Shown one piece after another: positions 1 through 64,000 of a stretch of 64,000 nucleotides of DNA. The DNA is from an uncultured Clostridia bacterium (lineage in GTDB: Bacteria; Bacillota; Clostridia; Oscillospirales; Ruminococcaceae): assembly GCA_945876435.1 (NCBI GenBank), contig CAMCOD010000008.1:1-64000 (forward strand), read 5' to 3'. The stretch's first letter is position 1. Each line of letters begins with the position of its first letter. The position numbers and the translations under genes were made by a program. A model generated the notes under the pieces. That model saw only the letters and a list, made by a program, of their open reading frames with translations, did not search any database and was not told where the DNA came from.

Positions 1-151
1 TTCCCATACAACCGACGAGGCAAAGTCAATGTATTCCTATCATAGTGACGACACACTGCGAATGTATCGTGCTTTTGGAGAAAAAGCAAAAATTTATGAA
101 GCAAAGATCTATGCAACAGCAGTTGTCCACGATTTCAATGAATTGAGGTGA
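1..151 (+). CDS. C-terminal end of an unidentified protein (5' partial)
   Basis: The frame starting at base 2 is open from the window edge to a TGA at 149-151, giving about 49 residues ending in ATAVVHDFNELR. It is rich in charged and aromatic residues (MYSYHSDDTLRMYRAFGEK) and ends only 13 bases before the next gene, which suggests co-transcription with the acetyltransferase. I do not recognise the family. It could be the end of a small cytoplasmic protein. The upstream part lies outside the window. Confidence 0.5.
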   Translation, partial: SHTTDEAKSMYSYHSDDTLRMYRAFGEKAKIYEAKIYATAVVHDFNELR

Positions 152-164
152 ACGCACAAACAGG

Positions 165-692
165 ATGGAATACCGAAAATTGACTGAAAAAGAAATTGAT
201 CCTTCCATGCTGAACGCTTTTATCCGCACCCAACCGGTGACCCGATGCTGGCGCAAGGAAAATGGCAAATGGGTCATTCGGGATGTGGTCTTCACGGATG
301 ATTGGAACGATGACGAGCGAGCGTTAAAGGCCGCACAGCTTCAGGAGACTGTCCGCAAAGGCGGCGCAGTGATTGCCGCTTTCTATGACGGACAGTTGAA
401 GGGCTTTGCCGCAATCGAGGCAGCTCCTTTGGGCAGCCGTGGACAGTATCGTGACCTGAGCAAATTCCACGTTTCTCAGGATATGCGCCGGAAGGGAATC
501 GGGCGGGAGCTGTTTTTGCGGGCAAAAAACTTTGCCCGGGAGATTGGCGGCGAAAAATTGTATATTTCCGCTCATTCTGCTGTGGAAAGCCAGGCCTTTT
601 ACCGGGCGATGGGCTGTGTGGAAGCCCAGGAATACGACCCTTATCACAGCGCCGACGAACCTTGTGACTGCCAGATGGAATGTTTGTTGTAA
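165..692 (+). CDS. GNAT-family N-acetyltransferase
   Basis: Predicted 175-residue cytoplasmic acetyl-CoA-dependent N-acetyltransferase of the GCN5-related superfamily; the acceptor substrate is unknown. The acetyl-CoA pyrophosphate loop (motif A) is visible as MRRKGIGRELF around residues 107-117, preceded by the beta-strand LSKFHVS and followed by the motif B region KLYISAHSAVESQAFYRAMGC, with the usual Ala/Tyr helix near the C terminus. Length is normal for a single GNAT domain. The ATG lies 14 bases after GAGGTG, so the ribosome site is spaced rather far. It sits directly behind a partial gene and ends at a strong terminator, so it is probably the last gene of its transcript. Confidence 0.85.
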   Translation: MEYRKLTEKEIDPSMLNAFIRTQPVTRCWRKENGKWVIRDVVFTDDWNDDERALKAAQLQETVRKGGAVIAAFYDGQLKGFAAIEAAPLGSRGQYRDLSKFHVSQDMRRKGIGRELFLRAKNFAREIGGEKLYISAHSAVESQAFYRAMGCVEAQEYDPYHSADEPCDCQMECLL

Positions 693-704
693 AATTAAGG
701 CCGA

Positions 705-740
705 AAAAAGCAGATACCCGGAAGGGTATCTGCTTTCTAT
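705..740 (+). terminator. Intrinsic terminator after the GNAT gene
   Basis: An 11-bp perfect stem AGCAGATACCC/GGGTATCTGCT (709-719 with 724-734) closes a 4-base loop. It is flanked by A-rich and T-rich stretches. Confidence 0.85.
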
Positions 741-822
741 TTTGCTTTTTCATCCACAAGACCCTTTTCAACAATATCCCCTTTTTCCGCTATACAGAAT
801 TCATAAAAGCGCAGGAAAAGCG

Positions 823-851
823 TTGAAAATTTTAGTAAAACATTGTATAAT
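823..851 (+). promoter_or_regulatory. Sigma-A-type promoter of the GH2 gene
   Basis: TTGAAA (823-828), a 17-base spacer and TATAAT (846-851) lie about 70 bases before the GH2 start codon. No operator-like repeat was seen around it. Confidence 0.75.
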
Positions 852-924
852 GATTTAATTCAATCGGGAAAACTATAATCAGGCCCGTATTTTCTCATCC
901 TGATGATGAAAGGAAGCTCTGATC

Positions 925-2553
925 ATGAAAACAACTCCCTGGCAAACCCATCCCCGACCTCAATTGAAACGAAAGGCTTACCGGCTGCTTAACGGAAGCT
1001 GGAAGCTGAACCAGCAGCCGGTGCTGGTACCCTATCCGCCTCAATCCGCCCTGTCCGCCTACAGCCCGGATGTAACGGAACAGCTCACCTATGAATATAC
1101 TTTCCTCTATCCGGAGGATTTTACCCAAACCCGAACCCTGCTCCACTTTGGCGCTGTGGATCAGATTGCCGAAGTTTGGCTCAATGACAAGCATTTGGGC
1201 CGCCATGAGGGAGGCTACCTGCCTTTTACCTTTGATATTACCGATGCTGTCCGCAAGGAGGAAGAAAACCATCTGCGGGTAGAAGTAACGGACAGCTTAG
1301 ACCCCACTTATCCCTACGGCAAACAAAGCAAAAAGCCCGGCGGCATGTGGTATACCCCGGTCAGCGGCATTTGGCAGAGTGTCTGGCTGGAAAATGTTCC
1401 GGAGCTTTACATCAAGTCCATCAAGCTGGATGTGGATCTGCGGGGTGTCGATATCACGGTAGAGGGGATTTCTGATGGCTTTACCGCCGAAACCGACGGA
1501 CAAAGCTACCATTTTGACGGAAATTCCGGTCGAATTGAGATTCAAAATCCCATCCTCTGGACCCCGGACAACCCTCATTTGTATCCTCTGACCATTTCTG
1601 CCGGCGAAGATACGGTGGAAAGTTACTTTGCTCTTCGCACTGTTGCCATCGAGAAAAAGTCCGGCGTTAACCGGATTCTCCTCAATGGTCAACCCATTTT
1701 TCTTCATGGCGTGCTGGACCAGGGCTACTTCCCGGATGGCATCTTCCTGCCGGCTGAGCCGGAGGAATACGACCGGGATATCCTGCGCATGAAAGAACTG
1801 GGGATGAATCTGCTCCGCAAGCATGTAAAAATCGAACCGGAATATTTCTACTGCGCCTGTGACCGGCTGGGAATACTGCTCATGCAGGATATGGTCAACA
1901 GCGGTTCCTATCATTTTATCCGGGACAGCGTGCTGCCCACCTTGGGCTTCCGCAGCCGTCCGGACACATTGGGACCTTCTCTGGACAAACGGAAGGAATT
2001 TTTCCGCCGCCACATGCTGGATACTCTGCGTCACCTGTACAACCATCCCTCGGTCATCGCTTACACCCTCTTTAACGAGGGCTGGGGCCAATTTCAAAGC
2101 GACTCTCTCTATGAACTGGCCAAATCCACCGATCCCAGCCGCCTGATTGACTCCACCTCCGGCTGGTTTGCCCAGAACAACAGCGATTTCGACAGCGAAC
2201 ACATCTACTTCCGCCTGAAAAAGCTGAGTTATCGGGAACAGCCGCTGCTGGTTTCCGAATGCGGCGGCTACACGCTGCCGGTTCCGGGCCATCTTTACAG
2301 CGAAAAACGGCAATATGGCTATGGCGCCTGTGAAAACAGCAAAGAACTCACCGACAAGATTCTGGAAATGTATCAGAAAATGATCTTCCCTGCCATTCAG
2401 GACGGCTGCTGCGGCTGTATTTACACCCAGCTCAGCGATGTGGAGGAGGAGATCAACGGCCTTTACACCTATGACCGACAGGTCTGCAAGGTGGATAAGG
2501 AGCGTCTGCGTATTCTCTCCAACGAGCTTCGCTATATTGTCAATTCTCTTTAA
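925..2553 (+). CDS. Glycoside hydrolase family 2 (beta-galactosidase/beta-glucuronidase type)
   Basis: Predicted 542-residue retaining beta-glycosidase with no signal peptide, so cytoplasmic. The N-terminal sugar-binding jelly roll runs through RLLNGSWKLN and GRHEGGYLPFTFDITD (residues 20-155). A short immunoglobulin-like domain follows to about 245, then the TIM barrel. The acid/base glutamate is in TLFNEGWGQF (N384-E385) and the nucleophile is E445 in LLVSECGGY. It is shorter than LacZ or UidA, resembling the many small clostridial GH2 enzymes of unknown specificity, so galactoside, glucuronide or mannoside are all possible. It stands alone with its own promoter and terminator; no transporter or regulator is next to it, and the Mgl importer is 14 kb away. 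Start supported by AAAGGAAG upstream. Confidence 0.9.
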   Translation: MKTTPWQTHPRPQLKRKAYRLLNGSWKLNQQPVLVPYPPQSALSAYSPDVTEQLTYEYTFLYPEDFTQTRTLLHFGAVDQIAEVWLNDKHLGRHEGGYLPFTFDITDAVRKEEENHLRVEVTDSLDPTYPYGKQSKKPGGMWYTPVSGIWQSVWLENVPELYIKSIKLDVDLRGVDITVEGISDGFTAETDGQSYHFDGNSGRIEIQNPILWTPDNPHLYPLTISAGEDTVESYFALRTVAIEKKSGVNRILLNGQPIFLHGVLDQGYFPDGIFLPAEPEEYDRDILRMKELGMNLLRKHVKIEPEYFYCACDRLGILLMQDMVNSGSYHFIRDSVLPTLGFRSRPDTLGPSLDKRKEFFRRHMLDTLRHLYNHPSVIAYTLFNEGWGQFQSDSLYELAKSTDPSRLIDSTSGWFAQNNSDFDSEHIYFRLKKLSYREQPLLVSECGGYTLPVPGHLYSEKRQYGYGACENSKELTDKILEMYQKMIFPAIQDGCCGCIYTQLSDVEEEINGLYTYDRQVCKVDKERLRILSNELRYIVNSL

Positions 2554-2562
2554 AAAGCCAAA

Positions 2563-2589
2563 AGACCGCTCGGATGAGCGGTTTTTTTG
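2563..2589 (+). terminator. Intrinsic terminator after GH2
   Basis: A 7-bp stem ACCGCTC/GAGCGGT (2565-2571 with 2576-2582), a GGAT loop and a run of T residues follow the stop codon by 11 bases. Confidence 0.85.
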
Positions 2590-2601
2590 CATATGGTAAT
2601 G

Positions 2602-2836
2602 CTATCGATTTTCCTCAAATGCCACAGCTGACTGGTACTTAATCCGGTTCAGCTCCTCTTTCTACCGGATCACCTGTTCCATATCGATCTCGTGGCAGTT
2701 GGCCAGCGCCGAAGCGTAATACATCACATCCAACTTCTTCCGCCAGCTTGAGAAAATAATCCTTGACCAGCTCCGGGTGGTGATCTTTGGCTTTAATATA
2801 AGTCTGCAAGTACTTCACTGTTGTTTTGCCGTCCAT
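2602..2836 (-). pseudogene. Decayed MazG-like nucleotide pyrophosphohydrolase
   Basis: From an ATG at 2836 with a strong GGAGGG ribosome site the frame reads MDGKTTVKYLQTYIKAKDHH and on to LKLAEEVG, typical of the first helix of small MazG-like NTP pyrophosphohydrolases. The reading frame then shifts: the +1 frame continues DVMYYASALANCHEIDMEQVIR, an amber TAG, then KEELNRIKYQSAVAFEENR and TAG. That is the normal C-terminal helix of the family. Joining the two pieces skips the middle of the domain (the part after EEVGE), so an internal deletion, a frameshift and a nonsense codon have all occurred. The intact ancestor would be about 100 residues. The ORF track's longer minus-strand ORF is this gene plus spurious flanks. 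Confidence 0.75.
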
Positions 2837-2963
2837 TGTTTTCCCTCCTGCGACAGCTTCTATCCTGCTGCCCGTTTTCATACTCTTGATTATAGCAGCT
2901 TTTTTCTTAAAATAAATGTACGCAAAAAAGATGCTGAATTTTTTACCATCAAGGAGGAATCCC

Positions 2964-3707
2964 ATGCTTCCCGAAGTCTTAAGCATTGAAACGCCCGCCG
3001 AGGACGTCTGCCTCTATTGGTTTGATGGGCCCAGGCCTTATGTGACCTCAGTGGCTGCCATCTGCCGAAGCGGCGGCTGCCTGGTTTTGGATACATACTG
3101 TGGCTCCTATTATATGGACTGGGTCCGTCAGGATCTGGAACAGCGTTTTCAACCGAAATATTTCTGTGTAATCAACAGCCATCATCACTGGGACCACATC
3201 TGGGGCAACAGTTCTTTCCACGATTGCCTGATTTACAGCACTCCCCTTTGCAAAGAACATATTTTTCAACAATGGACGGAGCAAATGGAGGAAAACGCCG
3301 CCTTTTTCCGGGGAAAAGCAGAAATGTTTCTGCCCAATATTACCGTGGACCAGCCGCTTGAACTGCTGCCCCAGGTCTTCGCTTTTCCGGCTCCCAGCCA
3401 TACCGCGGATTCTTTGGCTCTTTGGGATGAGAAAAACCATTTTTTATTTGCCGGCGATTCGGTAGAAAGTCCTGTGGTACAGCTTTGCTGCTGTAATCTG
3501 AACCAATACCGCAAAACCATCGCTCATTTTGAAGCCCTATCTCCGAAGGCAGTCTTCAGCGGACACAGCATCAACAGCAATCCTGCTATTCTTCGTCAGG
3601 TTTCCTCCTATTTGCAGGCTTTGGCAGAAAAAAGAGAGCTGTATATCGAAGATGAAACCGCCCGGCACACCCATTGGGACAATGAAAAACTGCTTTTCGG
3701 CAGGTAA
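2964..3707 (+). CDS. MBL-fold metallo-hydrolase
   Basis: Predicted 247-residue cytoplasmic metallo-beta-lactamase-superfamily hydrolase binding one or two metal ions. The HxHxDH motif is visible as SHHHWDHIWG, the downstream metal ligands as PSHTADSLALW and LFAGDSVE, and the last histidine as FSGHS. The specific substrate cannot be read from sequence; many such clostridial proteins are annotated only as MBL hydrolases. I chose the ATG at 2964 over the track's 2916 because AAGGAGG lies 7 bases before it and the upstream extension is basic and non-conserved. The decayed MazG-like gene is transcribed divergently upstream. The stop codon overlaps the candidate sigma-K promoter of the next gene. 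Confidence 0.85.
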   Translation: MLPEVLSIETPAEDVCLYWFDGPRPYVTSVAAICRSGGCLVLDTYCGSYYMDWVRQDLEQRFQPKYFCVINSHHHWDHIWGNSSFHDCLIYSTPLCKEHIFQQWTEQMEENAAFFRGKAEMFLPNITVDQPLELLPQVFAFPAPSHTADSLALWDEKNHFLFAGDSVESPVVQLCCCNLNQYRKTIAHFEALSPKAVFSGHSINSNPAILRQVSSYLQALAEKRELYIEDETARHTHWDNEKLLFGR

Positions 3708-3734
3708 CCCGACGAGTCCTTCCTGCATAGGATA
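3707..3734 (+). promoter_or_regulatory. Candidate sigma-K-type (mother-cell) promoter
   Basis: AC at 3707-3708, a 17-base gap and CATAGGATA at 3726-3734 match the sigma-K pattern AC-N16/17-CATANNNTA. It lies about 50 bases before the cysteine-rich BclA-type gene. A short hairpin (GCACG/CGTGC, 3739-3758) begins near the expected start point, and no good sigma-A promoter was seen there. Short motifs can occur by chance, so this is a candidate. Confidence 0.45.
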
Positions 3735-3782
3735 TATGGCACGAAAATGATACCGTGCAATCCATCCTAAGGAGGCCTTGTC

Positions 3783-4385
3783 ATGATTTATCGTCCTTTC
3801 GACAGCGGCTGCGGAATGAGCGACAACCGTTTTGAAAGCTACGGCTCTTCCCAGCCCCGTTCTCATAACTGCTGTTGCTGCTGTCCCTTTTTCTGCTGTC
3901 GTTCCTGCGATCTGTCCTGTACATCAAATCCCTCTGCGCCAAGCGTCAACGCTCTCACTGCAATCAACACCGCCGCTCAGGCCCCTGCGGCCAATGCTGT
4001 TTTGACCTTTGCGGAAAATCCTACCCTGATTGGAAACGCCATCAGCCATAGCCCGGGAAGCGCGGCCATTCTTATCCATACTCCCGGTGTGTATCAGATC
4101 TCCTTCCATGCCACGGTATCCCCCACTGCCGCAACTGAGGTTCCCCACAACAGCGTTCTCCAGCTGCAGCGCAATGGCGTGGATGTGCCCAGTGCGGTGG
4201 CCGCTCATCTGTCTCTCAACACGGCAGATGCCAGCACCATTGGGTTCTCTTACCTTCTTAGCGTGAACACAACGCCAGTAACACTGACTATCGTATCCAA
4301 AATCGCCAACTCTTCTATTGCATCTGCCGTTATCAATGTAACGCGCATCGGTTCGACTTCCTCCGGCTGTACTGCAACCGTGTAA
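3783..4385 (+). CDS. Cysteine-rich BclA-C-domain-like protein, candidate spore surface protein
   Basis: A 200-residue protein in two parts. Residues 1-50 carry a striking cysteine cluster (NCCCCCPFFCCRSCDLSC). Residues about 55-195 are a Thr/Ala/Asn-rich beta domain (AINTAAQAPAANAVLTF, GVYQISFHATVSP, LQLQRNGVDVPSA) like the C-terminal TNF-like jelly roll of BclA and clostridial collagen-like proteins. The Gly-X-X collagen repeat that normally precedes this domain is absent. There is no signal peptide or membrane segment, as expected for a protein put onto the spore from the mother cell. AAGGAGG precedes the ATG. The upstream CATAGGATA box would fit sigma-K control. The domain call is good; the spore role is inference. 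It could also be a vegetative surface or phage-tail-type protein. Confidence 0.65.
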   Translation: MIYRPFDSGCGMSDNRFESYGSSQPRSHNCCCCCPFFCCRSCDLSCTSNPSAPSVNALTAINTAAQAPAANAVLTFAENPTLIGNAISHSPGSAAILIHTPGVYQISFHATVSPTAATEVPHNSVLQLQRNGVDVPSAVAAHLSLNTADASTIGFSYLLSVNTTPVTLTIVSKIANSSIASAVINVTRIGSTSSGCTATV

Positions 4386-4390
4386 AAGCA

Positions 4391-4422
4391 AAAAAGCCTC
4401 TCCAAAAGGAGAGGCTTTTTTT
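4391..4422. terminator. Bidirectional terminator between the Cys-rich gene and aspA
   Basis: A perfect 8-bp stem GCCTCTCC/GGAGAGGC (4396-4403 with 4408-4415) has an AAAA loop. An A-run on the left and a T-run on the right let it serve both convergent genes. Confidence 0.85.
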
Positions 4423-4444
4423 GCATTGTACCAATCGGTACCAA

Positions 4445-5821
4445 TTATACCATGGAGTATGGATCCAGGATCTTTTCGATCTCTTCGTCGCTGTAGATGT
4501 TTTTGCTCTTCAGTACTTCGCGAACGGATTCGCCAGTCTTGATAGCAGTTTTTGCGATCTCAGCGGATACTTTGTAGCCAACGGTTGGGCAGATAGCGGT
4601 GATAACGCCTACAGAACCGTCAACCAGAGCACGGCAGCGGTCAGCGTTAGCGGTAATACCAACAACGCAGTTGTCAACGAAGGTCTCAACAGCGCCGCGG
4701 AGAGCATTGATGGACTCGAAGAGTCTGTGGTAGAGAACTGGTTCTGCGTAGTTCAGTTCCAGCTGGCCAGCTTCAGCAGCCATGGTGATGGAAACATCGT
4801 TGCCCATGATCAGGAAAGCAGCCTGGGACATAACTTCAGGGATAACTGGGTTTACTTTACCTGGCATAATGGAAGAACCATTCTGTTTTGCAGGCAGGTT
4901 GATCTCCTGGAAGCCGCAGCGTGGGCCGGAGGACATCAGACGGAAGTCATTGGCCATTTTGGAGCAGGAAATTGCACAGGTTTTCAGTGCAGCGGATACG
5001 TAAGCGTAGGAGTCCAGGTTCTGGGTACCATCAACCAGGTCTTCTGCTTTTACCAATGGAAGGCCGGTGATTTTAGCCAGCTCAGGAGCCAGAGCTTCTA
5101 CATATTTTGGATTTGCGTTCAGAGCAGTACCTACAGCAGTACCACCCATATTAACAGCGTACATCTCTTCCAGAGCGCGATTCAGGCGAACCAGGTCGCG
5201 TTTGATGGCTTTGCGGTATGCGCCGAATTCAGAACCAAGACGGATCGGAACTGCGTCCTGCATCTGAGTACGACCCATTTTAATAACATCGTGGAATTCT
5301 TCTTCTTTTGCAGCCAGAGCAGCTTCCAGACGTTCTACCTGAGCAATTGCTTTTTTCAGCAGTTTTGCAGCGGTCAGTTTAGCAGCAGATGGGAAAACGT
5401 CGTTGGTAGACTGTGCTCTGTTTACATGGTCGTTAGGATGAACGATGGAGTAATCGCCTTTTTCACCGCCCAGGATTTCGATAGCGCGGTTTGCGATAAC
5501 TTCGTTTGCAGTCATGTTAGCGGTAGTACCTGCGCCGCCCTGAACTGGGTCGCAGAGGAACTGATCATGGAGTTTGCCTTCCAGGATCTCATCGCATGCC
5601 TGGCAAATAGCATCTTTGATTTTTTCATCCAATTCGCCTACCATGCAGTTGCAGATAGCGCAGGCTTTTTTGATTTCAGCCATGGAGTTGATAAATTCCG
5701 GCTGCATTTTCTGTCCGGTGATCTGGAAGTTTTCACAACCTCTCATGGACTGTACGCCATAGTAAGCTTCAACTGGTACTTCTTTGGTGCCGATGGAGTC
5801 GGCTTCAATACGGTATGCCAT
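4445..5821 (-). CDS. aspA: Aspartate ammonia-lyase
   Basis: Aspartase of 458 residues catalysing reversible deamination of L-aspartate to fumarate and ammonia in the cytoplasm. The fumarate lyase signature GSSIMPGKVNP is intact. Conserved blocks GGAGTTANMTANEVIANRA, VHPNDHVNRAQSTND and MGRTQMQDAVPIRLG are typical of aspartase; class II fumarase is the main alternative and is less likely. The ATG at 5821 sits 9 bases after AAAGAGG and is preferred to the upstream TTG at 5830. It is divergent from malic enzyme, and each has its own promoter. The pair links aspartate through fumarate and malate to pyruvate, although no fumarase is visible here. Its own promoter is at 5893-5921. Confidence 0.92.
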   Translation of the reverse strand: MAYRIEADSIGTKEVPVEAYYGVQSMRGCENFQITGQKMQPEFINSMAEIKKACAICNCMVGELDEKIKDAICQACDEILEGKLHDQFLCDPVQGGAGTTANMTANEVIANRAIEILGGEKGDYSIVHPNDHVNRAQSTNDVFPSAAKLTAAKLLKKAIAQVERLEAALAAKEEEFHDVIKMGRTQMQDAVPIRLGSEFGAYRKAIKRDLVRLNRALEEMYAVNMGGTAVGTALNANPKYVEALAPELAKITGLPLVKAEDLVDGTQNLDSYAYVSAALKTCAISCSKMANDFRLMSSGPRCGFQEINLPAKQNGSSIMPGKVNPVIPEVMSQAAFLIMGNDVSITMAAEAGQLELNYAEPVLYHRLFESINALRGAVETFVDNCVVGITANADRCRALVDGSVGVITAICPTVGYKVSAEIAKTAIKTGESVREVLKSKNIYSDEEIEKILDPYSMV

Positions 5822-5892
5822 AATGCTCAACCTCTTTCGTAATATTTGTAAAACTTGTCCAAAAATGACGCAATACTTGCATCGTCACCTTC

Positions 5893-5921
5893 ATTATATC
5901 AACCTCAATCTTAAAATTCAA
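5893..5921 (-). promoter_or_regulatory. Sigma-A promoter of aspA
   Basis: Read on the minus strand: TTGAAT (5916-5921), a 17-base spacer and a perfect TATAAT (5893-5898), about 70 bases before the aspA ATG. Confidence 0.8.
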
Positions 5922-5963
5922 TCCCTTTATGAAACTTATCTTGCAAAAAAACGCATTTTGTCA

Positions 5964-5992
5964 TTGATTTATCGAGGTTTTTGCAATATAAT
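5964..5992 (+). promoter_or_regulatory. Sigma-A promoter of the malic enzyme gene
   Basis: TTGATT (5964-5969), a 17-base spacer and TATAAT (5987-5992) predict a start near 5999, giving a leader of about 105 bases before the ATG at 6104. Confidence 0.8.
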
Positions 5993-5998
5993 GAGGGT

Positions 5999-6093
5999 AG
6001 GACCGGGGATTCCGACTGGGTGGGAACCCTTCTGGACATCGTTCTCTCCGGGTCCGGCGAACCGGCATCGGTTAATTCAAATCACTAAGGAGG
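5999..6093 (+). promoter_or_regulatory. Structured 5' leader of malic enzyme mRNA, candidate cis-regulatory RNA
   Basis: The leader is much more GC-rich than the flanking promoter DNA and can fold. GGACCGGGGA (6000-6009) pairs with TCTCCGGGTCC (6045-6055), enclosing a small hairpin GGGT-GGGA-ACCC (6018-6029). A third hairpin AACCG-GCAT-CGGTT (6060-6073) sits just before AAGGAGG (6087-6093). CCGG at 6054-6057 can alternatively pair with CCGG at 6062-6065, which would break both the first and third stems, so two exclusive folds are possible. I recognise no known riboswitch class. It might only be a stabilising or translational leader. Confidence 0.4.
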
Positions 6094-6103
6094 CTGCATT
6101 ACA

Positions 6104-7333
6104 ATGACTCTGAAAGAACAAGCTCTGAAGCTCCACAAAGACGCTCAGGGTAAAATCGCAATTCAGTGCAAAGTACCTGTAAAAACCAAAGAGGACCTGT
6201 CTCTTGCTTACTCCCCAGGCGTAGCAGAACCATGCATGGAAATCCATCATGATTACAACAAAATTTATGACTACACCGCAAAAGGCAACCTGGTTGCAGT
6301 AGTTACCAACGGTACTGCCGTTCTTGGTCTCGGTGACATCGGCGCAGGCGCTGGTCTTCCTGTTATGGAAGGCAAAGGCATCCTGTTCAAATCCTTCGCC
6401 GGCGTTGACGCTTTCCCAATCTGCCTCAACACCAAGGATCCTGACGATATCATCCGCACCGTTAAGCTGATGGAGCCAACCTTCGGCGGCGTCAACCTGG
6501 AAGACATCAAAGCTCCTGAGTGCTTCTACATCGAAGAAAAACTCAAAGAGATCTGCGATATTCCTGTATTCCATGATGACCAGCACGGCACCGCTATCGT
6601 ATGTGCCGCTGCTACCATCAACGCTCTGAAACTGCTGGGCAAAAAACCGGAAGATCTGAAAGTTGCTGTAAACGGCTGCGGCGCTGCTGCTATCTCCGTT
6701 TCCAAACTGATCATGGCTCTGGGCGTAAAAGACATCACCCTCTGCGACTCCAAGGGCGCTGTTTACAAAGGCCGTGAAGGCATGAGAGAATCTACCGCTG
6801 CAATCGCTGAGATCACCAATCCAAACATGATCAAAGGCGGCCTGGCTGACATCGTAAAAGATGCTGACATGTTCCTGGGTCTCTCCGTTGCTGACGTTCT
6901 GACTCCAGAAATGGTTAAAACCATGAAGAAAGATCCAATCATCTTCGCAATGGCTAACCCAAATCCAGAGATCAAACCAGAACTGGCGAAAGAAGCTGGC
7001 GCTGCCATCATCGGTACTGGCCGCTCCGACTATCCAAACCAGATCAACAACGTTCTGGCCTTCCCAGGTATCTTCCGCGGTGCTCTGGATGTTCATGCCA
7101 GAAAGATCAACGAAGAAATGAAGCTGGCTGCTGCAAAAGCAATCGCTGGCCTGGTTTCCGACGAAGAACTGAATGCGGAATATGTAATTCCTTCTACCTT
7201 CGACAGCCGTGTTGCTCCAGCCGTTGCTGCTAACGTAGCTCGTGTTGCAATCGAAACCGGCGTTGCAAGAAGAACAGACATCACTCCGGAACAGGTTGCT
7301 GAACATACCCGCGAACTGGTTGCAAAACTGTAA
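6104..7333 (+). CDS. NAD(P)-dependent malic enzyme
   Basis: A 409-residue short bacterial malic enzyme that decarboxylates malate to pyruvate and CO2 with reduction of NAD(P). The N-terminal domain carries [15 protein letters not shown] and the catalytic lysine region [16 protein letters not shown]. The metal-binding segment is [10 protein letters not shown], and the Rossmann domain contains [13 protein letters not shown]. Length matches YtsJ/MaeB-type enzymes lacking the phosphotransacetylase-like extension. AAGGAGG lies 10 bases before the ATG. The gene is monocistronic, divergent from aspA, with the promoter and structured leader described separately. Cofactor preference cannot be decided. 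The codon usage is strongly biased, suggesting high expression. Confidence 0.93.
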
Positions 7334-7365
7334 TCCTTTCGTTTTATAATCGGTACACAGATAAC

Positions 7366-7415
7366 AACAGCCCCTGATGGAAATCCATCAGGGGCTGTTC
7401 CGTTGTTTTTTTATT
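7366..7415. terminator. Strong terminator after malic enzyme
   Basis: A 16-bp perfect stem AACAGCCCCTGATGGA/TCCATCAGGGGCTGTT (7366-7381 with 7384-7399) is followed by a T-rich tract. It may also insulate the convergent DUF5655 gene. Confidence 0.88.
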
Positions 7416-7797
7416 TTCTCTTTCTTTCTGAAAAAGCAGCGGCTTTTCTGATCCAAAACAGCAGCTCCTCATCGATCTCCTCCGTTCCGGCGATCATTAC
7501 ATGGTGGGTCCAGCGGTTGGGATACGGCTCCACAGCCGCGTCAATCCGCTGGGACGGCTCCTGATACTCCAGTCCGAAGCTGACCGTCAGATAATGAGCC
7601 GGTCTGTCTTTGGCTTTTCGTACCGGCAAAAAGGAAACAAAGGCAAAATTATGCCGGTTTGCAAAAGAAATCTGGGTTTTGGACACTTTAATCTTTATCT
7701 GACCCAGTTCTTCCAGCACTTTTTTCTCAAATTCTTCATATAAAGCCAGTTCTTCCGGCTTTCCTTCAAAGAAAAACAGCACGTCCGGATTTTGCAT
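7411..7797 (-). CDS. DUF5655-family protein
   Basis: A 128-residue soluble protein. The layout (FFEGKPEELALYEEFEKKVL, then VSKTQISFANRHNFAFVSFLPVRK, HYLTVSFGLEYQEPS and a C-terminal helix ELLFWIRKAAAF) matches the DUF5655 domain, a small fold of unknown activity seen as a stand-alone clostridial protein. No catalytic residues can be assigned. AGGGGGA precedes the ATG. It lies downstream of pyrE on the same strand but is separated from it by a hairpin terminator, so it is probably expressed separately or by readthrough. Confidence 0.65.
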   Translation of the reverse strand: MQNPDVLFFFEGKPEELALYEEFEKKVLEELGQIKIKVSKTQISFANRHNFAFVSFLPVRKAKDRPAHYLTVSFGLEYQEPSQRIDAAVEPYPNRWTHHVMIAGTEEIDEELLFWIRKAAAFSERKRK

Positions 7798-7814
7798 GGA
7801 AATCCCCCTATGAA

Positions 7815-7845
7815 AAAACCACCTCTCACGAGGTGGTTTTTATTG
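7815..7845. terminator. Terminator between pyrE and the DUF5655 gene
   Basis: An 11-bp stem AAAACCACCTC/GAGGTGGTTTT (7815-7825 with 7830-7840) has a TCAC loop. It has U-tract potential on both strands. Confidence 0.8.
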
Positions 7846-7854
7846 TAATATTGT

Positions 7855-8517
7855 TTAGAATACGCAATACTGTTCCATGTACTGTTCCATCAGCTTCAGT
7901 ACATCCGCATATTCCTCTTTACCCTGAAGATATTCGTGGATATCTTTCGCGGTAACGATGGCATGAACGGTAATGCCGAAGTCATCTTTTACTTCCATAA
8001 CAGCCGTCTTACCAGGGGTTTTGCCCACTTCGCAACGGTTTACGGAGATAAACATATCGCTGATACCCACGTCAGCGGCAGCTTTTAGCACCGGAACGGT
8101 TTCACGGACTGCGGTGCCTGCGGTGATCACGTCCTCAATGATGATGACCCGATCCCCATCCTTTGGCTGATAGCCAACCAGAGAACCGCCTTCCCCGTGG
8201 TCTTTGGCTTCCTTGCGGTTAAAGAAATAGGGCTTATTGATGCCATATTCTCTCGCCAGAGCGCCGGCAGCGGAAGTTACCAGCGGGATACCTTTGTAAG
8301 CAGGGCCAAACATGGCATCAAAATTGTCGCCCAAAGTCTCTTTGATGCAGGCGGCATAGAATTCGCCCAGCTTGGAGATCTGTTCACCGGTACGGTAGTT
8401 GCCGGTATTGACAAAATAAGGAGACAGACGGCCGCTTTTGGTCGTAAACTGGCCGAAACGGAGGACATCCGCACTCATCATAAACTCGATAAACTCTTTC
8501 TTGGCATTGGTCAGCAT
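7855..8517 (-). CDS. pyrE: Orotate phosphoribosyltransferase
   Basis: A 220-residue enzyme transferring ribose-5-phosphate from PRPP to orotate to form OMP in de novo pyrimidine synthesis. The PRPP-binding motif is VIIIEDVITAGTA, and the catalytic loop region NRKEAKDHGEGG carries the expected lysine. The ATG at 8517, 9 bases after GAAGGGTG, is a better start than the track's GTG at 8529. No other pyr genes are nearby, so it is separated from the usual pyr operon. The 56 bases upstream hold a perfect 16-bp palindrome, possibly regulatory. Confidence 0.93.
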   Translation of the reverse strand: MLTNAKKEFIEFMMSADVLRFGQFTTKSGRLSPYFVNTGNYRTGEQISKLGEFYAACIKETLGDNFDAMFGPAYKGIPLVTSAAGALAREYGINKPYFFNRKEAKDHGEGGSLVGYQPKDGDRVIIIEDVITAGTAVRETVPVLKAAADVGISDMFISVNRCEVGKTPGKTAVMEVKDDFGITVHAIVTAKDIHEYLQGKEEYADVLKLMEQYMEQYCVF

Positions 8518-8550
8518 GGGAAAACACACCCTTCATTGATCTTGTATTTG

Positions 8551-8566
8551 GCTCGCAGCTGCGAGC
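8551..8566. repeat. Perfect palindrome upstream of pyrE
   Basis: GCTCGCAGCTGCGAGC is a 16-bp perfect palindrome in the short gap between the PAP2 gene and pyrE. As DNA it resembles an operator. On the plus strand it is followed by TTTCTTTTT, which would make a terminator, but no plus-strand gene needs one. Confidence 0.35.
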
Positions 8567-8573
8567 TTTCTTT

Positions 8574-9266
8574 TTACAGTTTATCACAGCTGGCTCTATG
8601 GTTCAAGTAGCCTCGGCTCGTATTGTGGACAATTCTTCCTCTCATGTCATGGACTCTTACCACAGCCACCAGTCCGGCTGTCAGCAAAATGCCATAGAAC
8701 ACATCAATGACTGAGTGCTGTTTCAGAAAAACAGTCGACAAACAGATGGAAAACGCCAGCAACAGAGACAATCCCCGCACCAGTTTTGGACGTTTGAAGC
8801 CCTGGTAGTGCTGAACCGCCCAATCAACAGCCAATGTGCTGGACACATGGATAGACGGACAGACATTGGTTGGTGTGTCGACACTGCGCATCAGCAGAGC
8901 GATCTTGCAGAACAGGTTATCTCCTGTGATTTCCTGCCGCAAATTGATACCGTTGGGCATCAAAGTATAAATCAGCAGACAGACTGTCATACCGGTAAAC
9001 ATTATAAAGCACAGTCGCAGGAAAATTTCTTTGTCTTTTTGGACGAAAAATCTCAACGCTCCCAGAAAATACGGGAACCACAGCCCATAGGGGATAATAA
9101 AATATTCACAGAAAGGAATCAGATCGTCCAACGGCGAATAGATCCAATACTTTGGTTCTACTAAAAATTCAAGGGAGAAGAACCAAATCAAATAAGGGAT
9201 AAAATACAGAAGTACAAGGCAGTGGGGGTTCTCTCTGACCCAGCGCAACAGCTTCTCTTTCATCAT
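8574..9266 (-). CDS. PAP2-superfamily membrane phosphatase
   Basis: A 230-residue integral membrane phosphatase of the type-2 phosphatidic acid phosphatase superfamily, probably acting on a lipid phosphate or pyrophosphate at the outer membrane face. About six hydrophobic segments are visible (LVLLYFIPYLIWFF, LCFIMFTGMTVCLLIY, LSLLLAFSICLSTVFL and others). Catalytic motifs are CPSIHVSST (the PSGH-like loop with its histidine) and LKQHSVIDVFYG (the SRxxxxxHxxxD-like block). The first arginine-containing motif is weak. Two adjacent ATGs (9266, 9263) follow AAGGTG. It lies between galU and pyrE, and substrate remains unknown; undecaprenyl pyrophosphate or phosphatidate are plausible. Confidence 0.8.
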   Translation of the reverse strand: MMKEKLLRWVRENPHCLVLLYFIPYLIWFFSLEFLVEPKYWIYSPLDDLIPFCEYFIIPYGLWFPYFLGALRFFVQKDKEIFLRLCFIMFTGMTVCLLIYTLMPNGINLRQEITGDNLFCKIALLMRSVDTPTNVCPSIHVSSTLAVDWAVQHYQGFKRPKLVRGLSLLLAFSICLSTVFLKQHSVIDVFYGILLTAGLVAVVRVHDMRGRIVHNTSRGYLNHRASCDKL

Positions 9267-9292
9267 TACACCTTACATCCTCTTTCTCTCAG

Positions 9293-9325
9293 ACAGCTCC
9301 CCGCCGACCAGCAGCAGGGAGCTGT
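9293..9325 (-). terminator. Hairpin after galU
   Basis: A 9-bp stem ACAGCTCCC/GGGAGCTGT (9293-9301 with 9317-9325) has no clear U-tract on the minus strand, so it is a weak terminator or a processing/stability hairpin. Confidence 0.4.
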
Positions 9326-9332
9326 TTCTTGC

Positions 9333-10211
9333 TTACAGCGTTTCAGCGACCTGTTTCAAATAGTCGCGGAACTGATCTTTTACCTCGGGATGCTCCAAAG
9401 CAACCTGAACGATAGCCTGAAGAATGCCGAATTTGTTGCCCATATCATAGCGGGTTCCTGTGTAGACCTTCCCCACCATTCCCTGCTTTCTGGCAAGGAC
9501 GCGCATGGCATCCGTCAACTGGATCTCGCCGTTGACACCTGGGGCTGTTTTTTCCAAAATAGGGAAAATATCCGGCGTCAGAACCACCCGTCCAAGGATG
9601 GAATAGTTGGACATGACCTGAGCCGGCATGGGTTTTTCAATCATATCGGTAACGCGATAAAGCTGATCTTCGCCATCCATGGATTCAATTTTCAGGCTGC
9701 AGTATTTGCTGATCTGATCCCGCTCCACCGGCTTGATTCCAGCCACACTGAGTCCATATTTTTCATAGGCCTCGCAAAGCTCCCGGCAGGCCGGTTTTTC
9801 ACCGCCGATAACAACATCATCTCCGTACAGCACGGCAAAAGGTTCGTCGCCCACAAAGGCTTTGGCGCAAAGCACTGCGTGACCCAATCCTTTTGTTTCC
9901 TTCTGGCGGACATACATAATATTTGCTAACTTGGAGATAGCAACAATCTCGTCATAAGTACTCTGTTTTCCGCTGGCCAACAGCCTTGCTTCCAACTCGG
10001 GAGCCCGATCAAAGTGATCCTCCACCGTGGTTTTGCCCCGGCTGGTTATGATCAAAATATCGGTAATGCCGCTGGCAACGGCCTCTTCAACAATATATTG
10101 GATAGCCGGTTTATCTACTATCGGCAGCATCTCCTTCGGCATAGCTTTGGATGCCGGCAGCACTCTGGTCCCCAACCCTGCCGCCGGAATCACCGCTTTG
10201 CGGATCTTCAT
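9333..10211 (-). CDS. galU: UTP--glucose-1-phosphate uridylyltransferase
   Basis: A 292-residue nucleotidyltransferase making UDP-glucose from UTP and glucose-1-phosphate for cell-surface glycans and the Leloir pathway. The nucleotide-binding signature AAGLGTRVLPASKAMPKEM is complete. VLYGDDVVIGGEKPA and VNGEIQLTDAM are typical GalU blocks. CAGGAGGG precedes the ATG. It has its own promoter at 10253-10281 and is the head of a possible galU-PAP2 transcript. Length and motifs are normal. Confidence 0.93.
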   Translation of the reverse strand: MKIRKAVIPAAGLGTRVLPASKAMPKEMLPIVDKPAIQYIVEEAVASGITDILIITSRGKTTVEDHFDRAPELEARLLASGKQSTYDEIVAISKLANIMYVRQKETKGLGHAVLCAKAFVGDEPFAVLYGDDVVIGGEKPACRELCEAYEKYGLSVAGIKPVERDQISKYCSLKIESMDGEDQLYRVTDMIEKPMPAQVMSNYSILGRVVLTPDIFPILEKTAPGVNGEIQLTDAMRVLARKQGMVGKVYTGTRYDMGNKFGILQAIVQVALEHPEVKDQFRDYLKQVAETL

Positions 10212-10252
10212 GTCATCCCTCCTGTTTCGATAAAATCATTTGTGCTTATGAT

Positions 10253-10281
10253 ACCATAGTTTTTTTCGAAGATAAAGGCAA
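10253..10281 (-). promoter_or_regulatory. Probable promoter of galU
   Basis: On the minus strand: TTGCCT (10276-10281), 17-base spacer, TATGGT (10253-10258), about 42 bases upstream of the start codon. Confidence 0.55.
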
Positions 10282-10349
10282 TTTACAAAATATTCAGCAA
10301 AGCCTAACCAACTTGTTACATCTTTTTCAGCATATTTTTACTTTTTCTC

Positions 10350-10384
10350 CGAAAAATAGCTCTCCGGCTATGATCCGGAGAGCT
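10350..10384 (-). terminator. Terminator after cysS
   Basis: A 10-bp stem AGCTCTCCGG/CCGGAGAGCT (10358-10367 with 10375-10384) is followed on the minus strand by ATTTTTCGG. Confidence 0.8.
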
Positions 10385-10409
10385 GTTTGCCTATTGATTC
10401 GTCTTTTGA

Positions 10410-11804
10410 TCAGTCCTTTTTCCATTTTACACCCTGAGGCGTATCCAGCAGGGTGATGCCTTTGGCCTTCAAATCATCACGGATCTTGTCGGCGAGGGCA
10501 AAGTTTTTGGCCTTTCGTGCCTGCTGACGCTGTTCGATCAGTTCCTCGATCTCCGCCTCCAGATTATCCTCCTTGCGGTTGTACAACAGACCCAGCACAT
10601 CGGTCAGGCTGTCAAACAACTCCGCAGCAGCTGTCAATGCTGCTTTGGAACGGGGAACCGAGGAAAAGATATTGATGTCCCGAACCAGATCAAAGAGGGC
10701 TGCCATACCGTTTGCGGTGTTCAGATCGTCGTCCATGGCGTCAATAAACTGGTTTCTGCGTTTTTCCAGAGTTTCTTTGAAGGCTTCTTCCCCTTCGGTT
10801 GGCTCTTCCAAGCCATTTTTCAGGGCAAAGTCCAAATTTTCTCTTGCGTTGTACAGACGTTCCAGCGCCGCCTTGCACTGTTCGATGATTTCGGTGTTGT
10901 AGTTGATGGGGCTGCGGTAATGAGCGGAAAGCATCATATATTTGATTGGCTCATAGCCATATTTTTCCGCTACTTCCCGAACCGTAAAGAAGTTGTTCAA
11001 GGATTTGCTCATCTTCTTGTTGTCCACATTGATGTAGCCATTATGCATCCAGTAGCGGGCATACGGCTTACCGGTGCAGCACTCGGACTGAGCAATTTCA
11101 TTTTCATGGTGAGGGAAGATCAAGTCCTGACCGCCGCAGTGCAGGTCGATGGTCTCGCCCAGATGTTTATGGATCATCGCGGTGCATTCAATGTGCCAGC
11201 CGGGACGGCCTTCGCCCCAGCGGGAGCTCCAGGACGGTTCACCGGGTTTTGCCGCTTTCCACAGTGCAAAGTCAAGAGGATCTTCTTTCTGCTCGTTGAC
11301 ATTGATTCTTGCGCCGCTTTCCAGCTCCTCAATGGGCTGGTGGGACAGCTTGCCATATTCATTAAATTTACGGGTGCGGAAATATACATCGCCGCCAACA
11401 TGGTAGGCATAACCCTTATCTTCCAGCTCTTCCACGATCCGAATAATGTCGTCCATGGTTTCGGTTGCTTTTGGATGAATATTTGCCTTACGAATACCCA
11501 AGCCTTCCGTATCCTTCAAATACTCATTGATATAGCGTTCGGCGATCTCATGGGAGCTAACGCCTTCCTCATTGGCTTTTTTGATAATTTTGTCATCCAC
11601 GTCGGTAAAATTCTGCACAAAGGTCACATCATAGCCTCGGAATTCCAGGTAACGGCGCATGGTGTCAAAAATGCAGATCGGTCTTGCGTTGCCGATATGG
11701 ATATAGTTGTATACCGTTGGTCCGCAGGCATACATTTTGACTTTACCCGGCTCCAGCGGGATAAATTCCTCGTTCTGGCGGGTCATGGTATTATAAATTC
11801 GCAT
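10410..11804 (-). CDS. cysS: Cysteinyl-tRNA synthetase
   Basis: A 464-residue class I synthetase charging tRNA-Cys. The HIGH-type motif is in [11 protein letters not shown] behind the zinc ligand in [23 protein letters not shown] and [13 protein letters not shown] supply the remaining zinc and cysteine-site residues, and [10 protein letters not shown] is the KMSKS loop. The C terminus ends with the usual anticodon-binding helices ([18 protein letters not shown]). The gene is monocistronic with its own promoter, a T-box leader carrying a TGC specifier, and a terminator. Confidence 0.95.
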
Positions 11805-11892
11805 AGAAACTGACTCCTCTCATGGGATAATTTTCGAATGAAACCGATTTTCAGGGATCTGGCGTCCACCTTCTGCCAGTCCGATTCTGCAA

Positions 11893-12126
11893 ATAAAAGC
11901 CCGCCTTCTTCTGCCAAGGCAGATGAAGGCGGGCAATACCGCGGTTCCACTTCAATTTCTTTCTTAAAACCCGTTAACGCCGGGATACGCGGACTGATAC
12001 TGGGGAAAAACCGGTTCCCAATCCGTACTGGCAGGCGCACTTGGCGATGATCTGGGGCAAAAGCGCTTTCAGCGTGTCACGCTTTCTCTCTGGGGCAGCA
12101 GTTTCATCGTTACTCTTCCTGCGTCA
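11893..12126 (-). promoter_or_regulatory. T-box riboswitch of cysS (specifier TGC, Cys)
   Basis: On the minus strand the T-box sequence AGTGGAACCGCGG (11939-11951) precedes a terminator stem GCCCGCCTTC/GAAGGCGGGC (11899-11908 with 11925-11934) and TTTTATTT. The long stem I has an AGTA element in GGAAGAGTAACGATGA. Opposite it, between TCATCG and CCTGC, lies AAGTGCG, placing TGC (a Cys codon) in the specifier loop. Uncharged tRNA-Cys should promote readthrough into cysS. Confidence 0.88.
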
Positions 12127-12153
12127 AGGTATTTTTTCTATTGAGATAGCATC

Positions 12154-12182
12154 AGCATAGCACAAATCCAGAAAAAGCGCAA
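12154..12182 (-). promoter_or_regulatory. Probable promoter of the cysS T-box transcript
   Basis: On the minus strand: TTGCGC (12177-12182), 17-base spacer, TATGCT (12154-12159), just upstream of the T-box stem I. Confidence 0.55.
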
Positions 12183-12199
12183 GTCTCCGCTGGTAAAAA

Positions 12200-12775
12200 T
12201 TATTTGCCGAACATGGATTTATTCTTTACCACATAATTAAGACCGCTGTATACGGTGAAGAACAGGGACAAGAACATTAAACCGTAATGGAGGTATACCC
12301 CCACAGCCCCAAGCAGTCCGAATTCCAAAATCAGCAGGTTCCAGCAGATCCACACCATCGTGGTAGCGGTTTTATATTTGCCCCACTTGTCCGCAGCAAG
12401 AACAACTCCCTTGGCTGCAGCCAGCAGCCGCAGACTGGTCACCAAAAACTCTCTTGCCAAAATAACAATAACGACCCAGCTTGGCGTCAGGGCAGCCGCA
12501 TCCCCTACAAAGCAGACCATAGCCGCCGTCACCAAAACCTTATCTGCCAGCGGGTCCATCAGTTTGCCGAAATCGGAAATCAAATTGTATTTCCGTGCGA
12601 TTTTTCCATCGAAAAGATCGGTAATGGATGCCAGCGCAAACACGATAAAAGCCCAGAGATAATGCAAACCCAGGCTCTGCCATTCGTAAAGCAGTACAAA
12701 TAACGGGATCATAATGATCCGCAGCATGGTCAGCTTATTGGGTAAATTGGGGGCAATGCTTCGTTCTTTACTCAA
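12200..12775 (-). CDS. pgsA: CDP-diacylglycerol--glycerol-3-phosphate 3-phosphatidyltransferase
   Basis: Membrane enzyme making phosphatidylglycerol phosphate, the committed step to anionic phospholipids. The CDP-alcohol phosphotransferase signature is complete in DLFDGKIARKYN followed by SDFGKLMDPLAD. Four or more hydrophobic segments follow. I prefer a TTG start at 12775 (SKERSIAPNLPNKLTMLRI, 191 residues) because GAGGAGG lies 9 bases upstream and the track's N-terminal extension is very basic and overlaps rimO. That start overlaps the rimO stop by a few bases, a translational-coupling arrangement. It is the last gene of recA-recX-rimO-pgsA. Confidence 0.9.
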   Translation of the reverse strand: MSKERSIAPNLPNKLTMLRIIMIPLFVLLYEWQSLGLHYLWAFIVFALASITDLFDGKIARKYNLISDFGKLMDPLADKVLVTAAMVCFVGDAAALTPSWVVIVILAREFLVTSLRLLAAAKGVVLAADKWGKYKTATTMVWICWNLLILEFGLLGAVGVYLHYGLMFLSLFFTVYSGLNYVVKNKSMFGK

Positions 12776-14117
12776 GCTCCTCAGCCTCCTCTTCCACTTC
12801 CCGTCCAATCAGGTCATAACCTTCAGAGTCCAGGATTTCAACCTGTACAAAATCGCCCGGATGCAGCTCTCTGGCGGCGGTGAAGCAGGTTTTTGTATCA
12901 ACATCCGGCGCATCCATCGCGCTGCGGCCAACATACATCAGGTTGTCATAGTCATAATCTTCCACCAGAACCTCTATGGTTTTCCCAATGAGAGAGCGGC
13001 CTGTTTCAAAAGCAATATTCATCTGCTGCTCCATGACGACTTCAGCCCGGTGACGTTTGGTTTCTTCATCCAGCTGTCCGTCCATTTCAGCCGCCGGCGT
13101 ATCTTCCTCCACGGAATAAGCAAAACAGCCTAAACGCTCAAAGCGGACTTCCTGAACAAAGCGGCAAAGCTCCTCAAATTCTTCCTCTGTCTCCCCGGGG
13201 AAACCAGCGATCAACGTGGTTCGCAGAGCGATACCCGGAACCTTTTCCCGGATATGCTTCATCAGCGCAACCATGGAAGCATAGTCGCCCGCACGGTTCA
13301 TGGCTTTCAGCACTCTGCCGTTGGCGTGCTGCAAAGGCAGGTCAATATACTTGACGATCTTCGGTTCTGTCGCCATAACCTGGAGCAGTTCGTCCGTGAC
13401 CCGTTCCGGGTAGCCGTAAAGGATACGGATCCAGCGAAAACCATCAATTTTGCACAGCTCCCGCAGCAGTTCTGCCAGTTTCAGTTCACCATAAAGATCC
13501 TGTCCGTAGCGGGTGGTATCCTGGGCGATCAGATTCAGTTCCTTCGCGCCATTGGCCGCCAGTTGACGCGCCTCCGCCAGCACATCCTCCATAGGACGGC
13601 TACGGAAACCGCCGCGAATTAGCGGAATGGCACAATAGCTGCACTTATTGTCACAACCTTCCGCAATTTTCAGGTAAACGGAGTAATTCGGTGTAGTCAA
13701 CACCCGGTCTCCACCCAGCGCTAAGTCCTCTTTTTCGCCGTATTCGGCAACTTTTTCCCCTTTTAAAGCTTTGCGTACCGCTGCCGCGATGTCAAAGTTC
13801 CGTCCAATGCCCAAAACAACATCAGCCTCCGGAATTTCCCGCACCAGCTCGTCCCGGTAGCGCTCCGCCAGACAGCCTGTAACTACAATCACCTTTACAT
13901 GGCCGCTTTTTTTCAACTGGCAGAACTCCAGAATTGTTTCAATAGACTCCCGCTTGGCATCCTCGATAAAGCCGCAGGTGTTAATGATAACCACATCACA
14001 CGCAGCCGGGTCTACCGAAAGTTCAAATCCATCATGAACGATCAGCGCCAACAGCCGCTCGGCATCCACCTGGTTTTTGGAGCAGCCCAGGGACACCATT
14101 CCAACTTTGATTGCCAT
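12768..14117 (-). CDS. rimO: Ribosomal protein S12 methylthiotransferase
   Basis: A 449-residue radical SAM enzyme that adds a methylthio group to the conserved aspartate of ribosomal protein S12. The N-terminal MTTase domain carries cysteines in VSLGCSKNQVDAE, INTCGFI and VTGCLAERY for the auxiliary cluster. The radical SAM CxxxCxxC is CDNKCSYCAIP. A C-terminal TRAM domain ends in VQVEILDSEGYDLIGR. IxxxGC details favour RimO over MiaB. It lies 25 bases after recX and overlaps pgsA, within the recA operon. Confidence 0.93.
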   Translation of the reverse strand: MAIKVGMVSLGCSKNQVDAERLLALIVHDGFELSVDPAACDVVIINTCGFIEDAKRESIETILEFCQLKKSGHVKVIVVTGCLAERYRDELVREIPEADVVLGIGRNFDIAAAVRKALKGEKVAEYGEKEDLALGGDRVLTTPNYSVYLKIAEGCDNKCSYCAIPLIRGGFRSRPMEDVLAEARQLAANGAKELNLIAQDTTRYGQDLYGELKLAELLRELCKIDGFRWIRILYGYPERVTDELLQVMATEPKIVKYIDLPLQHANGRVLKAMNRAGDYASMVALMKHIREKVPGIALRTTLIAGFPGETEEEFEELCRFVQEVRFERLGCFAYSVEEDTPAAEMDGQLDEETKRHRAEVVMEQQMNIAFETGRSLIGKTIEVLVEDYDYDNLMYVGRSAMDAPDVDTKTCFTAARELHPGDFVQVEILDSEGYDLIGREVEEEAEELE

Positions 14118-14142
14118 ACTATTCTCCTAACTTTTCCATTTT

Positions 14143-14772
14143 CTATTCCATACCGCCGTTCAGCTCGATCTCATAATCCTGAAGCGCCTGCCTGATCTGC
14201 CCATAGGCATAGCCCAAACGCAGCAGGCCGTTGACTGCGCGGCGTCTGCCCTTTTCATCGGACAGACCGTTTTTATATTTCTTTTCAATCACCTGATGAA
14301 TTTGCACGATGGGATCGCAGTCCACCTGTTCCAGCGCGCGATCAATATCGGCCTCTCCCACACCTCGATGGCGCAGTTCCTGCCGCACACGATTGACCGA
14401 ATATTTTTTCAGATTCAGCAGATCCTTCGAACAGCGGACAGCATAATCCAAATCGTTCAGCAGCCCCAATTCTTCCAGCCGATCCAGAACCTCCGTCACC
14501 GTCTCCTCTGGAAATTCCTCCTGTCTCAGCCTTTGCCACAGCATCTGACGAGTATAGGATTTGTATCCTAAAAGTTTAAAAGCTCGGTCTCTCGCCTTTT
14601 TGTATTGTGTTTTCTCCTGGAGCTGGGCGAATTCGTCTTCGCTGAATGTCATTCCCTTTTGCAAACCAAACTGTGCCAGTGTCTCCAAATCCACTGAGAA
14701 AGCAAATTCCTCGTCGAAAAACAGGGCCATTCGGCCCTGTTTTGTCGGCGCTAATTTTGTCAGTACAGGCAT
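14143..14772 (-). CDS. recX: RecX regulatory protein
   Basis: A 209-residue all-helical modulator of RecA filaments built of three-helix repeats. Conserved blocks include DRAFKLLGYKSYTRQML, VTEVLDRLEELGLLND and VNRVRQELRHRGVGE. The start codon overlaps the recA stop in TAATG, so translation is coupled to recA, the classical recA-recX pairing. Length is in the usual range for firmicute RecX. Confidence 0.9.
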   Translation of the reverse strand: MPVLTKLAPTKQGRMALFFDEEFAFSVDLETLAQFGLQKGMTFSEDEFAQLQEKTQYKKARDRAFKLLGYKSYTRQMLWQRLRQEEFPEETVTEVLDRLEELGLLNDLDYAVRCSKDLLNLKKYSVNRVRQELRHRGVGEADIDRALEQVDCDPIVQIHQVIEKKYKNGLSDEKGRRRAVNGLLRLGYAYGQIRQALQDYEIELNGGME

Positions 14773-15920
14773 TATTTATCGTCAGCCTCAATATCGATCA
14801 TTTTGCTGCTGCGTTTAGCAGGTGCTTCTTCCACGGGAGCGGGCACATCCGGTACTTCATCCAATGAATTCTCTTCCGCAGTTTCCGTTTCCTCTGCTTT
14901 CCCAGCAGCTTTGCCATTGGTTTTATGGCTACCCAGAAGGGTATCTTTCTGTTCCATAACCTTATTTGCAATTTCTTCCGCAATGGCAGGATTGTCCTTC
15001 ATAAACTGCTTTACCTTGTCCCGGCCCTGACCAACTCTCTGGCCATTGTAACTATACCAGGAACCGCTCTTATTCAGAATGTCCAAACGAGTGGCAAGAT
15101 CCACAATTTCACCGTCACGGGAAATGCCTTCGCCGTAGATGATCTCAAACTCTGCCTCACGGAATGGAGGTGCGACCTTATTTTTCACTACGCGAACGCG
15201 AACCACATTGCCCACGTTTTCGGAACCCACTTTGATCACGTCCTTCTTCCGCACATCCAGACGGACAGAAGAATAGAACTTCAGCGCACGGCCGCCGGGA
15301 GTTGTCTCCGGGTTGCCGTACATTACGCCGATCTTTTCACGAAGCTGGTTAATAAAAATAACACAGCAGTTGGATTTTGCAATGGCGCCAGTCAGCTTTC
15401 TCAAAGCCTGAGACATCAGGCGGGCCTGCAAACCAACGAAGGTATCTCCCATTTCCCCTTCAATTTCCGCTTTGGTGGTCATGGCGGCAACGGAGTCCAC
15501 AACAACCACGTCAACGGCATTGGAGCGCACCAGCGCGTCACAGATTTCCAGCGCCTGTTCGCCGGTATCCGGCTGGGAAACCAGCAGGGAATCAATATCG
15601 ACACCCAAATTTTGCGCATAAACCGGATCCAAAGCGTGCTCTACATCAATAAAAACAGCTTCGCCGCCGGCTTTTTGCGCTTCCGCAACGATATGGAGGG
15701 CAACTGTGGTCTTACCGGAGCTTTCAGGACCGTAGATTTCGATAATACGGCCTCTGGGAACACCGCCGATCCCCAAGGCAATATCCAAAGACAAGGAACC
15801 GGTGGGGATTGCTTCCACATTCAGCGCTGTGGTCTGCCCCAGTTTCATCACCGCACCTTTGCCGAACTGTTTTTCAATTTGGGCAATGGCAGTTTCAAGA
15901 GCTTTTGTTTTTTCAGACAT
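14772..15920 (-). CDS. recA: Recombinase RecA
   Basis: A 382-residue DNA-dependent ATPase for homologous recombination and SOS induction. Walker A is GPESSGKTT, Walker [11 protein letters not shown], and the L1/L2 loops lie around [15 protein letters not shown] and [15 protein letters not shown]. The acidic C-terminal tail ends DIEADDK. The ATG at 15920 sits after CGGAGG; the track's start at 15953 adds eleven unconserved residues. A promoter and an SOS-box-like palindrome precede it. It heads recA-recX-rimO-pgsA, a different order from the common rimO-pgsA-cinA-recA cluster; cinA is 18 kb away. Confidence 0.96.
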
Positions 15921-15984
15921 TCGATCCTCCGATCTGCTGCGGAATGCAGCCATCTATTTTCCCATGAATTCGATACAAACAAAG

Positions 15985-16002
15985 CGCAAACATCTGTTTG
16001 CG
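15985..16002. promoter_or_regulatory. Candidate LexA (SOS) operator of recA
   Basis: CGCAAACATCTGTTTGCG has perfect 8-bp arms around a 2-base centre. Its core AAACNNNNGTTT is one base per half-site off the Gram-positive SOS box GAACNNNNGTTC. It begins about 10 bases downstream of the recA -10 box, overlapping the start of transcription, where LexA would block initiation. Confidence 0.55.
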
Positions 16003-16012
16003 GGCTGTTTTT

Positions 16013-16041
16013 ATTATAGTATATTCCATGAGAAAAATCAA
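16013..16041 (-). promoter_or_regulatory. Sigma-A promoter of recA
   Basis: On the minus strand: TTGATT (16036-16041), 17-base spacer, TATAAT (16013-16018), followed by the SOS-like palindrome. Confidence 0.8.
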
Positions 16042-16054
16042 CACCGTAACCGAC

Positions 16055-16087
16055 GCAAAAAGCGGCCCTCCCGAGGGAGAACCGCTT
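16055..16087 (-). terminator. Terminator of the mgl operon
   Basis: The minus strand folds as AGCGGTTCTCCCT-CGGG-AGGGCCGCT followed by TTTTTGCG, 28 bases after mglC. Confidence 0.75.
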
Positions 16088-16114
16088 TTCTTGAAAAAGA
16101 ATCAGTGGTGACGA

Positions 16115-17146
16115 TTACTTTTTCTTAACATATTTTCTCATATCGATGGCCACTGCAACCAGAATGATCAAACCTTTTACAATATACTGAAGGTTCGGGT
16201 CAACGTCGACATAAGCCAAACCGAAGTTGATGGCCTGCAGCAGCAGTACGCCCAGTACAACACCGCCGATGGTACCAACACCGCCGTTGAAGGATACGCC
16301 GCCGACTACGCAGGCGGAGATGGCATCGGTCTCGTAGTTAACGCCCAGATTGTTGGTGGCGGAACCGGTACGGCCCAGCTCCAGAACGGAGGCAATACCG
16401 TAAAGGATACCAGCCAGAATATAAGTGGTAATGATGGTCTTATCTACATTAACGCCGGATACGGCAGCTGCTTCGGTGTTTCCGCCGACAGCAAACATGT
16501 TTTTACCGAAAGTGGTCTTGTTCCAGATGAACCAGATCACCGCAATGGCGATACCGGCGTAAACAACCAGCAAGGACAGGTTGGCGCCGCCGCCAAAGTC
16601 GATCACTTTGCCCTGTGCAATGGATTTAAAATCTTCGTTCAGGGAACCAATTGGGGAACCGCCGATCCAGTTGTAGTATGTAGAACATACGCCGTACATA
16701 ACCAGCTGCATACCGAGGGTAGCAATAAACGGATGCATTTTCAGTTTCGCAACCATGGTACCGCTGACTGCGGAAGCGCAGGCAAGCAGAACGACTACCA
16801 GCGCGATTACCAGGAAAATAAAGCCCCAGTTGGAAGGAAGATTCGGGAAGATACGGCGTTCAAAATTCGGCGCCTGCAGCAGGGAAGCTGCCAGAACCGC
16901 ACCCATACCAACCATACGGCCGATGGAAAGGTCTGTACCGGCAAGAACGATCAAGCCCGCAACGCCCAGCGCCAGCATGCAGCGGGTGGAGGACTGGGTC
17001 AGAATGGTAGTCAAGCTGTTCAGAGACAGAACGCTTGGGTCCAGAATAACGATCACCAGGATCATCAGCGCAAATACGATATAAATACCGTATGAGAGCA
17101 GGAAATTCGTGATTTGTTGTTTTTTTGCTTTATCCACAAACAGCAC
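16115..17146 (-). CDS. mglC: Galactose/methyl-galactoside ABC transporter permease
   Basis: A 343-residue integral membrane permease of the carbohydrate importer family 2 (MglC/RbsC type). Around ten hydrophobic segments are visible, from YGIYIVFALMILVIVI to YIVKGLIILVAVAIDM. GVAGLIVLAGTDLSIGRMVGMGAV is a typical N-terminal block, and the conserved cytoplasmic loop is AVGGNTEAAAVSGVNVDK. It lies 3 bases after mglA. With MglB and MglA it forms the importer; the binding protein indicates galactose/glucose rather than ribose. Confidence 0.9.
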   Translation of the reverse strand: MLFVDKAKKQQITNFLLSYGIYIVFALMILVIVILDPSVLSLNSLTTILTQSSTRCMLALGVAGLIVLAGTDLSIGRMVGMGAVLAASLLQAPNFERRIFPNLPSNWGFIFLVIALVVVLLACASAVSGTMVAKLKMHPFIATLGMQLVMYGVCSTYYNWIGGSPIGSLNEDFKSIAQGKVIDFGGGANLSLLVVYAGIAIAVIWFIWNKTTFGKNMFAVGGNTEAAAVSGVNVDKTIITTYILAGILYGIASVLELGRTGSATNNLGVNYETDAISACVVGGVSFNGGVGTIGGVVLGVLLLQAINFGLAYVDVDPNLQYIVKGLIILVAVAIDMRKYVKKK

Positions 17147-17149
17147 CCC

Positions 17150-18652
17150 TTAGATATATTTAGCTGCCAGAGCCAAAATTTCTTCCTGATTGGTTTCGGC
17201 CGTATTGACAATACCGGCAAGACGGCCATTGCTCATGACCATAATGCGGTCGCTGATGCCCAACAGCTCCGGCATTTCGGAAGAAATTACGACTACACCC
17301 TTACCTTTGTTGGCAAGATCGAGAATCAGCTGGTAAATCTCATATTTTGCACCGACGTCGATGCCTCGGGTCGGTTCGTCCAGCATCAGAATATCCGGTT
17401 CTGTCAACAGCCAGCGTCCCAGAATAACTTTCTGCTGGTTACCGCCGGACAGAGAACCGATTTTTGTCTTCTCACTTGGAGTCTTGACATGCATACTGTC
17501 AATGACCCACTTGGTGTCCTCTTTCATCTTCTTGTCATTGAGGGCGCCGATTTTATTGGCATAGGCCTTGATATTGGCAATTACCGAGTTAAAACGAATA
17601 TCCCCAACAGAGAAAATACCGGTGGCACGGCGCTCTTCCGTCAGCAGGGCAAAGCCATTTTTGATCGCGGACAGAGAGTCTTTGTTGTTCACTTTCTTGC
17701 CTTCTACAAAGACCTCGCCGGAATCCACCTTGCGAAGGCCGAACAAAGCCTCCACCAGTTCTGTACGCCCGGAACCCATCAGACCTGCCACGCCAAGGAT
17801 CTCACCTTTTTTCAGGTTGAAGCTTACATCCTTGATTTTTGGATCATAAAGGGTATTAAAGTGCTCCACCTTCAGAATATCCTCGCCGGGAACATTGGTC
17901 TTCGGCGGGAAACGATGGCTCAGGTCGCGGCCAACCATCAGTTTAATGATTTTGTCGGTGGTCAGCTCGCTGGCCGGCTCAGTGGCGATCCATTTACCGT
18001 CACGCATGATGGTGACTTCATCGGATATTTTCAGGATTTCCTCCATCTTATGAGAAATATAGATAATGCCAACGCCTTTTGATTTCAATTGTTCAATAAT
18101 GCGGAACAAATGAGCAACCTCCTGCTCCGTCAGGGAGGAAGTTGGCTCGTCCATTACCACGATTTTCGCATCGTAGGAAACCGCCTTCGCGATCTCGATC
18201 ATCTGTGCCTGCGATACCGAAAGGGAACCTACTTTTGTTCTCGGGTCTACTTTAATTCCCAAGTCATCAAAAATTTTCTGGGTCTCGGTAATCATGTATT
18301 TTTCATCCACCACGAGACCTTTTTTCGGGAAACGTCCCAGCCAGATATTATCGGCTACCCGGGTCTGACGCACCTGATTCAGCTCCTGATGCACCATGGA
18401 TACGCCATGCTCCAATGCCTGTTTTGGGTTTTCATAGGAAACAACTTCGCCGTTTACCTTGATTTCACCGGCGTCCTTTGCATAAATACCAAAGAGACAT
18501 TTCATCAGGGTGGATTTGCCCGCGCCGTTTTCACCCATCAGAGCGTGTACTGTACCAGGGCGGAGAAACAGCTGCGCATTGTCAAGCGCCTTTACGCCAG
18601 GAAATTCCTTTACAATACCGGACATTTCCAAAACATAATTTTCTTTACCCAT
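17150..18652 (-). CDS. mglA: Galactose/methyl-galactoside ABC transporter ATP-binding protein
   Basis: A 500-residue double ATPase energising sugar import. The first nucleotide-binding domain has Walker [15 protein letters not shown], signature [14 protein letters not shown] and Walker [12 protein letters not shown]. The second has a degenerate Walker A ([16 protein letters not shown]), signature [15 protein letters not shown] and [12 protein letters not shown], the usual asymmetry in this family. It follows mglB after a 126-base gap with a strong attenuating terminator and precedes mglC by 3 bases. Confidence 0.92.
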
Positions 18653-18681
18653 TTATGCTCGTCACCACTTTTCATTACGAT

Positions 18682-18723
18682 AAAAAACAGCAGACACGAA
18701 CTGTTTTCGTTCCTGTCTGCTGT
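18682..18723 (-). terminator. Intercistronic terminator/attenuator between mglB and mglA
   Basis: The minus strand has a long stem ACAGCAGACA/TGTCTGCTGT (18687-18696 with 18714-18723) with an inner GAAC/GTTC extension, followed by TTTTTTATC. It should stop most transcripts after mglB, giving more binding protein than ATPase and permease. Confidence 0.8.
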
Positions 18724-18778
18724 CCTTAGTTTATCTGTTCATTACAAAACAAACAGAACGATTTTGTTGAATTGGATA

Positions 18779-19840
18779 CTATTTCAAGCCGTAAGCTTCT
18801 TTTGCAATATCCATATTGTCAACAGTAATGCCAACGTAAGGTACACGAACGGCTTTGGTGTCGTCCAAGGTCCATTCGGTGCCATCCAGAGGATCTTTGC
18901 CTGCTGCGTAGTTAACAGCCAGCTCTACACATGCGGTGCCCTGACCCAGTGGGTTGTTCAGAACGGTACCAGCCATCTTACCGGCTTCGATCAGGTCCAG
19001 AGCTTCCGGCAGAGCGTCAACGCCGAATACTGGCATATATTTGCCATCGCTGCCGAAGTAACCATTACCAGCCAGAGCTTCGATTGCACCCATAGCCATA
19101 CCGTCGTTGTTTGCGATTACCATTTCGATCTGGTCGCCGAATTTACCCAGCCAGGTCTCCATCAGCTCTTTCGCTTTGGTAGCGTCCCAAGTAGCGGACT
19201 GGTTTGCCAGCTCTTCGGTTTCAATACCTTTTTCGTTGAGAGTTTTAATGGAGTATGTAGTTCTGGCTTCTGCGTCTGGATGACCAATTTCACCCATCAG
19301 CATTACATACTGGATTTTACCGTCGCCGTTTTTATCCCAGGCATCTTTATTTGCTTCCCAGGCGCTGGCGATCAGTTCGCCCTGGATAATACCGGATTCT
19401 TCAGAAGTGGTACCAACGTATACGCATTTGTCATAGTCGATCTTGTCAGTGCCTTCTGGATACTCTTTGTTAACAAAGACAACCGGAATATCAGCAGCTT
19501 TCGCTTTTTCTGCAATGGTAGGAGCCGCAGATGGGTCAACCAGGTTAACGATCAGCGCTTTAACGCCCTTCTGGATCAGAGTATCGATCTGGTCGTTCTG
19601 TTTGGACTGGTCATTGGCGGAGTCGTTCATGTTCAGGGTTGCCACACCTTTTGCAGCGTTTTCCATTGCGGTTCTGGTGTAGGTCATGAAGTTATCATCG
19701 TATTTGTAGATGGTAACACCGATCAGAGGCAGATCACCGGAAGCAGCCTGTGTCTCCTTATTGCTGGAGCTGTTGCAGGCAGCCATGGAAGCCAGCATTG
19801 CGCAAGCCAGCAGACCTGCAAGGATTTTTTTCATTTTCAT
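18779..19840 (-). CDS. mglB: Galactose/glucose-binding lipoprotein of the Mgl ABC transporter
   Basis: A 353-residue extracellular sugar-binding protein anchored as a lipoprotein: signal [22 protein letters not shown] with cysteine as the acylation site. The periplasmic-binding-protein fold of the ribose/galactose class follows ([20 protein letters not shown]). A calcium-binding loop [11 protein letters not shown] is present, a hallmark of the E. coli galactose/glucose-binding protein, which supports glucose/galactose as ligand. The ATG at 19840 is chosen because AAAGGAG is well spaced from it; the first ATG at 19849 is too close. It is the first gene of mglBAC, with its own promoter and a palindrome over the start point. 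Confidence 0.92.
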
Positions 19841-19880
19841 CGAAATCATCTCTCCTTTGATTCTTTTTGAAAACCATTTT

Positions 19881-19897
19881 AGCGAATGTTCTTCGCT
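19881..19897. promoter_or_regulatory. Operator-like inverted repeat at the mglB start point
   Basis: AGCGAA-N5-TTCGCT lies 7-23 bases downstream of the mglB -10 box, overlapping the likely start of transcription. A repressor bound here would block initiation; as RNA it would be a 5' hairpin. No regulator gene is adjacent. Confidence 0.45.
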
Positions 19898-19903
19898 GTA
19901 TCT

Positions 19904-19932
19904 ATATTACCATCATTTGCTGGAAAATGGAA
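19904..19932 (-). promoter_or_regulatory. Probable promoter of mglBAC
   Basis: On the minus strand: TTCCAT (19927-19932), 17-base spacer, TAATAT (19904-19909). The weak -35 suggests activation or tight control. Confidence 0.5.
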
Positions 19933-20356
19933 TAGCTTTTTCAAAAGTTTTTTGTGAATTTTGAGTTTTTTTCTCGCCCAAAAAGACGTTATCTTGTGTA
20001 AAAATAATAAATATTTCATTTTATACAAGAAAAAGCTCTCATTTTTTTCAACAGAACATCCAATAAATTCTGCGATTTTGACGTAAAACACAGCCGATTT
20101 TACAAAAAACAACGATTTAAACAAACATCCTTTTATTTTTGTAAAAGACAGAATTACGCCCCTGATTTTTGTTACATATTTACAATCTCTCCCGCCGTTC
20201 GCAGGAGAGATTCTGTCTGTTTCATCAATGCGACAAATTATAAGCTTTCTGATTTTCTCCTTGGAAGTGATACCGATTATAAATAGAATGATAAAACAGA
20301 AATGGAATCTCATTCCTATTTTTATAAAATATCCGAATAATGCAGCCGTGGTCCCT
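19933..20356. other. AT-rich intergenic region without a convincing gene
   Basis: The stretch between the mglB promoter and bioY is very AT-rich with poly-T/poly-A tracts. The minus ORF across it (144 residues, K/I/F-rich) has no ribosome site or recognisable motif and looks non-coding. The only structured element is a 9-bp hairpin AATCTCTCC/GGAGAGATT (20184-20192 with 20204-20212), which could end the bioY transcript but lacks a strong U-tract. Confidence 0.6.
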
Positions 20357-20911
20357 TTATTTCTGCGCGGGCAGCAATTTGGACTTCATCAATGCCGTGC
20401 GGATCGCTTTCCCAAACACAGTGGCAAGCAGAATTTTCCCAAAATCAAAGACAGGAAAAGGGAACACACAAACGGTCAAAGCATACCACACATCACACTG
20501 CATCTGTAAAACAAACCAGACTGTGCCAAAGAGGTAGTCAACCAATGTGGCGACGATCATACCAAAAATCGTGATGACTACATTTCCGTGAGATTTTTCC
20601 ATTATAAAGCCACAAATCAGCGCCATGAAAAGAAACCCGATCAAATAGCCGCCGGTTGGGCCGACCAGCTTTCCCAATCCTCCCTCATAACCAGAAAAAA
20701 CCGGCATTCCCACTGCACCCAAAAGCAGATAGACCGAGGTACTGACCACAGCGCCTTTCCTGCCAAGCAGATAAACAGCCAGATAAATGACAAGGTTTGT
20801 AAAAGAAACCGGAACCAAACCGATTTGGATGGACATAGGTCCAAGCACACACATCAAAGCTGTCATCAATGCGCAAGTAGTCAGTTGATAGATCGTTTCG
20901 TTTTTTCGCAT
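20357..20911 (-). CDS. bioY: Biotin ECF transporter substrate-binding component
   Basis: A 184-residue membrane S component that binds biotin, either alone or with the shared ECF ATPase/EcfT module encoded elsewhere. About six hydrophobic helices are visible. The BioY signature GKLVGPTGGYLIGFLFMAL is clear, preceded by VYLLLGAVGMPVFSGYEGG. AGGAGG precedes the ATG and a promoter lies at 20945-20973. No biotin synthesis genes flank it, consistent with vitamin scavenging. I saw no BirA-type operator. Confidence 0.92.
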   Translation of the reverse strand: MRKNETIYQLTTCALMTALMCVLGPMSIQIGLVPVSFTNLVIYLAVYLLGRKGAVVSTSVYLLLGAVGMPVFSGYEGGLGKLVGPTGGYLIGFLFMALICGFIMEKSHGNVVITIFGMIVATLVDYLFGTVWFVLQMQCDVWYALTVCVFPFPVFDFGKILLATVFGKAIRTALMKSKLLPAQK

Positions 20912-20944
20912 ATTGTTTTCCTCCTAAGCTGATTTTCAAGCATT

Positions 20945-20973
20945 AGAATACGCATTTCCTTTTCTTTTGTCAA
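20945..20973 (-). promoter_or_regulatory. Promoter of bioY
   Basis: On the minus strand: perfect TTGACA (20968-20973), 17-base spacer, TATTCT (20945-20950). Confidence 0.7.
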
Positions 20974-21076
20974 TTGAAGGATAAGGAAATTATATCACTC
21001 ATTTTCACACAACAGCTCGCGCAAATGAGTCTCTGCCAGCAAATGATGTATACGTTCCGATCTTAAGCGAACAAAC

Positions 21077-21114
21077 GAAAAAGGCCGTGAAATCAATGAT
21101 TTCACGGCCTTTTC
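21077..21114 (-). terminator. Terminator after tRNA-Ala
   Basis: AAGGCCGTGAAA pairs with TTTCACGGCCTT (21081-21092 with 21100-21111), followed on the minus strand by a T-rich tail. Confidence 0.8.
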
Positions 21115-21116
21115 TG

Positions 21117-21192
21117 TGGTGGAGATGAAGGGGATCGAACCCTCGACCTTTTGAATGCCATTCAAACGCGCTCCCAACTGCGCTACACCCCC
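21117..21192 (-). tRNA. tRNA-Ala (anticodon GGC)
   Basis: A 76-base tRNA reads GGGGGTGTAGCGCAGTTGGG at its 5' end. The anticodon stem TTTGA/TCAAA encloses the loop ATGGCAT with anticodon GGC (Ala, GCC codons). The T arm is GAGGGTTCGATCCCCTTC, and the acceptor pairs with CATCTCC, followed by discriminator A and an encoded CCA. It has its own promoter and terminator, so it is an isolated single-tRNA transcript. Confidence 0.93.
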
Positions 21193-21205
21193 ATGTGATG
21201 TGATT

Positions 21206-21234
21206 ATTATACTATAAGCATACACAAATTGCAA
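21206..21234 (-). promoter_or_regulatory. Promoter of tRNA-Ala
   Basis: On the minus strand: TTGCAA (21229-21234), 17-base spacer, TATAAT (21206-21211), placing the start just upstream of the tRNA. Confidence 0.8.
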
Positions 21235-21263
21235 GAGGAAATCCAAAAAACACAAGGATTTTA

Positions 21264-21295
21264 TGAAAAAAGGCCTGAAGGTTTCCCCTCAGGCC
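21264..21295 (-). terminator. Terminator after serS
   Basis: Stem GGCCTGA/TCAGGCC (21272-21278 with 21289-21295) is followed on the minus strand by TTTTTTTC. Confidence 0.8.
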
Positions 21296-21311
21296 AATAA
21301 AATGATGCTTT

Positions 21312-22592
21312 TTATGCTTTGATCAGGTCTTTTCCGCCCATATACATTCTCAGAGGCTCTGGAATACGGACAGAACCATCTGGATTCAGATTGTTTTCCA
21401 GGAAAGCGATCAGCATACGGGGAGGCGCTACAACGGTATTGTTGAGGGTGTGGGCAAAGTAGTTTTTGCCTTCTCCTTTGATGCGGATGCCCAGTCTGCG
21501 AGCCTGCGCGTCACCCAGGTTGGAGCAGCTGCCTACCTCAAAGTATTTCTGCTGACGGGGAGACCAAGCCTCTACGTCGATGCTCTTTACTTTCAAATCG
21601 GCCAGGTCACCGGAGCAGCATTCCAGAGAACGAACCGGAATGTCCAGAGAACGGAAGAATTCAACGGTGTAATGGTACATCTTCTCAAACCACTCCGCGG
21701 AATCCTCCGGTTTGCAGACAACTACCATTTCCTGCTTTTCAAACTGATGGATGCGGTAAACGCCGCGCTCCTCGATGCCATGCGCGCCGACTTCCTTGCG
21801 GAAGCAAGGGGAGTAGCTGGTCAGCGCCTGTGGAAGGGACTTTTCGTCCAGAATGGTATCAATAAATTTACCGATCATGGAGTGTTCGCTGGTACCGATC
21901 AGGTACAGATCCTCACCCTCGATCTTGTACATCATGTTTTCCATCTCAGAGAAGCTCATTACGCCAGTTACTACATCACCGTGGATCATGAACGGCGGGA
22001 TGTAATAAGTGAAGCCTTTGTTGATCATAAAGTCACGGGCATAGGAAAGGATGGCGGAATGCAGGCGGGCAATATCGCCGCAGAGGTAGTAGAAACCGGA
22101 ACCGCTGGTCTTTCTGGCGGAATCCAAATCCACACCATGAAGCCGCTCCATGATATCAATGTGATATGGGATCTCATAATCCGGAACAACCGGCTCGCCG
22201 AATCGTTCTACTTCCACATTTTCGCTGTCATCCTTACCGATGGGAACGCTGGGATCAATGATATTGGGGATAACCAGCATACGTTTTCTGATTTCGCCCT
22301 CCAGCACTTCCTCTTTGGCTTCCAACTCTGCCATTTCCTGTGCCATGGAAGTAACCTGAGCTTTGGCAGCCTCCGCTTCCTCCTTCTGGCCTTTGGCCAT
22401 CAGGCCACCGATCTGCTTGCTGATGGAATTGCGCTGGCTGCGCAGATAGTCCGCGCGGGATTTTGCCTCACGGAACTCCTTATCCAGTTCGATGACCTCG
22501 TCAACGAGCACCAGTTTTTCGTCCTGGAATTTCTTTTTGATGTTTTCTTTTACGATCTCCGGATTTGCACGGAGAAACTTGATGTCCAGCAT
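21312..22592 (-). CDS. serS: Seryl-tRNA synthetase
   Basis: A 426-residue class II synthetase charging tRNA-Ser (and tRNA-Sec where present). The N-terminal tRNA-binding coiled coil spans roughly residues 30-100 (ELDKEFREAKSRADYLRSQRN). Motif 2 is FRKEVGAHGIEERGVYRIHQF, and motif 3 ends in NNTVVAPPRMLIAFLENN. The track's start at 22883 reads back through the T-box. The true ATG is at 22592 (MLDIKFLRANPEIVKENI), with AAGGAGG 9 bases upstream. Monocistronic, with T-box, promoter and terminator. Confidence 0.95.
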   Translation of the reverse strand: MLDIKFLRANPEIVKENIKKKFQDEKLVLVDEVIELDKEFREAKSRADYLRSQRNSISKQIGGLMAKGQKEEAEAAKAQVTSMAQEMAELEAKEEVLEGEIRKRMLVIPNIIDPSVPIGKDDSENVEVERFGEPVVPDYEIPYHIDIMERLHGVDLDSARKTSGSGFYYLCGDIARLHSAILSYARDFMINKGFTYYIPPFMIHGDVVTGVMSFSEMENMMYKIEGEDLYLIGTSEHSMIGKFIDTILDEKSLPQALTSYSPCFRKEVGAHGIEERGVYRIHQFEKQEMVVVCKPEDSAEWFEKMYHYTVEFFRSLDIPVRSLECCSGDLADLKVKSIDVEAWSPRQQKYFEVGSCSNLGDAQARRLGIRIKGEGKNYFAHTLNNTVVAPPRMLIAFLENNLNPDGSVRIPEPLRMYMGGKDLIKA

Positions 22593-22654
22593 GAACATAG
22601 CCTCCTTATAAGTTGAGTAAAACGTCTGATTTTGGGATTCGGGACGTTTGTTTT

Positions 22655-22895
22655 CAAAATAAAAAAGCCCCCGAACCCAGTAGCGATTGACTATTGGGAC
22701 GAAGGGACTCCGCGTTGCCACCCAAATTGCCGGCCAATGGCCGACCACTTCATTGGTACGATAAAGGGTACAAACCTCCGGCTCCTCACCGGCAGCTCCG
22801 AAAGTGGATAAGGCGCCTTTCCTGACCGCTTTCACCTGCCGCGGACTCTCTGAAAGGAAGCAAACACCTATAGCTTTCCTCATCGCTGTGATGGG
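22655..22895 (-). promoter_or_regulatory. T-box riboswitch of serS (specifier TCC, Ser)
   Basis: The minus strand has AGAGAGTCCGCGGCAGGTGA, then the T-box GGGTGGCAACGCGGAG (22708-22723) and a terminator CCCAATAG/CTACTGGG (22676-22700) with TTTTTTA. Aligning it with the valS leader at the shared CGGAGCTG places TCC (22806-22808, in TTATCCACTTTCGGAGCTG) opposite the GTA of valS. TCC is a serine codon, so the specifier assignment is self-consistent. Confidence 0.88.
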
Positions 22896-22898
22896 ATT

Positions 22899-22927
22899 AT
22901 TATATCCTCTTTTTTGTGGGATTTCAA
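22899..22927 (-). promoter_or_regulatory. Promoter of the serS T-box transcript
   Basis: On the minus strand: TTGAAA (22922-22927), 17-base spacer, TATAAT (22899-22904), immediately upstream of the leader. Confidence 0.82.
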
Positions 22928-23009
22928 GAGGATTTTTGGAATTTTATCTGGTACGCCAAGGAAGTTTGTGCTAAAATGAAGGGACAAGAACTGGACTGGG
23001 GGAACGATC

Positions 23010-23537
23010 ATGGACAAAGAGCTTTTTTTGATCCATACCACCATGGAAAAAAAGGATTACCGGAAATTTTTGTACACTGCTGCCTTTTTCAAGAAGAAAT
23101 GGCTGCTGCCTGTACTGCTGCTGATCTCTTGGGGCGGCGCGGTTCTGATCCAGTACAGCTTGAGCGGGCCTGACTGGGGAAAAACCGCCCTGACTACCCT
23201 GCTGCTGTTCTGCTTTGTGATCCTTATTTTATGCTTCAAAATTGAAAGGCGGAACCGAACCCGTCTGAAAACAGATCGTACCGGCTCCTTCGGCAGCGAA
23301 AATATCCTTCATTTCTATAGCGACCGGCTGGTATTTGAAAGCCCGGAGCGAAAATCCACTGGCGAGCTGCGCTACGATCAGTTTTACTCTCTGTTGGAAA
23401 GCAAGGACTATTATATCTTCTATCTGAACGCCAATCAGGCCGCCCTGCTGCGGAAAAAGGATGTGCCGGCGGAAACTGCCGATTCCCTGCGTCACTTTCT
23501 CCAAGCGGCTTTCGGCAAACGTTATAAACGGATTTAA
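23010..23537 (+). CDS. YcxB-family membrane protein
   Basis: A 175-residue protein of unknown function. A cytoplasmic N-terminal stretch (FLIHTTMEKKDYRKFLYTAAFF) is followed by two hydrophobic helices (LLPVLLLISWGGAVLIQY and TALTTLLLFCFVILILCF) and a C-terminal YcxB-like domain (NILHFYSDRLVFESPERK, then ELRYDQFYSLLESKDYYIFYLNANQAALLRK). That layout of two helices then a PH-like domain is characteristic of the YcxB family. GGGGGAAC precedes the ATG. A hairpin separates it from the PHP gene, so it is probably expressed alone. Confidence 0.7.
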   Translation: MDKELFLIHTTMEKKDYRKFLYTAAFFKKKWLLPVLLLISWGGAVLIQYSLSGPDWGKTALTTLLLFCFVILILCFKIERRNRTRLKTDRTGSFGSENILHFYSDRLVFESPERKSTGELRYDQFYSLLESKDYYIFYLNANQAALLRKKDVPAETADSLRHFLQAAFGKRYKRI

Positions 23538-23541
23538 TCCG

Positions 23542-23571
23542 GCTCCCCTGGGTTTTTGCGCAGGGGAAGCG
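23542..23571 (+). terminator. Hairpin between the YcxB-like and PHP genes
   Basis: CCCCTG/CAGGGG (23545-23550 with 23561-23566), extended by GCT/AGC across a bulge, is followed by GGACTGTTATATTTT. This is a weak terminator or processing hairpin. Confidence 0.45.
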
Positions 23572-23600
23572 GACTGTTATATTTTCAGGAGGTTTTTATC

Positions 23601-24317
23601 ATGAATTATCACATTGGCTGTGAAGTACATACTCACACAATCGTCAGCGGACACGCTTTCGGCACCATTCGGGAAATGGCACAGGCGGCCGCGGAAAAGG
23701 GCTTATCCCTTCTGGGCTTTGCGGAGCATGGCCCCGGCATCCCGGGTACCTGCGCACCCATTTATTTCGGTGGTTATGACTCAATGCCCAAAAGTCTTTA
23801 CGGTGTTGAACTGCTGGGAGGCTGTGAGGTCAACGTGCTCAATGACGGAACCCTCTCCCTGCCGGAACGCTACCTGAATTATCTGGATTTCGCCATCGTG
23901 GGCATTCATCCGCACTGTTATGAAGATGAGGGACGGGAGAAAAACACAGACAATGTGATCTCCTGCATGAAAAATCCCAAAGTCTTTTTCGTTTCTCATC
24001 CGGATACCGACCGCCAGCCCCTCAATTACGAGCGCCTTGTGCCTGCCGCCAAGGAATACCATGTGGCTCTGGAGCTGAACAACTCCTCCCTGCGCCGTCC
24101 CAACAGCCGCATCAACTGTGTGGAAAACTACAAAACTATGCTTCCTCTCTGTGAAAAATACCGGGTGCCTATTCTGGTCAGCACCGATGCTCACGACCCT
24201 TCTGAGGTTGGAGACTTTGCTCTGGCACAGGCTCTGCTGAAGGAGCTGAATTTTGACGAAGAACTGATCGTAAACCGCTCCGCTGAAACGCTGAAGGCCT
24301 TTCTCGGACGGAAATAG
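23601..24317 (+). CDS. PHP-domain phosphoesterase (YcdX type)
   Basis: A 238-residue trinuclear-metal phosphatase of the PHP family. Metal-binding motifs are EVHTHTIVSGHA at the N terminus, GFAEHGPG, GIHPHCY, SHPDTDR and STDAHDPSEVG near the C terminus, all in the expected order for YcdX. The physiological phosphate ester is not known. AGGAGG is 9 bases before the ATG at 23601; the track's earlier start at 23556 runs into the upstream hairpin. It is 9 bases before the TauE permease gene, forming a three-gene unit with it and the broken methyltransferase. Confidence 0.87.
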   Translation: MNYHIGCEVHTHTIVSGHAFGTIREMAQAAAEKGLSLLGFAEHGPGIPGTCAPIYFGGYDSMPKSLYGVELLGGCEVNVLNDGTLSLPERYLNYLDFAIVGIHPHCYEDEGREKNTDNVISCMKNPKVFFVSHPDTDRQPLNYERLVPAAKEYHVALELNNSSLRRPNSRINCVENYKTMLPLCEKYRVPILVSTDAHDPSEVGDFALAQALLKELNFDEELIVNRSAETLKAFLGRK

Positions 24318-24326
24318 GAGGTTTTG

Positions 24327-25073
24327 ATGAACATTTATCTGGGCCTTTTGGCCGCATTTCTGGCTATGTTCGTCAAAGGCTTGGCCGCCTTTGGAAATAC
24401 GCTGGTCTTTTCCCCTCTGATGAACTTCCAGTCAGACACCAAATTGATCGCTCCGGTGGATCTGTTGATGAGTATTCCGGCCAACGCCTATTTGGCTTGG
24501 CGGGAACGGAAAAGTATTTCTCTGAAAATCGCTCTGCCTCTGGTTGCTTTGATTTACATCGGCCTGATTCCAGGCACTTTTTTCCTCTCCATCGGCAATT
24601 CTCAGGTCCTGAAAGTTATTCTGGGCGTAGCGGTGGTTCTGCTGGGCATTGAAATGCTTCTGCGGGAGAGAGCCATCGCCAAACATGGCCGAAAAAAGTC
24701 CAATCCTCTGGTTTTAGCCCTTATTGGGCTTGGCTCCGGCATTCTCTGCGGCTTATTTGGCGTAGGCGCCTTTCTTACCGCTTATCTGAACCGCACCACC
24801 GATAACCAGAGCCAGTTCCGCGCCAATTTCTGCTGTGTATTCTTCCTGGAAAACATGGCTCGCTTTTTCCTTTATTTGTACAGCGGCATTCTGACCCTCA
24901 GCAGCGTAAAATTTACCCTTCTGATTGCGCCGGCGGCGGTGATTGGCCTTGGCTGCGGCGTTCTGGCCTCCAAAAAAATACCGGAAAAGCAGGCCAAACA
25001 GGTGGTGGCTGTTTTGCTGGTTTTGACCGGCCTGTCTCTGGCGGGACAAAATTTAGCTGCCCTGCTGGCATAG
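24327..25073 (+). CDS. TauE/SafE-family membrane permease
   Basis: A 248-residue integral membrane protein with about eight helices in two repeats, of the TauE/SafE/YfcA family linked to export of sulfite, sulfoacetate or other organosulfur anions. The first repeat begins LGLLAAFLAMFVKGLAAFGN and the second ALIGLGSGILCGLFGVGAFL, the two glycine-rich repeat starts of the family. The ATG at 24327 follows AGGAGG; the TTG at 24324 is less likely. Substrate unknown. It ends with a TAG stop, which shows that TAG is a normal terminator here. Confidence 0.85.
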   Translation: MNIYLGLLAAFLAMFVKGLAAFGNTLVFSPLMNFQSDTKLIAPVDLLMSIPANAYLAWRERKSISLKIALPLVALIYIGLIPGTFFLSIGNSQVLKVILGVAVVLLGIEMLLRERAIAKHGRKKSNPLVLALIGLGSGILCGLFGVGAFLTAYLNRTTDNQSQFRANFCCVFFLENMARFFLYLYSGILTLSSVKFTLLIAPAAVIGLGCGVLASKKIPEKQAKQVVAVLLVLTGLSLAGQNLAALLA

Positions 25074-25088
25074 GGGAGGTTGGTGGAA

Positions 25089-26267
25089 ATGGAGCAAAGA
25101 ACAGACGAAAAAATAGCTGCTTTACGAGAGATCCTTTCTTCCCATCCCTTCAAGCTGGTTCTCAGCAACGGAAAAGGTTGCGATTACCAGAAAATTGTCG
25201 TCCAGTACAAGGATGAAGGTTACTATCAGCTGGAAAAATATACGCAGAAACAGGTTTTCCATGAAAACATTTCTCCGGACTCTCTTTACCAAGCCTTGGA
25301 GGAGCTGCTTAAACTGGGTTATCGCCAACTCAACAGCTATAGCGCAGACTGCCAGATGGAAATGAAGCTGTCCAAAAAGGGAAAGGTCCTGCTGAACCGC
25401 CGAAATCAGGCGGCAGTAAAACCGACTTCTTCCTCCCACAATAAGGAGAAAAATTATATCCTTAAAGAGGGCACCATCATCCCGCCTTTGGTGGATCTGG
25501 GTATTTTCACACCGGACGGACGAGTGGTCAAGGCCATGTATGACAAATATCGCTAGATCAACCGGTTTATCGAAATTGTAGACGATGCTGTTTCCTCTCT
25601 GGATGAAAATCAGGAGCTGACCATTGTGGACTTCGGCTGCGGGAAATCCTACCTGACTTTCATTTTGTACTATTATTTCGTTGAGCTTCGCCATCGACCG
25701 GTAAAAATGATCGGTCTGGACCTGAAGGCTGATGTGATCCAGCACTGCAATCAGGTGGCGAAGAAATACAGCTATGAACATCTGACTTTCCAGATGGGTG
25801 ATATCAACGGTTTTCGCTATGACGGCGTCATTGATATGGTCATCACACTGCATGCCTGTGATACGGCCACGGACTTTGCCCTCTACAATGCCATACAGTG
25901 GAACGCTAAGATGATCTTTTCCGTTCCCTGCTGCCAGCATGAGCTGAACGGGCAGATCAAAACAGAAACCCTCTCTGTCCTGACAAAATACGGCATCATC
26001 CAGGAGCGGGTGGCGGCCTTGCTCACAGACGGCATACGAGACAGTCTGTTGGAAGCTTGCGGCTATCGGACACAGCTTTTGGAGTTTGTTGACCTGACCC
26101 ATTCCCCCAAAAACATTCTGATTCGTGCGGTGCGTTCCAATCTTCCTTTGAGGAAACGAATGGCCTCCCTAAAGGAAGTCAAACAGGCGATGGAAACGTT
26201 TTCTGTGGATCCTACCCTGTACCGCCTGCTTTCTGACGCAGGCCGACTGCCGGAGGAAAAACAATAA
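25089..26267 (+). pseudogene. SAM-dependent methyltransferase gene interrupted by an amber codon
   Basis: The single frame 25089-26267 would encode 392 residues but has TAG at 25554-25556, in VKAMYDKYR*INRFIEIVDD. The second half holds a class I methyltransferase domain (TIVDFGCGKSYLTFILYYYF, then MIGLDLKADVI and MVITLHACDTATDFALYN), resembling the Methyltransf_32 family. Homologues read Lys/Gln at this point, so a CAG-to-TAG change is likely. No frameshift is present and the rest looks intact, so the damage is recent, or the codon is read through at low level. The ORF track lists the halves separately (25080-25556 and 25626-26267). The ATG at 25089 follows GGGAGG by 9 bases. Confidence 0.8.
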
Positions 26268-26275
26268 AACACATA

Positions 26276-26312
26276 AAAACAGCAGCAGATTTATAAATCT
26301 GCTGCTGTTTTT
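26276..26312. terminator. Bidirectional terminator between the methyltransferase and cobA
   Basis: AAAACAGCAGCAGATTTA pairs perfectly with TAAATCTGCTGCTGTTTT (26276-26311) between convergent genes. Confidence 0.85.
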
Positions 26313-26316
26313 ATGT

Positions 26317-26841
26317 TTAAAACTCAATCCCTCTTCTGGCGCGGATACCTTTCTCAAAGGGGTGCTTGATTTTTCTGATCTCGCTGACATAGTCTGCCAG
26401 CTCCAGTAGCTGTCTGGATGGGTTGCGGCCGGTAAGAACCACCTCCAACCCTTCCGGACGGTCAATGAGGAAGTCCAGCAGGACCTTCTCCTCAATGATC
26501 CCATGATTGCAGGCAGAAACCGCCTCATCCAACACCAACAGGTCTGCGTTTTCTGCGGTTTTGATTGCCTCCGTCAGCAATTCGCTGTAGTCAGCCTTTG
26601 CCTGAGCCTGCTGCTCTGGGGTCATGTTTTTAAAGCGTCCAGGTATTGTTTTACAGTGAAGCGTGGTGATACCCTTCAACTGCTTTAAACTTTTCACCTC
26701 AGAGGAATTTCCGTTTTTGAAAAACTGGGTGAAAACCACTTTTTTTCCCGCGCCTGCGGCACGGACAGCCAAACCGGTGGCCGCGGTGGTTTTTCCTTTG
26801 CCATCGCCGCAATAAAGATGAACCAAACCCTGTACTTCCAT
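26317..26841 (-). CDS. cobA: Cob(I)yrinic acid a,c-diamide adenosyltransferase
   Basis: A 174-residue CobA/BtuR-type ATP:corrinoid adenosyltransferase that attaches the 5'-deoxyadenosyl group to cobalt. Walker A is YCGDGKGKTTAATGLAVRAA; DLLVLDEAVSACNHGIIEE is the Walker B region, and VVLTGRNPSRQLLELADYVSEI is a family block. Last gene of cbiB-cobD-cobQ-cobA, 2 bases after cobQ, and hence under the cobalamin riboswitch. Called btuR in some organisms. Confidence 0.92.
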   Translation of the reverse strand: MEVQGLVHLYCGDGKGKTTAATGLAVRAAGAGKKVVFTQFFKNGNSSEVKSLKQLKGITTLHCKTIPGRFKNMTPEQQAQAKADYSELLTEAIKTAENADLLVLDEAVSACNHGIIEEKVLLDFLIDRPEGLEVVLTGRNPSRQLLELADYVSEIRKIKHPFEKGIRARRGIEF

Positions 26842-26843
26842 GG

Positions 26844-28307
26844 CTACACCTCCCGATTCAGGATGCGGTAGATATAATCCATATCCAGACCCTGCCGAAC
26901 CGCGTCAGCCAGAAGATCATACTGCCGTTCCTTGTATTCTTTTCCATCAAATTGCTCCAAAGCGGCAAAATCCACGCCTTTTTTTCCACAAAGAGCCTTC
27001 AGGATACCATCGGCAATACCCGGCGCGTCAAAAATGCCGTGAATGTAGCTGCCGTAGACATTCCCTTGCCCCAGCAGCGGAGGCAATTCCCGATCACTTC
27101 TGCCCATGTGGATCTCATAACCCTCATAGGTCATGCCGCTAAGGGCGGACAAAAGCCCTTCCACCGCTCCAAAACAGCCTTTTGTCTGCTTCTGCACCTT
27201 CTCTCCCTGGAAAACTGTGTCCATATCCAGTAAACCGATACCCGCCATCTGGGATAAACCGCTGGCTTCCACCTGATCTGGATCTGCAATGCTTTGTCCC
27301 AGCATTTGATAGCCGCCGCAAACGCCAAAAATCAGGGTTCCTTTGGAAGCAGCCTTATGGATGGCAGCTTCCAAACCGCACTGGCGCAGCCATTTCAGAT
27401 CTGACATGGTGCTTTTTGTCCCAGGAAGAATGATCATATCCGGCTCATAAAGTTCTTTTACGCTGTCAACATAGCGCAGGGATACATTTTCATAGCGTTC
27501 AAAGGCGGAAAAATCTGTAAAGTTAGAAATACGAGGCAGACGGATCACCGCAATATCAATCATTTTTCGCACTGCGCTGCCGGTCAGTCTTTCTGAGAGG
27601 CTGTCTTCATCTTCCACATCCACATGGATATACGGGACCACACCAACCACTGGTGTTTTGCAGATCTCCTCCAGAACATTCAAGCCCGGCTCCAGAATCG
27701 AACGGTCGCCCCGGAATTTATTAACGATGGTTCCCTTGATCCGCTGCTGCTCTTCCGGCTCCAACAAGGCAATGGTTCCGTAAAGCTGGGCGAATACGCC
27801 TCCCCGGTCAATGTCGCCTACCAGCAGCACCGGCGCATCCACCAGCTTGGCAAGGCCCATGTTGACAATGTCCTCCTGCTTCAGGTTGATTTCCGCCGGA
27901 GAGCCTGCCCCTTCGATGACAATAATATCATTTTCCGCTGCCAGACTGTTGTAGGCCTCCAGCACAGCCGGAATATATTCTCTTTTCTTCTTATAATAGT
28001 CCATGGCTCGCATATTTCCCTGCACCACACCATTGACAATTACCTGGCTGCCCACATCTGTGGTAGGTTTCAGCAGGATCGGGTTCATCCGCACATCCGG
28101 TTTTATACCGGCGGCCTCTGCCTGCACCACCTGCGCCCGTCCCATTTCGCCGCCCTCCTCGGTAATAAAGGAGTTGAGGGCCATATTCTGACTTTTAAAC
28201 GGAGCCACCCGATATCCATCCTGCTTGAAGATCCGGCACAGTCCAGCTGCCAGCAAACTTTTGCCCGCATTGGACATGGTACCCTGGATCATGATACATT
28301 TGGCCAT
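26844..28307 (-). CDS. cobQ: Cobyric acid synthase
   Basis: A 487-residue glutamine- and ATP-dependent amidotransferase amidating adenosylcobyrinate a,c-diamide to adenosylcobyrate (CobQ/CbiP). The N-terminal synthetase domain has [20 protein letters not shown] and [11 protein letters not shown]. The C-terminal glutamine amidotransferase has the nucleophile in [11 protein letters not shown] and the histidine in GSYIHGIFD. Its ATG overlaps the cobD stop by one base (TAATG), so the two are translationally coupled. Cytoplasmic. Confidence 0.94.
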
Positions 28308-29374
28308 TATTCCTCCGCCCTTTCCTGTACAATCCTATCAATTGCTTCCATCAGCTGCCGGTTTTGTTCCGGAAGCTTTACCGCTGTCCGGTACCAGCCC
28401 TCGCCCAAGCCGTGATAATTGGCGCAGTCCCTCAGCTGAATTCCCTGTTCCAGCAGCCTTTCCTTCAGAGGATACGGACTGTAAAAGAGAAGAAAGTTGA
28501 CTGCCGATGGGCACACATAGAAACCGATATGCTCAAGCTGTCCCTTCATCCACTCACGCTCTGTTCGGATTATTTTCTTGGCTTTCCGAAGGAAATTCTG
28601 TTCCTGCAGAGCCGCGATTCCGGCTTTCTGGGCCGGAAGGGACACATTCCAGGACTGTACGCTGCGGCTCATGGCCGTTAGAAGCCTGGTGTCGGCACAA
28701 AGACCGTAACCCAGCCGCAAGGCTGCCATACCGTAGCTTTTGGTAAATGCTTTCAGAATAAACAGATTGGGGAAAGCGTCCAGTTTTCTCTTCAGGCTGA
28801 CCGCTTTTTCTTCGTCGCACAGGTCCAGAAAACACTCGTCCACAAACAGTCTCATGTTCTTTTGATAACATATCTCCACAATGCGGTCCAACCGCTTTTC
28901 CGGAAGCAGTTGGCCGGTTGGATTGTTTGGGTTGCACAGTACCAGAACATCCCAGTCTCCCTTTTCCAGAAAGGAAAGAAACTCCTCATCCAGGGCAAAG
29001 TCTTTGTTTTGTTTCAGGCTGTAGCGTTCCACCTGACAACCCACACTTTCCAGAGCGGCGCTGTATTCCGAAAAAGTTGGCGCCAGCTCCAGTGCCTTTT
29101 TGGGCCTCAAAGCGCTGCAATAGGAGAAGATCAGTTCCGCCGCGCCGCTTCCGCAAAGGATTTTTTCCACTGGAACCTGCTCAAATGCTGAAATCGCCGC
29201 TGTCAGTTCCCGGCAATAGGGGTCCGGATACTGATGGAGGCAGTCAAGGCAGTCCCGGACAGCCTGTTTCACAGCTTCCGGCGTACCCAAAGGATTGGTA
29301 TTGGCCGAAAAATCAAGCGTTACTGGCCGGCTGTACAGGTCGCCGCCATGGGGATTTGTAGTTTGATAGAGCAA
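28307..29374 (-). CDS. cobD: Threonine-phosphate decarboxylase (CobD-like)
   Basis: A 355-residue fold-type I PLP enzyme. The PLP lysine lies in [30 protein letters not shown] and [13 protein letters not shown] are typical of the histidinol-phosphate aminotransferase/CobD group. Its position between cbiB and cobQ in a cobalamin operon supports L-threonine-O-3-phosphate decarboxylation to (R)-1-aminopropan-2-ol phosphate, the nucleotide-loop linker; HisC is the sequence-level alternative. The start is TTG at 29374 after GAAGGGAGAGG. It overlaps cobQ by one base. Confidence 0.85.
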
Positions 29375-29389
29375 AATCCTCTCTCCCTT

Positions 29390-30346
29390 CTAAAAAATCA
29401 ACAGCCGAAGTAGTACAGCCAGCAGCAGCGCCAAAACCGCTGTCAGCATCATCAAATGACAGGCCAGCGGGATATCTTCATGTTCGATGGGACGCAGCTC
29501 GTCGCCAATGTACTCTTTTTTATGTAAAACACCATGATACCAGGCGTCTCCTGCCAGCCGTAGGCCCAAAAGGCCGGCACAGACAGATTCTGTCTGCGCT
29601 GAATTTGGGCTGGCATGTTTGCGGCGATCTCTGCGGAAGATTTTCCATCCGTTTTTTCCGTCCAGACCCAAAAGGGTACCGGCCGCCAACATCAGAAAGG
29701 CGGAAATTCTCGCCGGAAGATAATTCATCACATCATCCATCTTTGCCGGGATGAAGCCAATATTTCGGTATGGCTCCTCCACATAGCCTAGCATGGAATC
29801 CATTGTGTTCACCGCTTTGTAGAAAAAGCCCAGCGGTGCTCCGCCCAACGCCAGAAACAGCAGCGGAGCCACTATGCCATCCGATGTATTTTCCGCAACT
29901 GTCTCCACTGCAGCCCGGGTAACACCGGCATCGTCCAAACGGCTCACATCACGGCCCACGATCATGGAGACCGCTTTGCGGGAGGCCTCCAAATCTCCGC
30001 TTTCCAGCGCAGTATAAACCTTCATGCTTTCGTCCTTCAGGGATTTGGTGGCCAAAATCTGCCAGCACATCAGGCTCTCCACCCCAATTCCCAGCCAGGG
30101 ATGGACACGGTAACAAATCCACAGGATCAACGCCGGTACACCGGTGGAAACAAGGACAACCAAAATCCAGAGCAACCCACCGGCCAGGCGTTCTCCTTTC
30201 TCGGTTTTCGGGAAGAGGCTACGCATTTTCTTTTCCAAGGCGGAGATCAGCTTGCCGATCAGCACTACCGGGTGAGGAATATTGTGGGGATCGCCAATCA
30301 GCAGGTCAATTCCAAAGCCCAACAGCAGGGCAAAAAAGGTCCACAT
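29390..30346 (-). CDS. cbiB: Adenosylcobinamide-phosphate synthase
   Basis: A 318-residue membrane protein attaching the aminopropanol arm to adenosylcobyrate (CbiB; CobD in Pseudomonas naming). Conserved blocks FGIDLLIGDPHNIPHPVVLIG, MIVGRDVSRLDDAGVTRAAVETVAENTSDG and APLGFFYKAVNTMDSMLGY are clear, with four to five hydrophobic segments. The ATG at 30346 after AAAGGAG is preferred; the track's start adds nine residues in the riboswitch terminator region. First gene of the operon, directly downstream of the riboswitch. Confidence 0.92.
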   Translation of the reverse strand: MWTFFALLLGFGIDLLIGDPHNIPHPVVLIGKLISALEKKMRSLFPKTEKGERLAGGLLWILVVLVSTGVPALILWICYRVHPWLGIGVESLMCWQILATKSLKDESMKVYTALESGDLEASRKAVSMIVGRDVSRLDDAGVTRAAVETVAENTSDGIVAPLLFLALGGAPLGFFYKAVNTMDSMLGYVEEPYRNIGFIPAKMDDVMNYLPARISAFLMLAAGTLLGLDGKNGWKIFRRDRRKHASPNSAQTESVCAGLLGLRLAGDAWYHGVLHKKEYIGDELRPIEHEDIPLACHLMMLTAVLALLLAVLLRLLIF

Positions 30347-30370
30347 GATTCTTACTCCTTTCAGCGGACG

Positions 30371-30410
30371 CAAAAAGGCCGCGGCAACCGATAAACCGTT
30401 GCCGCGACCG
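30371..30410 (-). terminator. Terminator of the cobalamin riboswitch (expression platform)
   Basis: On the minus strand GGTCGCGGCAAC pairs with GTTGCCGCGGCC (one G-U) followed by TTTTTGCG. It lies between the aptamer and cbiB, so cobalamin binding would favour termination. Confidence 0.75.
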
Positions 30411-30459
30411 TATTTCCGCAGTCAAAATTTCCTTTTTCCATAACGGGTGGATCGGGGGG

Positions 30460-30650
30460 CTTCAAGCAGGTCTTCTGACTTACGCTTACCGGATCTCTCC
30501 AACGTCCAAGGCTTTGCCTTCCCGGTTTCCCAGTGACTGATTTTCATCAACAAACCTTGGACTCAGCGCTTACAGCGGCGGTACCATGCGGGATTTTCAC
30601 CCGCTTCTCTATTCTTCCCGCATTTTCATCCGCGGGACACTTGAAGCATT
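30460..30650 (-). promoter_or_regulatory. Cobalamin riboswitch
   Basis: Read on the minus strand the region has GGTGAAAATCCCGCATGGTA, then CCGCCGCTGTAAGCG. The B12-box region TCACTGGGAAACCGGGAAGG follows, and GTCAGAAGACCTGC ends it. These match the conserved segments of AdoCbl-type cobalamin aptamers in the right order, upstream of cbiB. Confidence 0.88.
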
Positions 30651-30674
30651 GTTTATTTCGTTTCTTTCGCTTCT

Positions 30675-30702
30675 ATTGTAGCATCCTGCCGCACTTTGTC
30701 AA
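30675..30702 (-). promoter_or_regulatory. Promoter of the cobalamin operon
   Basis: On the minus strand: TTGACA (30697-30702), 16-base spacer, TACAAT (30675-30680), just upstream of the riboswitch. Confidence 0.7.
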
Positions 30703-30828
30703 GGCTTTCGCAGAGAATTCCCTTCCGCTGACGCCTCTGTTTTCTTCCGATTTTGTCGAAAACTCTGTACTTCCTTGTCGAAGTATGCTATTCTTAAAAA
30801 AACATCCGTTTCGCGGAAGGAGACAGCC

Positions 30829-31917
30829 ATGAAGATTCAACAAGTGCCCTTGAGCTACCGTGGAAATTATATACAGGGCTATCGCTGTGGGCAAGGTTCG
30901 GACGTGATCCTGCTGATCCACGGCGCAGGAGTGGATAGCGCCATGCTTTCCTGGAAGGAGATCATGGAGCGTCTTGGCAAAAAAACAACCGTATATGCTT
31001 TCGATCTCCCTGGATATGGGAACAGCGATCCAATGGAGAGCATCCCGGAAGAAGGATTTTATCCATATTACCACCATACTCTGGAAGCGGTCGTGGATCA
31101 GTTGAAACTGGACCGTTTTGTACTGGTGGGGCTCTCCATGGGCGGCGCCATTGCCATCCGCTACGCTTTGGAGCATCCGGAACATGTCTGCGGACTGGTT
31201 CCGGTCAGCAGCTGGGGCTTATCCCCAAAAGCGCCTTATCATTCGATGACCTGTTGGATCGTCCATCACACAGACTGGATCCGCCGTTCCTGCCTGAAAA
31301 TGGCCAAATCCCCGGCTCTGATCCGGGCCATGATACAGTACTCCCTTTTTGGCCGGAAAAATACAGTGACGGAGGAACTGGTGGAGGAGCTTTCCCAGCT
31401 GCTACAAAAGCCCTCCGCAATGGACTCCATTGATTTTTATCAGAAAAGCTCTGTTTCTCCCCAAGGAGCCATTCCCTATTTTGGCGACGAACTGTCCCGT
31501 CTGAAAATGCCTGTTTTGCTGATCAATGGCAAACGGGATCCGTTGGTTCCCCGCTCTCACGCGGAGCAGGCCACCCGCATCATCCCCAACAGCCGTTTGC
31601 ATGTTATGCCAAGCTGCAAACACTGGTGTTGCAAGGAACAGCCGGAGCTGTTTTGTCAGGCCCTTTGGACCTTTGTCAAGAGAGACTGTCTGTTTTCTTA
31701 TAAAAACATGCTGCCCTACAGCCCGGAAGAAACAAAAATGTCGCCGTCTTTCCAGAAAGCAGAGGAAAATCTTCTTCATCAAAACCTGAAAAAACGCTGG
31801 GAGAAGCGTCGGCGGCAGAATACCCGGCAGCGCCTGACAGAGACTGCCGCTTCCGGAACAAAGCAAAGGAAACAGCCGATCCCAATTAAAGCAAGAAACA
31901 AAAAACGCACAGCATAA
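30829..31917 (+). CDS. Alpha/beta hydrolase with a basic C-terminal tail
   Basis: A 362-residue serine hydrolase. The alpha/beta-hydrolase core covers about residues 1-280: oxyanion-hole HGAG near residue 30, nucleophile elbow GLSMGGA, acid in NGKRDPLVP and histidine in SCKHWCC. Substrate unknown. Beyond the core are about 80 extra residues rich in Lys/Arg/Gln (NLKKRWEKRRRQNTRQRL and KQPIPIKARNKKRTA), not part of the fold and unusual for this family. No signal peptide. The ATG at 30829 with GGAAGGAG is preferred to 30775. It runs convergently into the CorC/HlyC gene and is divergent from the cobalamin operon. Confidence 0.85.
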   Translation: MKIQQVPLSYRGNYIQGYRCGQGSDVILLIHGAGVDSAMLSWKEIMERLGKKTTVYAFDLPGYGNSDPMESIPEEGFYPYYHHTLEAVVDQLKLDRFVLVGLSMGGAIAIRYALEHPEHVCGLVPVSSWGLSPKAPYHSMTCWIVHHTDWIRRSCLKMAKSPALIRAMIQYSLFGRKNTVTEELVEELSQLLQKPSAMDSIDFYQKSSVSPQGAIPYFGDELSRLKMPVLLINGKRDPLVPRSHAEQATRIIPNSRLHVMPSCKHWCCKEQPELFCQALWTFVKRDCLFSYKNMLPYSPEETKMSPSFQKAEENLLHQNLKKRWEKRRRQNTRQRLTETAASGTKQRKQPIPIKARNKKRTA

Positions 31918-31932
31918 GGCTGCGCGTTTTCT
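31901..31932. terminator. Terminator after the alpha/beta hydrolase
   Basis: AAAACGCACAGC/GCTGCGCGTTTT (one mismatch) around ATAAG, overlapping the last codons of the gene, followed by CTTTTTA. Confidence 0.7.
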
Positions 31933-31950
31933 TTTTATGTTTTCTTTTTA

Positions 31951-33285
31951 TCAGGAATGATTCTCTTCTTCACCGGATGGCAGAATCTCCGCCTTCACTT
32001 TCATAATGCGGCGTTCCTTCACCAGAAGAACTGTGAAGCGCAGGTGATCCACTTCTACCACCGGATGCTCGTTTTCACCGGGGATGCGGTCCAGCAGATC
32101 GGTGACAAATCCACCCAGCGTGTCATGTTCCTCGGATTTCTCCAGTTCCACATCTAGCGTTTTTTCCACGTCTTCCATGCTCAGTGCGCCGCTGAGGACA
32201 AACTCATTGTCAGAAAGCTGCAAAACTTCTTCCTCTTCATCATCGTACTCGTCCTGCATATTGCCCACGATGGCTTCCAGCAGATCCTCCATCGTCACCA
32301 CGCCGGAGGTGCCGCCGTATTCGTCCACCACTACTGCGATCTGTGTTTTTTTCGCCTTAAACAGCTTAAACAGCTCGGTGCAGCGCTTGGATTCCGGTAC
32401 AAAAAGCACTTCCCGGATAAAAGGCTTGATCGTCTCGTCTTTGATGCAGGGATTTTCCACATATTTCAACAGATCCTTGACGAAAAGTACACCTACAATA
32501 TCATCTATATTGTCCTCATAGACCGGGATTCGAGAAAAGCCCTCCTCCATGGCGGTTTTTGCCACTTCTATAATAGTAGCTGTATCTTCTACCGCTACCA
32601 TCTCCGTGCGGTGTGTCATAACCTCTGCAACCGTCTTCTCATCAAACTCAAAGATGTTATTAATCATCTCTTTTTCTGATTTTTCGATGGTGCCCTCTTC
32701 GTTGCCCACATCCACCATCAGGCGGATTTCCTCTTCCGTAACCTGTTCCACTTTGGCGTTGGGATCTATGCGGAAACAGAGCAGAAGCAAATTGGTCACT
32801 CCATTGAGCAGTGCGGCAAACGGCAGACTGATGCGGTAAACCAGATCCAGCAGCGGTGCTGTGTACAGAACCGATTGGTCAAGATGCTGCACCAACAGTT
32901 TCTTTGGCAGCAGCGTACCCAAAAGCATCACCAGAATGGTCAGCAGCAGAGTCAGCAGCAGGACAGCCGCAAGACGTACTCCCCCCTCCTGGAATGGAAG
33001 AAACGTCAGCTTCGCGCTCAAGGCAGGGGCAAACGTCTGCGCCATTTGGATGGCAGTCAAAAAGCCGACCAAAACACTGCCGCTTTGAATGGTAGCCAGA
33101 AATCGTCCGGGATCGTCCAACAGACGAAGCAAAAGACCGGCACGGCTGTCTCCATCCTCCGCAAGATGCTCCAATCTGGCTTCGCTGGCATAGAGAACAA
33201 CCGTCTCTCCTGCCGCCAGAGCCACGCGGAACAGCAGGTATACAATCAGTAAGATCAGACAAAACATGGTACTGTCAGGGTCCAT
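31951..33285 (-). CDS. CNNM/CBS-domain CorC-HlyC family membrane protein
   Basis: A 444-residue protein with an N-terminal CNNM (DUF21) membrane domain of three to four helices (FCLILLIVYLLFRVALAAGE, LLLTLLLTILVMLLGTLLP). A CBS pair (around VMTHRTEMVAVEDTA and CTELFKLFKAKKTQIAVVVD) follows, with a C-terminal CorC_HlyC domain (FVLSGALSMEDVEKTLD, GGFVTDLLDRIP). The family is often called hemolysin, but the better supported role is magnesium or cobalt efflux/homeostasis. The ATG at 33285 with AAAAGGAG is preferred to the track start. Monocistronic on the minus strand. Confidence 0.85.
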   Translation of the reverse strand: MDPDSTMFCLILLIVYLLFRVALAAGETVVLYASEARLEHLAEDGDSRAGLLLRLLDDPGRFLATIQSGSVLVGFLTAIQMAQTFAPALSAKLTFLPFQEGGVRLAAVLLLTLLLTILVMLLGTLLPKKLLVQHLDQSVLYTAPLLDLVYRISLPFAALLNGVTNLLLLCFRIDPNAKVEQVTEEEIRLMVDVGNEEGTIEKSEKEMINNIFEFDEKTVAEVMTHRTEMVAVEDTATIIEVAKTAMEEGFSRIPVYEDNIDDIVGVLFVKDLLKYVENPCIKDETIKPFIREVLFVPESKRCTELFKLFKAKKTQIAVVVDEYGGTSGVVTMEDLLEAIVGNMQDEYDDEEEEVLQLSDNEFVLSGALSMEDVEKTLDVELEKSEEHDTLGGFVTDLLDRIPGENEHPVVEVDHLRFTVLLVKERRIMKVKAEILPSGEEENHS

Positions 33286-33418
33286 TTTCAATTTTCTCCT
33301 TTTTGGCAATAAGTATATAGTCTTACTTTATTATTATAGCGTCAATCGGTTCTTCTTTTCAAGGGCCATTTGGACGAATTGGAAGGACAAAACGAAGAAT
33401 TTTCCACGAAAAAGGCAG

Positions 33419-33464
33419 AAAAAAAGGGAAAAACGCCGATTTAATCAGCTTTTCTCCCTTTTTA
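33419..33464. terminator. Terminator after cinA
   Basis: AAAAAGGGA at 33421-33429 pairs with TCCCTTTTT at 33455-33463 around an inner imperfect stem, with T-runs on both strands. It lies just before the cinA stop on the minus strand. Confidence 0.6.
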
Positions 33465-33467
33465 TGC

Positions 33468-34727
33468 TTATTTTGCCATACCGGCAGCTTTCCAAACCAG
33501 ATGCAGGGCGTGAGATGAAGCAATATAACGGATATATTCTCTGGCGTCGTCGCCCCGGGAAGGAATATGCAGTTCCAGAACCTGACAGAAGGCATCGCTG
33601 TCCACCGCTACATAAACAAGTCCCACCGGCTTCTCCTCTGTTCCACCGCCCGGGCCGGCGATCCCCGTGGTAGAAACGCCAATTTCTGCCCCGCTCAGCC
33701 GGCGGATACCGGCAGCCATCTCCTTTGCTGTTTCCGGAGAAACCGCGCCGTATTTCTCCAGCGTCTCATGGGAAACGCCCAGAACCTTCTCCTTGATTTC
33801 ATTCGCATAGGAACAAACACCGCAGTCAAACACAGCGGAAGCACCATCCACTTCCGTGATGCGCTTGGAAACATAACCTCCGGTACAGCTTTCCGCTGTT
33901 GCGACACGAAGGCCCTTTTCCGCCAAACGGCGGACTGCCGCAGTCTGGAGATCACCCACGTCAATGCCGTAGATGAACTCTCCCGCCATTTCCCGCACCT
34001 TTTCGATTACAGGTTGGAGAATCGGATCCGGGTTTTCTCCTCTGGCAACTCTGGCCGTCACCCGCAGCATCACTTCACCGGATTTTGCGTAGGGAGCCAA
34101 GGTTGGATTGGTGCTGGATACCATCAGATCGTGGAGCCGGTGCTCCAGCAGGGATTCTCCGATGCCAAACAGATGGATCATTTTGGAGACCAGAACCGTG
34201 TCACTGTCCTTCATCAAATAGGGCAGCACATAATGCTCAAACATGGGCTTCATTTCCCTTGGCGGCCCAGGGAGCATAAAGGCGACTTTGCCATCCTGCT
34301 CAATGGCACAGCCCGGCGCTGTTCCATTGGGATTCGGAAAGATCGTGCAGCCTTCCGGCATCATGGCCTGTTTGCGGTTATTATCGCTCATGGGACGGCC
34401 AATGGCCCGGAAATGCTCCTCAATATGTTGGAGCGACTCTTTATCCAGCACTAATTTCCGACCAAAATAAGACGCAATGGTCTCTTTGGACAGATCGTCA
34501 TAGGTCGGACCAAGTCCGCCGGTGGTGATCACAATATCCGAACGGGAAAATGCCCGGGTCAGACTGTCCAATAAACGCTGAGGATTGTCCCCCACAACCT
34601 CCTGGTGATAAACATTGACGCCGTTTTGCGCCAAACCTCTGGCAATATAGGCGGCGTTGGTATTTACGGTATTTCCCATCAGCAATTCGGTGCCGATGGC
34701 GAGAATTTCCGCACTTTTCTGTTTCAT
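33468..34727 (-). CDS. cinA: Competence/damage-inducible protein CinA
   Basis: A 419-residue two-domain protein. The N-terminal MoCF-like domain (EILAIGTELLMGNTVNTNA, ITTGGLGPTYDDLSKE) is linked to ADP-ribose/NAD pyrophosphatase activity. The C-terminal CinA domain (TAESCTGGYVSKRIT, TTGIAGPGGGTEEKPVG) is linked to nicotinamide-mononucleotide deamidation. The ATG at 34727 follows GGAGG; the track's extra 44 residues are not conserved. In many relatives cinA sits between pgsA and recA. Here it has been separated from that cluster. Confidence 0.93.
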   Translation of the reverse strand: MKQKSAEILAIGTELLMGNTVNTNAAYIARGLAQNGVNVYHQEVVGDNPQRLLDSLTRAFSRSDIVITTGGLGPTYDDLSKETIASYFGRKLVLDKESLQHIEEHFRAIGRPMSDNNRKQAMMPEGCTIFPNPNGTAPGCAIEQDGKVAFMLPGPPREMKPMFEHYVLPYLMKDSDTVLVSKMIHLFGIGESLLEHRLHDLMVSSTNPTLAPYAKSGEVMLRVTARVARGENPDPILQPVIEKVREMAGEFIYGIDVGDLQTAAVRRLAEKGLRVATAESCTGGYVSKRITEVDGASAVFDCGVCSYANEIKEKVLGVSHETLEKYGAVSPETAKEMAAGIRRLSGAEIGVSTTGIAGPGGGTEEKPVGLVYVAVDSDAFCQVLELHIPSRGDDAREYIRYIASSHALHLVWKAAGMAK

Positions 34728-34803
34728 GGAAAGACCTCCGCTTCTAAAATAATCGTTTTCTTTCACCATAGCACAAGCTTCCTTGGGTTTCAAGGAGATT
34801 TTC

Positions 34804-34832
34804 TTCAAAAATCGCTCTGTTTGTGATACAAT
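34804..34832 (+). promoter_or_regulatory. Probable promoter of the 93-residue membrane protein gene
   Basis: TTCAAA (34804-34809), 17-base spacer, TACAAT (34827-34832), about 32 bases before the start codon. Confidence 0.5.
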
Positions 34833-34863
34833 AAAGTCAGAAAACATACAAAGGAGCATTTTT

Positions 34864-35145
34864 ATGGAACTGTATCTTTTATTTCTTCTGATCCCTGCCC
34901 TCTTCGCCTATGTGCTTCAATGGGCTTTCTTCAACAAAGTCCAGCACAAGTACTGGAAAAATGGCTCTCTGCTTCTGGTGGTGCTGCCGATGCTCTTCGC
35001 TTTTGCAGCGTTGAAGCTGCTGCCCAACGCCACCCCTGAGTGGAATCAGCTTGTGATGATCTGCTGGGCAACCATGTCCCTGGGGGTTGTTATCGGCTGG
35101 GCTTTGGCGCTGATTCTGGGCAAGCTGCAGAAAAAAATGAAGTAG
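34864..35145 (+). CDS. Small membrane protein of unknown function
   Basis: A 93-residue protein with three hydrophobic stretches: YLLFLLIPALFAYVLQWAFF, LLLVVLPMLFAFAALKLLP and LVMICWATMSLGVVIGWALALIL, ending with a basic tail KLQKKMK. I recognise no family. AAAGGAG lies 7 bases before the ATG at 34864; the track's start at 34783 lies upstream of the promoter. It is divergent from cinA and upstream of zapA, separated from zapA by a TATAAT-containing intergenic stretch, so probably its own transcript. Confidence 0.6.
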   Translation: MELYLLFLLIPALFAYVLQWAFFNKVQHKYWKNGSLLLVVLPMLFAFAALKLLPNATPEWNQLVMICWATMSLGVVIGWALALILGKLQKKMK

Positions 35146-35202
35146 CGGCCTCCAAAAAGGAAAATTTTTGTTAAGACCGTTTTTTAACACCATTTTTCAT
35201 GC

Positions 35203-35208
35203 TATAAT
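35203..35208 (+). promoter_or_regulatory. -10 box upstream of zapA
   Basis: TATAAT at 35203-35208 follows a small inverted repeat GTTAA/TTAAC (35170-35188). No good -35 box lies at the right distance, so the promoter may be activator-dependent or non-standard. Confidence 0.4.
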
Positions 35209-35313
35209 ATCCTCAATCAAAGCAATTATACCCCTTCGCTTTGGAGTTCCGGCATTGTAACTCTTAAATCACTTTACGGCTGGAAAAAGACAGAAGAAAT
35301 GGAGTTGAAGGCT

Positions 35314-35682
35314 ATGGGACCAACCAATAAAGTGCGTATTGAAATCTATGGAGTCAAATTCGTGATCAACTCCACGGAATCCCCAGACTACGTCAAGCAG
35401 ATCGCCAAGGAACTGGACGAACAGATTCGGGACTTTATGAAAGACCATCCCCGTTCCTCCCTCAGTGACGCCTATCTGATCTCCCTGCTGGATTACGCAG
35501 ATCAGCTGAAAAAATGTGAGCGCAACGCAGATCATCTCCGCAGCCAGCTCAGTGCCTATCTGGAGGAATCTGCCCGGGCTCATATTGAGGCGGATGAGTA
35601 CCGCCGGGAAATTGACAAGCTAAAACGGGAGATCAATCTGCTGCGCCAAAGTGGACAGCAGGCAGAATCAAACAAAAAATAA
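35314..35682 (+). CDS. zapA: Cell division protein ZapA
   Basis: A 122-residue FtsZ-associated protein that cross-links Z-ring filaments. The N-terminal beta segment NKVRIEIYGVKFVINSTE and helix DYVKQIAKELDEQIRDFM are typical, followed by SLSDAYLISLLDYADQLKK and a long C-terminal coiled coil (YRREIDKLKREINLLRQ). The ATG at 35314 is 9 bases after GGAG and matches the family's start; an upstream ATG at 35299 is possible. Followed by a terminator and a U32 peptidase gene, a neighbourhood common in Firmicutes. Confidence 0.85.
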   Translation: MGPTNKVRIEIYGVKFVINSTESPDYVKQIAKELDEQIRDFMKDHPRSSLSDAYLISLLDYADQLKKCERNADHLRSQLSAYLEESARAHIEADEYRREIDKLKREINLLRQSGQQAESNKK

Positions 35683-35688
35683 CCCATT

Positions 35689-35716
35689 CCCCGGGCAGCA
35701 ATGCTCGGGGTTTTCA
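35689..35716 (+). terminator. Terminator after zapA
   Basis: CCCCGGGCA/TGCTCGGGG (35689-35697 with 35702-35710, one mismatch) then TTTTC. Confidence 0.7.
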
Positions 35717-35740
35717 TGCAACAACCCAGAGGAGGTTTTT

Positions 35741-37804
35741 ATGAAACAGCCTGAGATCCTTGCGCCGGCCGGAAGCATGGAAAGCATGATGGCCGCCGTC
35801 AACAGCGGCGCCGATGCCGTATATTTCGGTTACGGCCCCTTCAATGCCCGCCGCAACGCCAAAAACTTTGACCAAGATTCCTTCCGTCAAATGGCACGCT
35901 ACTGTAAAGCCCGGGGCGTAAAAATGTATATGACTCTGAATACCCTGGTTTTTGACCGGGAAATGGAAGCCTTGAAGGAGTCCGTCCGGGCTGCCTGCGA
36001 AAACGGAGTGGACGCCATCCTGGTTCAGGATCTGGGCGTTATGCATCTGCTGCGCCAGTGGGCGCCGGACATTCCTCTCCACGCCTCTACCCAAATGGCG
36101 GTCCATAATGTATCCGGCGCGAAACAATTGCAGGAAATGGGCTTCAGCCGGGTGGTCCTGGCCCGGGAAATGAGCGCCAAAGAGATTCGGGCTGTTGTGG
36201 AGCAGGTAGCGGTTGAGACAGAGATTTTTGTTCACGGCGCTTTGTGTATGTGTCTGTCCGGCCAGTGCTATATGAGCTCCCTCATTGGAGAGCGCAGCGG
36301 CAACCGAGGCCTTTGCGCCCAGCCCTGCCGCCTGCCTTTTCGCTCTGGACGGGGCGATAATGGCTACGCTCTGTCCCTGAAGGATCTGACTTTAGTGGAT
36401 CGTATTCAGGAGTTGCGGGAACTGGGTGTGGATTCTCTGAAAATTGAGGGCCGCATGAAGCGTCCGGAGTATGTTTCCGCGGCTGTCAGCGGTTTCCGGC
36501 AGGCTCTTGCCGGTGAAACGCCCAATATGGAGCAGCTTCAGGCCGCTTTTTCCCGCAGCGGCTTTACCCGAGGCTATTTTGATGGAAAAACCGGTATCGA
36601 AATGTTCGGCACCCGCCAACATGAGGATGTTCTGGCTGGTCAGAAGGTACTGAAACAGCTGTCCAACCAGTTGGAGAAAGAATATCCCCATGTTCCGCTG
36701 GACTTTTCCTTTGTTATGAAGGCGAATGAGCCGTTGTCTTTGACTGTCCGTGACGCTGACGGCAATTCTGTCAGTGTTCAGGGGCTGGTTCCCGAAATCG
36801 CAGCCAACCGTCCCACCACTGAGGAACTGGTTCGCCGCAGCATGGAGAAGTTGGGCGGCACCTTTTATTCCCTTAACAGCCTAAGCTGCCAACTGGATGA
36901 GGGTTTGATCTGCCCGGCATCCCAGATGAACCAGCTTCGCCGGGAGGCTTTGGAACAGTTAAGTGCGATCCGCAGCCAGATCAAGCCTTGGCGCTTTGTG
37001 GATCTGCCGGTTCCTCCTCATCCCAAGCTGCTTTGTCTGCGCAAGCCCAATCTGCGGGCACAGGTCCGCAGCCTGTCCCAGATCACTCCGCTGATGGAGG
37101 AACGCTGCGAGCTTATCGCCGTTCCTATGGATCAATTGGAAAAGGGTGTGGACCAGCTTTCCTCCGCTTTGCGGGAAAAAATCGCCGTTTCCCTGCCCCG
37201 CATGGTTTTCGGCGATGACGCAGCTCTCCTGACGCAGCGGCTGAACGGGCTGAAACAGGCCGGAATCCACCACCTTTCCACCGGAAACATCGGCGGCCTT
37301 TATCTGGGAAAGAAGCTGGACTTCTGTGTTCACGGCGAATTCAGCCTGAATATCGCCAATTCTCTGGCGCTCCGGGAATATGCCCAGCTGGGACTCCATG
37401 ACAGTGTGGTCTCCTTTGAGCTGTCTCAAACCCGTGTTGTTTCACTGGGCGATTATATGCCTTACGGCATTTTTGCTTATGGAAAGCTGCCGCTGATGGT
37501 TACCCGCAACTGCCCCATCAAGCTCAAAGGCTGCAAAAACTGCAAACAGTACGGCGTTTTAAAGGACCGTAAGGACGAAAGCTTTGAGGTTCGCTGTACG
37601 GGACGGCAATATTCCGAGATTTTTAACGGTAAAGCGCTGTATTTGGCGGATCGCTGGGATGAATGGATCAATTTTTCCTTTGCCCTGCTGTATTTTACCG
37701 GCGAAAGTCCGGCAGAAATCGACACCGTCATCCGCTCCTACAGCGAAAACTTTGAGAAGCGGGAAGGGATCACCCGCGGTCTGTATTACAGAAATGTAAA
37801 ATAG
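35741..37804 (+). CDS. Peptidase U32 family protein
   Basis: A 687-residue cytoplasmic protein of the U32 family, long clostridial form. It starts MKQPEILAPAGSMESMMAAV with the TIM-barrel core, and the U32 signature FVHGALCMCLSGQCYMSS is complete, followed by the second cysteine pair in RGLCAQPCRLPF. A long C-terminal extension has another cysteine set (TRNCPIKLKGCKNCKQYG). Related proteins act in 23S rRNA hydroxylation (RlhA) or ubiquinone synthesis rather than proteolysis, so the peptidase name is historical. The ATG at 35741 follows GAGGAGG; the track's extra 30 residues cover the zapA terminator. Confidence 0.87.
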   Translation: MKQPEILAPAGSMESMMAAVNSGADAVYFGYGPFNARRNAKNFDQDSFRQMARYCKARGVKMYMTLNTLVFDREMEALKESVRAACENGVDAILVQDLGVMHLLRQWAPDIPLHASTQMAVHNVSGAKQLQEMGFSRVVLAREMSAKEIRAVVEQVAVETEIFVHGALCMCLSGQCYMSSLIGERSGNRGLCAQPCRLPFRSGRGDNGYALSLKDLTLVDRIQELRELGVDSLKIEGRMKRPEYVSAAVSGFRQALAGETPNMEQLQAAFSRSGFTRGYFDGKTGIEMFGTRQHEDVLAGQKVLKQLSNQLEKEYPHVPLDFSFVMKANEPLSLTVRDADGNSVSVQGLVPEIAANRPTTEELVRRSMEKLGGTFYSLNSLSCQLDEGLICPASQMNQLRREALEQLSAIRSQIKPWRFVDLPVPPHPKLLCLRKPNLRAQVRSLSQITPLMEERCELIAVPMDQLEKGVDQLSSALREKIAVSLPRMVFGDDAALLTQRLNGLKQAGIHHLSTGNIGGLYLGKKLDFCVHGEFSLNIANSLALREYAQLGLHDSVVSFELSQTRVVSLGDYMPYGIFAYGKLPLMVTRNCPIKLKGCKNCKQYGVLKDRKDESFEVRCTGRQYSEIFNGKALYLADRWDEWINFSFALLYFTGESPAEIDTVIRSYSENFEKREGITRGLYYRNVK

Positions 37805-37813
37805 AAAAAATTC

Positions 37814-37842
37814 TTGCAATTCCCGTTTTTCCCTGCTATAAT
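37814..37842 (+). promoter_or_regulatory. Promoter of the valS T-box transcript
   Basis: TTGCAA (37814-37819), 17-base spacer, TATAAT (37837-37842), immediately before the T-box leader. Confidence 0.82.
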
Positions 37843-37852
37843 AGGCTCACAA

Positions 37853-38140
37853 ATATGGAATGCGTTGATGAGGAGGAGTACATGCCACTCCAAAGCACAG
37901 AGAGGCTCCGGTTGGTGGAAGGAGTCCTGCGGCGGGTATGGAAGTAGCCTCGGAGCTGTGGACTGAACGGGCCTGTCGCGGCCTCAGTAGACTTCACCGG
38001 TCGTCCCCCGTTAGCGGGAAACGGCATCCGCCTTTCGGTGATGTGCCGACAGAGTGCAGGATTTTTTCCTGAATTTAGGTGGTACCACGGATTTTCATCC
38101 GCCCTAAGCAAAAACAATGCTTGGGGCGGTTTTTTATTTT
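37853..38140 (+). promoter_or_regulatory. T-box riboswitch of valS (specifier GTA, Val)
   Basis: The leader has GATGAGGAGGAGTACATGCC, then AGAGAGGCTCCGGTTGGTGG. The T-box AGGTGGTACCACGG (38077-38090) follows, with a terminator CCGCCC...GGGCGG (38099-38132) and TTTTTT. The specifier is GTA at 37944-37946 in GGAAGTAGCCTCGGAGCTG, a valine codon. Alignment to the serS leader at CGGAGCTG puts GTA opposite TCC. Confidence 0.9.
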
Positions 38141-38186
38141 TGTATTTGGATGAAAAACGCCCCAAAGAACAAAGGAGGAGTTTTTC

Positions 38187-40805
38187 TTGAAAGAACTGAA
38201 CAAAGTTTACGAACCCAATAAGTTCGAAGACCGGATCTATCAATTCTGGCTGGAGGGCGGTTACTTCCACGCCGAGCCAAATCCGGACAAAAAACCTTAC
38301 ACTATCGTTATCCCACCACCCAATATCACCGGACAGCTTCACATGGGACACGCCCTGGACAATACTTTGCAGGATATTTTGATTCGTTTCCGCCGGATGC
38401 AGGGCTATGAAACCCTGTGGATGCCGGGTACGGACCACGCTTCCATCGCAACCGAGGCCAAAATCGTTGCCGCTATGGCAAAAGAGGGGCTGACCAAAGA
38501 GGATCTGGGACGGGAAAAATTCCTGGAACGGGCCTGGGAGTGGAAAAAACAGTACGGAGGCCGTATTGTTGACCAGCTGAAGAAGCTGGGTTCCTCCTGT
38601 GACTGGGAGCGGGAACGCTTTACCCTGGACGAAGGCTGCTCCAAAGCCGTTAAAGAAGTTTTTGTTAACCTGTATAATAAGGGCTTGATTTATCAGGGTG
38701 AGCGCATCATCAACTGGTGCCCCCACTGCATGACTTCCATCTCCGACGCGGAAGTTGAATATGAGGAACAGGCCGGACACTTCTGGCACCTGCGCTATCC
38801 GCTGGCTGACGGCTCCGGCTATGTTCAGCTGGCCACCACCCGTCCGGAAACCATGCTGGGCGATACCGCTGTAGCTGTAAACCCCAATGATGAACGTTAC
38901 AAAGCTCTCATCGGCAAGAATGTTATTCTGCCGCTGGTTGGCCGGGAGATTCCAATTGTTGCCGACGACTATGTTGACATGGACTTTGGTACTGGCGTGG
39001 TAAAAATCACCCCAGCCCATGACCCCAACGACTTCGGTGTAGGTTCCCGCCACAACCTGCCTGTCATCAAGGTAATGAATGATGACGCCACCATGACTAA
39101 GGACTGCGGCAAATATGCCGGTATGGACCGTTATGAAGCCAGAAAAGCCATTGTTGCCGACTTGGAGGAGCAAGGGTATCTGGTAAAAGTGGAAGATCAT
39201 AACCATAACGTTGGTACCTGCTACCGCTGTTCCACCACCGTTGAGCCTATGGTGTCCAAGCAATGGTTTGTAAAAATGGAGCCGCTGGCCAAACCAGCCA
39301 TTGAAGCTGTTCGCAGCGGCAGAATCCGTCTGATTCCGGAGCGTATGGATAAAACCTATTATAACTGGATGGAAAACATCAAAGACTGGTGCATTTCCCG
39401 TCAGCTGTGGTGGGGCCATCGAATCCCTGCTTACTACTGTGAGGACTGCGGTGAAGTCATGGTTTCCAAAGAGGATGTTACCTGCTGCTCCAAATGCGGC
39501 AGCCACCACATCCATCAGGATCCGGACACCTTGGATACCTGGTTCTCCTCCGCTCTGTGGCCTTTCTCCACGCTGGGCTGGCCGGAAAAGACGGAGGAAC
39601 TGAAATACTTCTACCCAACCAGCACGCTGGTAACCGGTTATGACATCATCTTCTTCTGGGTAGCCCGCATGATCTTCTCCGGACTGGAGCACATGGGTGA
39701 TATACCCTTCAACACCGTTCTTTTCCACGGTCTGGTTCGGGACGCTCAGGGTCGGAAAATGAGTAAATCTCTGGGCAACGGTATTGATCCTCTGGAGGTT
39801 ATCGACCAGTACGGCGCCGATGCCCTTCGTTTCACCCTTGCCACCGGCAACACTCCCGGCAACGATATGCGCTTCAGCGATGACAAAGTTCTGGCAAGCC
39901 GCAACTTTGCCAATAAACTGTGGAACGCCGCCCGCTTTATCCTGATGAACCTGACAGACGAAAACATGAAGGTGGTTCTTCCGGAAGAGCTTGCCATTGA
40001 GGACAAATGGGTTCTGTCCAAGTATAACAAGCTGGTAAAAGAAGTAACCGACAACCTGGAAAAATTTGAACTTGGCATCGCCGTTGGCAAACTGTATGAC
40101 TTTATCTGGGATGTATTCTGCGACTGGTATGTTGAGCTGACCAAATCCCGTCTGTGGGAAGGCGGCGAAAAGGCGGAACCAGCCCGTCAGGTCCTGACCT
40201 TCGTCATGACCGGTATGCTGAAGCTGCTGCACCCCTTCATGCCGTTTATCACTGAGGAGATCTGGCAGGCCCTGCCTCACGAAGGTGAGTCCATCATGGT
40301 TTCCCAGTGGCCAGTATACGAGGAAGCTCTGAACTTCTCCGCGGAGGAACAGGAGTTTGAAAAAGTTATGGACGCCATCAAAGCTGTCCGTGCCCGCCGC
40401 TCCGAAATGAATGTACCGCCGTCCAAAAAGGCCACTCTGCATATCGAAACCGCATCGGAAGCTGTGTTCCGCCAGAGTCAGGCCTTCCTGGAGCGTCTGG
40501 CTTGGGCTGATACCGTAACCTTTGGCAGCGATTTTGACGCCGAATCCTGTGTACAGGTCATCACCGACAGCGCCCGCATCTTCATTCCTCTGGCTCAGTT
40601 GGTTGACCGGGATAAAGAGATCGCCCGTCTGAACAAGGAAAAGTCTGACTGTGAAAAGGACATCAAATTCCTCTCCGGTAAGCTGAACAATCCAGGCTTT
40701 GTTGCCAAAGCTCCGGAAAAAGTCATCGCCGCCGAGCGGGAGAAACTGGCCAAAGCACAGGAACGCATGGCCAAGATCGAAGAATCCCTGAAAGCTTTCG
40801 CGTAA
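38187..40805 (+). CDS. valS: Valyl-tRNA synthetase
   Basis: An 872-residue class I synthetase charging tRNA-Val, with editing. HIGH motif: [22 protein letters not shown] motif: [17 protein letters not shown]. The editing domain contains [17 protein letters not shown], and a zinc-like cluster [20 protein letters not shown] lies in the middle. The C-terminal coiled coil ([19 protein letters not shown]) stacks on tRNA. It starts at TTG (38187) with AAAGGAGGAG upstream. Regulated by the T-box; terminator at 40842. Confidence 0.96.
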
Positions 40806-40841
40806 CGCAAAAAGAAAGGCTAAAATTTTATAAGAAACCGC

Positions 40842-40881
40842 AATCCCCCGTCTTTGGTAGCATAGACGGGGGATTTTGCTT
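40842..40881 (+). terminator. Terminator after valS
   Basis: AATCCCCCGTCT/AGACGGGGGATT (40842-40853 with 40864-40875), followed by TTGCTTTTTT. Confidence 0.88.
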
Positions 40882-40973
40882 TTTTCCGCGCTTTTTTGAC
40901 AGTGGTTTTCGTCCAAAAATATGGGGAAAAGAAGGTATTCTATTAGCAGAAACCATAGAAAAGAGGGGTTTGC

Positions 40974-41291
40974 ATGGCAGCAACCAAAACTTTTGTTACC
41001 ATTGATGTTCAGGAAGACTATATGGCGGCCCATCTGTTCGGCGAGCTGGATCACCACAGCGTTCAGCCAATCCGGGAGGAGATCGACCGTATGGCAGCGC
41101 AAAATCACCCGAAAGAGTTGGTGCTGGATTTCGGGGGAGTCACCTTTATGGATTCCTCCGGCATCGGGCTGGTAATGGGACGCTATAAACTGATGCAGGA
41201 GCTGGGCGGGACCGTCCGTTTGACACAGCTCTCTACCTCCATCCGCAGGGTCATGCAAGTGGCTGGGATGGACAAGCTGGCAAAATTTTAA
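40974..41291 (+). CDS. spoIIAA: Anti-sigma F factor antagonist SpoIIAA
   Basis: A 105-residue STAS-domain protein that, when unphosphorylated, displaces sigma-F from SpoIIAB to start forespore gene expression. The phosphorylatable serine lies in TFMDSSGIGLVMGRY. The C terminus IRRVMQVAGMDKLAKF is typical. Its ATG follows GAGGGG. First gene of the spoIIA operon. In Bacillus this operon is sigma-H and Spo0A controlled; I could not identify a confident sigma-H or 0A box here. Confidence 0.92.
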   Translation: MAATKTFVTIDVQEDYMAAHLFGELDHHSVQPIREEIDRMAAQNHPKELVLDFGGVTFMDSSGIGLVMGRYKLMQELGGTVRLTQLSTSIRRVMQVAGMDKLAKF

Positions 41292-41324
41292 GCCGGCAAT
41301 CACATACCGGGAGGTCAACCAATT

Positions 41325-41780
41325 ATGAAAGCAATCAACAGCATGCGGCTTGTTTTTGATTCCCGTTCCACCAACGAAGCTTTTGCCCGCACAACAGTGG
41401 CAGCCTTTCTCTGTCCGCTAGATCCCACCATGGAGGAACTGATGGATATAAAAACCGCTGTTTCCGAAGCCGTCACCAACGCTATCGTTCACGGATACCG
41501 CAATACCATCGGCAAAGTATCCATCAGCGCCGCCTTGTATGAGGACAACAAGATCGTCATCAAAATCAAAGACAGCGGCTGCGGCATTGAGGATGTGGCA
41601 AAAGCCAGAGAACCTCTGTTTACTACCGCTCCCTCCGAAGAACGGGCCGGTTTGGGCTTTGCCCTGATGGAAAGCCTGATGGACAAGCTGCGGGTCAGCT
41701 CCAAACCGGGAAAAGGTACCACTGTCACCATGGAGCGGACCATCCACTCCCGGGAAAGCGACCATGAGCACCGTCATTGA
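41325..41780 (+). CDS. spoIIAB: Anti-sigma F factor / serine kinase SpoIIAB
   Basis: A 151-residue GHKL-fold kinase that binds and inhibits sigma-F and phosphorylates SpoIIAA. The N box is AVSEAVTNAIVHGY, the G1 box IKDSGCGIEDV and the G2 box EERAGLGFALMESLMD, followed by GKGTTVTM. It lies 33 bases after spoIIAA, and its C terminus overlaps the sigF start by 17 bases, an arrangement that couples synthesis of the factor to its inhibitor. Confidence 0.94.
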   Translation: MKAINSMRLVFDSRSTNEAFARTTVAAFLCPLDPTMEELMDIKTAVSEAVTNAIVHGYRNTIGKVSISAALYEDNKIVIKIKDSGCGIEDVAKAREPLFTTAPSEERAGLGFALMESLMDKLRVSSKPGKGTTVTMERTIHSRESDHEHRH

Positions 41781-42426
41781 TTCCTCCCGGGAGGAGATCA
41801 TCCAGAATAATCTGGGGCTTGTCCACGCCTGCGCCCAACGGTACAAAGGAAAAGGCATTGAATACGATGATCTGTTCCAGGCAGGTTGTGTAGGATTGGT
41901 GAAAGCCACTGACGCCTTTGACCATGAACGTGGAGTTCGCTTCTCCACCTATGCGGTGCCGGTGATTTTGGGCGAGATCCGCCGACTGTTTCGGGATGGC
42001 GGTACGGTAAAAGTGAGCCGTTCGCTGAAAGAACTGTCCCTGAAAGCCAATCGGGAGCGGGATCTGTTCACCCGCACCCACGGACGGGAACCTTCCATCA
42101 ACGAGCTGGCGGAAATTTTGCAGGTGGATTACGGACAGCTTGTGGAGGCCATCTGCGCCTCTGCGCCTCCCCTGTCCCTAACCCATGAAGAGGATAACGC
42201 AGAGTTTGATCTTCCGGTGGATTCTCCGGAAGAAGCTCTATCCGATACCATCGCCCTGAAACAGGTTCTGGAGCTGCTGGACGTCAAAGACCGCCAGTTG
42301 ATCATTCTCCGTTATTTCCAAGGCCAAACCCAAACCAAGGTAGCGCAGGCCCTTGGCATGACCCAGGTGCAGATATCAAGGCGGGAAAAAAAGATTTTAC
42401 AGTCCTTGAAAGAGAAACTGTTATAG
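41764..42426 (+). CDS. sigF: RNA polymerase sigma-F factor (SpoIIAC)
   Basis: A 220-residue forespore-specific sigma factor. Region 2 contains DDLFQAGCVGLVKATDAFD and GVRFSTYAVPVILGEIRR, region 3 EPSINELAEILQVDYGQLV, and region 4 QTKVAQALGMTQVQISRREK. The start overlaps spoIIAB. It ends the operon at a strong terminator. No spoVA genes follow, unlike Bacillus. This gene set is the main evidence that the organism sporulates. Confidence 0.94.
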   Translation: MSTVIDSSREEIIQNNLGLVHACAQRYKGKGIEYDDLFQAGCVGLVKATDAFDHERGVRFSTYAVPVILGEIRRLFRDGGTVKVSRSLKELSLKANRERDLFTRTHGREPSINELAEILQVDYGQLVEAICASAPPLSLTHEEDNAEFDLPVDSPEEALSDTIALKQVLELLDVKDRQLIILRYFQGQTQTKVAQALGMTQVQISRREKKILQSLKEKLL

Positions 42427-42458
42427 AAAAAGCGGTTCCGGTTGGAACCGCTTTTTCT
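42425..42458. terminator. Terminator after sigF
   Basis: Perfect 15-bp stem AGAAAAAGCGGTTCC/GGAACCGCTTTTTCT with a GGTT loop (42425-42439 with 42444-42458), usable by the convergent gene too. Confidence 0.9.
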
Positions 42459-42837
42459 ATAACACAGGCTGAAGATTATACACCGCGCAGATCCTTTCGC
42501 TACAAATCGGAACAATGGCGAACCACTCTCTGCCTTCCCCATCCGGCCGATAGCACAGCTCCTCCAATTCCCGGCGAAGCAGGGTTTCTCCCCGTTCCAC
42601 CGGAATTCCGCCTGCCAGCAGCTGACCCTTTTCCGGAATAACCGTAAAAGTAATTGCCAGTAAATCACCGCTTTCCAGCCCTAACTGCCGTTCCAGCGCC
42701 TCCGCACAAAAGACTGTACTTTGCCGCGGAAAAATCGGGATCGTATTCACCCGGCTTTCCATGGCGGAAACAGGCAGATAAAGAAGGGAACCAAACGTTA
42801 AACCAGTAAAAACCACTTTTTTGATGATATTTTTCAT
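42457..42837 (-). CDS. Small secreted protein with a cadherin-like repeat
   Basis: A 126-residue protein with a signal peptide (MKNIIKKVVFTGLTFGSLLYLPVSA) and a single beta domain. The segment ITFTVIPEKGQLLAGGIPVERGETLLRREL resembles the cadherin-like/Ig-like repeat pattern of larger clostridial surface proteins (a short turn, GxPV, then a helix before the last strands). Here it stands alone with no anchor, sorting signal or repeat array. The ATG at 42837 follows AAGGGGAG; the track's 27 extra residues lack a ribosome site. It converges on sigF and is divergent from guaA. Function unknown; an extracellular or intermembrane-space role is possible. Confidence 0.6.
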   Translation of the reverse strand: MKNIIKKVVFTGLTFGSLLYLPVSAMESRVNTIPIFPRQSTVFCAEALERQLGLESGDLLAITFTVIPEKGQLLAGGIPVERGETLLRRELEELCYRPDGEGREWFAIVPICSERICAVYNLQPVL

Positions 42838-42886
42838 CCAGATCACTCCCCTTATCCAATATTTTTCGTGCAAAGATAGTTTTTCC

Positions 42887-42926
42887 CGAATTTGGCGCAA
42901 AAAATACGAATTTGGCACAAAAAGAC
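42887..42926. repeat. Two tandem 20-bp repeats in the guaA upstream region
   Basis: CGAATTTGGCGCAAAAAATA (42887-42906) is followed directly by CGAATTTGGCACAAAAAGAC (42907-42926). They match in 16 of 20 positions and are two helical turns apart, lying 34 bases upstream of the guaA -35 box. They may be paired binding sites. Confidence 0.5.
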
Positions 42927-42959
42927 GCAGGATTATTTTTCTCGGAGCCTTGGAATCTG

Positions 42960-42988
42960 TTTACAAAATCAAAAAACCTCTTTATAAT
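42960..42988 (+). promoter_or_regulatory. Promoter of guaA
   Basis: TTTACA (42960-42965), 17-base spacer, TATAAT (42983-42988), about 90 bases before the start codon. No purine riboswitch was recognised in the leader. Confidence 0.75.
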
Positions 42989-43080
42989 AAAAGAATGGAT
43001 GATTGTTTCTTTCATACAAAAAGCTGTAGGAAAGCCTTACAGCGAAACATGGAAATTTATATGGAAAGACGGTGATTTTT

Positions 43081-44616
43081 GTGTCTCACGAAATCGTACT
43101 GATTTTGGACTTCGGCGGTCAGTATAATCAGCTTATCGCCCGCCGCGTTCGTGACATGGGCATCTACTGTGAAATCATGCCCTGGCGCAAAGCTACAGTA
43201 GAAGCGATCAAGGAAAAAAATCCGATCGGTATCATCTTCACAGGCGGTCCAAACAGTGTATATCTGGAGACTTCCCCCAGCGTTGACCGGGCTGTTTTTG
43301 ATCTGGGTATTCCTGTGTTGGGTATCTGCTACGGTCAGCAGCTCATGGCTTACACCCTTGGCGGTAAAGTAAGCCCAGGCGAAACCAAAGAATACGGCAA
43401 AACCAATACCACCTTTGACCCATCCTGTGTCCTGTTCCGTGATCTTCCGGAGCAATCCGTTACCTGGATGAGCCATACGGATCTGGTTACAGAACTGCCG
43501 GAAGGATTCCGGGTAACCGCTCATACGGATGCCTGTCCAGTGGTAGCCATGGAAAACGCGGAACGAAAATTCTACGGCGTACAGTTCCATCCGGAAGTGC
43601 TCCATTCCCAGTACGGTCTGAAAATGATCGAAAAATTCCTCTTTGATGTCTGCGGCGCTCACGGAGACTGGTCTATGGCCGGCTACTGTCAGACCGCCAT
43701 CAAGGACATTCAGGAAAAAGTGGGAGACGGCAAGGTTCTTCTGGCTCTCTCCGGCGGCGTTGACAGCTCTGTTGTTGCGAAACTGCTGTCCAAAGCCATC
43801 GGCAAACAGCTCACCTGTATTTTTGTTGACCATGGCATGATGCGTAAGAACGAGGGCGATGAAATCGAGGCTGTTTTCGGCAATGGTGACATCAACTTTA
43901 TCCGGGTTAACGCGGAAGAGCGCTTCCTGTCCAAGCTGGCCGGTGTGGAAGAGCCAGAGGCGAAACGGAAAATCATTGGCGAGGAATTTATCCGCGTCTT
44001 TGAGGAAGAAGCGAAAAAAATTGGCGCTGTTGACTTCCTGGCGCAAGGCACCATCTATGCGGATATTGTGGAATCCGGTACCGGTGACGCCGCTGTCATC
44101 AAGAGCCATCACAATGTAGGCGGTCTTCCGGACTACGTTGACTTCAAGGAAATCATCGAACCGCTTCGCCTGCTCTTCAAGGATGAGGTTCGCCGCCTTG
44201 GTAAGGAGCTTGGTCTTCCGGATTACCTGGTAAACCGCCAGCCATTCCCCGGCCCCGGTCTTGCTATTCGCGTGATTGGTGCCATCACCAAGGAAAAACT
44301 GGACATTCTTCGCGAAGCAGACTATATCTGGCGGGATGAGATCGCCAAAGCCGGTCTGGATAAAGAAGTAAGCCAGTACTTCGCAGTTCTGACTTCCATG
44401 CGCTCTGTCGGCGTAATGGGCGATGCCAGAACCTACGATTACACTCTGGCTCTGCGTGCAGTTACTACTGCCGACTTTATGACCGCTGACTGGGCGCGCA
44501 TCCCTTACGATGTGCTTGAAAAGGCATCCAGCCGCATTGTCAACGAAGTTGGCCACATCAACCGTATCTGCTACGACGTCACCTCTAAACCGCCGGCCAC
44601 CATCGAATGGGAGTAA
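43081..44616 (+). CDS. guaA: GMP synthase (glutamine-hydrolysing)
   Basis: A 511-residue enzyme converting XMP to GMP. The class I glutamine amidotransferase domain has [13 protein letters not shown] with the nucleophilic cysteine and FHPEVLHS with the histidine. The ATP-pyrophosphatase P-loop is [19 protein letters not shown], and the C-terminal dimerisation domain ends [15 protein letters not shown]. The start is GTG at 43081 ([16 protein letters not shown]), matching the family; the GTG at 43072 is possible. An integrase gene begins 179 bases downstream, and the 3' end of guaA is a known island insertion site. Confidence 0.95.
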
Positions 44617-44795
44617 TTTCCAGCATTTTTCTTACAAATAATCCTTTAATTTAAGAGTTATATTTGTAGATATTTGCTATATTTGTTCCATTCTTGGCTT
44701 GGTTTGAGCCATTTAATTAAATACAATTTGTAACTTACCTCCTCCTATTTCAGTCAAACGTAGCCACTGTTTATGAAATATGAGGAGGTTTTGTT

Positions 44796-45779
44796 ATGCA
44801 AAAACGCAGTGGGAAAGTAACTATTTCTATGAGAGGAAATAGTAACAGGTTGCCCGATTTATACTTCAAAGAACTTGTCCAGTTATATGTCAAGGATTGT
44901 CACCGGAGAGGCGTTGAAAAGGTCACGACTGATGGCTATGAATTCGCCTGTCAGAAGTTCCTTGACTATTTGCAGGAGGATGTTCGCTGTTCTGAACTCA
45001 CCCAAGAGATGGTGGACGATTACCAGATGGATTTGGCTTCCAGAGTAAAAGCCCAGACAGTCAACAGTTATCTTTTCAAGATTTCCCCTGTTATTCACTT
45101 CGGCAAAGAAAAAGGTTATATCACAGAAGAAATCCAATTCTCACACATGGTTTACCAAGAGCATTTCAAGGATATTTACACAGAGGATGAAATCAAGAAA
45201 CTGCTCGTCAGACCGAAAACAGAGAAGTTCAACGAATACCGCACTTGGGTAATTATCAGCGTTTTTCTTGGCACTGGAATTCGTTCTTTGGAACTCCGCT
45301 CCATCCGTTGTAAAGATGTAAATATGACCGATGGTTATATCAATCTCATTCACACCAAGAGCAAAGAACCACGCATTGTGCCGCTTAGTGATACGCTCAT
45401 TCTCATCTTACAGGAATATATGCTGATTCGTGACGGAGAACCAGATGATTTCCTGTTCTGTAATATCTTTGGCGAAATGCTTGGGCGAGTTGCTCTGCAG
45501 TCCAGTGTTGCGAGATACAACAAGAGCCGTGGCGTTACCAAAACATCCATTCACCTGTTCCGTCATACATTCATTACTATGGAAGTGCGGGAAGGTATTG
45601 CCCCGATGGTGCTTCGTCGTATCACCGGCCACCGCAGCCTGAAATCTTTGGATGGATATTATAATCATAATATTGCCGACCTTCTTACCGCAGTCAACAG
45701 CACTTCCCCACTTGAAAAGTTCTCGCAGAAGAATCGCAAAGAATTTAATATGTCAAAACAGAAGAAAAGAAAACGATAA
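44796..45779 (+). CDS. Tyrosine recombinase/integrase
   Basis: A 327-residue site-specific recombinase. The N-terminal SAM-like core-binding domain covers about residues 25-120 (ELVQLYVKDCHRRGVEKVTTDGY). The catalytic domain has the first arginine in GTGIRSLELRSIRC, lysine in HTKSKEPRIVPLS, HLFRHTF (HxxR), TGHRSLKSLDGYY with the last histidine and the nucleophilic tyrosine. All catalytic residues are present, so it may be active. The tail is very basic (MSKQKKRKR). AGGAGG precedes the ATG. It is more AT-rich than neighbouring genes. Its place just behind guaA suggests an island remnant; no excisionase or relaxase is nearby. Confidence 0.9.
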   Translation: MQKRSGKVTISMRGNSNRLPDLYFKELVQLYVKDCHRRGVEKVTTDGYEFACQKFLDYLQEDVRCSELTQEMVDDYQMDLASRVKAQTVNSYLFKISPVIHFGKEKGYITEEIQFSHMVYQEHFKDIYTEDEIKKLLVRPKTEKFNEYRTWVIISVFLGTGIRSLELRSIRCKDVNMTDGYINLIHTKSKEPRIVPLSDTLILILQEYMLIRDGEPDDFLFCNIFGEMLGRVALQSSVARYNKSRGVTKTSIHLFRHTFITMEVREGIAPMVLRRITGHRSLKSLDGYYNHNIADLLTAVNSTSPLEKFSQKNRKEFNMSKQKKRKR

Positions 45780-45789
45780 AAACCAAATT

Positions 45790-45822
45790 GAAATAGACCG
45801 CTCCACGGCGGTCTATTTTTGT
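45790..45822 (+). terminator. Terminator after the integrase
   Basis: ATAGACCGC/GCGGTCTAT (45793-45801 with 45808-45816), loop TCCACG, then TTTTTG. Confidence 0.85.
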
Positions 45823-46035
45823 TTTATGCGGTTTTATTTAATCTACGGCATCAACTTTTGACAACTTTTTATTACTTTCGGCAACTCTTGAATCTTAATA
45901 TTCAAAAACAAAGATTCAGTCCAGTTCCACTCTGTATTTTTTGGCTTAATCATGCAGTTTATTTGATCTAATTTATTTTCTTTTTATTGTTTCGCTATTG
46001 TACGTTTATGTGCCAGAAGAAATCCGAGTGCCTGA
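45823..46035. other. AT-rich junction DNA between the integrase and the truncated ABC gene
   Basis: This stretch is markedly AT-rich, with no ORF, promoter or structure I trust. It ends at an in-frame TGA (46033-46035) where recognisable ABC-ATPase coding sequence begins, so the boundary of an insertion or deletion probably lies at its right end. Confidence 0.5.
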
Positions 46036-46743
46036 TATAATAAAGCGCTGAATGGCCTGAGTTTTCGCATGGCACAAGGAGAATTTACCGCCGTCATGGG
46101 TGCCTCCGGCTCCGGCAAAAGCACGCTGCTGAATGTCATTGCCACCATTGACCGCCCCAGCTCCGGCAGCATTCTTCTGGAAGGAATGGATGTTGCCGAG
46201 ATGCGGGAACAGGATCTGGCGGCATTTCGGCGGGACCGGCTGGGGTTTATCTTTCAGGAATACAATCTGCTGGACACTTTGACCGTAGCCGAAAACATCG
46301 TGCTGCCCCTGAATCTGCAAAAAAGGCCCGTCCGGGAAACACAGGACCGTCTCCAGGCTGTCGCCGCTTCTTTGGAGATTACGGATCAGCTCTCCAAGTT
46401 TCCCCGGCAGCTATCCGGCGGCCAGCGGCAGCGTGCCGCCTGCGCCCGGGCACTGATCACCCAGCCGGCGCTGATTCTGGCCGATGAGCCCACCGGCGCT
46501 CTGGACAGTGCCAACTCGAAAACTCTGATGCAGACCTTCACGGTGATGAATCAAAGTCTCGGTTCCACCATTCTGATGGTGACTCACGATGCCATAGTGG
46601 GTTCTTATGCCTCCCGCATCCTGTTTTTAAAGGACGGGAAGATCTGGAACGAGCTGTACCGTGGTGATCGTACCCGTCAGGCCATGTATCACGAGATTCT
46701 GAGTGCCATGGCAGTGCTGGGAGGTGAGGCGGATGTTCGCTAA
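46036..46743 (+). pseudogene. 5'-truncated Bce-type ABC transporter ATP-binding protein
   Basis: From the ATG at 46069 the frame gives 224 residues with Walker A MGASGSGKSTLL, signature [15 protein letters not shown], Walker [13 protein letters not shown] and H-loop MVTHDA, a MacB/BceA-type ATPase. Homologues have about 30 more N-terminal residues. In the DNA just upstream the same frame reads YNKALNGLSFR, which is clearly family sequence, back to a TGA at 46033, and everything beyond is unrelated AT-rich DNA. No ribosome site precedes the ATG. So the N-terminal beta strand is lost and expression is doubtful, although all catalytic motifs remain. The usual partner two-component genes (BceRS type) are absent. 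It overlaps the permease by 11 bases. Confidence 0.7.
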
Positions 46744-48715
46744 GCTGGCCTTACGCAATGTGAAACGCCAAATCAGCAATTACCTGATCTATTTTGTTAC
46801 GGTCGCCCTGAGCATCGCACTGATGTTCGCGGTCAACAACCTCAGCTACAGCGACCGGATTCGTGAGCTTTCTGAGATTTCGTCCGATATGCATACCATG
46901 TTCACCATGGTCACGATCCTGTCCTGTCTGGTCACGGCGCTGGTACTCAGTTACGCCACCGGCTTCATGCTGAAGCTGCGAAAAAAGGAATTTGGCATGT
47001 ACCTGACGCTGGGCATGACCCGTCGAAATATTCAAACACTGTTTGCCTGTGAGACAGGGATTTTGTCCTTTCTTGCCATGCTGGTGGGCATGGGTGCGGG
47101 ACTGGTGATCTTCCAGCTGGTTGTAGCGCTGTTCGCTTCCATCATGGAGCTTCCCTTCGCCATCTCCGCGTATTCCGCAAAGGGAATTCTGTTGACGCTG
47201 GCCGTCAGTCTTGGAATGTTTCTTCTGTCCACGCTGGTTTCCCTGCGGTATCTGAAAAAAACCACCATTTCAGATCTGTTGAAGAAGGAGTCTGCGGAGA
47301 AAAGTGAAAAATATCCTGTTTTCTGGTGTATTCTGTCAATCCTGACCGTATCGGGCCTAATTGGCAGTCTGATCGTTACCTACCAAAACCTGATGGCAGC
47401 GTTCCATGACCAGGATGGTGTGATCCTGCTTCTTTGGCTTTTGGTGGATTTGGTAATGGTCTTTTTATCTCACTTCACATTCTCCAGGACCATCGCCGGG
47501 ATGCTTCTGAGGAGCAACAAATTGAAAAACGGAGGCACCAACACGGTGGTTCTGCGGGGACTTTCCGGGAAAATGACCGTGAACTCCCTGCTCATTGGCG
47601 CTCTGGCCACACTTCTGGTGTTCGCCATTGCTATGTCCAATGTAGCGCTGGGGGAAAAGATTTACTCCGACCGCTCCATTGCGAAGGATTGTCCCTATGA
47701 CGTGATGGCAATGCTCGACTGCTCTGAGGAACCGGGTATTTCCATGGAAGAGGGCGAAAAAATCATCGAGAAATACAGCCCCATCCTATCCCGGATGGAT
47801 TTTCAGCTCTATTCCTCGGGAGAAACGACCCTTTGCAGCAGCATCCTTGGATATGACGTAATGGGCTGGACGGACAAATTCATGCCCTTGAGCCAGTTTA
47901 ATGCGCTGCTTACCGGCTGCGGCTATGATCCGGTCGCATTGGAAGGTCAGTATCTGCTTATCACTTTTGTTCAGGGAATTGGTGAAACGGATTTCTCCAA
48001 CAAAACCATCCATTTCAACGGAACCACCTACTCCTGGACAGGAAGCAGTACTCGATATCCCGAGTTTGCCCGGCGGGCATGGATGTATTTTGTCATGCCT
48101 GATGAAGCAGTGGCCGGTATGCCTGTTTCAAACGTCTGCGCCGCCTACACGCTGGAGAACAGCCGGCCAGACGCTATGGCAATGCTGAAAGATCTGACTT
48201 ATATACAGGAAACCGAGGACGGTCCGGAAGAACAGTGCGATTTTGCGATCAAAGAGGATTACCGCCTGTACAGCAACGCGAACGCGGGAACGTTGATCAT
48301 CGGTACACTGTATGTTTCCACCGTGTTCGTGTGCATGGCGCTGGCCATCCTCTCGGTGAAAACCCTTTCAACACTGGACGAGGAATGCAGACGCTATGCT
48401 GTGCTGTACCGTCTGGGGGCAGATGTCCGGATGCAGAAGTCCGCGCTGTTCCGGCAGATTGGTGCCTTTTTCCTGATGCCCTTTGCGTTTCCGCTTCTCA
48501 TGACCGTTCCCATGGGCGTGATTTTCGGCAAAGTCTATGAGATCTGGGATTTCCAGGGTTTGAGCGGTCAGAAGGCCATGGAAACCGCTGTCCTAATCTC
48601 TCTTGTGGTTGCGGGCGTATACGCCTTCTATTTTTTCATCACCTACCGCATCGCCTGTGATCATGTAATTTGCTATGGCCCGGAAAGCGGCGGAAAGACA
48701 GAACGTATTCTGTAA
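46733..48715 (+). CDS. Bce-type FtsX-domain ABC transporter permease
   Basis: A 660-residue permease like BceB/YxdM, transporters that sense or remove peptide antibiotics such as bacitracin. FtsX-like membrane domains lie at both ends, beginning LRNVKRQISNYLIYFVTVAL, with about ten hydrophobic segments in total. A large extracellular loop of roughly 200 residues (about 310-520) sits between helices 7 and 8, the expected sensor domain. The ATG at 46733 follows GGGAGGTGAGGCGG. The frame is intact, but its ATPase partner is truncated and the adjacent regulator pair is missing, so the system is probably non-functional unless another ATPase substitutes. Confidence 0.85.
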   Translation: MFAKLALRNVKRQISNYLIYFVTVALSIALMFAVNNLSYSDRIRELSEISSDMHTMFTMVTILSCLVTALVLSYATGFMLKLRKKEFGMYLTLGMTRRNIQTLFACETGILSFLAMLVGMGAGLVIFQLVVALFASIMELPFAISAYSAKGILLTLAVSLGMFLLSTLVSLRYLKKTTISDLLKKESAEKSEKYPVFWCILSILTVSGLIGSLIVTYQNLMAAFHDQDGVILLLWLLVDLVMVFLSHFTFSRTIAGMLLRSNKLKNGGTNTVVLRGLSGKMTVNSLLIGALATLLVFAIAMSNVALGEKIYSDRSIAKDCPYDVMAMLDCSEEPGISMEEGEKIIEKYSPILSRMDFQLYSSGETTLCSSILGYDVMGWTDKFMPLSQFNALLTGCGYDPVALEGQYLLITFVQGIGETDFSNKTIHFNGTTYSWTGSSTRYPEFARRAWMYFVMPDEAVAGMPVSNVCAAYTLENSRPDAMAMLKDLTYIQETEDGPEEQCDFAIKEDYRLYSNANAGTLIIGTLYVSTVFVCMALAILSVKTLSTLDEECRRYAVLYRLGADVRMQKSALFRQIGAFFLMPFAFPLLMTVPMGVIFGKVYEIWDFQGLSGQKAMETAVLISLVVAGVYAFYFFITYRIACDHVICYGPESGGKTERIL

Positions 48716-48814
48716 GACACAATAAACAAGGCTCAAGCCCAGACTGCCATATCAAACTTTGCATTTTATTTGATAATGCCGAACAAACCTCTGCAAAATA
48801 CACCATAATACATA

Positions 48815-48857
48815 GAAAGAAGGACAGGCTGTTCCCTTTTCAGCCTGTCCTTCTTTC
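48815..48857 (+). terminator. Terminator after the ABC permease
   Basis: Perfect 17-bp stem GAAAGAAGGACAGGCTG/CAGCCTGTCCTTCTTTC (48815-48831 with 48841-48857). Confidence 0.8.
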
Positions 48858-48926
48858 CTTAGCCATGATTTCCTTCCACGATCTTGTTAAAAGAGAAGCG
48901 GCATAAAAAGTCGGGGAGCTAAAATC

Positions 48927-49221
48927 ATGCCTTATCGCATTGGCAGACGCGCCTACCTGGACAAGCTGGATGAGGATCTTTCCACCGTGGACGGTAGTGA
49001 AGCGGAGATTTACAGCAAATTCAACGATATTGCCAGCGATAAAACCGCTATTTCCATCAGCCACCGCCTGTCCTCCTGCAAATACTGTGATTCAGCAGGG
49101 TACCCATGAACAGTTAATCGCTGACAAAAGCGGCAAATACCACGAGCTTTGGTATGCTTAGGCACAATACTACGACAAAGAACAGGAAAGAAAAGACCGG
49201 GATCCACCCGACCGCAAATAA
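48927..49221 (+). pseudogene. Fragment of an ABC exporter (C-terminal ATPase remnant)
   Basis: The first frame (48927-49109) contains AEIYSKFNDIASDKTAISISHRLSSCKYCD, the Walker B-to-H-loop part of an MsbA-like exporter ATPase. The C-terminal continuation VIQQGTHEQLIADKSGKYHELWYA lies in another frame, followed by TAG (49159-49161) and then AQYYDKEQERKD before a TAA at 49219. The join skips the strand after the H-loop, so a small deletion shifted the frame. The TAG sits where relatives have glutamine. The rest of the gene (membrane domain, Walker A) is absent. The 210 bases before it hold only a terminator. Confidence 0.75.
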
Positions 49222-49239
49222 CAGTCGGGTGGATCCCGG
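49190..49239 (-). terminator. Terminator after the anti-sigma gene
   Basis: 16-bp perfect stem CCGGGATCCACCCGAC/GTCGGGTGGATCCCGG (49197-49212 with 49224-49239), followed on the minus strand by TCTTTTCTTTC. Confidence 0.85.
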
Positions 49240-49245
49240 ATTGTG

Positions 49246-50472
49246 TTATGAACTGAAGATTGACAGCTTAATGTCCTCGATCATAAAGCTGTTGACCTCT
49301 GGACGCTGTTCCAGTGCCATTATTCCCTCCTTGCTGCCTATCACATAAACACCGTAGATCCCAATACCATTTTCATCAATGTAATCCAGCGCTTCTTTGT
49401 AATCCTTTGCGCTGTGGCCGTTAACGGCGCAGAGCGCCTTGAGGAAGTCCTCCAGATCGCACAAATAGCGCAACATGCTAAGGAAGTGTTCCTTTAACAG
49501 TTCCGCGTCGGTTTCTCCGTCCTTTTTTCTCCCCAGCAAAGAAAAGGCCGGGAACATGGCCTCAAATTCCTCTGTCGGCTCCAAAATTTGACCGCCATTG
49601 TTCATGGCAAAACCCATTTGCCGGTAGTAGGATGAGTCGCTAGTCCGCACCGCTGCCCAGTTGATGCTGCAATCCGCCCATTCCTCCTCCAGTTTCAGCA
49701 GTTCCTCCAGGCTGATATCCTGCGGGAAGGAGATATAGGCGCTGATTTGGGCACTTTTAGGCAGATCCGGCAGCGCGTCCCGGTACAGTTCCCGGCTGTC
49801 CGCCTGCTGCTCCCGATGCTCCACGCCATTGTCATCCACAAATACTACCTCGCTTGGCCCACGCTCGTAAAATACACCTGCCAAAGGGGTTTTAAAGAAC
49901 CACTGCCGATTGATGCCCTGCTGCTGTTCACCTTTTACCACCTTGCAGGTGAAATCTTTCTGCCCGTCAAAGGCATGAACGGAAGAAATGCGGATGTGAT
50001 AAGCCCCAAAGCCCAGCGGCTCCGCTTCCGCGCTAAACACGGTAGAACCGGGACAATGCAGTTCCGTAAACGCGCTTGCGCTGAGATACAGCGGCGAAAA
50101 GGAATTGATATACGTTTCATTTTCCTCTGTTTTTCCCTCCCGGATGTCCGGAACCCCCTCCACTGCCGCCAGTGGATCGTAAAACTGCCGGTTATAGGCA
50201 GGCAGACCCACATAATAGACCAGCGCGCCGGCTCCCAGCAGGATGGCGGCGCAGATGCCCACCATCTTCCACAGCCGTCGGTTGACTGCGGATCGGATCT
50301 TTTTCAGTTCCTGCCGGTCACTGCTCTCCGCTGTCGGAAGTTCTGAAAGCAATTTGTCACTGAGATACTCGTTGATCAACTCGTTTTTTTCCAATTCTTC
50401 CTCCACCAGACGTTTTTCCTCGTCGGTGGCGCTTCCATCCTTATATTTCTGCAATAATTCCGCGAATTTCAT
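49246..50472 (-). CDS. Membrane anti-sigma factor (Sigma_reg_N/Sigma_reg_C type)
   Basis: A 408-residue regulator. The cytoplasmic N-terminal part (FAELLQKYKDGSATDEEKRLVEEELEKNEL) would hold the sigma factor. A single transmembrane helix MVGICAAILLGAGALVYYVGL lies near residues 70-90, and a large extracellular domain follows. That arrangement matches clostridial anti-sigma factors with Sigma_reg_N and Sigma_reg_C domains. No zinc-binding HxxxCxxC motif is visible, so it is not a ZAS-type factor. It overlaps the sigma gene by 4 bases (ATGA). The signal sensed is unknown; proximity to Bce-type genes is suggestive only. Confidence 0.8.
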   Translation of the reverse strand: MKFAELLQKYKDGSATDEEKRLVEEELEKNELINEYLSDKLLSELPTAESSDRQELKKIRSAVNRRLWKMVGICAAILLGAGALVYYVGLPAYNRQFYDPLAAVEGVPDIREGKTEENETYINSFSPLYLSASAFTELHCPGSTVFSAEAEPLGFGAYHIRISSVHAFDGQKDFTCKVVKGEQQQGINRQWFFKTPLAGVFYERGPSEVVFVDDNGVEHREQQADSRELYRDALPDLPKSAQISAYISFPQDISLEELLKLEEEWADCSINWAAVRTSDSSYYRQMGFAMNNGGQILEPTEEFEAMFPAFSLLGRKKDGETDAELLKEHFLSMLRYLCDLEDFLKALCAVNGHSAKDYKEALDYIDENGIGIYGVYVIGSKEGIMALEQRPEVNSFMIEDIKLSIFSS

Positions 50473-50963
50473 TCCAAGTCCCCCTTCAGTAAGTCTCTGA
50501 GCTGTGTTCTTGCCCGATACAGCAGTGTGCGGACTGCTCCTGGCGTACGTCCGGTCATATCTGCGATCTGCTTCCCGCTGAATCCATGGAAATAAAAAAG
50601 CAGCAGCACCTCCCGGGTGGCCTCAGGCAACCGCAAAATAGCTTGGTACAGGCTTTTTTCCGCGTCCTTTTGCAAAATCTGATCCAGCGGATCTTGCTCA
50701 TCGGCCTTCAGCGGCAGATCATCAAGGGGAAACAGCCCTCGTTTCCGCTCTTTGCGCCGCTCATCAAGGAATGTGTTCTTGCACACCCGCAAAAGCCAGT
50801 ATTTCATGGATGGCGTCTCCCGATCGCAGGAGAGCAGAGCCTTGAAAAAAGTGTCGCTGGTCAGCTCCTGCGCCTTATGCCGGCTGCGGCACAGGGAGTA
50901 AGCGTACAGATAAACATCGTTGTAATAGCGCCGGTAAATGTCCTCAAGCAGATCCCCGTTCAT
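50469..50963 (-). CDS. ECF-type RNA polymerase sigma factor
   Basis: A 164-residue group IV sigma factor. Region 2 is DIYRRYYNDVYLYAYSLCRSRHKAQELTSDTFFKAL, and region 4 is LRLPEATREVLLLFYFHGFSGKQIADMTGRTPGAVRTLLYRARTQL; there is no region 3. It is co-transcribed with its anti-sigma factor, overlapping by 4 bases. ECF pairs usually autoregulate; the gap to pdp contains the palindrome ATGGTATACCAT but I could not assign an ECF promoter. Confidence 0.9.
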   Translation of the reverse strand: MNGDLLEDIYRRYYNDVYLYAYSLCRSRHKAQELTSDTFFKALLSCDRETPSMKYWLLRVCKNTFLDERRKERKRGLFPLDDLPLKADEQDPLDQILQKDAEKSLYQAILRLPEATREVLLLFYFHGFSGKQIADMTGRTPGAVRTLLYRARTQLRDLLKGDLE

Positions 50964-51040
50964 TCGCTCCGCCTCCTTTCACTGGATAAACGATGCAGAG
51001 GAAAAAATGTCACCGTTTATTCATGGACTTTTTTCTCCCA

Positions 51041-51052
51041 ATGGTATACCAT
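51041..51052. promoter_or_regulatory. Palindrome between the sigma gene and pdp
   Basis: ATGGTATACCAT is a perfect 12-bp palindrome midway in the divergent intergenic region. It could be an operator, or contain the -10 of either gene (TATACC on the plus strand). Confidence 0.35.
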
Positions 51053-51093
51053 AAGGATAACAAAGATCAAGCAGAAAGGACAGGGGTTTTCTT

Positions 51094-52401
51094 ATGCGTA
51101 TGGTGGATATTATTGAAAAGAAGAAACTTGGACAGACGCTGGACAAAGAGGAACTGCGATTTTTCGTTGACGGCTATACTGCTGGGACCATTCCGGACTA
51201 TCAGGCCTCCGCTTTGCTGATGGCGATCCGCCTGATGGGCATGGATTCGGCAGAAACTGCTGCCCTGACCATGGCAATGGCGCAATCCGGTGAGCAATCC
51301 GACCTGTCCGCCATCCCCGGGATCAAGGTAGATAAACACAGCACCGGCGGTGTTGGCGACAAAACCACCCTTGTGGTAGGTCCAATGGCCGCCGCCTGCG
51401 GTGTACCGGTAGCAAAGATGTCCGGACGGGGACTGGGGCATACCGGCGGCACGCTGGATAAGCTGGAATCCATTCCCGGTTTTCAAATTTCTCTGCCCAA
51501 GGAACGATTCTTCGACATCGTCAACACAGTAGGCTTCTCTCTGATCGGCCAGACAGGAAATCTGGCTCCGGCAGACAAGAAATTGTATGCTTTGCGGGAT
51601 GTAACGGCAACTGTTGACAGCCTTCCTCTTATCGCCTCCAGCATTATGAGCAAAAAACTAGCCTCCGGCGCAGATGCCATTGTTTTGGATGTGAAAGCCG
51701 GCAGCGGCGCTTTTATGAAAACCGTTGAGGACGCTTACCGCTTGGCAGAGGAAATGGTCGCCATCGGCAGGCACGCCGGCCGGAATACGGTGGCTCTGGT
51801 CACCAACATGGATCAGCCGTTGGGCAGAGCCGTCGGCAACAGTCTGGAGGTTATAGAAGCCATTGATACCCTGAAAGGGGAAGGGCCTTCTGATTCTACG
51901 GATCTCTGCATTGAGTTGGCGGCCAATATGCTCTTCCTGGCCGGAAAAGGAAGTATGGATTCCTGCCGAACGCAAGCGGCGGCAAGCCTTGGTAACGGCT
52001 CCGCCCTGCAAAAATTCCGGGAAATGATCGCCGCTCAGGGTGGAGATCCTGCTGTGATCGACGATTACGGCGTTTTCCCGCAGGCTTCCGTGGTCCAACC
52101 GGTCTATGCCCGGGACCGCGGCTATGTAAGCCGCATGGAAACCCAGCTCTGCGGCACTGCTGCCATGGTTTTGGGAGCGGGACGGGCCACCAAAGAAGAA
52201 ACCATCGACCACAGCGCCGGTATTCTTCTGGCGGTAAAAACAGGAGACTATGTGGAACAGGGACAGCTTCTTGCAACGCTCTATACCAACAAGCAAGCTG
52301 CACTTTCAGAGGCGGAAGATCTGCTCCAAAAGTCCATTGTGCTTTCCAGGATAAAACCGCAAGTACAGCCGTTGGTCTATGGACGGGTTGAAGCAGAATA
52401 A
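51094..52401 (+). CDS. pdp: Pyrimidine-nucleoside phosphorylase
   Basis: A 435-residue cytoplasmic enzyme phosphorolysing uridine, thymidine or deoxyuridine to base and (deoxy)ribose-1-phosphate. The phosphate/nucleoside site is DKHSTGGVGDKTTLVVGPM followed by GRGLGHTGGTLDKLESIPG; LDVKAGSGAFMKT and a C-terminal domain (SRMETQLCGTAAMVLGAGRA) complete the family fold. The length and C-terminal domain favour the broad-specificity firmicute enzyme (Pdp) over thymidine-specific DeoA. AAAGGACAGGGG precedes the ATG. Monocistronic, with a terminator; supports nucleoside salvage as a carbon source. Confidence 0.93.
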   Translation: MRMVDIIEKKKLGQTLDKEELRFFVDGYTAGTIPDYQASALLMAIRLMGMDSAETAALTMAMAQSGEQSDLSAIPGIKVDKHSTGGVGDKTTLVVGPMAAACGVPVAKMSGRGLGHTGGTLDKLESIPGFQISLPKERFFDIVNTVGFSLIGQTGNLAPADKKLYALRDVTATVDSLPLIASSIMSKKLASGADAIVLDVKAGSGAFMKTVEDAYRLAEEMVAIGRHAGRNTVALVTNMDQPLGRAVGNSLEVIEAIDTLKGEGPSDSTDLCIELAANMLFLAGKGSMDSCRTQAAASLGNGSALQKFREMIAAQGGDPAVIDDYGVFPQASVVQPVYARDRGYVSRMETQLCGTAAMVLGAGRATKEETIDHSAGILLAVKTGDYVEQGQLLATLYTNKQAALSEAEDLLQKSIVLSRIKPQVQPLVYGRVEAE

Positions 52402-52406
52402 TAGCA

Positions 52407-52444
52407 AAAAACAAGCTGGTTTTGCAGAAAACCAGCTTGTTTTT
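52407..52444. terminator. Bidirectional terminator between pdp and the pyrophosphatase
   Basis: AAAAACAAGCTGGTTTT/AAAACCAGCTTGTTTTT (52407-52423 with 52428-52444) around GCAG. Confidence 0.88.
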
Positions 52445-52458
52445 CCATTTATATTCTA

Positions 52459-54108
52459 TTATTCCTGTTGGATCGCGGCGATCAGGTCCGGAAGCAGTTG
52501 TTTTTTCCGGGAAACCATCCCTTCTACCACAACGCCATCCTCCGGAATCTCCCGCTTGTAAGCGATTTCAAGAAGTTCTCTGGCATTTCCGCCGCAGTAC
52601 AGAACCTGGCTGCTCTCCTCAATAATATTGGTCAGCATAAAGAAGTACATCATATCCGGATGATTCTTCTGCTGTTCCTGCATATACGCAAGCAGTTTGG
52701 GCTGCATCTGCTGCAGGCTGGTTTTGCTGACAGAAGTGATTTGACCAACACCAAAGTTTTTGCCGGAAGTGCTGAAGGTTTTGTAGTCCTGGTAGAACAG
52801 CTCCTCCGTAGAACGGGAGGATAGATCGCTGCCTGCTTCGAACATCTGTTGCGCGTAGTCCTCAACGTCAATCCCCGCAATTTTAGCCAACTCCTCTGCA
52901 GCGGCCCGATCTGTTGCCGTGCAGGTTGGAGAGCGGAACATAAGCGTATCCGACAAAATAGCGGAACACAGGAGACCAGCGATTGTCTTTGTTATTTCCG
53001 CGCCGTTTTCTCTGGCCATCTGATAAACAATCGTGGCAGTACAGCCCAGTGGCTGATTGCGGAACAGCAGTGGATTGATGCTTTCCATACCGCCCAAGCG
53101 GTGATGGTCGATGATCTCCAGAATATCCGCGCTTTGGATCCCATCCACGGCCTGATTTTTCTCATTGTGATCCACCAGGATCACCTTCTTTTTCTCCATG
53201 GCCAGGATATTGCGTTTGGAGATCATGCCAAGATAGCGGCCCTGATGGTCCGTGACCGGGAAGTAACGATGACGTTCCTTGGACATGATATCTTTGGCCT
53301 CATCACTGAAATCATCCAATTCAAAGCCCAGCAGATTTTTTCTGCACATAAAATACCCGATGGGCATACTCTGGTTCACCAGACGAGCTACCGTATAAGT
53401 ATCATAGGGGCTGCTGAGAACGATACATTCTCTCGCGATGGCCAATTGCAGGATGGTTGGATTGGGCTCACTGTCCGTGCAGAGGATAATACAGGAAGCG
53501 CCTACTTCAATGGCAAAGAACTGGGACTCAAAGCGGTTGCCCAAAATAACCACATCGCCCTTGCTGATGTAGTTCACCATTCTCTCCGGCGTATTGGCGC
53601 CGATGATAACCCGGCCTTCATCAAAATCTTTGTCCACATTGCCGCAGAGTACCCGTGCATCCAATGTTCTGACAATATTTCGGAAAGGGGTTTTGGCTTT
53701 GGACACAACGTGATTATCGTGTACATCCATATCGGTTCCGGCAATATCCGTCATGGTGATCAGACCGTTGATTCGTTCTTCCTCATCGGTGATACACAGG
53801 GTTGTGGAGTCGTATTCCTTCATGGTCAGATAAGCTTCGCGAATGGACATATTCCGGTTCACACCGGGAACCTTTTTCAGCTGAATATCCCTGACTCTTG
53901 TCCGCACATCTCCCAGAAACTCCGGCTCTTCTACACCAAAGTAATCCAATACAAAGGCTGTTTCTTTGCTGATATCACCGGCACGCTTCGCCACATACTT
54001 TGCACCACCCAACTGGTTTTTCAACTGGGCATAGGCAATGGCGGAGCAGATAGAGTCGCTGTCCGGATTTTTATGTCCAATTACAATGATCTCTTGCTCT
54101 TTATTCAA
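52459..54108 (-). CDS. CBS/DRTGG-domain family II inorganic pyrophosphatase
   Basis: A 549-residue manganese-dependent pyrophosphatase of the DHH family with regulatory insert. The N-terminal DHH core starts IVIGHKNPDSDSICSAIAY. An insertion of about 240 residues carries two CBS motifs (SIREAYLTMKEYDSTTLCI and FPVTDHQGRYLGMISKRNI) with a DRTGG domain between them. The catalytic core then resumes with VDHNEKNQA, IDHHRLGG and the DHHA2 domain. In characterised clostridial members AMP/ADP inhibit and ATP or diadenosine polyphosphates activate through the CBS-DRTGG module, so phosphate release may follow energy state. Monocistronic. Confidence 0.9.
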   Translation of the reverse strand: MNKEQEIIVIGHKNPDSDSICSAIAYAQLKNQLGGAKYVAKRAGDISKETAFVLDYFGVEEPEFLGDVRTRVRDIQLKKVPGVNRNMSIREAYLTMKEYDSTTLCITDEEERINGLITMTDIAGTDMDVHDNHVVSKAKTPFRNIVRTLDARVLCGNVDKDFDEGRVIIGANTPERMVNYISKGDVVILGNRFESQFFAIEVGASCIILCTDSEPNPTILQLAIARECIVLSSPYDTYTVARLVNQSMPIGYFMCRKNLLGFELDDFSDEAKDIMSKERHRYFPVTDHQGRYLGMISKRNILAMEKKKVILVDHNEKNQAVDGIQSADILEIIDHHRLGGMESINPLLFRNQPLGCTATIVYQMARENGAEITKTIAGLLCSAILSDTLMFRSPTCTATDRAAAEELAKIAGIDVEDYAQQMFEAGSDLSSRSTEELFYQDYKTFSTSGKNFGVGQITSVSKTSLQQMQPKLLAYMQEQQKNHPDMMYFFMLTNIIEESSQVLYCGGNARELLEIAYKREIPEDGVVVEGMVSRKKQLLPDLIAAIQQE

Positions 54109-54304
54109 AATAATCCCTCCGTTTCCATACTGCGGGGTCTACATTCTGCTATAACTATAACACGAAGAGGGGGTTTTTTGAAAGCTTTTTTCACCAATTC
54201 TTGCTTTTGCATAAAAAATATCCCCAAAACTTCCATTTTGATGACTTTTTATCCTTTCTTGTGAATTTTTCGGCAGAAAAGCATTTCTGTAACGCAGTAA
54301 ACCG

Positions 54305-54340
54305 CAAAAAAGGCCGCCGGAATGTTTTCCGGCGGCCTTT
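54305..54340 (-). terminator. Terminator after the [FeFe] hydrogenase
   Basis: AAAGGCCGCCGGAA/TTCCGGCGGCCTTT (54309-54322 with 54327-54340), followed on the minus strand by TTTTTTGCGG. Confidence 0.88.
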
Positions 54341-54375
54341 TGGGGACTCAAACAGGATTTTAATCCAATCAAACA

Positions 54376-55905
54376 TTACTCCCAGTCGATATCCAGCTTC
54401 TCCAAAGCCTCAACCTTGGAAATATCATACTTGGAATCCATGGCATTTTGCTGTTCTGCTTCTTCTTTATATTTTGCAATGGCTTTCTGGGAGTCTTTTA
54501 CGGCCTGCAGCGTACCCATTCCGGCGATACAGCCGCCGGGACAACCCATGCCTTCCAGCAGGTAGCCATTGTATTTGCCCGCCTTAGCCATTGCCAACAG
54601 CTTGCGGCATTCCTGCAGACCCTCCGCGTAGGCGGTCTTTACTTCAAAATCAGGGTCAATGTGATGTACAGCATCTACAACCGCTTTGGCAACGCCGCCG
54701 GACACAGCGAAGTTACGGCCGGCGCCGGTGCTTTCGTTGAAGCCTTTCTCTTCCGGAAGCTGGCTGAAATCCAGATCCTTAGCCTGGAACATTCCCATCA
54801 GTTCTTCAAACGTGAGAACATAATCCACATAGCTGCGGATCGAGGTTTTCATCGCCTCCAATTTTTTCGCCGAGCAAGGACCAACGAAAACGATCTTGCA
54901 GTCCGGATCCCGCTGTTTTTCCAGGCGGGCGGTCAGCACCATTGGAGTCAGGGACATAGATACATAGGGAGAAAGCTCCGGATACATTTTTTTGGTCATT
55001 TCGATCCAAGATGGGCAGCAGGAGGTGATCATAAACGGCTGTTTTTCCGGCACCTCCTCCATGAAGCGCTTCGCCTCATCAATGGCGCAAAGATCCGCGC
55101 CCACGGCAACGTCTGCTACATGGTCAAAGCCCAATACTTTCAAGGCGGCTTCCAAGCGGCCGGACGTCATTTCCGGACCAAACTGTCCAACAAAGGCAGG
55201 AGCAATCAAAGCAACGACCCGGTGCCCATGTTTAATGGAACGAACCACCTGGAAGATCTGGCTCTTATCAGCGATGGCACCGAAAGGACAGTTGACGATA
55301 CACTGTCCACAGGAGACACATTTGTTATAATCGATATCCGCATGGCCTTTTTCATCGGAACGGATCGCGCCCATGCCGCAGGCTTTGGCGCAGGGACGCT
55401 CCATTTTAATAATGGCATGGTAAGGACAAACATCGACGCAGCGGCCGCATTTTACACACTTTGCTGGATCGATCACCGATTTGCCGTGTTTAACAGAAAT
55501 GGCGTTTTTAGGACAAATCTCCTTGCAGGGATGGGCAAGACAGCCTTGGCAGCCGCTGCTGACAATAACTTCTCTTTCCGGGCAGGCATGGCAAGCGAAC
55601 TTAATAATGTTGACCAGCGGCGGTTCGTAGTACTTCTCCGCTACTACCGTATCATACAGGTTGGCGTTGGTGGGGATATACTGATCCACCGGACGCAGAG
55701 GTAAGCCCATTGCCAAACGCAGGCGCTCGCTGACAATCGCTCTCTCCAGGAAAATAGAATCGCGGTAATGGCTGTCCTCTCCGGGGATAATATTATAGGG
55801 AAGAGCCGCAAAACGGTGAATGTCTCCATCTTCATAAGCAAGACGGGCAAGCTCCGCAAAAACTTTCCTTCGAATATCGATTACGGACGAATACAGTTCA
55901 AACAT
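54376..55905 (-). CDS. [FeFe] hydrogenase, group B type
   Basis: A 509-residue monomeric cytoplasmic iron-only hydrogenase. A cysteine-rich segment near residues 105-180 (GCQGCLAHPCKEICP, CVKCGRCVDVCP) and a further ferredoxin site CVSCGQCIVNCP near 195-207 give three or more [4Fe-4S] clusters. H-cluster motifs are L1 TSCCPSW (294-300), L2 GPCSAKK (342-348, where the classical group A enzyme has MPC) and L3 EGMGCPGGCIAGMG (451-464). This fits group B, whose in vivo direction and partner are not established. All four cluster-ligating cysteines are kept. No HydEFG maturases, NADH or formate subunits are adjacent. It has its own promoter and terminator. Confidence 0.85.
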   Translation of the reverse strand: MFELYSSVIDIRRKVFAELARLAYEDGDIHRFAALPYNIIPGEDSHYRDSIFLERAIVSERLRLAMGLPLRPVDQYIPTNANLYDTVVAEKYYEPPLVNIIKFACHACPEREVIVSSGCQGCLAHPCKEICPKNAISVKHGKSVIDPAKCVKCGRCVDVCPYHAIIKMERPCAKACGMGAIRSDEKGHADIDYNKCVSCGQCIVNCPFGAIADKSQIFQVVRSIKHGHRVVALIAPAFVGQFGPEMTSGRLEAALKVLGFDHVADVAVGADLCAIDEAKRFMEEVPEKQPFMITSCCPSWIEMTKKMYPELSPYVSMSLTPMVLTARLEKQRDPDCKIVFVGPCSAKKLEAMKTSIRSYVDYVLTFEELMGMFQAKDLDFSQLPEEKGFNESTGAGRNFAVSGGVAKAVVDAVHHIDPDFEVKTAYAEGLQECRKLLAMAKAGKYNGYLLEGMGCPGGCIAGMGTLQAVKDSQKAIAKYKEEAEQQNAMDSKYDISKVEALEKLDIDWE

Positions 55906-56103
55906 ATCGATCTCCCTCTCATTGTGCTGTCTTTCTCAATACTGTCTTTCTCAGGCGGAAAACTCCTTGTTCCACTTCATTATGCGTTATCGTTATATTT
56001 TTGTCAATTCCTTTTGAGAGAAACCGTGATTTTCTCCAAAATGTCAGAATAGAAGACGCTCTCTTCCAACAGAAATTTTCAAATAACGACCTTTTTTCTC
56101 ATA

Positions 56104-56132
56104 ATAACAGTATATCAGAGGTATTTTCTCAA
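56104..56132 (-). promoter_or_regulatory. Probable promoter of the [FeFe] hydrogenase
   Basis: On the minus strand: TTGAGA (56127-56132), 17-base spacer, TGTTAT (56104-56109), about 200 bases before the ATG, leaving a long leader in which I see no clear structured element. Confidence 0.45.
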
Positions 56133-56169
56133 GTAAAGAGTTAATAATCGGATTCCGAAAAAACGCTTA

Positions 56170-56198
56170 TTGCATTTTCTGATTGCTTGAATTATAAT
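56170..56198 (+). promoter_or_regulatory. Promoter of the panT-like gene
   Basis: TTGCAT (56170-56175), 17-base spacer, TATAAT (56193-56198), about 85 bases before the start codon. Confidence 0.75.
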
Positions 56199-56283
56199 GG
56201 AGTCAAAAATAAGCATTGTATCCTCTAAACGGATCGGTTAAAAAACTGTCCGCCAGGGAGGAACAGTAGCGGAGGTATGAAAA

Positions 56284-56916
56284 ATGAATAACGCAAGCAA
56301 ACAAACCGCAGATCTGACAAAAGTCGCACTTTTGTCCGCCATCATCGTCCTGTTGACATTCACCCCTTTGGGCTACATCCCCTTGGGATTCATGTACGCC
56401 ACGACGATCCACATTCCGGTCATTTTGGGTTCCATTCTTCTGGGGCCGAAAAAAGGCGCTTTTCTTGGCGCTGTATTCGGCTTGACCAGCATGATCAAGG
56501 CCACGGTTACCCCAGTGATCACCAACTTTGTTTTTACTCCATTCTATTCCGTTGGTGAAGTGCATGGCAATTTTTGGAGCCTGATTATTTGCTTTGTTCC
56601 CCGTATTCTGACTGGTGTGGTTCCCTACTTTGTGTATGTACTGATGAAAAAACTGCTGAAGAAGGACAGCCTGTCTGTGGGTATCAGCGCTTTTGCCGGT
56701 TCCATGACCAACACTCTGCTGGTTTTGAACTTTATCTATCTTTTCTTCGGCAAACAGTATGCGGAAGTCAGCAATGTAGCCTTTGAGGGCCTGTACGCCA
56801 TCATCGGTGTCACAACCCTGACCAACGGTGTACCGGAAGCGTTGGCTGCCTGTGTTATCGTGGTTCTGATCCACCGGGCGCTGAAGGCTGCCGCTTCTCA
56901 TAAAGCCGTTCACTAA
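56284..56916 (+). CDS. panT: ECF transporter S component, probable pantothenate transporter
   Basis: A 210-residue membrane S component of an energy-coupling-factor importer. About six helices are visible, beginning KVALLSAIIVLLTFTPLGYIPLGF with the alanine-containing first helix that docks EcfT. The substrate is not shown by the protein alone, but coaX (pantothenate kinase) starts 29 bases downstream on the same strand, and this pairing is typical of PanT. AGGTATG and GGAGG lie before the ATG. It needs the shared EcfAAT module encoded elsewhere. Specificity is inferred from context. Confidence 0.75.
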   Translation: MNNASKQTADLTKVALLSAIIVLLTFTPLGYIPLGFMYATTIHIPVILGSILLGPKKGAFLGAVFGLTSMIKATVTPVITNFVFTPFYSVGEVHGNFWSLIICFVPRILTGVVPYFVYVLMKKLLKKDSLSVGISAFAGSMTNTLLVLNFIYLFFGKQYAEVSNVAFEGLYAIIGVTTLTNGVPEALAACVIVVLIHRALKAAASHKAVH

Positions 56917-56945
56917 CCTTTCTTGAGCAGAAGGAGATATCAACT

Positions 56946-57713
56946 ATGCCACTTGCAGTAGACATCGGCAATACCAACATTGTTCTCGGCTGTTTTCATG
57001 AGCAGGAAATCGAATTCATCGCCCGTATTGCAACAGAAAGAGGCCGTACCGCAGAACAATATGCCGCAGAAATCAAAGGCATTATCCAGCTTTACGACAA
57101 GGACCCCAAAAACATTGAGGGTTCTATTATTTCTTCCGTTGTTCCCCCACTGACCACTGTTCTGAAAAACGCAGTGCAGCGAATCACCGGCAAAGCCCCC
57201 ATGATCGTTGGACCGGGACTGAAAACCGGCCTGAACATCCGGATCGACAATCCGGCCCAACTGGGAGCCGATCTGGTCGTTACAGCCGTTGCAGGCATTC
57301 GCCGATACTCTCTGCCTCAGATCATCATTGATATGGGCACCGCTACCACCTTCTCGGTTATCAGCAAAAAAGGCGAGTATCTGGGCGGCTCTATTTTGGC
57401 CGGATTGAACCTGTCCCTTAATGCTCTTTCCAGCGGAACAGCACAGCTTCCTGCCATTGACCTGTCCAGTCCCCAGCGGGTTTGCGGCACCAACACCATT
57501 GACTGCATGACCAGCGGCGCGGTGTACGGCAGCGCATCCATGGTGGACGGTATGATCGAGCGGCTCAGCGACGAATTAGGGGAAACACCGGTCGTAATCG
57601 CTACCGGAGGCCTCTCCAAGCTGATCATTCCCCACTGTAAGCACGATATTCTCCTGAACGATGACCTTCTGCTTCAGGGCCTGTCTGATCTATATTACAA
57701 AAATAAAAAATAA
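56946..57713 (+). CDS. coaX: Type III pantothenate kinase
   Basis: A 255-residue ASKHA-fold kinase phosphorylating pantothenate, the first step of CoA synthesis; the type III form is not feedback-inhibited by CoA. The phosphate-1 motif is AVDIGNTNIVLGCF, the pantothenate site GADLVVTAVAG, the phosphate-2 motif IIDMGTATTFSVI, and the adenosine motif VIATGGLSKLI. AGAAGGAG precedes the ATG. Co-transcribed with the panT-like gene; coaE for the last CoA step is 3 kb away in another operon. Confidence 0.94.
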   Translation: MPLAVDIGNTNIVLGCFHEQEIEFIARIATERGRTAEQYAAEIKGIIQLYDKDPKNIEGSIISSVVPPLTTVLKNAVQRITGKAPMIVGPGLKTGLNIRIDNPAQLGADLVVTAVAGIRRYSLPQIIIDMGTATTFSVISKKGEYLGGSILAGLNLSLNALSSGTAQLPAIDLSSPQRVCGTNTIDCMTSGAVYGSASMVDGMIERLSDELGETPVVIATGGLSKLIIPHCKHDILLNDDLLLQGLSDLYYKNKK

Positions 57714-57719
57714 GCCAGA

Positions 57720-57751
57720 AAAAAGCCTCCTGAGAAATCAGGAGGCTTTTA
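57720..57751. terminator. Bidirectional terminator between coaX and the aminopeptidase
   Basis: AAAAGCCTCCTGA/TCAGGAGGCTTTT (57721-57733 with 57738-57750), GAAA loop. Confidence 0.88.
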
Positions 57752-57764
57752 TTATGTACCAAAA

Positions 57765-59174
57765 TTAAAGATCAGCTTTCAGGAATTCGTAGAATGCGCG
57801 ATAAGTCATGTAAACGTCGGTTTTCGCAACTACTTCCATTGGAGCGTGCATTGCCATTACCGGTACACCGATATCAATGGTATCAACGTCCAGAGCCGCT
57901 ACGAATTTGGCAACTGTGCCGCCGCCGCCCTGGTCAACTTTACCAAGTTCACCGGTCTGCCAGATAACGCCTGCGTCATCCATTACGCGGCGAACATCGC
58001 CAGCAAATTTAGCATAGCAGTCGTTGGTGCCGCTCTTACCGCCGGAACCGGTGTATTTAACGATGCATACGCCGTGATTCAGGAAGGAAGAATTGTTTCT
58101 CTCGTAAACATCAGGGAAGGTTGGGTCGAAAGCTGCGGAAACGTCTGCAGACAGACATTTGGAGTGAGACAAAACGGTACGAACCGGCACACCGTATGGA
58201 GCAGCCAAGTCAGCGATCATGTATTCCATAAATGCGGAATGGAGGCCAGTATTGGAATCGCTGCCAACTTCTTCTTTATCAGCAAATACAACGATGGAGG
58301 TCCATTCTGGTTTCTCATCGCCGTAATCCAGTTCAGCCATCATAGAGGTGTAAGCGCAAACGCGGTCGTCATGGCCGTAAGCACCGATCAAGCTGCGGTC
58401 CAAACCAACGTCTTTGGATTTACCTGCTGGAACCATAGTCAGTTCAGCGGACAGGAAATCGCCTTCGATAATGCCGTATTTCTCAAAGAGGATATTGAGG
58501 ATGTTCAATTTTACTTTTTCAGAAACTTTGTCGTCTTTGAACATCTGGGAACCGATTACCACGTTCATTTCTTCGCCTTTGAGACCATCCTTCAGCGTTC
58601 TCTGGTTCTGGTCTTTGGAAAGATGTGGCAAAAGGTCGGAAACCATGAATACAGGATCGTTTTCGTCCTCACCGATGGTTACATGAACAACAGAACCGTC
58701 TTTTTTGTACACATCGCCGTGGAGAGCCAGAGCGCGGGCAACCCACTGGTATTTGCGTACACCGCCGTAGTAATGGGTTTTGAAGAGAGCCAGTTCATCT
58801 TTTTCATAAACCGGTCTCTGTTTCAGATCCAGTCTTGGAGAGTCGATGTGGGAAGCGAGGATCTTCACGCCCTGTTCGATTGGGCGGGTACCCATTGTAC
58901 CGAAGATCAGCGCTCTGCCGCGGTTGTTATAGTAGAATTTCTCGCCTGGCACATATTTTTTGCCGGACTCAAATGGTTTGTAGCCTTTTGCTTCCAGTTT
59001 TTCGATAGCAACGACTACAGCTTCATTTTCGATTTTTGCGTCATCCATAAATTTCTTATATGGTTCGCAGAAATCATGCGCTTTTTTCAGTTCCTCGTCA
59101 GAAAGCTTGGTTGTTGCGTTTTCTGCTTTGAGGAAAAGCTGTTCTTTCAGCAGCTCGCCTTTGGTCTTTTCCAT
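57765..59174 (-). CDS. M18-family (aspartyl-type) aminopeptidase
   Basis: A 469-residue cytoplasmic zinc aminopeptidase. Metal ligands lie in ILASHIDSPRLDLK (His/Asp), VVFADKEEVGSDSNTG (bridging Glu and catalytic Glu), GHDDRVCAYTSMM (Asp) and VPVMAMHAPMEVV (last His). Family length and order match bacterial M18 enzymes, which release N-terminal acidic or other residues from peptides. The ATG at 59174 is 9 bases after AGGAGG; the first ATG at 59180 is too close. Codon usage is strongly biased, suggesting high expression. Convergent with coaX. Confidence 0.9.
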   Translation of the reverse strand: MEKTKGELLKEQLFLKAENATTKLSDEELKKAHDFCEPYKKFMDDAKIENEAVVVAIEKLEAKGYKPFESGKKYVPGEKFYYNNRGRALIFGTMGTRPIEQGVKILASHIDSPRLDLKQRPVYEKDELALFKTHYYGGVRKYQWVARALALHGDVYKKDGSVVHVTIGEDENDPVFMVSDLLPHLSKDQNQRTLKDGLKGEEMNVVIGSQMFKDDKVSEKVKLNILNILFEKYGIIEGDFLSAELTMVPAGKSKDVGLDRSLIGAYGHDDRVCAYTSMMAELDYGDEKPEWTSIVVFADKEEVGSDSNTGLHSAFMEYMIADLAAPYGVPVRTVLSHSKCLSADVSAAFDPTFPDVYERNNSSFLNHGVCIVKYTGSGGKSGTNDCYAKFAGDVRRVMDDAGVIWQTGELGKVDQGGGGTVAKFVAALDVDTIDIGVPVMAMHAPMEVVAKTDVYMTYRAFYEFLKADL

Positions 59175-59318
59175 GGTCATAAACCTCCTAAATTATACTT
59201 CGTACATTTCTACAGTCTTTGACCTGAGAAATGTGCAAAAAATACAAAGATTTGCCCAATGGCAGGATAAATTTTCTATCCACTCCTATTTTACTCTATT
59301 TTTGTCGTTTCGGCAATA

Positions 59319-59921
59319 TCAATATAGTTTTTTGTAAATTTCTTTGGTTTCCAGCACCTTATTGACATACCAGTTCGTGTCGGAATAGGGGATCGTCTCC
59401 AGAGTCTCGCCATCTGAGGAATACTCAGGATCCTTGAGCCAGCTGTTCACGGTGCCCATCCCGGCATGGTAGGAAGCCAGAATGACCCTTTCATCCTCCC
59501 CCATCTCCTGCTTGAGGAGAGAAAGCATACAGACGCCGTACTTAATGGCTACCTCCGGCTCAAAAATATCCTCATAGCTTATACCGCTGTCGTCCTGAAT
59601 CCGGTACTGTACCCACTCAAAGGCTGGTTTGGTGAGCTGCATGACTCCCCGGGCATCCGCTTTGGAATGCGCCTGGGGATCAAAATTGCTTTCGATTTTG
59701 CAGACGGCGTAAATCAAATCTTCATCCATGCCGTATTCTTTGCTGTATTTTTCGATCCAGTCCTGATAGCTGCGGGGATACATCCGTTCCATGGCAAGAT
59801 CAGCGGCAGGCAGCAGTAAGCGAATACCGCCGTAAATCAACAGCCCCAGCACAACAGCTGACAAGGCCAAAAACGTAAGAAATCGAGGCCAAATGATTTT
59901 CCGGCTGCGTTTTTTGGCCAT
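59319..59921 (-). CDS. Membrane-anchored lytic transglycosylase (SLT domain)
   Basis: A 200-residue peptidoglycan-cleaving enzyme. A basic N terminus KKRSRKIIWP precedes one membrane anchor (LTFLALSAVVLGLLIYGGIRLLL), then the extracytoplasmic SLT domain: catalytic glutamate in YAVCKIESNFDPQAHS, then ADARGVMQLTKPAFEWV, LLKQEMGEDERVILASYHAGMG. Close to the E. coli Slt/MltC catalytic domain and short like many clostridial forms. Its ATG overlaps the coaE stop by one base (TGATG). Last gene of the prfA operon. Confidence 0.88.
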   Translation of the reverse strand: MAKKRSRKIIWPRFLTFLALSAVVLGLLIYGGIRLLLPAADLAMERMYPRSYQDWIEKYSKEYGMDEDLIYAVCKIESNFDPQAHSKADARGVMQLTKPAFEWVQYRIQDDSGISYEDIFEPEVAIKYGVCMLSLLKQEMGEDERVILASYHAGMGTVNSWLKDPEYSSDGETLETIPYSDTNWYVNKVLETKEIYKKLY

Positions 59922-60565
59922 CAGAGTGTCTCCTCCTGGCCTTTTTCCTCGTCCTGCTGTTCCATCAGAACAGCCAAACGGTCAAGCAGACTGTCCGCCT
60001 GCAGCTTCAGCTCGGAAACATCGCCGTTATTCTGCAGAACCGCCCAGGAACGCTCCATATAGAAGTTGTCGCTATGCTGTGCTCCAATGCGATGAAGAGC
60101 CTCTTCCTCACTAAGGCCGTCCCGGTCAATAATGCGCCGGCAGCGGATATCCTGGGAGGCAATGACGGAAACAACCTTATCACAGAATTTGTCACAGCCG
60201 CTTTCGAACAAAGTCGGGGCGTCCAGAACAATGATACCCTCAAAGCTCTCCTGCGCCAGACGGATCTGCTCCCGGATATCCGCGATGATGTACGGGAACA
60301 TAATATCATTGAGTTTTTTCAGCTTGGCTTTGTCGGTAAAAACATTTTCCGCCAGTTTTCTCCGGTTTAGGCTGCCATCTACCGTGAGATATTCACAGCC
60401 AAATTCCAAAATAACATCCGCAATGCAGTCAGAGCCTTTTTCCACCACATCCCGGGCCACTTGGTCCGCATCGATGATCCGGCAGCCCTTCTGCTGCAAA
60501 TACTGGCATAAGGTACTTTTGCCTGCGCCGGTTTGTCCGGTGAGGCCCAGAACAATATTTATCAT
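59921..60565 (-). CDS. coaE: Dephospho-CoA kinase
   Basis: A 214-residue P-loop kinase performing the last step of CoA synthesis. Walker A is LGLTGQTGAGKSTLCQYL, followed by IIDADQVARDVVEKG; VLDAPTLFESG and the arginines in RCRRIIDRDGLSEEEALHRI form the lid and substrate site. It is translationally coupled to the lytic transglycosylase downstream and lies 27 bases after tsaC. Confidence 0.92.
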   Translation of the reverse strand: MINIVLGLTGQTGAGKSTLCQYLQQKGCRIIDADQVARDVVEKGSDCIADVILEFGCEYLTVDGSLNRRKLAENVFTDKAKLKKLNDIMFPYIIADIREQIRLAQESFEGIIVLDAPTLFESGCDKFCDKVVSVIASQDIRCRRIIDRDGLSEEEALHRIGAQHSDNFYMERSWAVLQNNGDVSELKLQADSLLDRLAVLMEQQDEEKGQEETL

Positions 60566-60592
60566 GGTTTTTCCCCATTCTATTCTTCAAGT

Positions 60593-61648
60593 TTAAATGG
60601 ATTCGCTTTCGTTTTCCGAAAGCTCCAGCTCCTCAAAACCGGCCGCGCGGATCAGACGGTTATAGACAGCCAAACCAACCCCTTCTCTGGATGGGCCATG
60701 AGCATAAACCTGTACAGCTCCCAGCTTATCCAACTCCCGGAGTGCGGCAAACAGACGGTGGGCCTGGGAACCGTCATCGGTTCGGGAGCCCCATACAACG
60801 GCCGGAACGGTCAGTTTGGACACATCTTCCTCAAAACAGAGGGCATATACGCCTTCTCCTCCATGGTCAGCCAGAAAACGGGCATAAGCTTCCGAAGAAC
60901 CGTTCAGAATAACTACCCTGGCGTTGGGAGAATAGTGCTTATAGCGCATCCCGGGAGAGGTCGCTTTCGCTCCCTGTTCCAGTTCGCCGGTCACAGCCTG
61001 ATGGATCACCAGATTCGGCAGCACTTCCCGCAGCTGTTCAGCGGTCACTGCGCCGGGACGGAGCAGGATCGGCTGTTCCTCCGCAAGAGAAATTACCGTA
61101 GATTCCACACCAACCGCACATTCCCCACTGTCTACAATGGCCTCTATCTTCCCCCACAGATCATCGACACAGTGCTGCGCCGTGGTTGGGCTTGGTTTGC
61201 CGGAAAGGTTAGCTGATGGAGCCGCGATCGGGACGGCGGCAGCCGCAATAATAGCTCTTGCCACCGGGTGGGACGGAATACGGATGGCTACCGTGTCAAG
61301 ACCGCCGGAGGTTTCCATTGGGATACAGTCTTTTTTCTTCAAAATGACGGTCAGTGGCCCCGGTGAAAAGCGCCGGCACAGTTCATAATAGACCTCCGGG
61401 ATGGATTCCGCGTATTTTTCCGCCTCCGAAGCGTCGTGAAGATGGATGATCAGTGGATTGTCCTGCGGACGGCCTTTTGCCTGGAAAATACGCTTCACCG
61501 CTTGTGGATCCAGAGCATTCGCGCCCAGGCCGTAGACTGTTTCGGTCGGGATCGCCACCAAACCGCCTTTTTTGATAATATCCGCAGCCTGACGCACTTG
61601 TTCCGCTTGACTTTCCGGGTTTTTGATCACCAGAAGTTTTGTTTCCAC
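60593..61648 (-). CDS. tsaC: Threonylcarbamoyl-AMP synthase
   Basis: A 351-residue Sua5-type enzyme making L-threonylcarbamoyladenylate for the t6A37 tRNA modification. The YrdC domain has LVAIPTETVYGLGANALDP and IFQAKGRPQDNPLIIHL, with GPLTVILKKKD and APSANLSGKPSPT. The C-terminal Sua5 domain (about residues 210-340) is linked by a typical SPGMRYKHYSPNA loop. Also called sua5 or ywlC; the longer architecture fits Sua5. It lies 15 bases after prfA. Confidence 0.92.
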   Translation of the reverse strand: METKLLVIKNPESQAEQVRQAADIIKKGGLVAIPTETVYGLGANALDPQAVKRIFQAKGRPQDNPLIIHLHDASEAEKYAESIPEVYYELCRRFSPGPLTVILKKKDCIPMETSGGLDTVAIRIPSHPVARAIIAAAAVPIAAPSANLSGKPSPTTAQHCVDDLWGKIEAIVDSGECAVGVESTVISLAEEQPILLRPGAVTAEQLREVLPNLVIHQAVTGELEQGAKATSPGMRYKHYSPNARVVILNGSSEAYARFLADHGGEGVYALCFEEDVSKLTVPAVVWGSRTDDGSQAHRLFAALRELDKLGAVQVYAHGPSREGVGLAVYNRLIRAAGFEELELSENESESI

Positions 61649-61663
61649 GGTGTCACCCGCTCA

Positions 61664-62746
61664 CTACATATCCTGCTGGTCGCTGGCCTGCAGTTTTTCT
61701 GCCTGATCGAAGGTGATCAAGGCGTCAAACAGCTCAGTCAGGTCGCCGTTGAGGATGCTGTCCAGTTTATACAGGGTCAGACCAATGCGGTGATCGGTCA
61801 CACGGCCCTGGGGATAGTTATAGGTACGGATACGCTCGGCACGGTCGCCGGTGCCAACCTGCAATTTTCGCTCGCTGGCGATGCTTTCATTTTGTTCCGC
61901 CACCATCTTTTCATAAATGCGGGAGCGCAGGATCTTCATAGCCTTGTCTTTATTCTTGTACTGGCTGCGCTCGTCCTGACATTCTACGACCGTACCGGTT
62001 GGAATATGTGTGATACGGATCGCGGATTCAGTTTTATTAACGTGCTGACCGCCGGCGCCGCCGGAACGGTAGGTATCGATCTGCAGATCTTTGGGGTTGA
62101 TCTCGAATTCCACGTCATCAACCTCCGGCAGGACAGCTACGGTTACGGTAGAGGTATGAATTCGGCCCTGTGTCTCCGTCTCCGGAACACGCTGTACCCG
62201 ATGTACACCGGATTCAAATTTAAACTTCGAGTAAGCGCCTTCACCATTGATGCTGAAGCTGATCTCCTTGAAACCGCCCAGCTCAGTGGGGTTGGAGTTA
62301 AGAACTTCCGTTTTCCATCCCTGTGTATCGGCGTACATAGAGTACATCCGGTACAGAGAATTGGCAAACAGAGCTGCTTCCTCGCCGCCGGCGCCGCCGC
62401 GGATTTCCACGATAACGTTCCGGTCATCATTTGGGTCTTTCGGCAGCAGCAGGATTTTCAGTTCCTCTGAATATTCCTCAACCTTTTTCTTATTGTCCAC
62501 AAGCTGTTCGGTGATCAGTTCCTTGAAATCTTTATCCAGACCGCCTTCCTCCAGCAGCATTTCAGCTTCTTCCATATCATCTTTTGCCTGCTTGTACTGA
62601 CGATATTTTTCTACAATAGGGGTCAGGGTTTTGTATTCCTTCATCAGGGAAGCGTACTGTTTTGGATCGCTGACAACCGTTGGATCCATCAGACGCTGGT
62701 TGATCTCCTCGAATCTGCTTTCGGTGGCGCCAAGTTTTTCAAACAT
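61664..62746 (-). CDS. prfA: Peptide chain release factor 1
   Basis: A 360-residue release factor recognising UAA and UAG. The GGQ catalytic motif is in [15 protein letters not shown], and the codon-recognition tripeptide of the PxT type is PET in [26 protein letters not shown] precedes the ATG. Its presence, with genes here ending normally in TAG, indicates UAG is a working stop codon. The methyltransferase prmC that often accompanies it is absent. Second gene of the DUF951-prfA-tsaC-coaE-transglycosylase operon. Confidence 0.95.
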
Positions 62747-62789
62747 GAATAATTCTCCTTCTCTATCATAATAAACATCAAAAAATGAT

Positions 62790-62987
62790 CTATGCTTTGT
62801 TGTCCTCGCCGGTTGAAATGATCTGACGAATATTCTTTTCCGCTTTGGAACGGGCTACCATCACCTCATGGCCGCAGTTTTCACAGCGAAGCTTGAAATC
62901 CATACCGCTGCGCAGAACCAGAAAACGGTTGCAGCCGCAGGGATGATTTTTCTTCATCACAAGGATATCTCCAACATTAACATTCAT
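62790..62987 (-). CDS. DUF951-family zinc-ribbon-like protein
   Basis: A 65-residue protein with [23 protein letters not shown] and [17 protein letters not shown], the conserved CxC...CxxC arrangement of DUF951, suggestive of a small nucleic-acid-binding zinc fold. Function unknown. The ATG at 62987 is 9 bases after AGGAGG; the track's 19-residue extension lacks support. First gene of the prfA operon, divergent from the S1-domain gene. Confidence 0.75.
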
Positions 62988-63245
62988 GGCATTCCGCCTC
63001 CTTTCACCGGCTTGGATAATGGAGGCCGGCAGACAATCCCCCATTATTATTCACATTGTTTATTATATCAAATTCTCTCCCTGTTCTGCAATGTTTCTAC
63101 CGGTATTTTTTCGCGGTTTTGTACATCTTCCTCTCTTTTCTGATCCGGGACAGCCGCCTTTGCTTCTAAGCAGACACCTTTTGCAATATATTAAGACAGT
63201 GGACGCTGTAAAATGCAGCAAAAGAGAACATGAGGAGGTCTCAAA

Positions 63246-64000
63246 ATGACAGATTACAAGCCTGAAGGCTGGCTGATCCATACCAGTGAAAATCGGGAGG
63301 CAACCCGCTCCCTTTCCGCCCTGCAGGATGCCATGCAGCAGAAAAAAATCCTGGAGGCAAGAGCTGCCGTCTGCACCGCAAACCATGATCTTCTGGTGGA
63401 CTTTGGATTCTGCCGGGGAATGATCCCCAGAGAGGAGGGGGCCGTTGGCATTGCGGATGGCAGCACCCGGGATATTGCGCTGATCTCCCGGGTCAATAAG
63501 CCGGTCTGTTTTCTTGTGACCGGATTTTCCACCGATGAAAAAGGAGAGCCTATGCCGATCCTTTCCCGAAAGAAAGCGCAGGAGCTTTGCAGAGAACAGT
63601 ACTTGTCCCAAAAAATCCCCGGCGACGTTTTGGATGCCCGCGTTACTCATATGGAACCCTTTGGCTGTTTTGTTGACGTAGGCTGCGGCATCCCATCCCT
63701 GATTCCCATTGACTGCATCTCCGTCAGCCGGATTTTCCATCCCAAAGACCGCTTTACCAATGGGCAGGATATTAAAGCGGTCATCCGCTCTATTGACGAA
63801 AACGGGAGGATCACCCTGTCCCATCGGGAGCTTTTAGGCACATGGGAGGAAAATGCCTCCCTGTTTACAGTAGGGGAAACCGTGTCCGGCATTATACGCT
63901 CTGTTGAGGACTATGGAATTTTTGTGGAGCTTACTCCTAATTTGGCTGGTCTTGCTGAACCCAAGGAAGGCGTTTTCCCCGGTCAGCAGGCCAGCGTTTA
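63246..64000 (+). CDS. S1 RNA-binding-domain protein (3' partial)
   Basis: The first 251 residues of a multi-S1-domain protein running off the window. A divergent first S1-like domain (residues about 25-105, KILEARAAVCTANHDLLVDF, CRGMIPREEG) is followed by a clear S1 domain (IPGDVLDARVTHMEPFGCFVDVGC...SLIPI), and a third begins at GETVSGIIRSVEDYGIFVELTP. GAGGAGG is 9 bases before the ATG. Resembles the short clostridial S1-like ribosomal proteins, not polynucleotide phosphorylase. Divergent from the DUF951-prfA operon; no confident promoter was found. Confidence 0.8.
   Translation, partial: MTDYKPEGWLIHTSENREATRSLSALQDAMQQKKILEARAAVCTANHDLLVDFGFCRGMIPREEGAVGIADGSTRDIALISRVNKPVCFLVTGFSTDEKGEPMPILSRKKAQELCREQYLSQKIPGDVLDARVTHMEPFGCFVDVGCGIPSLIPIDCISVSRIFHPKDRFTNGQDIKAVIRSIDENGRITLSHRELLGTWEENASLFTVGETVSGIIRSVEDYGIFVELTPNLAGLAEPKEGVFPGQQASV

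Follow-up and report, generated by a model that had tools for sequence, protein, structure and literature searches.

A cysteine-tailed, collagen-free BclA-C-like protein as a probable spore-surface protein of an uncultured gut Clostridia bacterium

In the 64,000-nucleotide stretch of DNA analysed here (the window), a gene on the plus strand (positions 3783 to 4385, ATG start) encodes a 200-aa protein in which a dense cluster of cysteines precedes a BclA-C-like domain. When is such a protein made, where does it go and what are its cysteines for? We consider, with a probability of roughly 0.7, that it is a trimer of the spore surface, produced under sigma-K and anchored by disulfides; the analysis shows its sequence, the fold predicted for it, how its promoter is conserved and which sporulation genes the genome carries, and from these we infer localisation, trimerisation and cross-linking.

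Gene neighbourhood and domain organisation

The gene is preceded by a ribosome-binding site (AAGGAGG, 3769 to 3775, 7 nt 5' of the ATG) and lies between an upstream gene encoding an MBL-fold protein and the convergent aspartase gene aspA (PF00206/PF10415). A terminator hairpin is located between the gene and aspA (4388 to 4424, plus strand; folding energy -24.7 kcal/mol, z -6.7) and, the two genes being convergent, probably serves both; the consensus scan missed it because its stem extends into the T run. Two genomes of the same genus harbor orthologues at the same locus, 39% and 35% identical, flanked by the MBL-fold gene and aspA or immediately beside aspA. Both genomes are Oscillospiraceae MAGs, one from water deer cecum and the other from goat rectum, and represent two of the five other species of the genus. 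GGAGG is found 5' of both orthologous starts and comparable hairpins were seen by eye 3' of both genes. Among the other genomes of the genus, G038 and G146 carry a different gene after aspA and the contig of G151 ends at that point. A conserved-stretch search with the three orthologues retrieved only two relatives, both already known.

The initial annotation pointed to a cysteine-dense N terminus, and the count bears this out. Residues 30-34, 38, 39, 42 and 46 are cysteines, i.e. nine in 17 residues (3870 to 3920, plus strand), and the probability of at least nine in 18 residues is about 2e-11 (binomial). By comparison, cysteine amounts to 2.0% of the 12 other proteins of the window (4867 aa), with a maximum of four per 18 residues. 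Only C10 and C196 lie outside the cluster, so that 10 of the 11 cysteines of the protein are found within residues 1-50, a region predicted to be disordered by AlphaFold2 (pLDDT 46-57). This tail matches no family of Pfam or NCBIfam. It is poorly conserved among the three orthologues except for CCCxP, CC and M-I-Y, unlike the jelly-roll domain, which can be aligned throughout. The dense CC and CxxC-like spacing would also suit a metallothionein-like metal site that plays no part in cross-linking. We consider such a site improbable, since the number and spacing of cysteines vary strongly among orthologues and relatives, which fits cross-linking tails and not a defined metal site; the lack of any family match for the tail also argues against it.

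The domain that follows starts at about residue 55 (residues 55-190; 3945 to 4352, plus strand) and no G-X-Y collagen repeat is found in the 200 residues, as the initial annotation had it. Pfam BclA_C matches residues 74-189 with an E-value of 7.4e-5 and 23.1 bits, i.e. below the gathering score of 38; the same family is matched by 18 of 23 relatives, with a best E-value of 8.7e-14. A profile built from the alignment of 23 family members has as its top match the C-terminal domain of F-BclA (9h38, E 6.7e-13), listed as 'FliK' and corresponding to F-BclA-CTD (PMC11952670). It is followed by BclA structures (2e-5), the exosporium protein ExsFA (2e-4), ExsF (1.4e-3), BxpB (4.8e-3) and then C1q/TNF proteins. 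The kinship with BclA that had been proposed is supported by both profile and predicted fold, and the relationship extends to BxpB/ExsFA, weakly so in sequence. AlphaFold2 predicts a confident jelly roll of ten strands over residues 51-190 (pLDDT 90-98). Among solved structures, Foldseek places F-BclA-CTD first (9h38, E 9e-10, TMt 0.83), other leading matches being BclA, BxpB (8d02, TMt 0.79) and ExsFA, with TMt of 0.71-0.72 for 7r1m. A predicted fold without kinship to the TNF-like jelly roll, which would have refuted the initial annotation, was thus looked for by both methods, and the predicted fold is a jelly roll.

The same fold is common to many phage proteins (BFVD search), and a weak PHROG match to a collagen-like minor tail protein (E 1.5e-3) was obtained. 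The protein could be what is left of a phage receptor-binding or tail protein, or else a secreted adhesin, without any role in the spore. We regard this as very improbable: the gene stands alone with its own terminator among metabolic neighbours, no phage gene adjoins it and its place is kept in three species. Moreover, it has a sigma-K-type promoter, and neither a signal peptide nor a sortase motif was seen in the protein by eye. A phage tail protein, the identification that the PHROG and BFVD matches would propose, was rejected on gene context and promoter.

Promoter and sporulation genes

The sequence AC-N17-CATAGGATA noticed by the initial annotation is present exactly upstream of the gene, with AC at 3707-3708 and CATAGGATA at 3726-3734 on the plus strand, 76 nt upstream of the start. 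The region thus displays the AC-N16/17-CATANNNTA arrangement of promoters of the sigma-K regulon. The other part of that claim, the lack of a good sigma-A promoter, agrees with our consensus scan, which found no sigma-70-type site within 3450-4500. Across the window, the N17 pattern is not more common than expected by chance (one seen versus 0.72 expected), and the motif is therefore no evidence by itself; what gives it weight is where it lies and that it is conserved among homologues. Both same-genus orthologues have AC-N17-CATAGAATG, with the same spacing, at -75 and -76. The canonical TA ending is found only in front of the gene of the window, the other two differing from CATANNNTA in its final base. 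Within the bacterial family, 6 of 18 homologous upstream regions contain the strict pattern (0.04 expected). A relaxed pattern, AC-N16-18-CATANNNTR, which was chosen after inspection of the sequences, occurs in 15 of the 18 (0.16 expected from shuffles). Likewise, published -10 boxes of C. difficile such as CATATAAT require only CATANNNT (PMC3789822). The -35 element upstream of the homologues is AC in 15 cases and a sigma-E-type ATA in one, and AC is the most common dinucleotide exactly 17 nt 5' of CATANNNT (10/21). This conservation supports the sigma-K-like promoter of the initial annotation and suggests that expression of the gene probably starts at a late stage of sporulation.

The source genome (1.93 Mb, 99.8% complete) has the genes that such regulation would call upon. 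The spoIIAB and sigF genes are adjacent in the window (41325-42426), spoIVA and sigE are also found in the genome, and sigK is present in two parts about 6.2 kb apart; because of this gene content, we consider the organism to be a spore former. The interrupted sigK (positions 1194-8246 of locus L032, G000:C3:24000-33500) contains a skin-like insert that carries a large serine recombinase, an amino-acid ABC transporter and a MATE exporter. Once the insert is removed, SigK is whole, with 235 aa joined at HIIKK/YYSTYR; it scores 300 bits against NF004471 (cut-off 252) and 291 bits against TIGR02846, i.e. below the cut-off of 298.65. Its hydrophobic N terminus resembles a pro-sequence. Skin elements are an exception in clostridia (PMC5025042). 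In the same genus, the sigK gene of G150 is cut at the identical place with an adjoining recombinase (L062, G150:C18, 1468-1770), and that of G038 is intact (G038:C1:1312777-1313436). Furthermore, all 19 genomes that have a homologue of the 200-aa protein carry spoIVA. This co-occurrence is consistent with a role in the spore but weak as evidence, since 129 of the 149 genomes of the family carry spoIVA.

Relatives in the bacterial family

Relatives of the protein are present in 19 of the 149 family genomes. Every relative with a readable N terminus has 3 to 15 cysteines ahead of the collagen or beta part; collagen repeats are added in most relatives and some are devoid of them. For instance, two proteins of the same genus encoded on the minus strand, L021 (2223-1444) and L022 (2337-1495), combine a BclA-C-like domain with 28 and 33 cysteines, respectively, are collagen-free and have the same sigma-K-type promoter. 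A cysteine-rich N terminus joined to a BclA-C domain is how members of this protein family are generally built in these bacteria.

Neither a second clear copy nor another BclA_C protein was found in the source genome. A 198-aa ORF of this genome (L044, G000:C58, 139-735) with scattered cysteines gave a marginal match to the jelly-roll profile (E 0.16) and has CATAGACTG upstream, without AC at -35; it may be a diverged second jelly-roll protein of the spore surface.

Short N-terminal peptides recur in several of these proteins. The protein of the window starts with MIYRPF (3783 to 3800, plus strand), and MTIYRPND, NIYRPND, MNIYPP and MNIFRN are the corresponding peptides of L008, L009, L010 and L016. 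M-I-Y is invariant in the three orthologues and the MIYRPF-type pattern occurs once in the source genome. These peptides, carried by proteins with and without collagen, resemble the F-ENA/F-BclA hook motif, a resemblance only, and could constitute a shared docking or targeting signal. Besides, a module of the type VGTVTTGEPGTxAxVxNSGTxxNAVLxFxIPxG follows the cysteine-rich tail and precedes the BclA-C domain in L005, L009, L011, L012, L015 and L016. It is sometimes in tandem (L005) and is apparently a spacer that replaces collagen or stands beside it.

A proposed role at the spore surface

The mechanism that we propose is the following. Late in sporulation, sigma-K RNA polymerase would transcribe the gene, and the protein, having no visible signal peptide, would be made in the mother-cell cytoplasm that surrounds the forespore. 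Its destination would be the spore surface, either the outer coat or the exosporium. There, the C-terminal C1q/TNF-like jelly roll would trimerise as do BclA-C, F-BclA-CTD and BxpB, and the flexible tail would form disulfides with a cysteine-rich spore layer, between trimers, or both. With such bonds, the trimeric heads would be held on the surface itself, with no collagen stalk in between. The overall interpretation of the initial annotation is supported in part, by the predicted jelly-roll fold, the conserved sigma-K-type promoter, the sporulating genome with its sigK and the relationship with BclA and BxpB. Its framing in terms of CdeC/CdeM calls for a change, the combination of domains being common to the family and BxpB/ExsFA being closer in architecture. 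CdeC, CdeM and CsxA, compared by description, share a high cysteine content and belong to cross-linked spore layers; we know of no jelly-roll domain in any of them.

The closest architecture is that of BxpB/ExsFA and ExsFB of the Bacillus cereus group (8d02, 7r1m, 9h3d): a collagen-free jelly roll of similar size, matched in fold, behind a short disordered N-terminal tail that holds cysteines. These are spore-surface proteins, a location that we infer for the 200-aa protein. BxpB is a collagen-free jelly-roll trimer with only two cysteines, both in a disordered tail of 19 residues and proposed to bond to the cysteine-rich ExsY (PMC10470788), versus ten tail cysteines here. This shared layout, the presence of BxpB and ExsFA among the best fold matches and the profile E-values for ExsF and BxpB (1.4e-3 to 4.8e-3) would also agree with a basal-layer organiser. 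In that case, trimers placed at the three-fold positions of a cysteine-rich lattice would offer other proteins a docking platform instead of being displayed outermost. We find this role unlikely, though worth keeping in mind: kinship to ExsF and BxpB is seen at the profile level only, F-BclA-CTD and BclA being nearer in sequence, and the source genome has no second BclA_C protein to dock, except for the marginal L044.

F-BclA, the tip fibrillum of the F-ENA of Bacillus thuringiensis, provides the closest solved C-terminal domain (9h38) in both sequence and fold. Furthermore, the hydrophobic N-terminal peptide MIYRPF is similar to its hook motif (M-P-hydrophobic-hydrophobic-polar-P-aromatic), and the CC motif of the tail is found in L-BclA and AGE80398.1, in which a cysteine-rich N terminus precedes collagen and C1q (PMC11952670). 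These likenesses raise the question of whether the protein is a tip or decorator of a spore appendage, its N terminus docking on a fibre by the hook motif, as in F-BclA, or by the CC motif, as in L-BclA. However, F-BclA has about 700 collagen residues and docks on DUF4183 fibres, and L-BclA and AGE80398.1, likewise with a stalk of collagen, serve ENA fibres or are believed to do so. The 200-aa protein has no such stalk, and the source genome has no match at E<=1 to DUF4183 (PF13799, the F-ENA subunit) or to Enas (PF13157, the S/L-ENA subunit). Since neither protein is present, a tip role in a known appendage is improbable; membership of F-ENA is ruled out by the lack of DUF4183, and an S/L-ENA tip protein is unlikely in a genome without an Enas protein. 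By analogy with these fibres, there is a slight chance that the protein is itself the subunit of a fibre or lattice, with MIYRPF hooked, as in F-ENA, into the groove of the neighbouring jelly-roll trimer and the joint stapled, as in S-ENA, by disulfides of the cysteine cluster. If true, this would be a cysteine-locked polymer in which the BclA-C fold takes the place of DUF4183 or Enas. A literature search on cerebellin, an animal cysteine-linked C1q protein, as an analogy yielded nothing usable.

Returning to the surface trimer that we favour, the protein has a BclA-C-like domain, matching in predicted fold but with a Pfam score below the gathering score, that resembles the BclA_C domain of Bacillus anthracis BclA and Clostridioides difficile BclA1-3. 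For the bclA1-3 genes, control by sigma-K is published (PMC3789822), whereas for the gene of the window it is deduced from the promoter. The protein is not filed as BclA because it has no collagen region and no exosporium leader of the TIGR03720 type, no NCBIfam model (TIGR03720 included) matching it at E<=1. It is best called a spore-surface protein of the BclA-C/ExsF superfamily, of a cysteine-tailed and collagen-free type, and can be viewed as a compact variant of an already known kind of spore-surface protein.

Spores carry gut Oscillospiraceae between hosts and, to our knowledge, the surfaces of these spores are little studied. The cysteine-tailed BclA-C family, whose members may or may not have a collagen stalk and whose sigma-K-type promoters are conserved, provides specific candidates for spore-surface proteins in these bacteria. 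It also suggests that proteins of this group may commonly be anchored by tail cysteines and not by an exosporium leader.
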